From NCBI GenBank assembly GCA_011374975.1, contig DRNU01000249.1, forward strand, positions 1-38,338: 38,338 nucleotides of DNA, written 5' to 3'. The notes under the pieces are model-generated. The model ran no database searches, had not been told where the DNA came from, and saw only the letters and a program-made list of their open reading frames with translations. Positions within the stretch are counted from its first letter, which is position 1. Every line of letters begins with the position of its first letter. The position numbers were made by a program, and so were the translations under genes. This document shows, one piece after another, positions 1 through 38,338 of the stretch. This DNA is from Gammaproteobacteria bacterium. Lineage in GTDB: Bacteria > Pseudomonadota > Gammaproteobacteria > DSM-19610.

Positions 1-632
1 ACCACCTGGGGTTTCTGGCCGTAGGCTTCCTGCAACTGGCGCCCGACCAGCAGGTTGAATTTCTGGTCGGTGCCACCGAGCTCGACATCCGCCTTCAGGG
101 CAACCGAATCGTAGCCCTGCACCAGCGGGTAGATGAATTCATGGATGGCAATAGGCTGGCCGGAGCCGTAGCGCTTGCTGAAATCATCACGCTCCAGCAT
201 CCGCGCCACGGTATGTTTCGCCGCCAGCTGGATCAGATCGGCGGCGCTCATTTCCCCCATCCAGCTGGAGTTAAACACGACCAGCGTTTTTTCCGGGTCC
301 AGGATCTTGAAAATCTGGGTTTCGTAACTGCGGGCGTTTTCCAGCACTTCATCGCGCGTCAATGCCTTGCGGGTGACATTCTTGCCGGTGGGGTCGCCGA
401 TCATGCCGGTGAAATCGCCAATCAGGAAAATCGCCTCGTGGCCCAGTTCCTGGAACTGGCGCAATTTGTTGAGCAGCACAGTATGCCCCAGGTGCAGGTC
501 CGGCGCCGTCGGGTCGAAACCGGCCTTGATGCGCAACCGGCGCCCCTCTTTCAGGCGCGCCTCCAGCTCGGCCTCTACCAGTATCTCTTCCGCACCCCGC
601 CTGATCTGCTCTAAAGCCTCACTGTGAGACAT
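1..632 (-). CDS. tyrS: Tyrosyl-tRNA synthetase, N-terminal part (cut by window edge)
   Basis: Class I aminoacyl-tRNA synthetase that charges tRNA-Tyr in the cytoplasm. About 210 N-terminal residues are visible. The reading frame runs off position 1, so the KMSKS loop and the S4-like C-terminal domain lie outside. The HIGH-type motif reads HLGHT, preceded by GFDPTAPDL and followed by [26 protein letters not shown] and a GGTDQKFN segment near the cut are also typical. The start ATG at 632-630 has a GGGAG Shine-Dalgarno about 8 bases upstream on the minus strand. It is divergent from the M23 peptidase gene, an arrangement I recall from Pseudomonas and relatives. Family assignment is secure; the choice between the TyrS and TyrZ subtype is not. 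Confidence 0.95.
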
Positions 633-763
633 CTAACCGCTCCCGGTACCTTGAAAATTGGGGCGCAAGAGTAGCACAAGTTTGCCGATAACCTGACAGG
701 TAGCCTTTAAGCTATTGAAGCTGCTTGTAATATGGCAAAATAGTGAATTATGCTGGTGATAAC

Positions 764-779
764 TGGCACAGAACCTGCT
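764..779 (+). promoter_or_regulatory. Possible sigma-54 promoter upstream of the M23 peptidase gene
   Basis: TGGCACAGAACCTGCT has GG (765-766) and GC (777-778) separated by exactly 10 bases and matches the sigma-54 consensus TGGCAC-N5-TTGCW with one mismatch in the -12 element. It lies about 85 bases before the peptidase start. No upstream activator site is recognisable and this gene is not usually sigma-54 dependent, so it may be chance. Confidence 0.25.
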
Positions 780-863
780 CGCTACTCCGGGCAGATGCCG
801 TGCCGGTTGACCTCAACCGGTTTAGTCAGTTAGGTTTACACATTCATTTTGAAGGGATTTCTG

Positions 864-2261
864 GTGCAGTACAACACGTCTTCTTTACGCGATTACAGGT
901 CGGGCCTGACCGACAGCTACCCCCGCCGCAAAGGCTCGAAGGGGTTGCGCTGGGCGCTGCTGGGTGCCACATCCGGACTTGCGCTGGGCTTCTTCTCATT
1001 GACTTCGTATGACGCAAATGCGTTGCGCGCCAACGAGTTACCCCTGACCCTGCCGGCCGTAGCCAAAATCGAAAGTCTGCCTGCCGAAATCCCCGCCGCA
1101 CCTGTCGCCGAACTGCCACAGTTCGAACCGGCGGTTGCCATCGAGCCTGAGCCGCCCGGCACCTGGCACGAAGTCACGGTGCAATCAGGCGACAGTCTGG
1201 CACGCATATTTAACAAGCAGGGCATCCCGCCGCGGCAGCTGCACGACATTATCGCCACGGGCAAGATCGCCAAAAAACTGACAAATATCTACCCGGGGCA
1301 GAAACTGCACATGCGCACCACCCCGGAAGACGGCCTGCTGGAACTGCGCTATGAAATCGATGCCCTGACCCAGGTACAGGTCACCCGCGACAACACCGGC
1401 TTTGCCGCCGAACTGATTGTGCGCGAACCGGAACGCCGCAGCATGCGCGCCGCCGGCACCATCGACAACTCACTGTTTCTTGCCGCCCAACAGGCAAAAC
1501 TGCCGGAAAACATCACCATGGAACTGGCCGGGATCTTCGGCTGGGACATCGACTTCGCACTCGATATCCGCCAGGGCGACCAGTTTGCCCTGCTCTATGA
1601 AGAGCTCTACCTGGACGGCGAACGCATCGGCACCGGCAACATCCTCGCCGCCGAGTTCACCAACGCCGGCAAGCTGTACCAGGCGGTGCGCTACACCGAC
1701 CAGCAGGGACGTACCGACTATTACACGCCTGACGGCCACAGCATGCGCAAGACCTTCCTGCGTTCGCCGGTGGCCTTCTCGCGCATCAGCTCACGCTTCA
1801 GCACGGGTCGCAAACACCCCATCCTGAACCGTATCCGCGCCCACAAGGGTGTGGACTACGCCGCCTCGCGCGGCACCCCGGTAAAAGCCACCGGCAACGG
1901 CAAGATCGTGTTACGCGGCAAGAAAGGCGGCTACGGCAAAACCGTGGTCATCAAGCACGGCAGCCGCTACAGCACCCTGTACGCCCACCTGAACAACTAC
2001 GCGCGCGGCCTGCGCAACGGCAGCCGGGTACAGCAGGGGCAGATCATCGGCTATGTCGGCAGCACCGGCCTGGCCACCGGCCCGCACCTGCACTACGAGT
2101 TCCGCGTCAATGGCGTGCACCGCAACCCACTCACCGTGAAGCTGCCGGACGCCGCACCGCTGCCGAAAAAATACCGCCAGGAATTCAAACTGGCGACCGA
2201 GAACCTGCTGGCGCAGCTGGAACTGGCGAAGACCCAGGCGATTGCGTTCCAGACACCCTGA
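864..2261 (+). CDS. M23 family metallopeptidase with LysM/OapA-type region (murein endopeptidase)
   Basis: Predicted periplasmic, inner-membrane-anchored murein DD-endopeptidase of the MepM (YebA) type, cutting peptide cross-links so that new peptidoglycan can be inserted. Visible in order: a short basic cytoplasmic N-terminus, one membrane segment (about residues 25-45), a Pro/Glu-rich linker, a LysM/OapA-like domain with SGDSLARIF and YPGQKL (about 100-150), and a C-terminal peptidase M23 domain with the zinc-ligand motifs HKGVDYAA and HLHYEF. About 465 residues, normal for the family. I chose GTG 864 because GAAGGG lies 7 bases upstream; the in-frame TTG at 849 would place that Shine-Dalgarno inside the gene. 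The anmK frame follows within a few bases, so the two are probably co-transcribed and link wall cutting to recycling. Confidence 0.9.
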   Translation: MQYNTSSLRDYRSGLTDSYPRRKGSKGLRWALLGATSGLALGFFSLTSYDANALRANELPLTLPAVAKIESLPAEIPAAPVAELPQFEPAVAIEPEPPGTWHEVTVQSGDSLARIFNKQGIPPRQLHDIIATGKIAKKLTNIYPGQKLHMRTTPEDGLLELRYEIDALTQVQVTRDNTGFAAELIVREPERRSMRAAGTIDNSLFLAAQQAKLPENITMELAGIFGWDIDFALDIRQGDQFALLYEELYLDGERIGTGNILAAEFTNAGKLYQAVRYTDQQGRTDYYTPDGHSMRKTFLRSPVAFSRISSRFSTGRKHPILNRIRAHKGVDYAASRGTPVKATGNGKIVLRGKKGGYGKTVVIKHGSRYSTLYAHLNNYARGLRNGSRVQQGQIIGYVGSTGLATGPHLHYEFRVNGVHRNPLTVKLPDAAPLPKKYRQEFKLATENLLAQLELAKTQAIAFQTP

Positions 2262-2304
2262 GTGATGCAGCATCCTGCATACGCCTGACTATTTCCTTGG
2301 CCTG

Positions 2305-3408
2305 ATGTCCGGCACCAGTGTGGACGGTATCGATGCCGCACTGGTCGACCTGTCCGGCACACAACCGCAACTGACATGCGCACACACCTACCCCTGGTCT
2401 GCCGACCTGCGTGAACGTATCCTGACCGTACTGACCAACCCGGACACAGTGTCCCTGCAGGAACTGGGCGGGCTGGACGCACAGCTTGGCGAAGCCTTCG
2501 CCAACGCCGCACTTGAACTCATCGCTGAGGCGGAATTACAGCCCGGCCAGGTCACCGCCATCGGCAACCACGGCCAGACCCTGTTCCACGCCCCCGACGC
2601 GACACCGGCTTTCAGCCTGCAGGCCGGCGATGCCAACCGCATTGCCGAGCTGACCGGCATCACCACCGTCGCCGACTTCCGGCGCCGCGACATCGCCGCC
2701 GGCGGACAGGGCGCCCCCCTGGTACCCGCCTTCCACCGCGCACTGTTCCATGACCCGGACATCCCGCGCGCCGTACTGAACATCGGCGGCATGGCCAACC
2801 TGACCCTGCTACCCACCGATGCCGACGCCGTCACCGGCTTTGACACCGGGCCGGGCAACGTACTGCTCGATGCCTGGCACCACAAACACCGCCAGGGCGA
2901 TTACGACAGCAACGGCGACTGGGCGCGCAGCGGAGAGCTGAACCCGCCCTTACTGGAACAACTGCTCGCCCACCCCTACTTCAGCCAGCCACCGCCCAAA
3001 AGCACCGGCCGCGAACTGTTCTGCCTGCGCTGGCTCGAACAACAACTGCAAACCGGCCACCAGCACCTGCCTGCCGCTGACATACAAAGAACACTACTGG
3101 AATTGACCGCACGCTCCATCAGCCTGTCATTGCAACAGGCGACATACGATATAAAACAATTACTGGTCTGCGGTGGCGGAGTACACAACGGATTTCTGAT
3201 GCAGCGCCTGCAGTCACTACTACCCGACTGCGATGTGGAAAGTACCGAGACTTACGGCCTGCACCCGGATTGGGTAGAAGCCGTTGCCTTCGCCTGGTTG
3301 GCAAAACAAACCCTGGCCGGAAAACCGGGTAACCTGCCCGCCGTCACCGGCGCCAGTCGTGCCGTAGTTCTGGGTGCGATTTACAGCCGCCAAACGACGC
3401 TTTCGTAA
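2305..3408 (+). CDS. anmK: Anhydro-N-acetylmuramic acid kinase
   Basis: Cytoplasmic enzyme that hydrolyses and phosphorylates 1,6-anhydro-MurNAc released by murein turnover to MurNAc-6-phosphate. Recognised by the N-terminal phosphate loop MSGTSVDGID, the catalytic segment GFDTGPGNVLLD, GNHGQTLFHAP, and the C-terminal GGGVHN and WVEAVAFAWLA. The start is a problem. ATG 2305 is the M of MSGTS, yet homologues have a first strand before it, and the frame upstream encodes the expected DYFLGL back to a stop at 2263-2265 with no ATG, GTG or TTG. A CTG at 2275 is the only near-cognate candidate. The given start is therefore the shortest possible one. It follows the M23 peptidase gene, and convergent gltA lies beyond. 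Confidence 0.93.
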   Translation: MSGTSVDGIDAALVDLSGTQPQLTCAHTYPWSADLRERILTVLTNPDTVSLQELGGLDAQLGEAFANAALELIAEAELQPGQVTAIGNHGQTLFHAPDATPAFSLQAGDANRIAELTGITTVADFRRRDIAAGGQGAPLVPAFHRALFHDPDIPRAVLNIGGMANLTLLPTDADAVTGFDTGPGNVLLDAWHHKHRQGDYDSNGDWARSGELNPPLLEQLLAHPYFSQPPPKSTGRELFCLRWLEQQLQTGHQHLPAADIQRTLLELTARSISLSLQQATYDIKQLLVCGGGVHNGFLMQRLQSLLPDCDVESTETYGLHPDWVEAVAFAWLAKQTLAGKPGNLPAVTGASRAVVLGAIYSRQTTLS

Positions 3409-3442
3409 ATCCCCGGCCTGAATAATCCAACACCCGGCAAGA

Positions 3443-3456
3443 GCGGGCTTGCCCGC
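3443..3456. repeat. REP-like palindrome
   Basis: GCGGGCTTGCCCGC (6-bp arms around TT) within GAGCGGGCTTGCCCGCGA resembles the core of Pseudomonas REP elements as I remember them. It sits in the non-coding gap between convergent anmK and gltA. A second small inverted repeat, ACAGGT/ACCTGT, lies at 3459-3478. Only one copy is seen in the window. Confidence 0.5.
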
Positions 3457-3525
3457 GAACAGGTCTGTCGCCACCTGTCTACTCTGCGCCTGCTAGCAGT
3501 GCAGTCCTCTCCTGCAGGCTACAAT

Positions 3526-3608
3526 TTTTTGCGCCGTGCCAGGGTGCCTTTCCTGCGCCTTGCGCCCCGCGCCTGAAGCCGGAAAGGCACCCTGGCACGG
3601 CGCAAAAA
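3526..3608. repeat. Perfect 28-bp inverted repeat between anmK and gltA
   Basis: The left arm (3526-3553) and right arm (3581-3608) are exact reverse complements over 28 bases, around a 27-base GC-rich spacer. The element begins with five T and ends with five A on either strand. A transcript would therefore have its U-tract before the stem and an A-tract after it, the reverse of an intrinsic terminator. It may be a miniature transposable element or a long RNA duplex in the gltA 3' region. No target-site duplication is evident. Confidence 0.8.
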
Positions 3609-3631
3609 GGCTCGACAGAAAACCTGCCCCC

Positions 3632-4789
3632 TCAACGCTCGTCAATAGGAACGTAATCGCGCTCTGACTGCCCGGTATACACCTGCGTAGGACGGAAAAT
3701 ACGGTTATCACCCAACTGCTCACGCCAGTGCGCCAGCCAGCCTGCCGAACGTGCGATAGCAAAGATGGAAGTAAACTGATCCGGCGGGATGCCCATTTCC
3801 TTGTACAAAATACCCGAGTAAAAATCGACATTGGCAAACACACCCTTGGGCGCCAACTTCTCCTCACAGGCTTCTTCCAGCGCCAGCGCAGTCTCAAACA
3901 TCGGCCCCATATTGCCCCCGCGATGCTCCATCAACTCATGCATCAGCGTCTGCAGAATAATCGCGCGCGGATCCTTCACCTTGTACTCGCGATGCCCCAT
4001 GCCCCAGATCTTGGACTTGCTGGCCAGCTTCTTGTCCAGCCACGCATTGACGTTGGCCGGGGAGCCGATCTCTTCCAGCATCTCCACCACACGCTGGTTG
4101 GCGCCGCCATGCAGCGGACCGGCCAGCGTGCCGACCGCCGCCGCAATCACCAGGAACGGACTGGCCAGCGTAGAGCCGGCCACCAGTGCCGCGAAAGTCG
4201 ATGCATTGATGGTGTGCTCGGCGTGCAGAATAAGGCTGGCATCCATGATGCGCGCCATGAGCGGATCGGGGTCTTCACCGCTGAACATATACAGCAGGTT
4301 TTCCGCATAGTTCAGATCCTTGCGCGGCGGAAAGGGGTCGTAACCGTTACGCACGTGCTCCCACATCGCCACGATGGTCGCCATGCGCGCAATAATCTTG
4401 ACCGACATATTGTGCACATAGTTCAGGTCCTGGCAGACGGCACCGCCGGTCAGGCAGTCGTCGCCCTGGTAGAACATGCCCAGGCTGGCGACCGCGGTCT
4501 GCAGCATCTCCATCGGGTGACCGGTGGCGGGCAGGTATTTCATGATCTCGCGCACGTTGTACTTCACGATGCGGTTGGAGCGCAGCTGCTGGTCGAAAAT
4601 CTCCAGCTCTTCGTGCGTCGGCAGGCGGCCGTCCAGCAACAGCAAGGCGGTTTCCTCGAAGGTACTGTTAACCGCCAGGTCGGCAATACGATAGCCGCGG
4701 TAAGTCAGCAAGCCGCGCTTGCCGTCCAGGTCAGAGATATTGGACTGGGTCGCCGGAACCCCCTCCAACCCGGGTAAATACTCGCTCAT
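3632..4789 (-). CDS. gltA: Citrate synthase (short, about 385-residue type)
   Basis: Condenses acetyl-CoA and oxaloacetate to citrate, the entry step of the TCA cycle. Catalytic residues are visible as H192 (HAEHTINAST), H227 (GPLHGGAN) and D322 (NVDFYSG); the GMGHREYKVKDPRA substrate segment is present. At 385 residues it belongs to the short group common in archaea, Gram-positives and cyanobacteria. The roughly 430-residue NADH-inhibited E. coli type has an extra N-terminal region that is absent here. The ATG has an AGGAGAAAGGA ribosome site directly before it. The erpA terminator at 4876-4899 lies just upstream, so the gene is probably transcribed from its own promoter; a TATACT box occurs on the minus strand at 4841-4836. 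It interrupts an otherwise recognisable tyrS-anmK-erpA-argC gene order. Confidence 0.95.
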   Translation of the reverse strand: MSEYLPGLEGVPATQSNISDLDGKRGLLTYRGYRIADLAVNSTFEETALLLLDGRLPTHEELEIFDQQLRSNRIVKYNVREIMKYLPATGHPMEMLQTAVASLGMFYQGDDCLTGGAVCQDLNYVHNMSVKIIARMATIVAMWEHVRNGYDPFPPRKDLNYAENLLYMFSGEDPDPLMARIMDASLILHAEHTINASTFAALVAGSTLASPFLVIAAAVGTLAGPLHGGANQRVVEMLEEIGSPANVNAWLDKKLASKSKIWGMGHREYKVKDPRAIILQTLMHELMEHRGGNMGPMFETALALEEACEEKLAPKGVFANVDFYSGILYKEMGIPPDQFTSIFAIARSAGWLAHWREQLGDNRIFRPTQVYTGQSERDYVPIDER

Positions 4790-4875
4790 TCCTTTCTCCT
4801 GATAACGTGAAGCAGCCGCTGGCGCTGAGCGGCCTAGTATAACGCTTTATGATTTCCGGTGGTCACCGGATACGC

Positions 4876-4899
4876 AAAAGGGGCGCCATCGCGCCCCTT
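4876..4899 (-). terminator. Intrinsic terminator of erpA
   Basis: On the minus strand AAGGGGCGC, loop GATG, GCGCCCCTT form a 9-bp stem that runs into a TTTT tract. It lies 23 bases past the erpA stop and ahead of gltA on the same strand, so it separates the two transcripts. Confidence 0.8.
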
Positions 4900-4921
4900 C
4901 CGGTATATACAGAGGGATTCC

Positions 4922-5287
4922 TCAGGCCGTAAACGAGGATCCGCAGCCGCAGGTGGTGGTGGCGTTCGGGTTACGAATCACGAAACGCGCGCCTTCCAGG
5001 TCTTCCTTGTAGTCGATTTCGGCACCGACCAGGTACTGGAAGCTCATGGGGTCGACCAGCAGCTTGACGCCGTCCTTTTCCACCTCGGTATCGCCGTCAT
5101 TCACGTCCTCGTCGAACGTGAAGCCGTACTGGAAACCGGAGCAACCGCCACCGGTGACGAACACCCGCAGCATCAGCTCGGGGTTGCCCTCTTCTTCGAT
5201 CAGCCCCTTGACCTTGGCGGCCGCGGCATCGGTAAATACCAGCAGGGCTTCGTCTGAATTCATCTGTTCGGCGGTACTTTCACTCAT
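4922..5287 (-). CDS. erpA: Iron-sulfur cluster insertion protein ErpA (A-type carrier)
   Basis: A-type carrier that delivers Fe-S clusters to apo-proteins, such as the isoprenoid enzyme IspG. The three cluster-binding cysteines are present: C49 in GGGCSGFQY and C113/C115 in TCGCGSSF at the C-terminus. The product is 121 residues, close to the 114 of E. coli. I chose ATG 5287 because a GGAG sits about 8 bases upstream; a longer frame to 5311 adds an unconserved extension that contains this ribosome site. It lies downstream of the bactofilin gene on the same strand and ends at a clear intrinsic terminator. Within this window it could serve client enzymes such as IlvD. Confidence 0.93.
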
Positions 5288-5358
5288 CTGTCCGTCTCCA
5301 CTGGCATTCAATCAGTAATGGGCGCCAGTATGCATTTACCCACTAATTCAGTCAAGTA

Positions 5359-5796
5359 TTACTTGGCAACGGACATGCCTGCGCTGTCCAGCACCTCAGG
5401 CTTCGGGGCCGGTTCCGGCTTTGCGGCCCGCTGCGGCCCGACCTGGTGCAGCAGGTTCCCGTTCACTTCGGCGCCCATCGCCATCTCGATCATATGATAG
5501 TAGACATCGCCGGTCACCCTGGCATGGCTGGCCAGCTCCACGCGGTCGCTGACGTGGACATCGCCCTGCACGGCGCCGTTCAGCACCAGGTTAGGCACGC
5601 GCACATCACCTTCGATGCGGCCGTCATCGCTCACCGTCAGCACGGCATCCGAACCCGCTTCGGCGATGATATTACCCTTGATAGTGCCGTCCACATGCAG
5701 GCCGCCACTGAAATGGATGTCACCTTCCAGCCGGGTCTGCGGCCCGATTACCGTGTCGATACCCGAACAGCCGGATTTTTTGCCGATTCCAAACAT
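5359..5796 (-). CDS. Bactofilin (polymer-forming cytoskeletal protein)
   Basis: Small beta-helical cytoskeletal protein (DUF583/bactofilin family) that self-assembles into filaments without a nucleotide and often scaffolds wall enzymes at the membrane. The N-terminus MFGIGKK is followed by the turn-rich repeats typical of the fold (VIGPQTRLEGDIHFSGG, VDGTIKGNI, DGRIEGDVRVPN, GAVQGDVHVSD), then a Pro/Ala/Lys tail. 145 residues, normal length. It lies between the coiled-coil membrane protein gene and erpA, all on the minus strand, and near an M23 peptidase; bactofilin-M23 pairing is a recurrent theme, although here the peptidase is on the other strand. Confidence 0.9.
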   Translation of the reverse strand: MFGIGKKSGCSGIDTVIGPQTRLEGDIHFSGGLHVDGTIKGNIIAEAGSDAVLTVSDDGRIEGDVRVPNLVLNGAVQGDVHVSDRVELASHARVTGDVYYHMIEMAMGAEVNGNLLHQVGPQRAAKPEPAPKPEVLDSAGMSVAK

Positions 5797-5830
5797 AGTT
5801 TTACTCCTGGTTGTACAACAGTCGGCCGTT

Positions 5831-6544
5831 TCAGGCCGGCCAGTCCATAGTTTCGTCGATGCCAGCCGGCTGGCCCTTGCCTTTCGGCTTCAGCATGATC
5901 CGTATCCGTTGCGGCGTAAATTGCGGCGGAATCCAGATCTCGCCTTCAAAATTCTGAAAGTAGCGGAACTTGTAGCTCAACGGCTTGCTGTTGTCCGCAG
6001 CCAGCTTGTTGAATACCAGCACCTTGGGGCTACCATCCTCCTCGCCTTCAACTTCCATTTCCACGACACCGCGCACATATCGGTCATTGCGCTTCACCTG
6101 GGTCAGGGTCAGGCTGTAGAAAAAGTTGCCTTCCCCGCCCGCCGGCTCCAGCTGGAAACGCTGTATGCGCAGCCCCGGCTCGGCATCTCCCGGGGACACG
6201 ATGCCACGGTAAAACTCGAGATCTTTGCGCTGCTCCATCAGCTGGTTGCGCAACGCCGCGAACTCGTCGCGCACCTCGCGAGTGGCGCGCCGGTCGATCT
6301 CGCTGGAACGCCTGAGCATCGCCACCTGCTCCTGCAGTTCCGCATTCTGTTTTTGCAGCACCCCGACCTGACTCTCCAGCTTATTACGTTGCTGTGTCAA
6401 CTGCTCAACCCGGGTCCCCGAATAGCGCACCCCGTACTCAAACAGCCCGTAGGCCACCACCACCAGCAATACAGCCAGCACGGCAACCGCCAGCCACACG
6501 TAGAGCGGCTGATAGACCAGGATTTTTCGGTTAGCGGAATCCAT
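5831..6544 (-). CDS. Single-pass membrane protein with coiled coil (DUF6776-like)
   Basis: Conserved gammaproteobacterial protein of unknown function. Residues 1-10 are cytoplasmic, about 11-35 form one membrane helix (LYVWLAVAVLAVLLVVVAYGL), about 42-105 form a strong coiled coil rich in Gln/Glu/Arg (QLTQQRNKLESQVGVLQKQ), and about 120-235 form a beta-rich periplasmic domain ending in GIDETMDWPA. It keeps the position between argC and the bactofilin gene that I recall from Pseudomonas. Topology (periplasmic coiled coil) and neighbourhood hint at a link with the bactofilin or cell envelope, which is inference. The family label is from memory. Confidence 0.75.
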   Translation of the reverse strand: MDSANRKILVYQPLYVWLAVAVLAVLLVVVAYGLFEYGVRYSGTRVEQLTQQRNKLESQVGVLQKQNAELQEQVAMLRRSSEIDRRATREVRDEFAALRNQLMEQRKDLEFYRGIVSPGDAEPGLRIQRFQLEPAGGEGNFFYSLTLTQVKRNDRYVRGVVEMEVEGEEDGSPKVLVFNKLAADNSKPLSYKFRYFQNFEGEIWIPPQFTPQRIRIMLKPKGKGQPAGIDETMDWPA

Positions 6545-6579
6545 GCTTTACCAGGATAAAGGCAACTATCATGCCGGGT

Positions 6580-7611
6580 TCAGGGTACCAGGCCAATACC
6601 GTGCAGACCCTCGGCTTCATCGAAGCCGGACATGATATTCATGTTCTGCACTGCCTGCCCCGCCGCTCCCTTGACCAGGTTATCGATCACCGATAGCACC
6701 ACTACCGTGCCAGTATCCGGCGCCCGGTGCACGGCAATGCGGCAGTGGTTGGCCCCTTTGACAGTGCGGGTTTCCGGGTGTGAGCCGGCCGGCAGCACGT
6801 CCACGAAGGGCTCCGCCCGGTAGCGTGCCGCGAACACCTCCTGTAAATCCACCGCGGTGTCTTTCAGGCGCGCGTACAGGGTGGCGTGGATGCCCCGGAT
6901 CATGGGTGTCAGGTGCGGGACAAACGTCAGCCCGACCTCGGACCCGGCACCCTGCGCCAGACCCTGACGGATTTCCGGCAGGTGCCGGTGCCCCGGCACC
7001 GCGTAGGCCTTGAAACTCTCTGAGGCCTCAGCCAGCAGGGTGCCGATACTGGCTCCGCGGCCGGCGCCGCTGACGCCGGACTTGCAGTCGGCCACCAGCC
7101 CGTCGCTCTCGATGCAGCCGGCTTCCAGCAAGGGCAGCAGGCCCAGCTGCACGGCTGTCGGGTAACAGCCCGGGTTTGCCACCAGCCGCGCAGCGGAAAT
7201 CGCCTTGCGGTTGACCTCGGGCAGGCCATAGACGGCTTCGGCGAGCAAATCCGGGCAGGCGTGCGCCATGCCGTACCACTGCTGCCACTGTTGCGGATCT
7301 TTCAGCCTGAAATCCGCCGCAAGGTCGATGATTTTCACGCCACGCGCCAGCAGATCCCCGGCCATACCCATGGCAATGCCATTGGGCGTGGCGAAAAACA
7401 CCAGCTCGCAGTCACCCAGCCGGTCCAGGTCCGGCTCGCTGAAGGCCAGGTCCACGTGCCCGCGCAGGTTGGGGAACAGGTCTTCGACCCGCCTGCCCGC
7501 TTCGCCACGCGAGGTTATGGCCACGAGCTGCACCTGCGGGTGCAGCGCCAGCAGGCGCAACAACTCCACGCCCGTATACCCGGTTCCACCGACAACACCA
7601 ACCTTGATCAT
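6580..7611 (-). CDS. argC: N-acetyl-gamma-glutamyl-phosphate reductase
   Basis: NADPH-dependent third step of arginine biosynthesis, converting N-acetyl-glutamyl-5-phosphate to the semialdehyde. Residues 1-20 carry the nucleotide-binding [14 protein letters not shown]. The active-site cysteine is C149 in [19 protein letters not shown] and the C-terminal [11 protein letters not shown] are family signatures. 343 residues, full length. Divergent from the ClC gene, with argE and argA at about 33-35 kb completing other steps of the acetylated pathway. Confidence 0.96.
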
Positions 7612-7757
7612 TGGCTGTATCTACTCCGACTGCGTCTGTTAAGACCGCCTATTCTCCGCACTATAGAAATGCTTGTCCATTCAGGACGTTTGCATGTGGC
7701 GGGCCGGGGAAATAACATGGCGCGCCTGCTCACCGCAATTTGACCGAACTGGACCCC

Positions 7758-9101
7758 ATGCTGCCTCACCTGCGCCGTTCCGGAAAAGCCCTGCTGTCCC
7801 GCGATGCCTGGAAAATCCGCGTCCTGCTCTGGTCGGGGGCCATCCTGGTAGGCCTGGTGGCGAGTGCTTTCGCCATCAGCAGTGAATACGCCGATAACTG
7901 GTTCCACCAGCTGATCGAAATTTCGCCCTATGCGCCCTTCATCATCTGCCCGCTGGGGCTGGTACTGGTGTCGTGGCTGACACGCAGATTCGTTCCCGGC
8001 GCCCAGGGCAGCGGCATACCCCAGTCGATAGCCGCCCTGCAGATCACGGAACACACCTCGCGCACCGCGTTGCTGTCGTTCCGTATCGCCATCGGCAAGA
8101 TTTTTCTCACCCTGCTGGGCCTGCTGAGCGGTGCCTCCATCGGCCGCGAGGGCCCCACCGTGCATATCGGCGCGGCCATTATGTTCTCGCTGGGCCGCTT
8201 CGCGCGCTTCCCGCACGATTACATGGACAAAGGTCTGATCCTGGCCGGCGGCGCGGCGGGTATCGCGGCGGCCTTCAACACGCCGCTGGCGGGTATTATT
8301 TTCGCGGTGGAAGAAATGGGGCGCTCCTTCGAGGAACGCACCAGCGGCGTATTATTAACCGCTGTGTTCCTGGCCGGCGTGACCGCGATCGCCATCCAGG
8401 GCAACTACACCTATTTCGGTTCCACCTCGGCGATCCTGGAAACCTCGCAGTTCCTGATGCCGGTACTGGTGTGCGGCGTGGTCGGCGGCCTGCTGGGCGG
8501 CCTGTTCAGTACCACACTGATCCAGGGTTCGCGGCGCATCGCACCCTTGATGAAGCGGCGCCCGGTCACGGTCGCCATCGTCTGCGGCCTGGGCATTGCG
8601 GGCGCCGGCTTCCTGTCCGGCAACACCGCTTTCGGCACCGGTTACCAGGAGGCGGAGGCGATCATCACCGGTGCCAGCACCCTGCCGGAAAGTTACCCGC
8701 TGATGAAAATGCTGGCCACCCTGCTCTCCTATCTCAGCGGTATCCCGGGCGGCATTTTCGCCCCCTCACTGGCCACCGGCGCAGGGGTAGGCGCCGAAAT
8801 CGCCAGCTGGATGCCGGGTCTGCCTGTGTCGGCCATCGTCATCCTCGGTATGGTCGGATACTTCACGGGCGTGGTACAGACCCCCATCACCGCATTCGTG
8901 ATCGTGATGGAAATGACCGACAACCACGGCCTGCTGCTGCCGCTGATGGCGACCGCCTTCATCGCCTATATCACCTCCCGCTTCGTCTGCCCGGAGCCCA
9001 TCTACCGGGTGCTGGCGCTGAACTTCTTGCCTGAACTGCATGCCGCCACCGCCGCAGACTCGAATAAACCCGAAGCGGATGACAAGCCGGCGCAAGGTTA
9101 A
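7758..9101 (+). CDS. ClC-type chloride channel / H+-Cl- antiporter
   Basis: Polytopic inner-membrane anion transporter with ten or more hydrophobic segments. Selectivity-filter signatures are in order: GSGIP (84-88), GREGP (129-133, with the gating glutamate E131) and GGIFAPSLATGAGVG. The VEEM at 184-187 keeps the internal glutamate that corresponds to the proton-path residue of E. coli ClC-ec1, which points to an exchanger rather than a passive channel. There is no C-terminal CBS domain; 447 residues. The frame is open to a TTG at 7740, but neither start has a good ribosome site; I prefer ATG 7758. Divergent from argC, followed by a repeat-like hairpin and hemJ. Confidence 0.9.
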   Translation: MLPHLRRSGKALLSRDAWKIRVLLWSGAILVGLVASAFAISSEYADNWFHQLIEISPYAPFIICPLGLVLVSWLTRRFVPGAQGSGIPQSIAALQITEHTSRTALLSFRIAIGKIFLTLLGLLSGASIGREGPTVHIGAAIMFSLGRFARFPHDYMDKGLILAGGAAGIAAAFNTPLAGIIFAVEEMGRSFEERTSGVLLTAVFLAGVTAIAIQGNYTYFGSTSAILETSQFLMPVLVCGVVGGLLGGLFSTTLIQGSRRIAPLMKRRPVTVAIVCGLGIAGAGFLSGNTAFGTGYQEAEAIITGASTLPESYPLMKMLATLLSYLSGIPGGIFAPSLATGAGVGAEIASWMPGLPVSAIVILGMVGYFTGVVQTPITAFVIVMEMTDNHGLLLPLMATAFIAYITSRFVCPEPIYRVLALNFLPELHAATAADSNKPEADDKPAQG

Positions 9102-9104
9102 TTG

Positions 9105-9132
9105 GGGTCAGAGCACATTTTTTTACTGACCC
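9105..9132. repeat. GGGGTCAG-type inverted repeat after the ClC gene
   Basis: GGGTCAG (9105-9111) and CTGACCC (9126-9132) flank a T-rich loop, starting 4 bases after the ClC stop. The T-run is inside the loop rather than after the stem, so this is not a proper terminator. The wording TTGGGGTCAGAGCACATTTT resembles dispersed repeats associated with REP-type transposases (from memory). Single copy in the window. Confidence 0.45.
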
Positions 9133-9159
9133 TGGATAACCCGTTATGATGTCACCATC

Positions 9160-9309
9160 ATGAGACTGAAAGGCATCCTCCTCAGCATCCTCGCCGTGGC
9201 CCTGTTCGGCAGCCTGGGCGTGGCATGGCTGGCGCCGGACCGGCTGACACAGGCGCCGGGGACCTCTGTCACCCCGCTGCAGGGCGAACAGCTGGTGGTG
9301 CGCGACTGA
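9160..9309 (+). CDS. 49-residue membrane-anchored peptide upstream of hemJ
   Basis: Short frame, ATG 9160 to TGA 9307-9309, encoding one N-terminal hydrophobic segment (LKGILLSILAVALFGSLGVAW) followed by about 25 polar residues ending TPLQGEQLVVRD. Its stop is 4 bases before the hemJ start, so translation may be coupled. The C-terminal stretch resembles the lead-in to a TlpA/redoxin domain that here is simply absent, so it could be a truncated remnant or a genuine small membrane protein. No ribosome site stands out. Confidence 0.5.
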   Translation: MRLKGILLSILAVALFGSLGVAWLAPDRLTQAPGTSVTPLQGEQLVVRD

Positions 9310-9313
9310 CACC

Positions 9314-9730
9314 ATGCTCTGGCTGAAAGCACTGCATGTCATTTTCATGGTCACCTGGTTCGCCGGGCTGTTCTATCTGCCGCGCCTGTTTGTCTACCAC
9401 GTCGACTGCCACGATGAACCCGGTGAACAGCGCTTCCGCGTCATGGAACGCAAGCTGTTTGCCATCATGACGCTGGGCGCCGTACTGGCCGCCATTTTCG
9501 GTACCTGGCTGCTCATCGAGTGGCACTGGCCGGTGACAGAGCTGTGGCTGCAGATCAAGCTGTTGCTGATTGCTGCACTGGTCGCCTATCACGTGTACTG
9601 CGGTATCCTGGTGAAACGCTTTGCTGCCGGACAGAACCGCTTTTCGGGGGTTTTCTACCGCTGGTTCAATGAGTTCCCTGTCCTGATCCTGATTTCGGTG
9701 ATACTGCTCGCCGTGCTGCGGCCAGTCTGA
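9314..9730 (+). CDS. hemJ: Protoporphyrinogen IX oxidase HemJ
   Basis: Membrane haem-biosynthesis enzyme of the HemJ (UPF0093) family that oxidises protoporphyrinogen IX to protoporphyrin IX. 138 residues with four hydrophobic helices. The family residues are present: H8 in the opening LKALHVIFMVTWFAGLFY and K82 in WLQIKLLLIAALVAYH, corresponding to the essential His/Lys pair described for cyanobacterial HemJ. It follows the 49-residue peptide frame by 4 bases; downstream is the promoter of the porin gene. Haem supply fits the predicted haem-binding PepSY protein nearby, but no direct link is shown. Confidence 0.92.
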   Translation: MLWLKALHVIFMVTWFAGLFYLPRLFVYHVDCHDEPGEQRFRVMERKLFAIMTLGAVLAAIFGTWLLIEWHWPVTELWLQIKLLLIAALVAYHVYCGILVKRFAAGQNRFSGVFYRWFNEFPVLILISVILLAVLRPV

Positions 9731-9781
9731 GCCGCCCCTTTCCCGCCTGGTAAACCTCCCTGGAACCCCTGTCATAGACTA

Positions 9782-9827
9782 ATTCTAAATACGAACCATT
9801 TGCATTTGGATTTAGAATACCTATAAT
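9782..9827 (+). promoter_or_regulatory. Porin promoter with overlapping palindromic operator
   Basis: A sigma-70-type promoter, TTTGCA (9799-9804), 17-base spacer, TATAAT (9822-9827), lies 44 bases before the porin start. A perfect 9-bp inverted repeat, ATTCTAAAT (9782-9790) and ATTTAGAAT (9810-9818), brackets the -35 box, and the AT-rich centre (9787-9807) has weak Fur-box character (about 8 of 14 positions of the 7-1-7 core). This is the geometry of a repressor site; the repressor is not identified. Confidence 0.6.
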
Positions 9828-9871
9828 GCGCAACCAGTCTGACAACACTTTTTGCAATCAGGGGGAACACC

Positions 9872-11110
9872 ATGAAACTCACCGCCCGCTCCGGCAGCCT
9901 TGTCGCAGCCGCCCTGCTGTCCGCCAGCAACCTCGCCTCGGCGACAGAAATGCCCAGCGCAGAGCAAATGTGGGAAATCATCCAGCAACAGCAGCGCGAG
10001 ATCGAGGCTCTGAAGGCCGGGCAAAAGTCTAACGCCGAGAAGGTGGAAGCCACTGCTGAAAAGGTTGAAGCCACCGCCGAGGTGCTTGAAAGCACCGCCG
10101 ACGCCGGCCAGGGCGGACATCCGGCCGCCGGTTCCCGCTGGGTGGAAAACACCCAGGTCGGCGGCTACGGTGAGATGCACTACAACAATCTCGACAGCAA
10201 GGATGAAATCGACTTCCACCGCTTCGTGCTGTTCTTCGGCCACCAGTTCAGCGACCGGCTGCGCTTCTTCTCGGAACTGGAACTGGAGCACGCCGAGTCC
10301 GGCGACGGCAGCAATGGTGCGGTCGAACTGGAGCAGGCCTATATCGAATACGATATCACGCAAAACCACCAGGCCAGGGCCGGCCTGTTCCTGGTCCCGG
10401 TCGGCATCATAAACCCGACCCACGAGCCACCGACCTTCTACGGCGTGGAACGCAACCCGGTCGAAAAAAATATCATCCCGACCACCTGGTGGGTTGGCGG
10501 CGCCGGCCTGAGCGGTGAGGTAGCACCCGGCTGGAGCTACGACTTATCCATTCACGAAGGACTGGACACCTCTGCGTCCAGTAACTACACCGTGCGCAAG
10601 GGGCGTCAGAAAACCAGCCAGGCCGATGCCAACGATCTCGCTTCCACGGCGCGCATCAAATGGACCGGCGCAGCAGGCATCGAGCTTGCGGCCAGCGTGC
10701 AGTACCAGCAGGACATGACCCAGAGCAACGACCCGAATGCAGGGAAAGCCTGGCTGTATGAAGCCCATGCCGATATCAGGCGCGGCCCGTTCGGCCTGCG
10801 CGCCCTGTACGCCATGTGGGACCTGGACGGCAGCGGCCCCGAATCCGTGGGTGCCGACAAGCAGGAAGGTTTCTATGTCGAACCTTCCTACCGGATCACG
10901 CAGGAATGGGGCGTCTTTGCCCGCTACAACCAGTGGGACAACCAGGCCGGTGACAGCAGTTTCAAAAGCGAGAAGAAACAGTTCAATGCCGGCGTCAACT
11001 TCTGGCCGCACCCTGATGTCGTCCTGAAGGCGGACGTGCAACAGCAGGACAACGAAGGCGGTAACAAGAACGACAACGGCTTCAACCTCGGTGTCGGTTA
11101 CCAGTTCTAG
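9872..11110 (+). CDS. Outer-membrane porin with periplasmic coiled coil (OprO/P- or DcaP-like)
   Basis: Outer-membrane beta-barrel protein of 412 residues. Residues 1-24 form a signal peptide ending ASA. About 28-80 form a coiled coil (MWEIIQQQQREIEALKAG and a partly duplicated KVEATAEKVEATAEVLES heptad segment), the usual trimerisation region of such porins. About 95-412 are alternating beta-strands ending with the aromatic terminus GVGYQF. GGGGGAA-like ribosome site CAGGGGGAA precedes the ATG. Substrate cannot be read from sequence. The promoter has a palindromic operator, and a terminator-like hairpin at 11150-11177 separates it from the FMN-binding and PepSY genes, so read-through would be needed for one operon. 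Confidence 0.88.
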   Translation: MKLTARSGSLVAAALLSASNLASATEMPSAEQMWEIIQQQQREIEALKAGQKSNAEKVEATAEKVEATAEVLESTADAGQGGHPAAGSRWVENTQVGGYGEMHYNNLDSKDEIDFHRFVLFFGHQFSDRLRFFSELELEHAESGDGSNGAVELEQAYIEYDITQNHQARAGLFLVPVGIINPTHEPPTFYGVERNPVEKNIIPTTWWVGGAGLSGEVAPGWSYDLSIHEGLDTSASSNYTVRKGRQKTSQADANDLASTARIKWTGAAGIELAASVQYQQDMTQSNDPNAGKAWLYEAHADIRRGPFGLRALYAMWDLDGSGPESVGADKQEGFYVEPSYRITQEWGVFARYNQWDNQAGDSSFKSEKKQFNAGVNFWPHPDVVLKADVQQQDNEGGNKNDNGFNLGVGYQF

Positions 11111-11149
11111 GCTGTTTTAGCGCAGCCTGCTGGGGCACAATGCGAATAT

Positions 11150-11177
11150 GGGGGTGCAGTTGCGCCCCCTGCTTTTT
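11150..11177 (+). terminator. Terminator or attenuator after the porin gene
   Basis: GGGGGTGC, loop AGTT, GCGCCCCC form an 8-bp stem with one G-U pair, followed by TGC and five T. It lies 40 bases after the porin stop and 29 bases before the FMN-binding gene, so it may set the relative expression of the two parts of the cassette. Confidence 0.6.
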
Positions 11178-11205
11178 CCGGGAAACGGTTACAACTGACT
11201 GACCT

Positions 11206-11739
11206 ATGTTCAACAGACTTGTTCTTTTACTACTCCTGCTGCCGGTGTATACCGGCGCACTGGCGCGCGGCACCTACCAGGAGCCCGATGCATTCCTGGC
11301 CGAGGCCTTTACCAACACGCTGCCGGAACCGGCTGTTATCTGGCTGACCGGTGAGCGCAAGGACGCGGTCAAACAGTTGCTCGGCCACCGCTATGCCAGC
11401 CTGCGCGTGCGTTACTGGCTGCACGGCGAACGCAGCGCCTGGATTCTGGAGGAAGTCGGCAAGGATCTGCCTATCACCATCGGCGTGGTGGTTGACGGCG
11501 GCCGCCTGCAATACATCAAAGTGCTGGTTTTCCGCGAGAGCCGCGGTGAGGAAATTCGCCATCCCTTCTTTACCAAACAGTTCACGGATGCCCGGCTCGA
11601 CGCGGACAATAACCTGGACCGCCACATCGACGGTATCTCCGGCGCCACCCTGTCGGTACGCGCCATGCAGAAGATAGCGCGCCTGGCACTGTACCTGGAC
11701 AGCGAAGTACGCAAGCAGCATGTCACGTCAGCACCATAG
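11206..11739 (+). CDS. Periplasmic FMN-binding domain protein
   Basis: Exported flavoprotein-like protein of 177 residues. A signal peptide (about 1-21, ending ALA-RG) precedes an FMN_bind domain with the motif DGISGATLS at 142-150. T148 of SGAT corresponds to the threonine that carries covalent FMN in NqrC/RnfG proteins, where ApbE attaches it; no apbE gene is in the window. The gene overlaps the PepSY gene by 20 bases, indicating translational coupling and a shared task. Together they probably pass electrons between a membrane haem protein and a periplasmic acceptor; ferric iron or another metal complex is a guess from the operator and the porin. Confidence 0.8.
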   Translation: MFNRLVLLLLLLPVYTGALARGTYQEPDAFLAEAFTNTLPEPAVIWLTGERKDAVKQLLGHRYASLRVRYWLHGERSAWILEEVGKDLPITIGVVVDGGRLQYIKVLVFRESRGEEIRHPFFTKQFTDARLDADNNLDRHIDGISGATLSVRAMQKIARLALYLDSEVRKQHVTSAP

Positions 11740-12481
11740 AAAACAGCGCTTCAAGCTGCGCTCTTTTTATGTATGGCACCGTTACATGGGTGTCAGCGCC
11801 GCACTGTTCACGCTGGTTATCGCGGTCACCGGTATCCTGCTGAACCACACCGAGGACTTCCAGTTCGACAGCCGGCACATCCGCGCAGACTGGATCCTCG
11901 ACTGGTATGGCATCGAGGCGCCGCAGGATATGAAGTCCTTCCGCGTCGGCGAGCGTCACATCACGCTGATGGGTGAACACCTGTACCTGAACCGCAAAGA
12001 GATCGAGGGCAGTTACCGGGACCTGGTGGGGGTGCTGCAGAAAAGCGACATGTTCATTATCGCTGTCAGCGACAACATCCTGTTACTGACGCAACGCGGT
12101 GAACTCATCGAGCGCCTGCAGGGCAAGGACGGTATCCCGGCCGGTATCCTGCAGGTCGGCCTCGACGAAAACGGCACGGTGGTAGTACGTACCAGTCTTG
12201 ACCGCTATCAACCCGACAACGATTTTCTGCGCTGGTCGCGGTATGAAGACAACACAACCACCGTGCACTGGGTACAGCCCGAGCCGCTGGAGCCCCGGCT
12301 CAAGTCATCCCTGCAGCAACACTTCCGGGGTGAAGTGCTGCCGGTCGAGCGGGTACTGCTGGATTTGCACAGCGGGCGCTTCTTCGGCCGCCCGGGTCCC
12401 TGGCTGTTTGATATCGCGGCGCTGCTGCTGATCCTGCTGTCGCTGTCCGGCACCTGGATCTGGCTGAAACGCCGGCGCTGA
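11720..12481 (+). CDS. PepSY-associated membrane protein (two-helix, probable haem-binding)
   Basis: Inner-membrane protein of 253 residues with membrane helices at about 24-42 and 228-249 and a periplasmic PepSY-like region between. The helix-edge histidines follow the family pattern: H20 (WHRYMG), H43 (ILLNH) and H217 (DLHSGRFFG). In PepSY membrane proteins of the reductase kind such residues are thought to bind haem b. The start ATG 11720 lies inside the FMN-binding gene. The pair FMN_bind plus PepSY is a recognised theme in flavin-based transmembrane electron transfer. Convergent with ptsP, 6 bases away. Function beyond electron transfer is not visible. Confidence 0.8.
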   Translation: MSRQHHRKQRFKLRSFYVWHRYMGVSAALFTLVIAVTGILLNHTEDFQFDSRHIRADWILDWYGIEAPQDMKSFRVGERHITLMGEHLYLNRKEIEGSYRDLVGVLQKSDMFIIAVSDNILLLTQRGELIERLQGKDGIPAGILQVGLDENGTVVVRTSLDRYQPDNDFLRWSRYEDNTTTVHWVQPEPLEPRLKSSLQQHFRGEVLPVERVLLDLHSGRFFGRPGPWLFDIAALLLILLSLSGTWIWLKRRR

Positions 12482-12487
12482 TATGCC

Positions 12488-14752
12488 TCAGCGCCCGGCG
12501 CGTACCAGCCCGCCGAGGCCGGCATCTTCCAGCGCGTTATGCAGCAGCGCGCGTACTGCGCCGGCATCCTCGAATTCCCAGGCCTCGTCGAGCAGGCGCC
12601 CGACCGCCTCCATGCTGAAACTGCGTATCGCCCACTTCACACGCAGCAGGCTGGCGGCACTCATACTGAGTGAATCCACGCCCATCGCCAGCAACAGCAA
12701 CGCCGCGGCCGGGTCACCCGCCATTTCGCCACATACGCTGACCGGGCGCTCCACCGCGTGTGCCTGTTCGATCACCTGCCGTATAGCGCGCAGTACCGCC
12801 GGGTGCAGCGCCTCGAACAGTTCCGCGACCTGTGCATTATTGCGATCTACCGCCAGCAGGTACTGGGTCAGGTCGTTGGTGCCGATAGAAAAGAAATCCA
12901 CGCGCTTCGCCATGGCCGGTATCTGGTAAATCGCCGACGGCACTTCGATCATGACACCGATCTTCGGGAAAACGAGCGCCTCGCCCTCATCCACCAGCTC
13001 GTCAAAAGCGCGCCGGATCAGACCCAGCGCGGCATCGATCTCGTGCACACTGCTGATCATGGGCAACAGCAACTGAAGGTTGCCGAGCCCCGCATCGGCA
13101 CGCAGGATAGCGCGCACCTGGATAAGAAAGATTTCCGGGTGATCCAGCGCAATACGAATACCGCGCCAGCCAAGGAACGGGTTTTCTTCCTCTACCGGGA
13201 AATAAGGCAGCCTCTTGTCACCACCGATATCCAGCGTGCGCACCGTCACCGGCGCCGGCGCAAAGGCCTCCAGCACTTGCCGGTAAGTACGGCGCTGCTC
13301 TTCTTCACCCGGGAAACGGTCACGGATCATAAACGGGACTTCAGTACGATACAGGCCGATACCTTCCGCACCGCAGCGTAGTGAGGGCGTGATATCGCTC
13401 AGCAGCCCGGTATTGGCATGCAGCGGAACGCATGTTCCATCCAGTGTCTCGGAGGACAGCTCGATCAGTTTCTGCAACTCATCGGTCAGTTCGGCCTCTT
13501 CCTGCTGCAGTCGCTGGAACTCTTTACGGATCGCCTGCGAGGGACGCACGAACAGGCGCGACTGGTAACCATCGACTACCAGTTCCTGGCCGTCCAGCCG
13601 CCCGACCGGCAGGTCGTCGATACCCATGACGGCCGGGATGCCCAGTGCACGCGCCAGGATCGCCACGTGCGAGGCACTGGAACCACGCGCCGACACCACA
13701 CCCACCAGTGAGTTTACGGGCACCTCGGCCAGCTGGCTGGCAGTGACCTCCTCACCGACCAGAATGGTACCCGCCGTGAAATCCCTGACAGCCGGAACGA
13801 TGCTCTGCAAACGCTCCAGGATGCGCCGGCCGAGATCGCGCACGTCACTGGCCCGCTCGCGCAGGTAGGGGTCTTCCATGTCCTCGAAAGCGGTGACGTG
13901 CTCAGTAATGGTGTTGCGCAGGGCGCCCGGCGCCCAGTTACCGGCGCGGATACCGTCCAGGGTGCCGTCCACCAGGTTTTCGCTGCGCAGCATCAGGATC
14001 AGCGCATCGAACAGGGCAATGTCCTCGGCAGGCAGGGAATCGACCATGCGCGCCGACATCATGCGCATGTCGCGCTCCACACCCGCCACGGCGGCACGGA
14101 AGTTCGCGATTTCCGCATCGATATCGTCCACCGCGCGGTCCGGGATGGCTTCCAGGTTAGCCAGCGGATAGACCACCACGGCATGCCCCACCGCCGCGCC
14201 GGGCGTTCCGGAGACCCCTTTCAGGGCATAGCGCGATTCATCCGAGGCCTGCAACAGGCGTGTGATATCGCCACTGGCGCCGGCATGGCTGATCGCACCG
14301 GCCAGTTGCGCCGCCAGCGTGAACAGGAAGGTCTCCTCCTGCTCGGCGAAACGGCGCCGTTCACGCTGCCGCACCACCAGCACGCCCAGCACCTTGCGGT
14401 GCTGGATAATGGGGACGCCGAGAAAACCGTGGAAGGCCTCCTCGCCGATCTCATCGGTAAACACGTAGGAAGGATGATCCGAGGCATTATCCAGGTTGAG
14501 CGATTCTTCGCGACGTGCCACCTCGCTGACCAGGCCTCGGCCGAAATCCAGCCGCACCTCGCCGACCGCATCGGCGTTATAGCCGTCGGTCGCCATCAGT
14601 ACGTGCTGTTTCCCCTCGTCGTCCACCAGGTAGACCGAGCAGACATCCACCACCATTGCCTGTTTGACGCGCGCGACAATAATCGACAGGGCGCGCGCCA
14701 GATCCGGCGCGCGATTCACTTCCTGGATGGTTCTACGCAGGGTATCGAGCAC
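12488..14752 (-). CDS. ptsP: PEP-protein phosphotransferase PtsP (enzyme I-Ntr)
   Basis: First enzyme of the nitrogen-related phosphotransferase system, which phosphorylates NPr from phosphoenolpyruvate and thereby EIIA-Ntr; it regulates rather than transports. 754 residues: a GAF domain (about 15-165) that in homologues senses glutamine, the PEP-utiliser N-terminal and mobile domains with the phosphorylated histidine in ARGSSASHVAILARALG (about 350-365), and the C-terminal TIM-barrel with RTEVPFM, GIRIALDHPEIF and SIGTNDLTQY. Downstream of rppH on the same strand with a 45-base gap, the usual gammaproteobacterial rppH-ptsP order. Convergent with the PepSY gene. Confidence 0.95.
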   Translation of the reverse strand: MLDTLRRTIQEVNRAPDLARALSIIVARVKQAMVVDVCSVYLVDDEGKQHVLMATDGYNADAVGEVRLDFGRGLVSEVARREESLNLDNASDHPSYVFTDEIGEEAFHGFLGVPIIQHRKVLGVLVVRQRERRRFAEQEETFLFTLAAQLAGAISHAGASGDITRLLQASDESRYALKGVSGTPGAAVGHAVVVYPLANLEAIPDRAVDDIDAEIANFRAAVAGVERDMRMMSARMVDSLPAEDIALFDALILMLRSENLVDGTLDGIRAGNWAPGALRNTITEHVTAFEDMEDPYLRERASDVRDLGRRILERLQSIVPAVRDFTAGTILVGEEVTASQLAEVPVNSLVGVVSARGSSASHVAILARALGIPAVMGIDDLPVGRLDGQELVVDGYQSRLFVRPSQAIRKEFQRLQQEEAELTDELQKLIELSSETLDGTCVPLHANTGLLSDITPSLRCGAEGIGLYRTEVPFMIRDRFPGEEEQRRTYRQVLEAFAPAPVTVRTLDIGGDKRLPYFPVEEENPFLGWRGIRIALDHPEIFLIQVRAILRADAGLGNLQLLLPMISSVHEIDAALGLIRRAFDELVDEGEALVFPKIGVMIEVPSAIYQIPAMAKRVDFFSIGTNDLTQYLLAVDRNNAQVAELFEALHPAVLRAIRQVIEQAHAVERPVSVCGEMAGDPAAALLLLAMGVDSLSMSAASLLRVKWAIRSFSMEAVGRLLDEAWEFEDAGAVRALLHNALEDAGLGGLVRAGR

Positions 14753-14797
14753 GTTTAAGTTCCGGTTTTACCAGGACGTGACGCCCCGGAGTCAGGG

Positions 14798-15301
14798 TCA
14801 ACGCGCGGAGTACGTTGGCATGTTGCCGCCGGGAAAGGCCAGCGGCGCGAGTTCTTTCAGGGCCTTTTCATACACGTTGCGCTTGAAGGAAACCACTTCA
14901 CTCAACGGGTGCCAGTATTCAACCCAGCGCCAGTTGTCGAATTCAGGTTTGCTGTTGAGATCCAGCCGCACGAAACGCTCCTCGCCGACCAGGCGCAACA
15001 TGAACCACACCTGCTTCTGGCCGACGCAGACGGGCTTCTGGTGGCGGCGGATATAGCGCTCAGGCAAGCGGTAGCGCAGCCAGCCACGGGTGGCGCCGAG
15101 GATATCGACGTGCTGCGGTTCCAGCCCGATCTCTTCCTCCAGCTCACGGTACATGGCCTGTTGCGGCGTTTCCTCGCGACGGATGCCGCCCTGCGGAAAC
15201 TGCCAGGCATCCTGGTGTATCCGACGCGCCCACAGCAGACGCCCGTCGGGTTTGGTCAGGATAATACCAACATTCGGCCTATAACCATCTGAATCAATCA
15301 C
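14798..15301 (-). CDS. rppH: RNA pyrophosphohydrolase RppH (Nudix)
   Basis: Removes pyrophosphate from the 5' end of triphosphorylated transcripts, triggering RNase E decay. The Nudix box is intact at residues 38-60, starting GGIRREET and ending RELEEEIGL. The N-terminus [14 protein letters not shown] and the C-terminal [19 protein letters not shown] match E. coli RppH closely. I chose GTG 15301, which gives exactly the family N-terminus and 167 residues; the frame stays open to 15472 but that extension is unconserved. Upstream of ptsP and divergent from the HAD phosphatase gene. Confidence 0.94.
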
Positions 15302-15443
15302 TTGCAAGCTCAATGACAAACTGTTTACGATCAATCCATTGTACACAGGGCGACACAGGGCGCAAATCAGCAAACTCTGATTTACCTTTTTCGGCCGGGC
15401 CGCTATGCTGACCGGCCAACCTGCATGATAGCGATTGAAAATC

Positions 15444-16097
15444 ATGGCCTTAGCCCTCTTTGACCTGGACAATACCCTGCTTGCCGGCGACAGTGATTAC
15501 CTGTGGGGCTGTTTCCTGGTGGAACACAGCATTGTCGACGGAGAAAGCTACGAATCCGAAAATCAGCGCTTTTACGACCAATATCTGGCAGGTTCTCTGG
15601 ATATCTACGAATTTCTGCGCTTCCAGCTCAAGCCGCTGGCGCTCCACAAGCGGGAACAACTGGAACAGTGGCGGGAACAATACCTGGCGGAAAAGATCGA
15701 TCCGGTGCTGCTTCCGGCCGCCCGCGAGCTGCTGGACAAACACCGCGCGCAGGGCGACGAGCTCCTCATCATCACCGCGACCAACCGTTTCATCACCGAA
15801 CCGATTGCGGAACGCTACGGTGTCAGCCATCTGCTGGCGACAGAACCGGAACTGGTCGACGGTGAATATACCGGCAATGTCAGCGGCACCCCCTGCTTCC
15901 AGGCCGGCAAGGTCGAACGCCTGCAGGCGTGGCTGCAACAGCACGACCGCCACCTGGACGACAGCTGGTTCTACAGTGACTCGCACAATGACCTGCCGTT
16001 GCTGGAAACAGTCACGCACCCGGTCGCCGTGGATCCCGATGAACAGCTGAAACAACACGCACAGGCGCAGGGCTGGCCGGTCATCAGCCTGCGGTAA
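15444..16097 (+). CDS. HAD-superfamily IB phosphatase (SerB/CicA-like)
   Basis: Haloacid-dehalogenase-type hydrolase of 217 residues. Motif I is [13 protein letters not shown] (nucleophile Asp in the first dozen residues), motif II lies in [10 protein letters not shown], and motif IV is [12 protein letters not shown], the subclass IB pattern shared with phosphoserine phosphatase. The substrate is not predictable; homologues near rppH-ptsP in Pseudomonas are annotated only as HAD hydrolases. ATG 15444 is chosen over the in-frame TTG 15435 because [11 protein letters not shown] is the usual beginning. The ABC permease gene follows after 6 bases, so these may be co-transcribed. Confidence 0.88.
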
Positions 16098-16103
16098 CCA
16101 CGC

Positions 16104-17081
16104 TTGCGCAAGATCCATCCCGCCTCCCTGTTAGTCCTGCTGAGCACAGCGGCCCTGCTGGGCGCCTGGTTCAGCCTCACCACCGGCCCGCTGAGCGTCT
16201 CCCTGCACGATATCCTGCGCCAGCCGGACAGCCTGCAGGCGCAGGTTTTCTGGGAACTGCGCTTTCCGCGCAGCGCCACGGCGTTCATGACCGGCGCACT
16301 GCTCGGCATCGCCGGCGCCCTGATGCAGGTCCTGTTGCGTAACCCGCTCGCCGACCCTTATATCCTGGGCATTTCCGGCGGCGCCTCGACCGGCGCGCTG
16401 CTGGCGATCATGGCCGGCGCCGGCACCCTGGTCCTGCAGACGTCGGCCTTCGCCGGCGCCCTGCTGTCGATTCTGCTGGTGTTTTCCCTGGCCCATGGAC
16501 GCGGCAACTGGGACACCACACGCCTGCTGCTGACCGGCGTGGTACTGGCGGCCGGCTGGGGCGCCATCATCAGCCTGCTGCTGGCCATCAGCCCCGGCAC
16601 CCGGGTACAGGGCATGCTGTTCTGGCTGATGGGCGACCTCGGTTTTGCCCAGTCACCGGTACCCGGTGGCATTGTGCTGCTGGCGGTGACACTGCTGGCG
16701 TTCATGCTCTCGGCCGCGCTGAACCTGCTGGCCGGCGGTGAACTGCGCGCCGCCTCGCTGGGTGTCGACACCGGCCGACTGCGCGTTGCCATTTACCTGC
16801 TGGCTTCACTGGCGACCGCCACGGCGGTTACCCAGGCGGGCAATATCGGCTTCATCGGGCTGATCGCACCGCACATGCTGCGCCTGGCCGGGGCACGCGA
16901 CCACCGTGTGCTGATACCCGGTGTAGTTTTGCTGGGCGGTACCCTGCTGCTGTTCGCCGACGGCCTGTCGCGGCTGGTGATCGCACCGCGCCAGCTGCCG
17001 GTCGGGGTGCTCACCGCGCTGCTCGGCGTGCCGCTGTTCCTGTACCTGCTGTACCGCTCGCGCGGCATCCGTCATGGCTGA
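16104..17081 (+). CDS. FecCD/BtuC-family ABC transporter permease
   Basis: Membrane subunit of a type II ABC importer for cobalamin, haem or ferric siderophores. 325 residues with about 8-10 hydrophobic helices; the family signatures GALMQVLLRNPLADPYILG and GNIGFIGLIAPHMLR (the coupling region) are clear. Translation probably begins at TTG 16104, 6 bases after the HAD stop; no ATG fits. Its last 8 bases overlap the ATPase gene. The window contains neither a periplasmic binding protein nor a TonB-dependent receptor, so substrate is undetermined; the pattern is closest to BtuC. Confidence 0.9.
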   Translation: MRKIHPASLLVLLSTAALLGAWFSLTTGPLSVSLHDILRQPDSLQAQVFWELRFPRSATAFMTGALLGIAGALMQVLLRNPLADPYILGISGGASTGALLAIMAGAGTLVLQTSAFAGALLSILLVFSLAHGRGNWDTTRLLLTGVVLAAGWGAIISLLLAISPGTRVQGMLFWLMGDLGFAQSPVPGGIVLLAVTLLAFMLSAALNLLAGGELRAASLGVDTGRLRVAIYLLASLATATAVTQAGNIGFIGLIAPHMLRLAGARDHRVLIPGVVLLGGTLLLFADGLSRLVIAPRQLPVGVLTALLGVPLFLYLLYRSRGIRHG

Positions 17082-17853
17082 GTCGCCCGTGCTGCTGAGC
17101 TGTTCCGGCGTCGATATCAGCATCGGCGAGGTGACCATCACACGCCGGCTCGAATTGTGTATCGAAGCCGGCCAGTGCTGGTGCCTGCTGGGCCGTAACG
17201 GCACCGGCAAGACCACCCTGCTGCAAACACTGGCCGGACTGCGCCCGCCCGCGGCAGGGCGTATCGCGCTGAACGGCACTGCGCTCGAACAACTGCCACG
17301 CCGCCAGGTCGCGCAACAACTCGGTATTCTGTTCCAGGATTTTGAAGACAGTTTCCCGGCCAGCGTGCTGGAAACCGTGCTGCAAGGCCGCCACCCGCAC
17401 CTGCACAACTGGCAATGGGAGAGTGCCGAAGACTACCGTATCGCCCGCGCCGCACTGGCTGAGCTGGGGCTGGACAGCCTGGAACAGCGCAATGTGCAGA
17501 CCCTGTCCGGCGGCGAACGCCAGCGGGTCGGCATTGCCACGCTGCTGGCCCAGCAGACACCCCTGCTGTTGCTCGATGAACCCACCAGCCACCTCGACCT
17601 GCAGCACCAGCTGGACATCCTGCAGACCCTGGTTGCGCAGTGCCGCGCCCGCAACAGCGCGGTGCTCATGGTCCTGCACGATATCAACCTGGCAGCGCGC
17701 TTTGCCGATCACGTCGTGTTGCTGATGGGCAATGGCGAGCACCGCCTGGGGCGCAGTGAGGACATCCTGCAAACCGACCAGCTGGAGCAGTTATACGGGC
17801 ACCCGCTGATGCAGATCGACACCGCCACGGGGCCGGCCTGGCTACCGCGCTGA
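17074..17853 (+). CDS. FecE/BtuD-family ABC transporter ATPase
   Basis: Cytoplasmic ATPase partner of the preceding permease. 259 residues with Walker A GRNGTGKTT (about 41-50), Q-loop LFQDFEDSFP, signature LSGGERQRVGIA, Walker B LLLLDEP and the H-loop VLHDIN, all intact. The ATG overlaps the permease gene by 8 bases, indicating a fixed operon. The tail ending in LYGHPLMQIDTATGPAWLPR is typical of cobalamin/siderophore importers. The 250 bases that follow are AT-richer and hold no recognisable gene. Confidence 0.92.
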   Translation: MAESPVLLSCSGVDISIGEVTITRRLELCIEAGQCWCLLGRNGTGKTTLLQTLAGLRPPAAGRIALNGTALEQLPRRQVAQQLGILFQDFEDSFPASVLETVLQGRHPHLHNWQWESAEDYRIARAALAELGLDSLEQRNVQTLSGGERQRVGIATLLAQQTPLLLLDEPTSHLDLQHQLDILQTLVAQCRARNSAVLMVLHDINLAARFADHVVLLMGNGEHRLGRSEDILQTDQLEQLYGHPLMQIDTATGPAWLPR

Positions 17854-18099
17854 TGTGTCGATTTTCTTAACTCGCCTATCCTCCGGACTCTCTTAAACAA
17901 GCGGCATTAGGTCTTGTTTTCATACCAGATTTTTTATGCACAATCCTGGTGCGCACAAACAGGCGTCGACATTGTTTACACAAGCATTTACCGCCCAAAC
18001 CGGAAACAAATCTATCTGATTGATTAATATATAGAATAGACTTTCGGGCATGCCATTTGCTCTGTTTTCAGGTGTGAGGAGAATCCCGGGATCGCACCT

Positions 18100-18579
18100 A
18101 TGAAGCAACAAGCACAGGTCATTGCCGGCAACCAGGCAGGTGACCGCAGAGTCGCCGTCGATCGTCGCCGGCACAGCTGGCGCACCGTTACCTACTGCGG
18201 GCTGCACGGCCGCGGCCGGCGCCGTAACGCACGCCGCGAACAACACAGTTATTACCTGGACTGGTACAAACCCGGCCTGGTGTTCACCGGTCTTGGCATA
18301 CTGCTACTCAGCTGCCTGGATGCGCTGCTCACGCTGACCCTGCTGAGCCACGGCGCCTACGAGGCCAATTATTTCATGGCCCGGCTGCTGGAATCCGGTG
18401 ACGTGGTATTTATCGTTACCAAGGTGGCTATCACCGCTGTCGGCATCCTGTTCCTGCTCATGCATTCGCATTTCCGTCTGCTGAGCATGACCAATGGCAA
18501 GCGGTTGTTGCAGGTACTGCTGTCCGTGTACGGGCTATTGATTGCTTATGAACTGATATTACTGGGGGCCATACGATGA
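18100..18579 (+). CDS. Membrane protein, DUF5658-like
   Basis: Conserved protein of unknown function, 159 residues. The N-terminal third is strongly basic (DRRVAVDRRRHSWRT and GRGRRRNARRE) and presumably cytoplasmic, followed by three hydrophobic helices (about 57-80, 98-120, 130-155) with the motif LDALLTLTLLSHGAYEANYF characteristic of the DUF5658 family as I recall it. The nearest purine-rich stretch, GAGGAG, is 18 bases before ATG 18100, so the ribosome site is weak. It has its own AT-rich upstream region (17854-18099) and ends 9 bases before the stop of a convergent gene. Confidence 0.75.
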   Translation: MKQQAQVIAGNQAGDRRVAVDRRRHSWRTVTYCGLHGRGRRRNARREQHSYYLDWYKPGLVFTGLGILLLSCLDALLTLTLLSHGAYEANYFMARLLESGDVVFIVTKVAITAVGILFLLMHSHFRLLSMTNGKRLLQVLLSVYGLLIAYELILLGAIR

Positions 18580-18588
18580 CACGTACGA

Positions 18589-19029
18589 TCAACTGGCAAA
18601 CAATCGCTGCCACCAGCGGCGCCGGTTCCCGGGCTGCGGCATCGGCGCTTGCAGATCGACTGGCTGCAGCTTGGAAAGAATCCAGCCAGGCAGGGGCGGG
18701 TTATCGCTGTAGCCACAGGACACGCCCAGGTTGTTGGGATCAAAAATTTTCACGAAACCAGGTACGCTGACGTCGTCCACGTAGACGACGCCGCAGTAAT
18801 CCTCGGCATGTTCGCGGCGTAGCAGTTCGTCCACTTCGTCGATAAAGCGTACCACTTCGGCTTCTGAAACTGTCTCGGTGGGCGGCTCCTCGCCCACGGC
18901 ATACAGGTACCAGTTACCCGCCGCGTCGTTACGCAGGCAATCCCAGAATGCATCCAGTTGTTCCCAGCGCAGGATGCCCGAAAAAGTCCCCCTGAAGGCG
19001 GTCCGGAAGTCGACTGGTTCTGTCTCCAT
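18589..19029 (-). CDS. Conserved hypothetical protein (146 residues)
   Basis: I do not recognise a named domain. The protein is acidic and soluble, with no signal peptide or membrane helix: FRGTFSGILRWEQLDAFWDCL, a middle rich in Glu (VSEAEVVRFIDEVDELLRREHAEDY), then VVYVDDVSVPGFVKIFDPNNLG and a basic, Trp-containing end. GAGGA stands about 8 bases before ATG 19029 and codon use matches neighbours, supporting a real gene. The C-terminal half resembles small conserved proteins seen in sulfur-oxidising gammaproteobacteria, a weak recollection. Tail-to-tail with the DUF5658-like gene. Confidence 0.7.
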   Translation of the reverse strand: METEPVDFRTAFRGTFSGILRWEQLDAFWDCLRNDAAGNWYLYAVGEEPPTETVSEAEVVRFIDEVDELLRREHAEDYCGVVYVDDVSVPGFVKIFDPNNLGVSCGYSDNPPLPGWILSKLQPVDLQAPMPQPGNRRRWWQRLFAS

Positions 19030-19201
19030 ATTTTTTCCTCACAACCCTTTTTTCCCCGTCGTTCAAAACTAATACATACCCGGGGGATGATCAACTATAT
19101 AGCGACAGAGAAGCTTCGTTGTGTGCGTTGAGGTGGCTTTTTTTGGGCGCCCCATTGAAACTACAAGGGCATTAAAGTCAACGGGTTATAGTGCGAACGG
19201 C

Positions 19202-19231
19202 TTGACAGGCATGACCGGGGAAATGTACTGT
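19202..19231 (+). promoter_or_regulatory. Sigma-70 promoter for the Rossmann-fold gene
   Basis: TTGACA (19202-19207), 18-base spacer, TACTGT (19226-19231), 38 bases upstream of the GTG start at 19270. The -35 box is perfect and the -10 box is weak. The rest of the gap 19030-19201 shows no gene. Confidence 0.5.
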
Positions 19232-19269
19232 CCGGCGGCGTTTAAACCTTACTCTTCAGGAGCAGACAC

Positions 19270-20052
19270 GTGTTGCAGGCACCGATCGTGATTATCGGCA
19301 TCGGCGAAATGGGCGGTGTTTTTGCGCGCGGGTTTCTGCGCAGTGGCTACCCGGTTTTCCCGGTGACACGCGGACAGTCCATGACGGAGGTCGCAGAGGC
19401 CGTCCCCGAGCCCGCCATAGTATTGCTGGCGGTCGCAGAAAACGACCTGTACACCACGCTGGACGAGATCCCGGCCGGCTGGCGCTCACGGGTAGCGCTG
19501 CTCCAGAATGAGCTGCTGCCGGATGACTGGATTCGCCACGGTTATGACAACCCCACGGTAATCTCGGTCTGGTTCGAGAAAAAGAAGGGCCAGGATGCGC
19601 GCGTTATTATCCCCTCACCGGCCTTCGGCCCGCAGGCCGGGTTGCTCGCGCAGACGCTGGGCAGTATCGATATCCCGGTGCGGGTGCTGGGCGGCAGTGA
19701 TGAACTGCTGTTCGAACTGGTGCGCAAGAATGTTTATATCCTGACCACCAATATCGCCGGCCTGAAGGTGGGCGGGACGGTCGGGGAACTCTGGTCGCAG
19801 CAGCGCGAGCTCGCCACCCGGGTCGCTGAAGAAGTCATCCTGTTACAGGAAAAACTCACGGGTCAAACACTGGATCACGCCGGGCTGATCGCCGGTATGG
19901 TGGAAGCCTTTGACGGCGATACCGGGCACAAGTGCATGGGGCGCAGCGCGCCGGCCCGGCTGCAGCGTGCACTGAATCTGGCCGACAAGTACCAGCTGGA
20001 GTTACCGACCCTGCGCGGTATCGCCGCCGGACTGCCGGTCGAGGGGCCATAA
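19270..20052 (+). CDS. NAD(P)-binding Rossmann-fold protein (ketopantoate/pyrroline reductase-like)
   Basis: 260-residue cytoplasmic protein with an N-terminal dinucleotide-binding fold, IVIIGIGEMGGVFARGFLRSGYPVFPV, and a helical C-terminal half (about 160-255), as in the 6-phosphogluconate dehydrogenase-like reductases. The VALLQNELLPDDW and VISVWFEKKK segments are unlike classical PanE or ProC, so the substrate is unknown. GTG 19270 is preceded by AGGAG at 7-8 bases and a plausible promoter. Its 3' end overlaps the convergent ROK kinase gene by 51 bases, meaning the last 16 codons of this gene and the last codons of the kinase are read from the same DNA. Confidence 0.75.
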   Translation: MLQAPIVIIGIGEMGGVFARGFLRSGYPVFPVTRGQSMTEVAEAVPEPAIVLLAVAENDLYTTLDEIPAGWRSRVALLQNELLPDDWIRHGYDNPTVISVWFEKKKGQDARVIIPSPAFGPQAGLLAQTLGSIDIPVRVLGGSDELLFELVRKNVYILTTNIAGLKVGGTVGELWSQQRELATRVAEEVILLQEKLTGQTLDHAGLIAGMVEAFDGDTGHKCMGRSAPARLQRALNLADKYQLELPTLRGIAAGLPVEGP

Positions 20053-20943
20053 CCAGGCCGCACCGCGCACGCCGCTGGAGTCACCGTACTTCGGCGCCAC
20101 CAGCCGGGTGTCGACCCGGTCGGAAAAGACATATTGCCCCCAGGCTGCCGGCACATCCCGGTACAGGCGCTGGATATTGCCCAGCCCGCCGCCCAGCACG
20201 ATCACCTCGGGATCGATGATATTGATAATGCCGGCCAGCGAGCGTGCCAGGCGATCGATGTAGCGCTGCAGGGTCTTTCCGGCGGTGCTGTCGCCGGCAG
20301 TGTCGAGTGCCGCGATGTCTGCAGCCGGTAACTGCTGTCCCGTGGCCTGCCGGTAATCCCGCTCCAGCCCGGGGCCGGACAACCAGGTTTCTATGCAGCC
20401 CTGCCTGCCGCAGTAACACGCCGGCCCGGGACGTTCGTCATCACCGGGCCAGGGCAAGGGGTTGTGTCCCCATTCACCGGCAATGGCGTTGATGCCTGAC
20501 AACAGGCGACCATGACAAACAACACCGCCACCGGTGCCGGTACCGATAATGACGCCAAACACACTGTCGGCACCCGCGGCGGCACCATCGCTGGCCTCCG
20601 ACAGGGCGAAACAGTCGGCATCGTTGGCCATGCGCAAGGGGCGCTGCAACAGCGACTGCAGGTCTTCCAGCAGGGGGTTGCCGTTGAGGCACACAGAATT
20701 GGAATTCTTCAACAGGCCGGTGGCGCGGGAAATCGCGCCGGGGGTGCCGATACCGACGCTGGCGCCGGCGCCGAGTTCCTGTTCGGCGGCAGTGACCAGC
20801 CCGGCGATGCATTCAAGCGTCGCCGGGTAATCACCCTGCGGTGTTGCCACCCGCCGGCGCAGTACTTCACTGCCAGCTGCATCCAGCGCCACCAGTTCGA
20901 TCTTGCTGCCGCCCAGGTCAATGCCTATGCGAAACCGGTCCAC
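20002..20943 (-). CDS. ROK-family sugar kinase (fructokinase/Mak-like)
   Basis: ATP-dependent hexose kinase of the ROK family, 313 residues. IGIDLGGSKIELVALD is the phosphate-binding start, ANDADCFALSEA carries the catalytic Asp, GTGTGGGVV and the zinc motif GHNPLPWPG...CYCGRQGCIE follow, and VIVLGGGLGN forms the second nucleotide segment. Best resemblance is to the E. coli Mak/NagK group; fructose or N-acetylglucosamine are the likely substrates. It starts with GTG 20943 and lacks a good Shine-Dalgarno; it may be translated after ampE, which ends 50 bases upstream on the same strand. The C-terminus overlaps the convergent gene. Confidence 0.88.
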   Translation of the reverse strand: MDRFRIGIDLGGSKIELVALDAAGSEVLRRRVATPQGDYPATLECIAGLVTAAEQELGAGASVGIGTPGAISRATGLLKNSNSVCLNGNPLLEDLQSLLQRPLRMANDADCFALSEASDGAAAGADSVFGVIIGTGTGGGVVCHGRLLSGINAIAGEWGHNPLPWPGDDERPGPACYCGRQGCIETWLSGPGLERDYRQATGQQLPAADIAALDTAGDSTAGKTLQRYIDRLARSLAGIINIIDPEVIVLGGGLGNIQRLYRDVPAAWGQYVFSDRVDTRLVAPKYGDSSGVRGAAWLWPLDRQSGGDTAQGR

Positions 20944-20993
20944 AGGAGGATTGCCAGGTCAGCGCTAACGATCGCGGGCCGGTGTTTTTATCA

Positions 20994-21860
20994 CTAGCCT
21001 GCCCAGCCGGCCAGCGTCAGCAGTGACAGCACCACCAACCAGAGTGTCAGGGTGCGCCACACCAGGCGCATGGCGGCACGCACCGGGGCCTGTGCGGCCT
21101 CGCTGTCCGAACCATCGGTCAGACCCAGGGCGCCGGCGCCGGTAATGGCCAGGATCCGCTCCGAGCCTTCGCTGCCCTGCGGGGTTTCGCGGTGCGCCTC
21201 GCGCCAGCCTTCGATAGCCGCATCGAAATGCCCGCTCAACGCATAGCCCAGTGCCACCAGGCGCGCCGGCAGCCACACCAGCACGGCATACAACCAGGCC
21301 ACACTGTCGCCGAACTCGCCGATCTCGCGGCGCTGCTGGTATAGCACCGCCGCGCTGCGGTACATCACCGCACCCAGCGGCCCCAGCAGCATGAACCAGA
21401 ATAGCACCGCAAACAGGCGGTCATTCGACTCCACCAGTACCGCCTCACCCACCTGGCGCGCGCAGTCCGCCGCGCCTTCGGGAACCGGGCGGTCTTTCAG
21501 CAGACGGCTGGCAGCACGCCGGCGCAGGTCGGTATCGCTGGATTCGCAGACCTCACACCAGGTATCGACGTCGATGGCCAGGTCACGCGGCCCCATGCAG
21601 TACACAAAAGTACCGACGTAGAACAGCAGCCCCACCAGGCCGAACAGCCAGTCGCTGATCCAGTCCTGCAACAGGCCGACCGTCACCCATAGTGGCAACA
21701 TCACCAGCAGCAGGCCGCCGATATGATCCCAGGCCGGGCCGTTGAAGCGCTCGCGCATCCAGTCGACATAGCCCAGGAAGTGTTCGTAGTGGCGATACTC
21801 ATGCAGATGCGTCAACAGACGATCCGCGGCGATACCCAGCAGGACGGAGATAAGAGTCAT
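20994..21860 (-). CDS. ampE: AmpE-type inner-membrane protein
   Basis: Polytopic membrane protein (288 residues, about four to five hydrophobic segments) of the AmpE/CobD-like family. In enterobacteria it is encoded with ampD and modulates beta-lactamase induction; its biochemical activity is uncertain. Family features: MTLISVLLGIAADRLL at the start, MGPRDLAIDVDTWC, ESNDRLFAVLFWFMLLGPLGAVMYR in the middle and a C-terminal helix. It follows ampD on the same strand after 35 bases. No ampC or ampR is present, so a role in envelope homeostasis is more likely than in resistance. Confidence 0.88.
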   Translation of the reverse strand: MTLISVLLGIAADRLLTHLHEYRHYEHFLGYVDWMRERFNGPAWDHIGGLLLVMLPLWVTVGLLQDWISDWLFGLVGLLFYVGTFVYCMGPRDLAIDVDTWCEVCESSDTDLRRRAASRLLKDRPVPEGAADCARQVGEAVLVESNDRLFAVLFWFMLLGPLGAVMYRSAAVLYQQRREIGEFGDSVAWLYAVLVWLPARLVALGYALSGHFDAAIEGWREAHRETPQGSEGSERILAITGAGALGLTDGSDSEAAQAPVRAAMRLVWRTLTLWLVVLSLLTLAGWAG

Positions 21861-21895
21861 AGTGCCCGCACGCTACCGCCTGCCCGCGCAGGCTG

Positions 21896-22444
21896 TCAAG
21901 CGAGCAGGCCGCGCAACCGTGGCCAGTCGAAGCCGGGGCCGGGATCGGTCTTGCGGCCGGGGGCAATATCACTGTGCCCGACAAGGTCATCGACACCGAT
22001 GTCCGGATACTCTGTGCGCAACAGCCGGATCACGTCAGCCAGCTGCCGGTACTGGATGTCCTCGAAGCCATCCTCGTCACACCCCTCCAGTTCGATACCG
22101 ATGGCGAAGTCATTGCAGGCGCTGCGCTCACCGTAACAGGACTCCCCGGCATGCCAGGCGCGCTGCGTGAACGGGACGTACTGCACCAGTTCCCCGTCAC
22201 GGCGGATCAGCAGGTGCGCGGAGACCCTGACGCCCTCGATTTCGGCAAACCAGGGATGTGCGGAAATATCCAGGCGGTTGCTGAAGAAATCATCGATCCA
22301 GGGCCCGCCATACTCGCCCGGCGGCAGGCTGATGGCGTGTACCACGACCAGGGACGGCGCGCAGCCGGCCGGCCGGGCGTCGCAATTTGGCGACAGCAGC
22401 CGGCGCGCCTGCACCAGCCAGGCATCCTGTATCGACAGTGACAT
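21896..22444 (-). CDS. ampD: 1,6-anhydro-N-acetylmuramyl-L-alanine amidase AmpD
   Basis: Cytoplasmic zinc amidase that removes the peptide from anhydro-muropeptides, feeding anhydro-MurNAc to AnmK, which is also in this window. 182 residues. Zinc ligands H36 (VVVHAISLPP), H157 (GHSDIAPG) and D167 (KTDPGPGFDW) and the catalytic K165 are present, with GIELEG providing the acidic residue. ATG 22444 with GGGGAA upstream is preferred to the GTG at 22462. Forms an ampD-ampE unit and is divergent from the SH3-domain gene. Confidence 0.95.
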   Translation of the reverse strand: MSLSIQDAWLVQARRLLSPNCDARPAGCAPSLVVVHAISLPPGEYGGPWIDDFFSNRLDISAHPWFAEIEGVRVSAHLLIRRDGELVQYVPFTQRAWHAGESCYGERSACNDFAIGIELEGCDEDGFEDIQYRQLADVIRLLRTEYPDIGVDDLVGHSDIAPGRKTDPGPGFDWPRLRGLLA

Positions 22445-22544
22445 GAGGTTCCCCGTTACCACACAAGTGCCATTATGGAGTCTCCGTCTGTTCAGTTACA
22501 ATGTGCGCCTGTTTTGGCACATCCCGGCATTGCAAGGAGCCTTT

Positions 22545-23213
22545 GTGAAAGCGACCATCCTGTTTATAGTCCTCGTGTTTGGCCTGTTCGCCAACGCCAT
22601 GGCGGAAACCCGTTACGTCAGTGACCGCCTGGAAATCCAGATGCGCACCGGCAAGGGCACGCAGTTCCGCATCCTGCGCATGCTGCCCAGCGGCACCCCG
22701 GTGGAAATTCTCGAAACCGACCAGGAAAACGGCTATTCGCGGGTACGGGTGCCGGGCGGCGTGGAAGGCTGGGTACTGAGCCGGCTGCTGATGAAAGGCC
22801 GGGCGGCGCGTGACAAGCTGGCAGACGCGGAAAAGCGCCTGGCGAGCCTGGAACTGGAAAACCGCAAACTCAGCACCTCGCTGAGTGAACTGCGCAAGGC
22901 CAAGGGCAGCGGCGACAAGCAGCTGGGCCAGCTGGACAAGGAAAACCGCAAACTGAAACAGGAGCTGGAAAACATCCGCCGCACCGCCTCCAGCTCGCTG
23001 GCAATCGATGCCGAGAACCGCGAGCTCAAGAGCCGCATCGTTGCCTACGAACGACAGCTGCAAAGCCTGCAGCAGGAAAACAGCGGGTTGAAGGACCGCA
23101 CCGCGCGCGACTGGTTCATGGTCGGTGCCGGGGTGGTTATCCTGGGGATGATTATCGGGCTGATTATTCCGCGCATCCGCTGGCGCAAGAAATCCAGCTG
23201 GGATTCGCTGTAA
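22545..23213 (+). CDS. SH3-domain, coiled-coil, membrane-anchored protein (TIGR04211 type)
   Basis: Envelope protein of 222 residues related to E. coli YgiM. Residues 1-20 are a signal peptide (ending ANAMA-ET), about 22-85 a bacterial SH3 domain (RYVSDRLEIQMRTGKG, VEGWVLSRLL), about 90-185 a long Glu/Lys/Leu coiled coil, and about 190-212 a membrane helix followed by a basic tail. The function of the family is not established; bacterial SH3 domains often bind peptidoglycan, consistent with neighbouring ampD. GTG 22545 with AAGGAG 5 bases upstream is the start; a longer open frame reaches 22167 but overlaps ampD. Confidence 0.88.
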   Translation: MKATILFIVLVFGLFANAMAETRYVSDRLEIQMRTGKGTQFRILRMLPSGTPVEILETDQENGYSRVRVPGGVEGWVLSRLLMKGRAARDKLADAEKRLASLELENRKLSTSLSELRKAKGSGDKQLGQLDKENRKLKQELENIRRTASSSLAIDAENRELKSRIVAYERQLQSLQQENSGLKDRTARDWFMVGAGVVILGMIIGLIIPRIRWRKKSSWDSL

Positions 23214-23228
23214 GGGAATTTCGGGACA

Positions 23229-23262
23229 ATACGTCATCCCGGCGAAGGCCGGGATGACGTAT
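23229..23262. repeat. Palindrome between convergent genes
   Basis: A perfect 15-bp inverted repeat (23229-23243 and 23248-23262) with loop GAAG and core GTCATCCCGGC lies between the stops of the SH3-protein gene and ilvD. Its wording is that of common dispersed CATCCCGGCGAAGGCCGGGATG-type elements (positions 23235-23256). It lacks a U-tract but may still stop transcripts from both sides. Related element at 26085-26104. Confidence 0.7.
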
Positions 23263-23274
23263 AAATTTGCAGGG

Positions 23275-24954
23275 CTACTCGTCAGTCACACAACCCAGCG
23301 AAGCATCCTTCACGTTCTTGATGTACTTGTGCAACGTGCCGCGTGTCGCCTTGTAGGGCGGCATATTCCATTCTGCAAGGCGCTTCGCCATCTCGTCATC
23401 GCTGACATCGACATCCAGGCGCTGCGTGCCGGCATCAATGGAAATGACATCACCGTCGCGGATCAGGCCGATCGGCCCGCCTTCCTGGGCCTCGGGCACC
23501 ACGTGGCCGATAATGAAGCCGTGTGAACCGCCGGAGAAGCGGCCGTCGGTAATGAGTGCGACATCCTTGCCCAGCCCGGCCCCCATAATCGCCGAGGTGG
23601 GGGTCAACATCTCAGGCATGCCCGGACCGCCCTTCGGGCCCTCGAAGCGGATCACCACCACGTCGCCCTTCTGGACTTCCTTGTTTTCCAGCCCTTTCAG
23701 CATGTCTTCTTCGCAATCGTAGACACGCGCCGGCCCTTTGAACTGCAGGCCTTCCTTGCCGGTGATTTTCGCCACCGAGCCACCCGGCGCCAGGTTACCT
23801 TTCAGGATCTGGATATGCGCGGTTGCCTTGATCGGGCGATCCATCGGCATGAACACCTCCTGGCCGGCTTTCAGGCCCGGCAGGTCGGCGACGTTTTCGC
23901 CGAGCGTCTTGCCGGTGACAGTCAGGCAGTCGCCGTCCATCAGGTCATGTTCCAGCAGGTATTTGATTACCGCCGGGGTACCGCCGACATCATGCAGGTC
24001 TTCCATCACGTATTTGCCGGACGGTTTCAGGTCGGCCAGGAACGGCACCCGGTCGCTGACTTTCTGGAAATCATCGAGGCTGAGCGGCACGTCCACGGCA
24101 CGCGCCATGGCGATCAGGTGCAGCACCGCGTTGGTCGAACCGCCCAGTGCCATGACGATGACCATGGCATTCTCGAACGCGGCGCGGGTCATGATGTCGC
24201 GCGGCTTGATATCTTTTTCCAGCAGCTGGCGGATCGCCAGCCCGGCCTGCAGGCATTCTTCCAGCTTGCCGGGGTCAATGGCGGGGATGGAGGCGCTGTA
24301 GGGCAGGCTCATACCCAGTGCCTCGATCGCGGATGCCATGGTGTTGGCCGTGTACATGCCGCCACAGGCGCCGGCGCCGGGACAGGAATTCTCGACGATC
24401 ATCTCGCGATCGTGGTCGTCGATCTTGCCCGCGATGTACTCACCGTAGCTCTGGAAGGCCGAGACGATATCCAGCGTGGCATTTTTCCAGTGCCCCGGCT
24501 TGATGGTGCCGCCATAGACCATCAGTGACGGTCTGTTGATACGCCCCATCGCGATGAGCACGCCCGGCATGTTCTTGTCACAGCCGGGGATGGAAATATT
24601 GGCGTCATACCACTGGGCATTCATCACCGTCTCGACGGAGTCGGCGATGATGTCACGTGACTGCAGAGAGTAGCTCATGCCGTCAGTGCCCATGGAGATA
24701 CCGTCACTGACACCGATGGTGTTGAAGCGCATGCCCACCAGCCCGGCGGCCTGCACGCCCTCCTTGATCTTTGCCGCAAGATCATTGAGGTGCATGTTGC
24801 AGGTATTGCCCTCCCACCAGACGCTGGAGATGCCGACCTCGGGTTTCTGCATGTCCTCGCGGGTCAGCCCGGTGCCGTACAACATGGCCTGGGAAGCGCC
24901 CTGCGAGCGCGGTTCGGTGATACGCGAGCTGTATCGGTTCAGTTTTTTGGACAT
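23275..24954 (-). CDS. ilvD: Dihydroxy-acid dehydratase
   Basis: Fe-S enzyme that dehydrates dihydroxy-isovalerate and dihydroxy-methylvalerate in valine and isoleucine synthesis and supplies the CoA precursor ketoisovalerate. 559 residues. Three cluster-ligand cysteines are seen, C52 ([10 protein letters not shown]), about C125 (GCDKNMPG) and about C197 (CPGAGACGG), the pattern of the [2Fe-2S] subclass. ATG 24954 is chosen because GAGGTGG immediately precedes it; the GTG 24960 would lie within that ribosome site. A promoter is predicted at 24996-25024. Convergent with the SH3-protein gene and probably a client of ErpA-type carriers. Confidence 0.96.
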
Positions 24955-24995
24955 AGCCACCTCAGAAAGACCGGGATACCGTTATCGAGCAGGGT

Positions 24996-25024
24996 ATTCT
25001 ACCGGCCAAAGAGGCGCACTCCAA
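24996..25024 (-). promoter_or_regulatory. Sigma-70-type promoter of ilvD
   Basis: On the minus strand TTGGAG (25024-25019), 17-base spacer, TAGAAT (25001-24996), 42 bases before the ilvD ATG. The -10 box matches five of six positions and the -35 box keeps TTG. Confidence 0.5.
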
Positions 25025-25069
25025 TGCACTTTTATGCGCTTTCGCAGATCAGGCGCAGCCGTTCTTCGC

Positions 25070-25267
25070 TCAGGACTGGTGACAGCTCCTGAAACCGAAG
25101 ATCGCGTAGGCCGGGCACCAGCCCATCAAACCGGTCAATAACGGCACCGCGCCGATCAATCCCCAGGGAAACAGTGTATCCGCCAGCGGGCCGACAAAGG
25201 TCAGCACCAGCAGAACACTGCCTGCCACTATACGAAATCCACGATCGATACCACATACATTAGCCAT
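25070..25267 (-). CDS. Small membrane protein, DUF2892/YgaP-TM-like
   Basis: 65-residue protein with two hydrophobic helices (about 12-30 and 34-52) and the motif GWCPAYAIFGFRSC near the end, typical of the DUF2892 family that forms the membrane part of YgaP rhodanese. Here no rhodanese domain is attached. The ATG has AGGTGAG a few bases upstream. It lies 111 bases after the Crp/Fnr gene on the same strand; this pairing recurs in sulfur-metabolising bacteria as I recall. The paired cysteines suggest a redox or sulfur role, which is inference. Confidence 0.8.
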   Translation of the reverse strand: MANVCGIDRGFRIVAGSVLLVLTFVGPLADTLFPWGLIGAVPLLTGLMGWCPAYAIFGFRSCHQS

Positions 25268-25378
25268 GACTCACCTCACAGGGCACTTGTTGAAAAGAGG
25301 ATTCAACAATACCCGTCCGCGCAGCAAACAGCAGTGATTAAGTCACTGAACTCCCACACCATGCCTGCGCGGTATGTT

Positions 25379-26047
25379 TCACACCTCCGCGTCGTGCCAG
25401 ACCTGCAACAGGCCGTCAGGCTGGAGAATTTCGACTTCCCCGCGGCGCACGATGATCCAGCCCCGCTTCTCGAAGACTTTCAGCTGGCGACTGATGACCT
25501 CGCGCGCGGTACCCAGCTCACTGGCCAGTTGCTGGTGGGTTGCGGTCACCGTGCCCGGCCGATTGCCGCAGCGATCGATCAGGTGCCTGGCCAGCCTTGC
25601 ATCGATACGGCCGAAGGCGACTTCTTCCACGCGCTGGATCAGGTCACTCAGACGCTGCCCCTGGCCGGCAAACACAAAACGGCGGAACGCCGCGGAACGG
25701 CCCAGCATTTCGTTAAAGGTGGCCTGCGGTATGATCAGTGCCCCGGTTTCTGTTTCGGTGACACCCTCAGCCGGGTAGGATTCCTGACTGATCAGGCAGG
25801 AGGTGGTGATCACACAGGACTGGCCTGCGCCCACGCGGTACAGGACCACTTCGCGGCCACCCGGCGACAGCGTCTGCACCCGGACGCAGCCATCCACCAC
25901 CACCAGGTAGTTGCGGCACACATCGCCGCGGTGGAACACGGTCTGCCCGGCCGGAAGGCGCACACACTGCACCTGGGCGCGCAGCTGTTGCATGGATACA
26001 TCGTTCCCGGGAAACCATTTTTCCAGCAGTTGTTCGGCGTTATTCAT
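25379..26047 (-). CDS. Crp/Fnr-family transcriptional regulator
   Basis: 222-residue regulator with an N-terminal cyclic-nucleotide-binding-type beta-barrel (about 25-110), a dimer helix (about 120-150), and a C-terminal winged helix with TVTATHQQLASELGTAREV (about 168-187) and recognition helix ending ISRQLKVFEKRGW. The E..SR spacing of the recognition helix (EVISR) is that of Crp/Fnr proteins binding TTGAT- or TGTGA-like half sites. Cysteines occur at about 28, 44, 53, 77 and 84 but not in the Fnr N-terminal cluster pattern, so it is not a classical Fnr. Divergent from regBA across a 319-base region rich in regulatory signals; probably an oxygen, NO or redox responder. Confidence 0.88.
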   Translation of the reverse strand: MNNAEQLLEKWFPGNDVSMQQLRAQVQCVRLPAGQTVFHRGDVCRNYLVVVDGCVRVQTLSPGGREVVLYRVGAGQSCVITTSCLISQESYPAEGVTETETGALIIPQATFNEMLGRSAAFRRFVFAGQGQRLSDLIQRVEEVAFGRIDARLARHLIDRCGNRPGTVTATHQQLASELGTAREVISRQLKVFEKRGWIIVRRGEVEILQPDGLLQVWHDAEV

Positions 26048-26084
26048 GGCACTACCCGCTCAGGGGAACTCAAATCAACCCGCC

Positions 26085-26104
26085 ATGCCGGCGCAGGCCG
26101 GCAT
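26085..26104. repeat. REP-like palindrome upstream of the Crp/Fnr gene
   Basis: ATGCCGGC, loop GCAG, GCCGGCAT form a perfect 8-bp hairpin in the 5' region of the Crp/Fnr gene. The extended wording CATGCCGGCGCAGGCCGGCA belongs to a class of dispersed palindromes common in proteobacteria. Compare 23229-23262. Confidence 0.6.
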
Positions 26105-26169
26105 CCAGTTTGATGACGAAGGCTCAATTATTCAGAGTTTACCGGACAATAACAGCTGCAATCGGAAAT

Positions 26170-26197
26170 AAAAAAGGCGCAGACAAAAGCCTGCGCC
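26170..26197 (-). terminator. Intrinsic terminator on the minus strand
   Basis: Minus-strand GGCGCAG (26197-26191), 8-base loop, CTGCGCC (26182-26176) and then six T (26175-26170). Well formed, yet it lies upstream of the Crp/Fnr gene on the same strand with no protein gene before it. Confidence 0.8.
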
Positions 26198-26249
26198 AGG
26201 TGCCCGGTTCAGAGGAGAGGAAGATTCGCTGATGATCTTGCCTGAACCG
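26170..26249 (-). ncRNA. Candidate small RNA (or Crp/Fnr leader attenuator)
   Basis: Between the divergent Crp/Fnr and regB genes the minus strand carries a complete small-RNA-like layout. A TATGAT box lies at 26259-26254, an 8-bp stem CGGTTCAG/CTGAACCG closes 26249-26205, an inner stem AAGAT/ATCTT closes 26239-26221, a C/U-rich stretch (CTTCCTCTCCTCT) complementary to Shine-Dalgarno-like sequence follows, and an intrinsic terminator ends it. No coding frame of note lies inside. The -35 region is poor. It could act in trans by pairing to ribosome sites, or could be the premature end of the Crp/Fnr leader, whose ATG is 122 bases further on. Prediction only. Confidence 0.45.
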
Positions 26250-26317
26250 CGGGATCATATCGGCATGTGCACAATCTAGCACCGATGCCCGGCGTCCGGA
26301 ATGTGGCACAGTGTCGC

Positions 26318-26332
26318 GCGACAATTTGTCGC
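26318..26332 (+). promoter_or_regulatory. RegA/RoxR-like binding palindrome upstream of regB
   Basis: GCGACAATTTGTCGC is a perfect 6-bp inverted repeat around ATT. It agrees at all but one position with the RegA/RegR consensus GNGRCRTTNNGNCGC as I recall it. A second palindrome, TGTCGCGCGACA (26312-26323), overlaps it. Its centre is 42 bases before the predicted transcription start, the usual place for an activator, so autoregulation by RegA is likely. Confidence 0.6.
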
Positions 26333-26351
26333 ACGCCGCGGGTTCCGGAAC

Positions 26352-26360
26352 TGCTAGAAT
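26352..26360 (+). promoter_or_regulatory. Extended -10 promoter of regBA, probably leaderless
   Basis: TGCTAGAAT is an extended -10 element (TGn plus TAGAAT). It ends 6 bases before the regB ATG at 26367, so transcription would begin at or next to the start codon. No Shine-Dalgarno precedes regB and no good -35 box is seen, which fits a promoter that depends on an activator bound at 26318-26332. Confidence 0.5.
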
Positions 26361-26366
26361 TCCCGC

Positions 26367-27635
26367 ATGCGACTTCAGGATCCGACCAGGGACAGCAGCA
26401 CACGCAACCTGAAGCGTCTGTTCATGTTACGCAGCCTGGTCATCGGCGGCGAACTGCTTGCGCTGTTACTGGCCAACACCCTGGCCGGGCTGGAACTGCC
26501 GGTACAGCCCCTGCTGCTCATTATCGGTATCCTGACTGCGGTAAATTTCTGGACCTGGCGCAGGATTCTCGGCTCGACCAGCATCCGGGACGGGGAGTTT
26601 TTTATCCAGCTGTCGATCGATGTACTGGCGCTGACCGGCGTGCTGTATTTTACCGGTGGCGCCACCAATCCCTTTGCCTGGTTTTTCCTGATCCCGCTGA
26701 TCATCGCCGCGACCGTGCTGTCAGCCACCGCAACCTGGTCGATGGCGCTGCTGACTACCGCCTGCTACACGCTGTTGATGTTCTATTTCATACCGCTGGC
26801 GGGTAATGACCACATGCAGCACGATGCCAATTTCGCCCAGCACGTGTTCGGCATGTGGTTCGGCTTCGTGCTGAGCGCCGCGCTTATCGCCTGGTTCGTG
26901 GTCGGCATGGCCAATACCCTGCGCAAACGCGACCGCCTGCTCGCCGAGGTTCGCGAACACGCACTGCGCGATGAACAACTGGTGGCGATGGGCACACTCG
27001 CCACCGGCGCCGCCCACGAACTCGGCACACCACTGGCCACCATGGCGATCCTGACCAAAGAACTGGAACGGGCCGATGTCTCCGCTGACATGCAACGCAA
27101 GCTGGGCATCCTGCACAACCAGATCAGGCGCTGCAAACAGGCCCTGTCGGTGATTTCAGCATCCGCCGGCGAGGTGCCCGCCGAAAGCGGCGGCCTGGTA
27201 CAGGTGGAACACTTTATCGAAAAGCTGACGACTGAATGGCAGCAACTGCACCCCGACACGGCGCTGGACGTCCAGCTGCAGGATGGAGCCTCACAAGCTC
27301 ACATTGTTGCTGAATACACCCTGCACCAGGCATTGATCAATCTGCTCAACAACGCCGTGGAAGCCTCATCGGAAACACTGGTCCTGAAAGCCGGCTGGGA
27401 CAGCCGCCGGCTGGAAATCGAAATCCTGGACCGCGGGCCTGGCCTGCACCCGCAAACCGCCAGTACAATTGACCAGCGCAAGACAAGTCACAAGGAGTAC
27501 GGCATGGGCCTTGGCCTGTTCCTGACCCACGCCACGTTGCAGCGGCTGGGCGGAAATATCGAACTGTTCGATCGCGAGGGCGGCGGCACCTGTACCCGCG
27601 TCGTCCTGCCACTGGCAACCTTCTCGCTGTCATGA
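26367..27635 (+). CDS. regB: Redox sensor histidine kinase RegB (PrrB/RoxS-type)
   Basis: Membrane sensor kinase of 422 residues that controls respiratory and redox genes through RegA. About six hydrophobic segments fill residues 20-182. The quinone-sensing heptapeptide GGATNPF is at 97-103, the phosphorylated H217 sits in GAAHELGTPLATM, and C256 in IRRCKQAL corresponds to the redox-active cysteine of RegB. The ATPase domain follows with NLLNNAVEAS, DRGPGLHP and KEYGMGLGLFLTH. All three diagnostic elements are intact, so the system should be functional. The last codons overlap regA by 4 bases (ATGA). The transcript may be leaderless and autoregulated. Confidence 0.95.
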   Translation: MRLQDPTRDSSTRNLKRLFMLRSLVIGGELLALLLANTLAGLELPVQPLLLIIGILTAVNFWTWRRILGSTSIRDGEFFIQLSIDVLALTGVLYFTGGATNPFAWFFLIPLIIAATVLSATATWSMALLTTACYTLLMFYFIPLAGNDHMQHDANFAQHVFGMWFGFVLSAALIAWFVVGMANTLRKRDRLLAEVREHALRDEQLVAMGTLATGAAHELGTPLATMAILTKELERADVSADMQRKLGILHNQIRRCKQALSVISASAGEVPAESGGLVQVEHFIEKLTTEWQQLHPDTALDVQLQDGASQAHIVAEYTLHQALINLLNNAVEASSETLVLKAGWDSRRLEIEILDRGPGLHPQTASTIDQRKTSHKEYGMGLGLFLTHATLQRLGGNIELFDREGGGTCTRVVLPLATFSLS

Positions 27636-28180
27636 ATACAGAAGCCGACTCGAAACCATCCCTGCTGATCGTAGACGACGACGAGATCTTCTGCGAAGTC
27701 CTGTCGGATGCGCTGACGGATCGCGGCTATGAAGTTGCCAGCGCACACGATATCAAGGGCGGCCTGGAACAGGCGGCGCGTTTGTCACCAGAGTATGCCG
27801 TTATCGACCTGCGTATCGGTCAGGAATCCGGTCTGACACTGGCACAGCAGCTACATGCACAGGACGAGAACACGCGCATGGTGATCCTGACGGGTTACGC
27901 CAGCATCACAACCGCCGTGGAAGCCATCAAGCTGGGCGCCGTGCATTACCTGACCAAACCCGCCGACGCCGACGAGATTCTCGCCGCGCTGCACAAGGAT
28001 GAAGGGGATGCCAGCGTACCGCTATCCGGGAACCCGCTCTCGGTCAAACGCCTGGAATGGGAGCACCTGCAGAAAGTACTGGCTGAATGCAACGGGAATA
28101 TCTCGGCCGCGGCCCGCAAGCTGTGCATGCACCGGCGCACCCTGCAACGCAAGCTGGCCAAGCGGCCGGTGAAAAGCTAG
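27632..28180 (+). CDS. regA: Redox response regulator RegA (PrrA/RoxR-type)
   Basis: Response regulator of 182 residues. The receiver domain (about 8-125) has D15/D16, the phosphorylated D59 (VIDLRIG) and K109 (YLTKPAD). The C-terminal Fis-like helix-turn-helix contains ISAARKLCMHRRTLQRKLAKRP, virtually the invariant RegA DNA-binding sequence (about 153-179). A cysteine replaces the usual Gly in RKLGMHRRTLQ. Cotranscribed with regB by a 4-base overlap. Its stop codon and the motY stop share the palindrome CTAG at 28177-28180. Confidence 0.95.
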   Translation: MNTEADSKPSLLIVDDDEIFCEVLSDALTDRGYEVASAHDIKGGLEQAARLSPEYAVIDLRIGQESGLTLAQQLHAQDENTRMVILTGYASITTAVEAIKLGAVHYLTKPADADEILAALHKDEGDASVPLSGNPLSVKRLEWEHLQKVLAECNGNISAAARKLCMHRRTLQRKLAKRPVKS

Positions 28181-29076
28181 GGCGACGATACCTTCGGGGC
28201 ACCGGTCAGCCAGATAGTCACACGGCGATTCTTCGCCAGTGCCGGTTCGCCGGAATCCGTGACCAGCGGCTGGCTCTCGCCGAAGAAACGAGACTCGATC
28301 GCCCCGGAAGCAACGCCACGCGAGCGCAGGTAACGTGCTGCCATGTTGGTACGGCGCTGCGACAGCAGCATATTGAAATCGGCGTCGCCACGCGCGTCGG
28401 CATGCCCGCCCAGCACAATACGGAAATCCTTGCGCTTGCGGTAATCGCGCGCAACCTGTTCCAGGGTACGACGTGCGGCGCGGCTCAGGCGATCACTGTT
28501 GGTGGCGAAGAACACATTCTTTTCCGCCACCGGTTCAAAATCCAGGTATAACAAGCCGGCCGTACAGGCCAGAAACGCCGGCAGTGCCTCGCGGAACCGA
28601 ACCGGCATCAACGCTACCTGCACCCGGTCCCTGCCGTCACCCCAGTCGGCAAATTCGAACACCGGCTGCATGCCCTGTTCCAGCTCGGCATAGATACGCA
28701 TGGCCTGCTCACGCGGTACGCGCAATGGCATGCTGCCCTGCCTGAAATTAAAACTGCCCAGCTCACGGCTCTCACCAACGTGCTTCCAGGCCGGCACCTC
28801 GGAAGACAGCTGTGCCTGGTGATCGCGCACCGGCGGCTGGTCGACGTGAATGGAAAACCGCAGCCGCTGGCCGGACGCCTGCTCGAAACGGGCCCGCCCA
28901 AAATGCGGGATCTCATGGCTCAAGGCACAAAAACCGGCGCGCGACTCGACTTCCCAGCGCGACTGTTCCCAACTGGCCTGGAATTGCTGGGTGGAAGCAA
29001 ACAGGCCCTGGCTGACCAGGACCAGCCCAAGCCACAGGCCTGTGCCGGTGCAGCGATGTCGTAATACGTTTTTCAT
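28177..29076 (-). CDS. motY: MotY-like OmpA-family protein (flagellar stator-associated)
   Basis: Exported protein of 299 residues: signal peptide (about 1-25, ending LFAS), an N-terminal MotY-type domain with SWEQSRWEVES and CALSHEIPHFGRARFE, which closely parallels Vibrio MotY, and a C-terminal OmpA/MotB-like peptidoglycan-binding domain (about 180-295) with VLGGHADARGDADFNMLLSQRR and KNRRVTIWL. MotY forms the T-ring that holds PomAB/MotAB stators at the flagellar base. ATG 29076 is chosen since it begins the signal peptide; the frame is open to 29223 but unconserved. No other flagellar gene is near. A more general OmpA-family envelope role is the alternative. Confidence 0.8.
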   Translation of the reverse strand: MKNVLRHRCTGTGLWLGLVLVSQGLFASTQQFQASWEQSRWEVESRAGFCALSHEIPHFGRARFEQASGQRLRFSIHVDQPPVRDHQAQLSSEVPAWKHVGESRELGSFNFRQGSMPLRVPREQAMRIYAELEQGMQPVFEFADWGDGRDRVQVALMPVRFREALPAFLACTAGLLYLDFEPVAEKNVFFATNSDRLSRAARRTLEQVARDYRKRKDFRIVLGGHADARGDADFNMLLSQRRTNMAARYLRSRGVASGAIESRFFGESQPLVTDSGEPALAKNRRVTIWLTGAPKVSSP

Positions 29077-29532
29077 ACCCAGTGTTTCGACGCGCCATGC
29101 CCGTAGCTTGAGCAACATCCGGCAACAGCGCCTGCTGGTACAGGAATTGCGAGGTATCCAGCCAGCACAGCCCACTCCCCGGAAACAGCCGATTGTCCTC
29201 CAGGTGGAGTGGACATTTGTCATACTGGCATGACAAAACGTCAGTCATGGCGCCTGGCGCGTCGGTCAACTATACACCGGCCAGGTATACCACCCCCCCA
29301 GAATCTTATATTTTATTGTTATTTTACAATTAATTAAAAAATATCCCCGGGTGCCCGTATAATTCCCGAAGCTGACATGTAAGGTATTTCTAATAGTCTG
29401 ATTAGCCAAATATGCATAAATAGACGGCTATTCTGTCGGTATTTTTATCACTCCCCCAACAGCCCCTGTCAGCCTCTCGAACCCCCCATTGGAAATAGGA
29501 TAACTCCTTGTTAAACAGGGGGAATGCAGAAC

Positions 29533-29547
29533 TGGCCCGCAATTTGC
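29533..29547 (+). promoter_or_regulatory. Sigma-54 promoter of the LuxR-type regulator
   Basis: TGGCCCGCAATTTGC fits TGGCAC-N5-TTGC, with GG (29534-29535) and GC (29546-29547) exactly 10 bases apart. The predicted start of transcription, about 29558, is 74 bases before the chosen start codon. The region upstream (29230-29530) is conspicuously AT-rich and could host an activator and IHF. Confidence 0.6.
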
Positions 29548-29631
29548 GATAGTCGGCGCAATGGAGATGCCCGGAAAGCGCAGTACGACGCGTTGCAACA
29601 GGGCCGGACATGTCCTTCCTGTAAACCAACA

Positions 29632-30438
29632 ATGGCAGCCAATACCATGAGCAACATACCTGCACCGACATCGAATATCAGCGACATCAGGCGTGCCGGC
29701 TACCCGCCGCAGGCTCACAGCGCCAATATCTGCATCGTTGGCCACAATGACTTCACCACCGACAGTCTTGCCAGCATGCTCGGCGCACAGAGCACCAGCT
29801 ACCTGGTGTCCTGCGTGGCACCCGGCGACACCTTCATGACCCGGCTTGCCGCCACACAACCGGATGTACTGCTGATACAGAACGGCGCCATGAAGATGCC
29901 TGTCGAACAGTTCATCCAGGATATTCTGGAAGCATACCCTGACATGCGCCTGCTGGTGTTCGGCAAGAACCTGGATGACGACTACCTGTACCGACTGGTG
30001 CGTTGCGGCGTGCATGGCTATATCAACGAACGCATGAACGGCGACCACATCAAGCGCGCGCTGGAAAGCGTTATCAACGGCCGGACCTGGATCGAGCGCC
30101 ATATCATGGAGCGCTTTATAAGCAGCCAGCACGATTTCGATGCCATTATGGAATCCCAGTTCTACGCCAGGATCGAATTGCTGTGCACCAACCTCAGCCG
30201 GCGCGAAATCGAGATCCTGTGCGAAGTCGTCAAGGGGCTGGCGATCAAACAGATCGCCGAGCAGGTTCACCTGTCCCACCAGGGGGTAAAAATGCACCTG
30301 GCCAAGCTGTTCAGGAAGTTCAAGGTCGCCAACCGCAACCAGCTTATTCTGGCCACGTTCGATGCCATCAGCCCGGTCAGAGACCTGTCGGTACTGCTGC
30401 GCAACGGGCTGAACCGCCGACTGGACATGCCCGGCTGA
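29632..30438 (+). CDS. LuxR-family regulator with degenerate receiver domain
   Basis: Transcription factor of 268 residues. About residues 31-145 have the pattern of a receiver domain (ANICIVGHNDF, TQPDVLLIQ, RLLVFGKN, RCGVHGYINE), but the phosphorylation site is lost: the acidic pair is G37/H38, the phospho-acceptor position is Q83, and the lysine position is E133. Residues 188-242 form an intact LuxR helix-turn-helix (LSRREIEIL, IKQIAEQVHLSHQGVKMHL). WIER at 153-156 sits where VpsT/CsgD proteins carry W[FLM][TS]R, which binds cyclic-di-GMP in VpsT. Starts at 29632 or 29647; an upstream ATG at 29524 would precede the sigma-54 promoter. Followed by a strong terminator. Confidence 0.85.
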   Translation: MAANTMSNIPAPTSNISDIRRAGYPPQAHSANICIVGHNDFTTDSLASMLGAQSTSYLVSCVAPGDTFMTRLAATQPDVLLIQNGAMKMPVEQFIQDILEAYPDMRLLVFGKNLDDDYLYRLVRCGVHGYINERMNGDHIKRALESVINGRTWIERHIMERFISSQHDFDAIMESQFYARIELLCTNLSRREIEILCEVVKGLAIKQIAEQVHLSHQGVKMHLAKLFRKFKVANRNQLILATFDAISPVRDLSVLLRNGLNRRLDMPG

Positions 30439-30466
30439 CACATTCCCTCCAACGGCTGCTCACTTC

Positions 30467-30492
30467 TGCCCGACGGTGTCGGGCATTTTTTT
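30467..30492 (+). terminator. Intrinsic terminator after the LuxR-type gene
   Basis: TGCCCGAC, loop GGT, GTCGGGCA form an 8-bp stem followed by seven T. It separates the regulator from the downstream AAA+ activator gene. The rest of the gap (30493-30699) is AT-rich, shows no gene and probably holds the activator's promoter. Confidence 0.9.
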
Positions 30493-30699
30493 GCCGGCAG
30501 GAAAGGCGGCCAATGCCCCACCAGGCAATTTCCGCCAATCCGCCAGTGTGTTACATTCGTCACAGAGTCAATAGTAGAATATAAACAAGTACTTATGGCC
30601 GCACAGTCCCGTGCACAGCCCCGCTTCCTGGTCTACAATTAATGAATACTAATAAAATATGCCAGATTGGCAGCCAGAATAATCCTGCGGGAGGGATCT

Positions 30700-32058
30700 A
30701 TGAGCAGAAAAAAATTCTCGGTTGAAGTGCAGTCGCTGATTGATGCCCAGGATAACCCTTTTGTACTGATTGACGAAGACTACAATATTGTCGCCACCAA
30801 CACGGCCTACAACCAGGCCTATGGTATAGGGGAGCCCGATATTGTCGAGCGCAAGTGCTACCAGGTATCGCACCGCTCGGATGTCCCCTGTCATGAAAAC
30901 GGCGAAGACTGCCCGCACAAACGCGTATTCGAAACCCGCAAGCCGCACCAGGTCCTGCACATTCACTACGACACTGACGCCCACCCCGAGCATGTCCGCA
31001 TCAAGGGCTCACCGATTTTCGGGCTTGACGGCCGCATGTACCTGGGCGAGGCGGTATTCCCGCTGGCGCACAGCGAAGATCTCAACTGTGAACAACAGCG
31101 CATGATCGGAAAGTCCACGGCCTTTCAGGGCTGCATCGAAGAACTCAGCCGCGCCGCCGCAACCGATGCACCGATACTGCTCAGCGGGGAAAGCGGGGTC
31201 GGCAAGGACCTGGCCGCCGAATATATTCACCGGCGCTCGGAGCGCAGCGGCCACAGTTTCACCATGGTCGATTGCAGCGCCATTTCCGAAGCCGTTTTCG
31301 AAAGCGAACTGTTTGGCCATGAACGCGGCGCATTCACCGGCTGTATCGGGCGCCGTTACGGCCTGTTCGAACAGGCCGACGGCGGCACCCTGTTTTTCAA
31401 CGAAATCGGCGATCTGCCGCAGGCCCTGCAAGGCCGGCTGTTACACGCCATGGAAACCGGCCGCTTCCGCCGCGTCGGCGGCCGCGAACTGCTCAGCTCC
31501 GATGCACGGATTATCTGCGCCAGCAGCAAGAACCTGCGCCAGCTGGTCGCCGCCAACCGCTTCCGCGCCGACCTCTATTACCGCATCGCCGGCATCACCT
31601 GTGAAATACCGTCACTGCGCCAGCGCCGCAGTGACATCAACGAGCTGGCCAATACCCTGCTGCAACGCATGGCCAGCGGCAAAAACGCCAGCTTCAAACT
31701 GACCGAGGATGCCTGCGAAGCCCTGAAAGGCTATGATTACCCCGGCAACATACGCGAACTGCGTAATATTCTGCAGCGTGCCGCATCGCTGAGTACCAAC
31801 GGCATTATCACCGCACAGGAAATCCATCTCGAAGATCCTGTCGTCAACAGTCACGGCGACGGCACACTGCACCTGACCGACCAGAACGGCAATGAGCCTT
31901 CCATCAAAGGGCTCGAATCACAGTACATTGCCGAACTGCTCGCGGAACACCGCGGCAAGCGCTCACGGGTGGCAAACATCCTGGGTATCAGCGAACGCAC
32001 GCTGTACCGCAAACTGAAACAGTACGGCCTGCAGGATATAGGCCGCACCCACCATTAA
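30700..32058 (+). CDS. PAS / AAA+ / Fis transcriptional activator with altered GAFTGA and Walker B
   Basis: NtrC-family regulator of 452 residues. Residues 8-125 are a PAS domain with a cysteine/histidine set, C53, H58, C64, C71-P72, typical of metal- or redox-binding PAS domains. 135-360 are the AAA+ domain, with Walker A GESGVGKD (163-170) and arginine fingers near R289/R295. 402-445 form a Fis-type helix-turn-helix (RSRVANILGISERTLYRKLK). Two key sites deviate. The sigma-54-contacting GAFTGA reads GAFTGC (210-215), and the Walker B Asp is N234 (LFFNEIG). It may be weakened, act with other factors, or bind sigma-54 unusually. ATG 30700 follows GGGAGGG. Tail-to-tail with the next gene, 4 bases apart. 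Confidence 0.9.
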   Translation: MSRKKFSVEVQSLIDAQDNPFVLIDEDYNIVATNTAYNQAYGIGEPDIVERKCYQVSHRSDVPCHENGEDCPHKRVFETRKPHQVLHIHYDTDAHPEHVRIKGSPIFGLDGRMYLGEAVFPLAHSEDLNCEQQRMIGKSTAFQGCIEELSRAAATDAPILLSGESGVGKDLAAEYIHRRSERSGHSFTMVDCSAISEAVFESELFGHERGAFTGCIGRRYGLFEQADGGTLFFNEIGDLPQALQGRLLHAMETGRFRRVGGRELLSSDARIICASSKNLRQLVAANRFRADLYYRIAGITCEIPSLRQRRSDINELANTLLQRMASGKNASFKLTEDACEALKGYDYPGNIRELRNILQRAASLSTNGIITAQEIHLEDPVVNSHGDGTLHLTDQNGNEPSIKGLESQYIAELLAEHRGKRSRVANILGISERTLYRKLKQYGLQDIGRTHH

Positions 32059-32062
32059 GCGT

Positions 32063-32812
32063 CTAGCCGGGCAGGCGTACTATCTCCCGGTAGCCGCCTT
32101 CCACCAATTGCCGTGCTTCGGCCAGCAGGTCGCTGCCCGTGCCTGTGAACTGTTCTTCCGCGCAACCGGCAGCCAGCACGGCATACACCGCATCCGGGGA
32201 TTCACCACCATCGACACCGTCCAGCATGCGCAGCAGACAACACCAGTGGCCGGCAAGGTTGCCGACAGTACGCATCACGACCTCGCCGCTGCGCCGCAAA
32301 CGCGCCTGGCGCACCTGTAGATAATGCCTGGCCGCCTCCAGCTGCCGGCGCAGCGGCAGATCGAGGTCGAAGCCCAGTGCAATGTGCGCGGCATCGCCCG
32401 CCAGGTAAACAGCATCATCGTCCTGTACGCGCGCTACCGGCTGTTCCGTTTCGCGCCAGGTCAGTTGTTCACCGATACACGGCTGCTCCGTAGCCGGGTC
32501 CAGCGGAAATTTATAGAAGCCCCATTTGGCGCCCAGCCAGCACTCTATCAGCACCTTGTCCTCGTCCACGCGGCACTCGCCGGTATCGTCATCGACCTGC
32601 ACCCAGGCATCCGGGTCATGCTGCCAGCGCTGAAAATCACGCTCCGGCGGTTTTCCGTAACGCGATTCCAGCGCCTGCCAGCGTTGCTGAAACCATTGCC
32701 AGTCGCGTTGATAGTCCGGGTTGCGGCGCAGGAATTCCCAGGCCCACTGCGCAGCATCCAGCGCATCGGTATAGCTGTAGTGCTCCGGCTCGCGCCAGTT
32801 TCTCTGATTCAT
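32063..32812 (-). CDS. DUF6499/DUF2285-like protein
   Basis: 249-residue cytoplasmic protein. The N-terminus, NWREPEHYSYTDALD followed by WAWEFLRRNPDYQRDW, is characteristic of the DUF6499 (transcriptional-regulator-like) domain that often precedes DUF2285 in integrative elements and plasmids. The rest is Trp/Asp-rich, and residues 165-215 (LPLRRQLEAARHYLQVRQARL) form helices. The biochemical role is unknown. ATG 32812 is taken because it starts the conserved domain; the frame is open to 32998. No integrase or transfer genes are nearby, so its presence next to argE may mark an old insertion. Divergent from argE, 55 bases apart. Confidence 0.7.
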   Translation of the reverse strand: MNQRNWREPEHYSYTDALDAAQWAWEFLRRNPDYQRDWQWFQQRWQALESRYGKPPERDFQRWQHDPDAWVQVDDDTGECRVDEDKVLIECWLGAKWGFYKFPLDPATEQPCIGEQLTWRETEQPVARVQDDDAVYLAGDAAHIALGFDLDLPLRRQLEAARHYLQVRQARLRRSGEVVMRTVGNLAGHWCCLLRMLDGVDGGESPDAVYAVLAAGCAEEQFTGTGSDLLAEARQLVEGGYREIVRLPG

Positions 32813-32867
32813 TCTTTTCCCGTCACCCGAATACCGGTAGGCTTGCCAAAACAACGGGCCGACCGCT

Positions 32868-34028
32868 ATGCATAAAACACCCACGTTACTGGAAATGATA
32901 CAGGCGCTGATCGCAACACCGTCGGTCAGCAGCGTGGACCCCGCGCTCGACCAGCCCAACCTGCCGGTCATCAACCTGCTGGCCGACTGGCTCAACACGC
33001 TGGGTTACCGGGTCGAGATTCTGCCGCTGGCCGACCAGCCCGGCAAGGCCAACCTGATTGCCACCCTCGGCAGCGGCCCCGGCGGCCTGGTGCTGGCCGG
33101 GCATACCGATACCGTACCTTATGACGACGGGCGCTGGAACCACGACCCGTTCCGCCTGACCGAGGCCGACAACCGCCTGTACGGTCTCGGCACCTCTGAC
33201 ATGAAGGCGTTCCTGGCGCTGGCCATCGAGGCGGCCCGTACCTTCCCCGCAGCACAGTTAAAGGAACCGATCATCCTCGTCGCCACCGCCGACGAGGAAA
33301 GCTCCATGGCCGGTGCCCGGGCACTGGTCGACAGCAAACAGCCACAGGCACGCTATGCCATTATCGGCGAACCCACCGGCATGCGGCCGATACGCATGCA
33401 CAAGGGCATCTACATGGAGTCCATCCACCTGCGCGGCCGTGCCGGGCATTCCAGCGATCCGGCACTGGGCAACAGCGCCCTGGAAGGCATGCGCAACGTG
33501 CTCAACGCACTGGTAGCCTGGCGCGAGGAATTACAGGCGCAGAACCGCAACCCGCTGTTCAGGGTGCCGGTGCCCACCCTCAACCTGGGACACATCCACG
33601 GCGGCGACAACCCGAACCGCATCTGCGCCGACTGCGAACTGCTGATCGACCTGCGTCCGTTGCCGGGCATGGAAATCGAGGCCCTGCGCGCCTCCATGCA
33701 GTCATGCCTGCACAGCGCCATCGCCGACAGCGGACTTGAACTGACCTGCCGGCCGATCATCGAAGGCACCCCGGCGATGGATACACCGGCGGGCTCAGCT
33801 ATCGTGCGCGGCACCGAGGAGCTGACCGGCTACAGCGCGGAATCCGCTGCCTTCGGCACCGAAGGACCCTACTTCAACCAGATGGGTATCGACACTGTGA
33901 TACTCGGTCCCGGCGACATCGACCAGGCACACCAGCCCGACGAATACCTGGCAACAGAACGCATCGAACCCATGCTCGAACTGCTGCGCAAACTGATACA
34001 GCGCTTCTGTATCGAGCCAACACACTGA
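32868..34028 (+). CDS. argE: Acetylornithine deacetylase
   Basis: Metal-dependent M20-family hydrolase releasing ornithine from N-acetylornithine. 386 residues with the di-metal site pieces H79 and D81 (AGHTDTVPYD), D111 (GTSDMKAF) and E143-E144 (ADEESSMAG), plus the C-terminal metal histidine in DIDQAHQPDEYL. Full length. It precedes argA by 43 bases, the usual argE-argA pair; use of both implies the linear acetyl pathway rather than ornithine acetyltransferase recycling. No strong ribosome site before ATG 32868. Confidence 0.94.
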   Translation: MHKTPTLLEMIQALIATPSVSSVDPALDQPNLPVINLLADWLNTLGYRVEILPLADQPGKANLIATLGSGPGGLVLAGHTDTVPYDDGRWNHDPFRLTEADNRLYGLGTSDMKAFLALAIEAARTFPAAQLKEPIILVATADEESSMAGARALVDSKQPQARYAIIGEPTGMRPIRMHKGIYMESIHLRGRAGHSSDPALGNSALEGMRNVLNALVAWREELQAQNRNPLFRVPVPTLNLGHIHGGDNPNRICADCELLIDLRPLPGMEIEALRASMQSCLHSAIADSGLELTCRPIIEGTPAMDTPAGSAIVRGTEELTGYSAESAAFGTEGPYFNQMGIDTVILGPGDIDQAHQPDEYLATERIEPMLELLRKLIQRFCIEPTH

Positions 34029-34071
34029 GCATGGCTGTTTTTCACGCACCGGACACGTTAACCTAACCGCT

Positions 34072-35397
34072 ATGGCTAACAGGCAGAACAAACAGCACCA
34101 GGCGTTCATCGCCAGCATCCGCCAGGCGGCGCCCTATATACAGGCACATCGTGGCGCCACCTTCGTCATCATGTTCGGCGGCGAAGCGGTGGATGCGCAG
34201 TTTGAACAACTGGTCAACGACATCGCCCTGATCCACACCCTCGGTGTACGGCTGGTGCTGGTGCACGGCGCACGGCCGCAGATCGAACAGCGCCTCAAGC
34301 AGAACCGCGCCGAGCTGCGCTACGTCAACGGACTGCGCGTCACCAACGATGCCGCGCTTACCGCGGTCAAGGACGCGGTCGGCAGCCTGCGCGTGGACAT
34401 CGAGGCGGGTCTCTCCATGGGCCTGGTCAACAGCCCGCTGGCCGGCGCGCGCATCGGTATCGCCAGCGGCAACTTCGTGACCGCCAAACCGCTCGGCATC
34501 CGTGATGGCGTGGATTACTGCCATACCGGCGAAGTGCGCCACATCGATGCGGCCGGCATTCACCAGCAACTGGACGCCGGGCGTATCGTGCTGCTGTCGC
34601 CGCTCGGTTACTCACCCACCGGCGAGATCTTCAACCTCAGCGCCGAGGAAGTCGCCACCGCCGCGGCCGCTGCCCTGCATGCCGACAAACTGGTTCTGCT
34701 GGTCGATGAAAGCGGCCTGCGCGACGGCCGCCGCCAGCCGATCCGCCAACTGTCACTGCTGGAGACCGAACAGCTACTACGCTCACGCCGCAAGCTCGAC
34801 AGCGGCTGGGTACGGCATCTCAACAACGCCGTCGACAGCTGCCGGCGCGGCGTCCGGCGCACGCACCTGATCGAACGCCGGGCGGACGGCGGCCTGCTGC
34901 TGGAACTGCTCACCCGCGACGGTATCGGCACGCTGGTCAGCGCCGAACTCTACGAGGGCCTGCGCAACGCGAACATCGACGATGCCGGCGGCATTCTCAA
35001 ACTGCTCGAGCCGCTGGAAGAGGAAGGCGTGCTGGTCAAGCGTTCACGCGAGCTGCTGGAAATGGAAATCGACCATTTCATGGTGGTCAAGCGTGACGGC
35101 ATGATCATCGCCTGCGCCGCGCTCTACCCGTACCCGGGCGATATCGCGGAACTGGCCTGCCTGGTGGTGCACCCCGACTACCGCAGCAACGGGCGCGGTG
35201 ACAGCCTGCTGGAAGCCATCGAACACCGGGCGCGCCGGCATGGTATCAAACGCCTGTTCGTGCTGACCACGCGCACCTCGCACTGGTTCAGGGAGCGCGG
35301 CTTCGTCAGCACCGGGCTCGACCAGCTGCCAGTCAAAAAGCGCAGCCTGTATAACTATCAACGCAAATCGAAGGTTCTGATCAAGGCAATCGACTAG
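34072..35397 (+). CDS. argA: N-acetylglutamate synthase
   Basis: First step of arginine synthesis. 441 residues. The N-terminal amino-acid-kinase fold (about 20-290, VIMFGGEAVD, LVLVHGARPQIEQRLK) is regulatory and binds arginine in homologues. The C-terminal GNAT acetyltransferase (about 300-435) has ACLVVHPDYRSNGRGDSLL with the acetyl-CoA loop, then LFVLTTRTSHWFRERGF. This is the classical gammaproteobacterial fusion. It ends TAG, overlapping the GTG start of cpdA by one base, so the two are translationally linked. The antisense frames are shadows. Confidence 0.96.
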   Translation: MANRQNKQHQAFIASIRQAAPYIQAHRGATFVIMFGGEAVDAQFEQLVNDIALIHTLGVRLVLVHGARPQIEQRLKQNRAELRYVNGLRVTNDAALTAVKDAVGSLRVDIEAGLSMGLVNSPLAGARIGIASGNFVTAKPLGIRDGVDYCHTGEVRHIDAAGIHQQLDAGRIVLLSPLGYSPTGEIFNLSAEEVATAAAAALHADKLVLLVDESGLRDGRRQPIRQLSLLETEQLLRSRRKLDSGWVRHLNNAVDSCRRGVRRTHLIERRADGGLLLELLTRDGIGTLVSAELYEGLRNANIDDAGGILKLLEPLEEEGVLVKRSRELLEMEIDHFMVVKRDGMIIACAALYPYPGDIAELACLVVHPDYRSNGRGDSLLEAIEHRARRHGIKRLFVLTTRTSHWFRERGFVSTGLDQLPVKKRSLYNYQRKSKVLIKAID

Positions 35398-36212
35398 TGA
35401 TAAAAACCGGCACCGGCACAGACCCGCAACCGTTGCGCATCGCCCAGATCACCGACACACATATTTATGCAGCCCCGGACACCTGCCTGCTGGGGCTCAA
35501 TACCCGGCACAGCCTGCAACAGGTTGTCGGGCTGGTGCGGGCCAGCCGGCAACCCGACCTGGTGGTAGCCAGCGGCGACCTGTCCCACGACGGCTCGGCC
35601 GAGGCCTATGCCTGTGTCCGGGAACAGCTCGGCGCACTGGGGGTCCCGGTCTACTGCCTGCCCGGCAACCACGATGAAAACACCATGCTGCACGACTGTA
35701 TGAACAACGACGGCTTCCATAGCACGGGCAGCCTGCGCGCCGGCGGCTGGCAACTGCTGTTCCTGGATTCCACACGGGCCGGCAGCGAGGGCGGCCACCT
35801 GGCGGACGGCGAACTGGAAAAACTGGACAGCGCACTGGCAACTCATCCCGAACTGCCCGCGCTGGTCTGGCTGCACCACCAGCCGGTCAAGGTCGGCAGC
35901 CGCTGGCTGGACAGCATGGCGGTCGACAACCCGCAGGCATTGTTCGACATCATCGACCGGCATGCGCAGGTGCGCGCTATCATCTGGGGGCACGTGCACC
36001 AGTGCTTTGAACAGCAGCGCAACGGTGTGCAACTATTGGCCACCCCCTCCACCGGTTTGCAGTTTCTGCCGGGTAGTGAGGACTTTGCCATCGATATGAT
36101 TCCGCCCGGCTATCGTTGGCTGGAGCTTAACCCGGATGGCACTTTCAGCACCGGGATACAACGCCTGGACAGTATTCCCGGCACCATCGACCCGGCAGCA
36201 CGCGGGTACTAG
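35397..36212 (+). CDS. cpdA: 3',5'-cyclic AMP phosphodiesterase CpdA-type
   Basis: Class III phosphodiesterase of the calcineurin-like fold, 271 residues. The metal-site motifs are intact: D20/H22 (ITDTHIY), GD61 (ASGDLSHDG), GNHDE, LHHQPVKV and GHVHQCFE. CpdA hydrolyses cAMP and so adjusts Crp activity. The GTG start 35397 overlaps the argA stop by one base, meaning coupled translation from an argE-argA-cpdA transcript. Whether the Crp/Fnr protein at 25.4 kb responds to cAMP is unknown. Other substrates of the family cannot be ruled out. Confidence 0.85.
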   Translation: MIKTGTGTDPQPLRIAQITDTHIYAAPDTCLLGLNTRHSLQQVVGLVRASRQPDLVVASGDLSHDGSAEAYACVREQLGALGVPVYCLPGNHDENTMLHDCMNNDGFHSTGSLRAGGWQLLFLDSTRAGSEGGHLADGELEKLDSALATHPELPALVWLHHQPVKVGSRWLDSMAVDNPQALFDIIDRHAQVRAIIWGHVHQCFEQQRNGVQLLATPSTGLQFLPGSEDFAIDMIPPGYRWLELNPDGTFSTGIQRLDSIPGTIDPAARGY

Positions 36213-36282
36213 ACAAACAACCGACTCACAGCCGATTTAACCCGAACCCGGTAGTTCCTGGGGTAAGCAGCTGTACTTCCTG

Positions 36283-36570
36283 CTAAACGCGTACTTCCGA
36301 CCCTTTTACGACCTTCCCGCCCTGCGGATTCTGATACTGCTTCACTAGCAGAGCCTCTACTTGTATCACCAGTTCCAGTCCCTGCCGCAGCCTGGCTCTT
36401 TGGCTCCGGCCTTCCTGGTTTGACAGGAATCGCAAGGCGCGATAAAGCTTCTTGATCAGAATTGACTTGCCCCCGGCCCGGCGCAAAAAGGCATCTGACA
36501 GCGCGCCAGCCCCACGAATATTATTCAAAATCGATGTTTGCGCTTCTCTGCGCTCAGCGCCAGCCTGCAC
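36283..36570 (-). CDS. Weak ORF, hypothetical (95 residues)
   Basis: GTG-started frame encoding a basic protein with predicted helices (KKLYRALRFLSNQEG, RQGLELVIQVEALLVKQY). I recognise no family. The start has no Shine-Dalgarno, it occupies an otherwise gene-free gap of about 380 bases, and its composition is unlike the neighbours, so it may be non-coding or a degraded remnant. Two copies of GTACTTCC lie just beyond its 3' end (36271-36299). Confidence 0.25.
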   Translation of the reverse strand: MQAGAERREAQTSILNNIRGAGALSDAFLRRAGGKSILIKKLYRALRFLSNQEGRSQRARLRQGLELVIQVEALLVKQYQNPQGGKVVKGSEVRV

Positions 36571-36591
36571 GGAGATTCACTGGCATGGGAT

Positions 36592-36948
36592 CTAGCCTTC
36601 TTCCTGCAACAGGATACGCGTCCCGCCCATCGCCAGCGTCTGCGTATCGATGAATTTGAAACTCAGTGTACCGATGGTCAACATGTCACCGTGTTTCAGT
36701 AACTGCCGCTGTACACGCTTGCCGTTAATAAAAGTACCATTGGTACTGTCCAGGTCCTCGATAGTGGCTTCCATGGCATCCTCCAGGTAGGCACTGGCCG
36801 CCAGCGTGACACGCGCATGATTGCCGCTGACACTGGCATCATCGGGCTGCACACTGTTGCCGGTGTTGCGCCCGATGCTAAAGGCCTCGTCACCCAGCGT
36901 ATGTTCATCCACCACACTGCCGTCCACGATCTGTAACAGTTTGTACAT
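36592..36948 (-). CDS. FHA-domain protein
   Basis: 118-residue cytoplasmic forkhead-associated domain that binds phosphothreonine. Conserved FHA residues: SIGRNTGN (about 25-32), VSGNHARV (about 40-47) and DSTNGTFINGKRV (about 66-78). ATG 36948 is preferred as AGGTG lies 7 bases upstream; the ATG at 36954 touches that ribosome site. It follows the Ser/Thr kinase gene by about 30 bases on the same strand, so it is most likely the phospho-reader of that kinase. The short C-terminus (MGGTRILLQEEG) holds a threonine that could itself be modified; that is speculation. Confidence 0.9.
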   Translation of the reverse strand: MYKLLQIVDGSVVDEHTLGDEAFSIGRNTGNSVQPDDASVSGNHARVTLAASAYLEDAMEATIEDLDSTNGTFINGKRVQRQLLKHGDMLTIGTLSFKFIDTQTLAMGGTRILLQEEG

Positions 36949-36984
36949 CTTCATTCACCTCATGTGTAGAAAACAGGTTTTTCC

Positions 36985-38338
36985 TCAGGCCGTCTTGCGT
37001 CGCCCGCCGCGGAACTGCGCCCGGCACTTGCGGATCGCCACCGCCATCTCCGCACCGCTGGCAAAGCGCTTGCCAGGCGCTTTCTGCAAGGCGCGACTGA
37101 CCATGCGCCCGACACAGACCGGCAAACCGCTGCGCAGTTTGCGCAACGGCGGCATTTTTTTGTTGGTAATGCTGTACATCAGGGCGGTCACGGAATCGCC
37201 CTGAAACGGCAAGCTGCCGGTCAACAGCTGGTATAACGTCACGCCCAGCGAGAACAGGTCCGACTGGCCGTTTATCTTTACCCCGGCCACCTGCTCGGGT
37301 GACATATAAGATGGCGTACCCAGCACGGTCCCGGTACGGGTGCGCTTGCTGTCCAGGATGCGCGCAACGCCGAAGTCGGTAATCTTCAAGGTACCGCTGT
37401 CACGGTCATAGAGAATATTCCCCGGCTTGATATCACGGTGCACGATCTTGCTGGTGTGCGCGTAGTCCAGTGCATCGGCCACTTGTGCGGCGATCTCCAG
37501 CACTTCCCATACCGGCAACAGGTTACGCTTGTCCACCCAGGCATCCAGGCTTTCACCCGCCACGTAGTCCATGGTCAGGTAGGCGAGATCGTGTTCCCTG
37601 CCGGCGTCATGGATGCTGACGATGTTGGGGTGCGCCAGCCGCCCCGCGGCTTCCGCTTCCTGTAAAAAACGTTCCGCCACCTGCTCCTGCTCACCGTCTT
37701 CATAGAAGTCCTGCAAGGGCAGCGTCTTGATCGCCACCTGGCGCCCGATGGTCGGGTCCTCGGCGAGATAGACCGTACCCATAGCGCCACGCCCAAGTTC
37801 ACGTTCCAGCCGGTAGCGTCCCAGCCGCGGCAATTCCACCACCGGGTTATCCAGCACCAGGGTCTGGTTGGGGCCGGCGCCGTTGCCGCCCGGGAAGCGT
37901 TCCGCCAGCGTGGCCAGCTGCGCGGCACGTTGCGCAACATCACGAAACCCCGCGGCATGCGTTTCGAGCATGTCGTAGATCGCACTGGCGCGGTTCATCT
38001 GCCGACGGCGTTCGTACTCCAGCCCCAGTTCGTACAGGGCCTCCAGCGCCACGTGCGCCGGCAGACAGGGCTTGTACTGCTCCAGCGCCAGCTCCAGTTG
38101 CCCCTGCGACTGCAGGTGCCCGCCCAGCGCAACACGCGCCTCGAACGCCTGCTGGTAGAGTTGCCCCAGCCTGGCCTGCCTGCGACAGCTCAGCGTCAGC
38201 AACAGCTGCATGCCGGACAGGAACAGAACCGGTACGATGACCGGTAACCAGACCGATTTCAGGATCAGCATCAGTATCCCGGCATTCAGCGACAGGAACA
38301 CCAACAGCGCTGAAACCACCGGGCCGCGCAGCGTGTGC
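36985..38338 (-). CDS. Membrane Ser/Thr protein kinase, C-terminal part (probable CHASE2 type)
   Basis: The frame is open through the right window edge, so the N-terminus is missing. Visible in order: two hydrophobic segments (about residues 5-45 of the visible part), a TPR-like helical stretch (LGGHLQSQGQLELALEQY, LYELGLEYERRRQMNRASAIYD), then a Hanks-type kinase domain with GRGAMGTVYLAED, VAIK, HRDIKPGN, DFGVAR and SPEQVAG, all catalytic residues intact. The membrane-TPR linker-kinase order matches proteins that carry an extracytoplasmic CHASE2 sensor, which would lie outside. The threonine-rich activation loop (SKRTRTGTVLGT) suggests autophosphorylation. Operon with the FHA gene. Confidence 0.92.
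   Translation of the reverse strand, partial: HTLRGPVVSALLVFLSLNAGILMLILKSVWLPVIVPVLFLSGMQLLLTLSCRRQARLGQLYQQAFEARVALGGHLQSQGQLELALEQYKPCLPAHVALEALYELGLEYERRRQMNRASAIYDMLETHAAGFRDVAQRAAQLATLAERFPGGNGAGPNQTLVLDNPVVELPRLGRYRLERELGRGAMGTVYLAEDPTIGRQVAIKTLPLQDFYEDGEQEQVAERFLQEAEAAGRLAHPNIVSIHDAGREHDLAYLTMDYVAGESLDAWVDKRNLLPVWEVLEIAAQVADALDYAHTSKIVHRDIKPGNILYDRDSGTLKITDFGVARILDSKRTRTGTVLGTPSYMSPEQVAGVKINGQSDLFSLGVTLYQLLTGSLPFQGDSVTALMYSITNKKMPPLRKLRSGLPVCVGRMVSRALQKAPGKRFASGAEMAVAIRKCRAQFRGGRRKTA

Follow-up and report, generated by a model that had tools for sequence, protein, structure and literature searches.

Organization of the locus

The stretch of DNA analysed here, called the window throughout, is 38,338 nucleotides long and derives from a gammaproteobacterial genome (G000). 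On its minus strand, between the genes for a Crp/Fnr-family regulator and a regB-like sensor kinase, lies a hairpin followed by an intrinsic terminator, which an original prediction made from the sequence had proposed as a possible small RNA. The features of the locus are listed below, where OMPx denotes a protein gene (about 333 aa) found beside the RNA in some relatives.

25379-26047, minus strand: Crp/Fnr-family regulator, downstream of the RNA (PF00027 and PF13545)
26170-26175, minus strand: U run of the terminator (U-rich end in 12 of 12 copies, with one interruption, in G010)
26176-26197, minus strand: intrinsic terminator stem-loop from the terminator scan, 9 pairs of which 7 are GC, loop of 4 (double changes at 3 terminator pairs)
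26205-26249, minus strand: first hairpin of the RNA, loop of 29 nt, by coordinate check and folding (conserved in 12 genomes)
26249-26242 and 26212-26205, minus strand: arms of the first hairpin, CGGUUCAG and CUGAACCG, 8 bp
26213-26224, minus strand: CU-rich loop segment UCUUCCUCUCCU, equivalent in position to UCCCUCCC of the relatives in the 12-copy alignment
26252-26267, minus strand: 16-nt stretch between two homologous blocks (block ends from G007 and G016), containing TATGAT; G007 has about 1.1 kb here, including OMPx
26273-26281, minus strand: TGCTAGATT, an extended -10-like element common to the region upstream of OMPx in G007 (putative promoter)
26303-26332, no strand assigned: two adjacent GCG inverted repeats, GTGGCACAGTGTCGC and GCGACAATTTGTCGC, RegA-like by sequence match and located between regB and the RNA
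26367-27635, plus strand: regB-like redox sensor kinase (NF033792, E 2.2e-68, 231 bits, under the curated cut-off of 350)
27632-28180, plus strand: regA-like response regulator (NF033791, E 2e-59, 200.5 bits, under the curated cut-off of 250)

Most elements of the original prediction were recovered at their positions. The minus-strand TATGAT is present (26254-26259), as are the 8-bp closing stem (26205-26212 with 26242-26249) and the strong terminator with its six U. The terminator is the top site in a scan of 24000-29000, which returned 10 terminator-like sites against 4.0 expected, and one of two sites in the whole window at which a perfect stem of at least 6 bp precedes at least six T. A consensus scan of 24000-29000 gave no sigma-70-like promoter (1.2 expected). 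The C/U-rich loop was likewise found, and its sequence resembles an anti-Shine-Dalgarno sequence. A proposed inner 5-bp stem (AAGAU/AUCUU) stood only in part: its arms are complementary and pair for the most part in the centroid structure, but the minimum free energy fold favours a different 3-bp helix, and the loop is open in 8 of 11 relatives.

Two further sequences at the locus were noted. A palindromic, repeat-like sequence (GGATGCCGGCCTGCGCCGGCAT, minus strand, 26085-26106) occupies part of the interval from the terminator to the Crp/Fnr start and was not seen there in the relatives compared. At 26354-26369, the plus-strand CTAGAATTCCCGCATG contains a -10-like TAGAAT that the regB ATG follows within a few bases, a position which suggests that the regB leader is very short or absent.

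The 91-nt RNA has a minimum free energy of -33.9 kcal/mol, against -23.4 +/- 3.3 for shuffled sequences (z -3.2; 0 of 200 equally good). This absolute stability is matched or exceeded by 26% of 1276 sampled 91-nt windows from the same sequence. The fold is thus unconvincing on its own, and it is conservation in 12 of 20 genomes that raises the element above chance.

Conservation and extent of the family

An initial DNA search over 56 genomes identified G007 and G016 as the best-matching relatives. Both keep the hairpin, but about 1.1 kb or more separates it from the regB promoter region. Reading the regions upstream of the eleven closest Crp/Fnr homologues yielded ten copies of the RNA (G002 has none), from which a covariance model was made; a search with this model added the copies of G014 and G005. 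The model finds one strong match each in 12 of 20 genomes of the order (E 2.8e-16 to 1.7e-9). Ten of these genomes built the model and two, G014 and G005, are independent of it, and all 20 belong to one family. The window copy scores 67.8 bits and the other copies 57.9-87.6. Among 369 genomes of the class, searched with stricter filters, 18 pass E 0.01: three are strong matches, all from the genus of the window and including its own genome, and 15 are weak (E 0.002-0.007) and by eye ordinary terminators except two. An exact pattern search, which is blind to the forms in the window, G010, G013 and G017, returned seven named contigs, comprising three from Thiohalobacter, three from Thiogranum and one from another gammaproteobacterium.

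Rfam release 15 (4227 models) gave no match at gathering scores, nor at E<=1 on 26060-26370. Among the matches listed from the open PubMed Central subset, there was no small-RNA paper on Thiohalobacter or Thiogranum, and the match to Thiohalobacter was unrelated. The original prediction would have been refuted by the lack of a conserved structure in relatives with the same gene neighbourhood; the structure is present upstream of ten of the eleven closest Crp/Fnr homologues. With its structure, CU-rich loop and terminator kept in 12 of 20 genomes and no counterpart in Rfam, we consider the structure real, and the best explanation for it is a small-RNA gene that had not been described.

Three genomes from two other families contain a separate common element, CCTCCTTTGGTGGTTT before a GGCGCGG terminator (L064 1501-1564, L081 1501-1574, L086 1501-1568). 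Two of these three loci come from the weak class-wide model matches in the 369 genomes, none of the three has an Rfam match, and in L086 a sigma-70-like sequence was seen by eye upstream. The element is possibly a second undescribed small RNA.

A sigma-E-like site upstream of the RNA in relatives

The pattern GAACYT-N14-19-GTCT, picked after the sequences had been seen, occurs in 10 of 12 genomes in the 300 nt that precede the RNA. In G016 a site of this type is more distant, behind an insertion of about 180 bp, and the window has none upstream of its RNA. A more independent test relied on a matrix derived from the sites upstream of rpoE, for which 11 of 13 genomes were used (G004 has no anchor, and the truncated G012 was excluded). 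All 11 of these regions carry GAAC-17-GTC at -66 or -67, an arrangement that fits an autoregulated promoter. The best match of the matrix in the 400 nt upstream of the RNA was a TGAAC/GGAAC-type site in every one of the 11 genomes other than that of the window; the chance expectation is 0.001 to 0.13 per genome and spacing was free over four values, making single matches of modest significance. The 400 nt upstream of the window copy hold no GAAC-type site: the best score, 8.57 at -352, belongs to another type, and the lowest score among the relatives, 9.35, is not far above it. A promoter of the kind that marks sigma-E-dependent small RNAs is thus present, as judged by sequence, in 11 of 11 relatives and not in the window copy, pointing to control by envelope stress in the former. 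Published forms of the sigma-E -35 element are GGAACTTTT (PMC1804206) and GGAACTT (PMC8103513).

With respect to a wider regulon, the strict pattern GAACTTN{15,17}GTCTNNA gave 26 sites in ten genomes, five of them the RNA's own, against 20 for the reversed control; the assembly of the window genome gave none. As the pattern is not clearly enriched genome-wide, we claim no wider regulon.

The site lies outside OMPx in six genomes and inside the 3' coding end of OMPx in five (G007, G016, G009, G012 and G013), where the RNA comes after the OMPx stop codon. The original prediction that no protein gene lies upstream on the same strand therefore holds for the window but not for these five relatives. 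A Pfam scan of two OMPx copies gave no match; we take the protein to be outer-membrane-like, given its signal-like start and C-terminal phenylalanine. In all five genes the site reads AAC TTT TAY ... GGT GTC TTT. Across them, 25 of 135 invariant degenerate residues keep one codon, as compared with 5 of 5 in the two promoter boxes, and the spacer codons vary. The corresponding hypergeometric P of 1.5e-4 is optimistic since the boxes had already been noticed before testing, and at the level of plain nucleotides 14 of 988 windows of OMPx are as conserved as that containing the motif. The RNA-linked proteins share 58% (G009), 56% (G012), 68% (G013) and 94% (G016) identity with that of G007; OMPx proteins without the RNA behind them share 60% (G002), 63% (G004) and 50% (G005). 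The full motif is missing from all three of the latter, G004 keeping a GAACCTTTT-like -35 and no -10.

The insertion of G016, which separates the RNA from the OMPx stop codon (L097 about 5620-5822), has inverted ends (CCCGCATTTCTCACC...GGTGAGAAATGCGGG), and insert-like sequence recurs within L097 8312-8872, as a small mobile repeat would.

The window copy

OMPx was found neither at the window locus nor anywhere else in the assembly of the window genome, which is 88.8% complete. Aligned with its relatives, the window resolves into two blocks, the match to the region upstream of OMPx in G007 running to 26268 and the match to the RNA starting at 26251 (against G016) or 26232 (against G007). On the simplest reading, a single deletion would have taken OMPx together with its internal promoter. 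A tree of five concatenated proteins, rooted on G017, places the window beside G007 and G016 (support 99), both carriers of OMPx, but the deep nodes are weak (33 to 67), and the order of gain and loss is accordingly uncertain.

The TATGAT box of the original prediction falls in the 16 nt that separate the two blocks and is not common to the relatives. A better conserved candidate is TGCTAGATT, whose TGCTAG is also found in G016 and G013 and which could serve as the -10 of a transcript of about 98 nt. Further upstream are the RegA-like boxes, one of them an exact GCGAC-N5-GTCGC. The pattern GCGRCN5GYCGC has one match in the window where 1.32 are expected by chance, so that only the conservation of the box upstream of regB counts: GCGACAATTTGTCGC is identical there in G007, G016 and G013, and the G002 box differs from it by one change. 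A similar adjacent pair of GCG inverted repeats occurs on another contig of the window genome (C178; L002 1504-1533), upstream of a gene which by eye resembles that of a TonB-dependent receptor and which may belong to the same regulon.

Two regulatory genes could not be located in the same 88.8%-complete assembly. The first, rpoE, was considered for loss, a reading we rejected: matches to the rpoE neighbourhood stop at contig ends, and an assembly gap is therefore likelier. The second, hfq, was found in 12 of 13 genomes searched, that of the window being the exception. An intrinsic terminator with a U run, which together with hfq is expected of Hfq-dependent small RNAs, is present in 12 of 12 copies.

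From its position between two redox regulators, the RNA had been predicted to act in their network. For the family this does not hold, as the relatives have a sigma-E-like site; for the window copy alone it is plausible, given that no such site was found and that RegA-like boxes lie upstream. We put the chance that the window RNA still works under RegA-linked control at nearly even. The most serious competitor, which we nevertheless regard as unlikely, is that the copy is a decaying relic left by the loss of OMPx and the internal sigma-E promoter, serving perhaps only as a terminator that insulates Crp/Fnr from transcription on the regB side. The missing GAAC site would agree with decay, as would a loop that has drifted and lengthened (29 nt, against 21-27 in the relatives), the empty sigma-70 consensus scan and the failure to find hfq in the assembly. 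Against it stand the completely preserved stem arms, the strong terminator and a bit score inside the range of the other copies. Another form of control over a working RNA, or error, would account for the rest.

Other readings of the conserved element

That the element is just the 3' end of the OMPx mRNA, a terminator with a stabilising hairpin and no regulation in trans, would suit the five genomes in which it follows the OMPx stop codon. We consider this improbable. Six genomes (G001, G005, G010, G011, G014 and G017) keep the RNA with no OMPx upstream of it on that strand, each with its own sigma-E-like site; G002, conversely, has OMPx followed by Crp/Fnr without the RNA, and the loop motif is conserved. 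In G011, a distant OMPx homologue (about 29%) is oriented away from the RNA, and a possible OMPx remnant between promoter and RNA scores 50, a value reached by 2% of 200 shuffles.

The conserved parts of the RNA are the stem CGGUUCAG/CUGAACCG, the CU-rich loop with UCCCUCCC, and the terminator. The loop motif occurs in 9 of 12 copies, the deviating ones being those of the window, G010 and G013. It is predicted to be mostly unpaired in relatives (0.73-0.99); the window segment has a value of 0.49 but overlaps the stem, and this figure is hence not comparable with theirs. Covariation, a check named in the original prediction, was examined in two alignments. In a ten-sequence alignment, five of 17 pairs show a double change, three of them in the terminator. 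For the first stem, paired cells make up 96.9% of those in the 12-sequence alignment; one change is double, six are one-sided (G-U), and three cells at the outermost pair are unpaired. This signal is matched by 114 of 500 shuffles and thus not above them. With covariation in the first hairpin this weak, the argument is carried by conservation of sequence and layout. Highly conserved arms might equally be expected of an inverted repeat acting as a DNA operator with no RNA structure, but we find this very improbable: apart from the three outermost cells, the changes in the arms preserve pairing, by G-U or by double change, the loop varies from 21 to 29 nt, and each of the 12 copies continues, on its own strand, into a U-tailed terminator. 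A small-protein reading was also set aside, as loop lengths range over 21-29 nt and a scan of ATG and GTG starts found none common to the core.

The original prediction also offered an attenuator in the Crp/Fnr leader, as might be suggested by the 10 of 12 genomes in which the RNA precedes Crp/Fnr on a common strand. This reading is scarcely credible: the RNA occurs at a locus lacking Crp/Fnr in two genomes (G014 and G005), Crp/Fnr occurs without it in G002, and in G009, G011 and G012 a separate promoter-like sequence (TTGACT-17-GATAAA) comes after the terminator and ahead of the Crp/Fnr start. In G014 and G005, Crp/Fnr, regB and regA are absent at E 1e-20 within 11.5-12 kb around the RNA, which lies beside a peptidyl-prolyl-isomerase-like gene (named by eye) with ilvD within the locus; weaker Crp/Fnr homologues occur elsewhere in both genomes.

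Discussion

Taken as a whole, the explanation we judge likely is that of a small-RNA gene driven by sigma-E in relatives, linked to OMPx in some of them, and linked to RegA in the window. The gene would occupy the minus strand from 26170 to about 26267 and encode one CU-loop hairpin followed by an intrinsic terminator. In relatives the RNA is most probably transcribed by sigma-E (RpoE), and its CU-rich, anti-Shine-Dalgarno-like loop would pair with the ribosome-binding sites of mRNAs, repressing them during envelope stress. In some relatives the RNA would stand alone behind its sigma-E-like promoter; in others the promoter would lie in the 3' coding end of OMPx and the RNA would form the OMPx 3'UTR, a layout known from MicL and cutC. 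In the lineage of the window, where OMPx and the internal promoter are missing, the RNA now sits behind what appears to be the former OMPx promoter region and the RegA-like boxes, and is probably expressed under RegA-linked sigma-70 control.

Known systems offer partial parallels. MicL (SlrA) is a sigma-E-dependent small RNA transcribed from within cutC (PMC9438474, PMC8103513). The relatives share with it a sigma-E-type promoter, by sequence, inside a coding region and an RNA in the 3'UTR; here, however, the host gene is outer-membrane-like and not cutC, there is no Rfam match, the RNA stands alone in some species, and the window copy is without the site. RybB and MicA are short intergenic RNAs with a GGAACTTTT-like -35 and a -10 of GTCAAA (PMC1804206). 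The present RNA is likewise short and intergenic with a comparable -35, TGAACTTTT, but differs in having a -10 of GTCT, a candidate seed in a hairpin loop and no match in Rfam. The anti-Shine-Dalgarno RNAs alpha-r14 and NfeR1 have three hairpins, each with CCUCCUCCC (PMC10746234); our RNA has a similar unpaired loop, but a single such hairpin, carrying UCCCUCCC or a variant that has drifted in the window. Finally, in the MicX/MalH pair the RNA has a promoter of its own in one species and is mRNA-derived in another, at an unchanged location (PMC9438474). The same alternation between stand-alone and mRNA-derived forms would apply here, although the promoter arrangement differs between members of a single genus and some species lack the host gene.

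We were unable to name targets for the proposed pairing with ribosome-binding sites. The pattern GGGAGGGAN{2,11}ATG, searched in 9 genomes, gave 50 rows, two of which are the antisense reading of the RNA locus itself, and its reversed control gave 24. At 49 of the 50 places, reading frames of 40 aa or more were compared; recurrence was confined to one pair between G007 and G016, two between G014 and G005, and a pair of copies within G005. Since recurrence reaches no wider than sister species or copies within a genome, no target is claimed.

The RNA is of a known kind, but its family is absent from Rfam and belongs to a little-studied lineage of sulfur bacteria. We hold more tentatively, and at somewhat less than even confidence, that one genus contains three promoter arrangements for it: a stand-alone sigma-E promoter, a sigma-E promoter embedded in outer-membrane-gene codons and, in the window lineage, where that gene was lost, RegA-linked control of a copy with a drifted seed. 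If true, the genus would offer a natural example of gene gain and loss rewiring an RNA from envelope stress to redox control. The related loci allow the promoter of one RNA to be compared as intergenic, as embedded in a coding sequence and as replaced, and a series this compact would make the origin of 3'UTR-derived small RNAs, and their change of regulator, directly testable.
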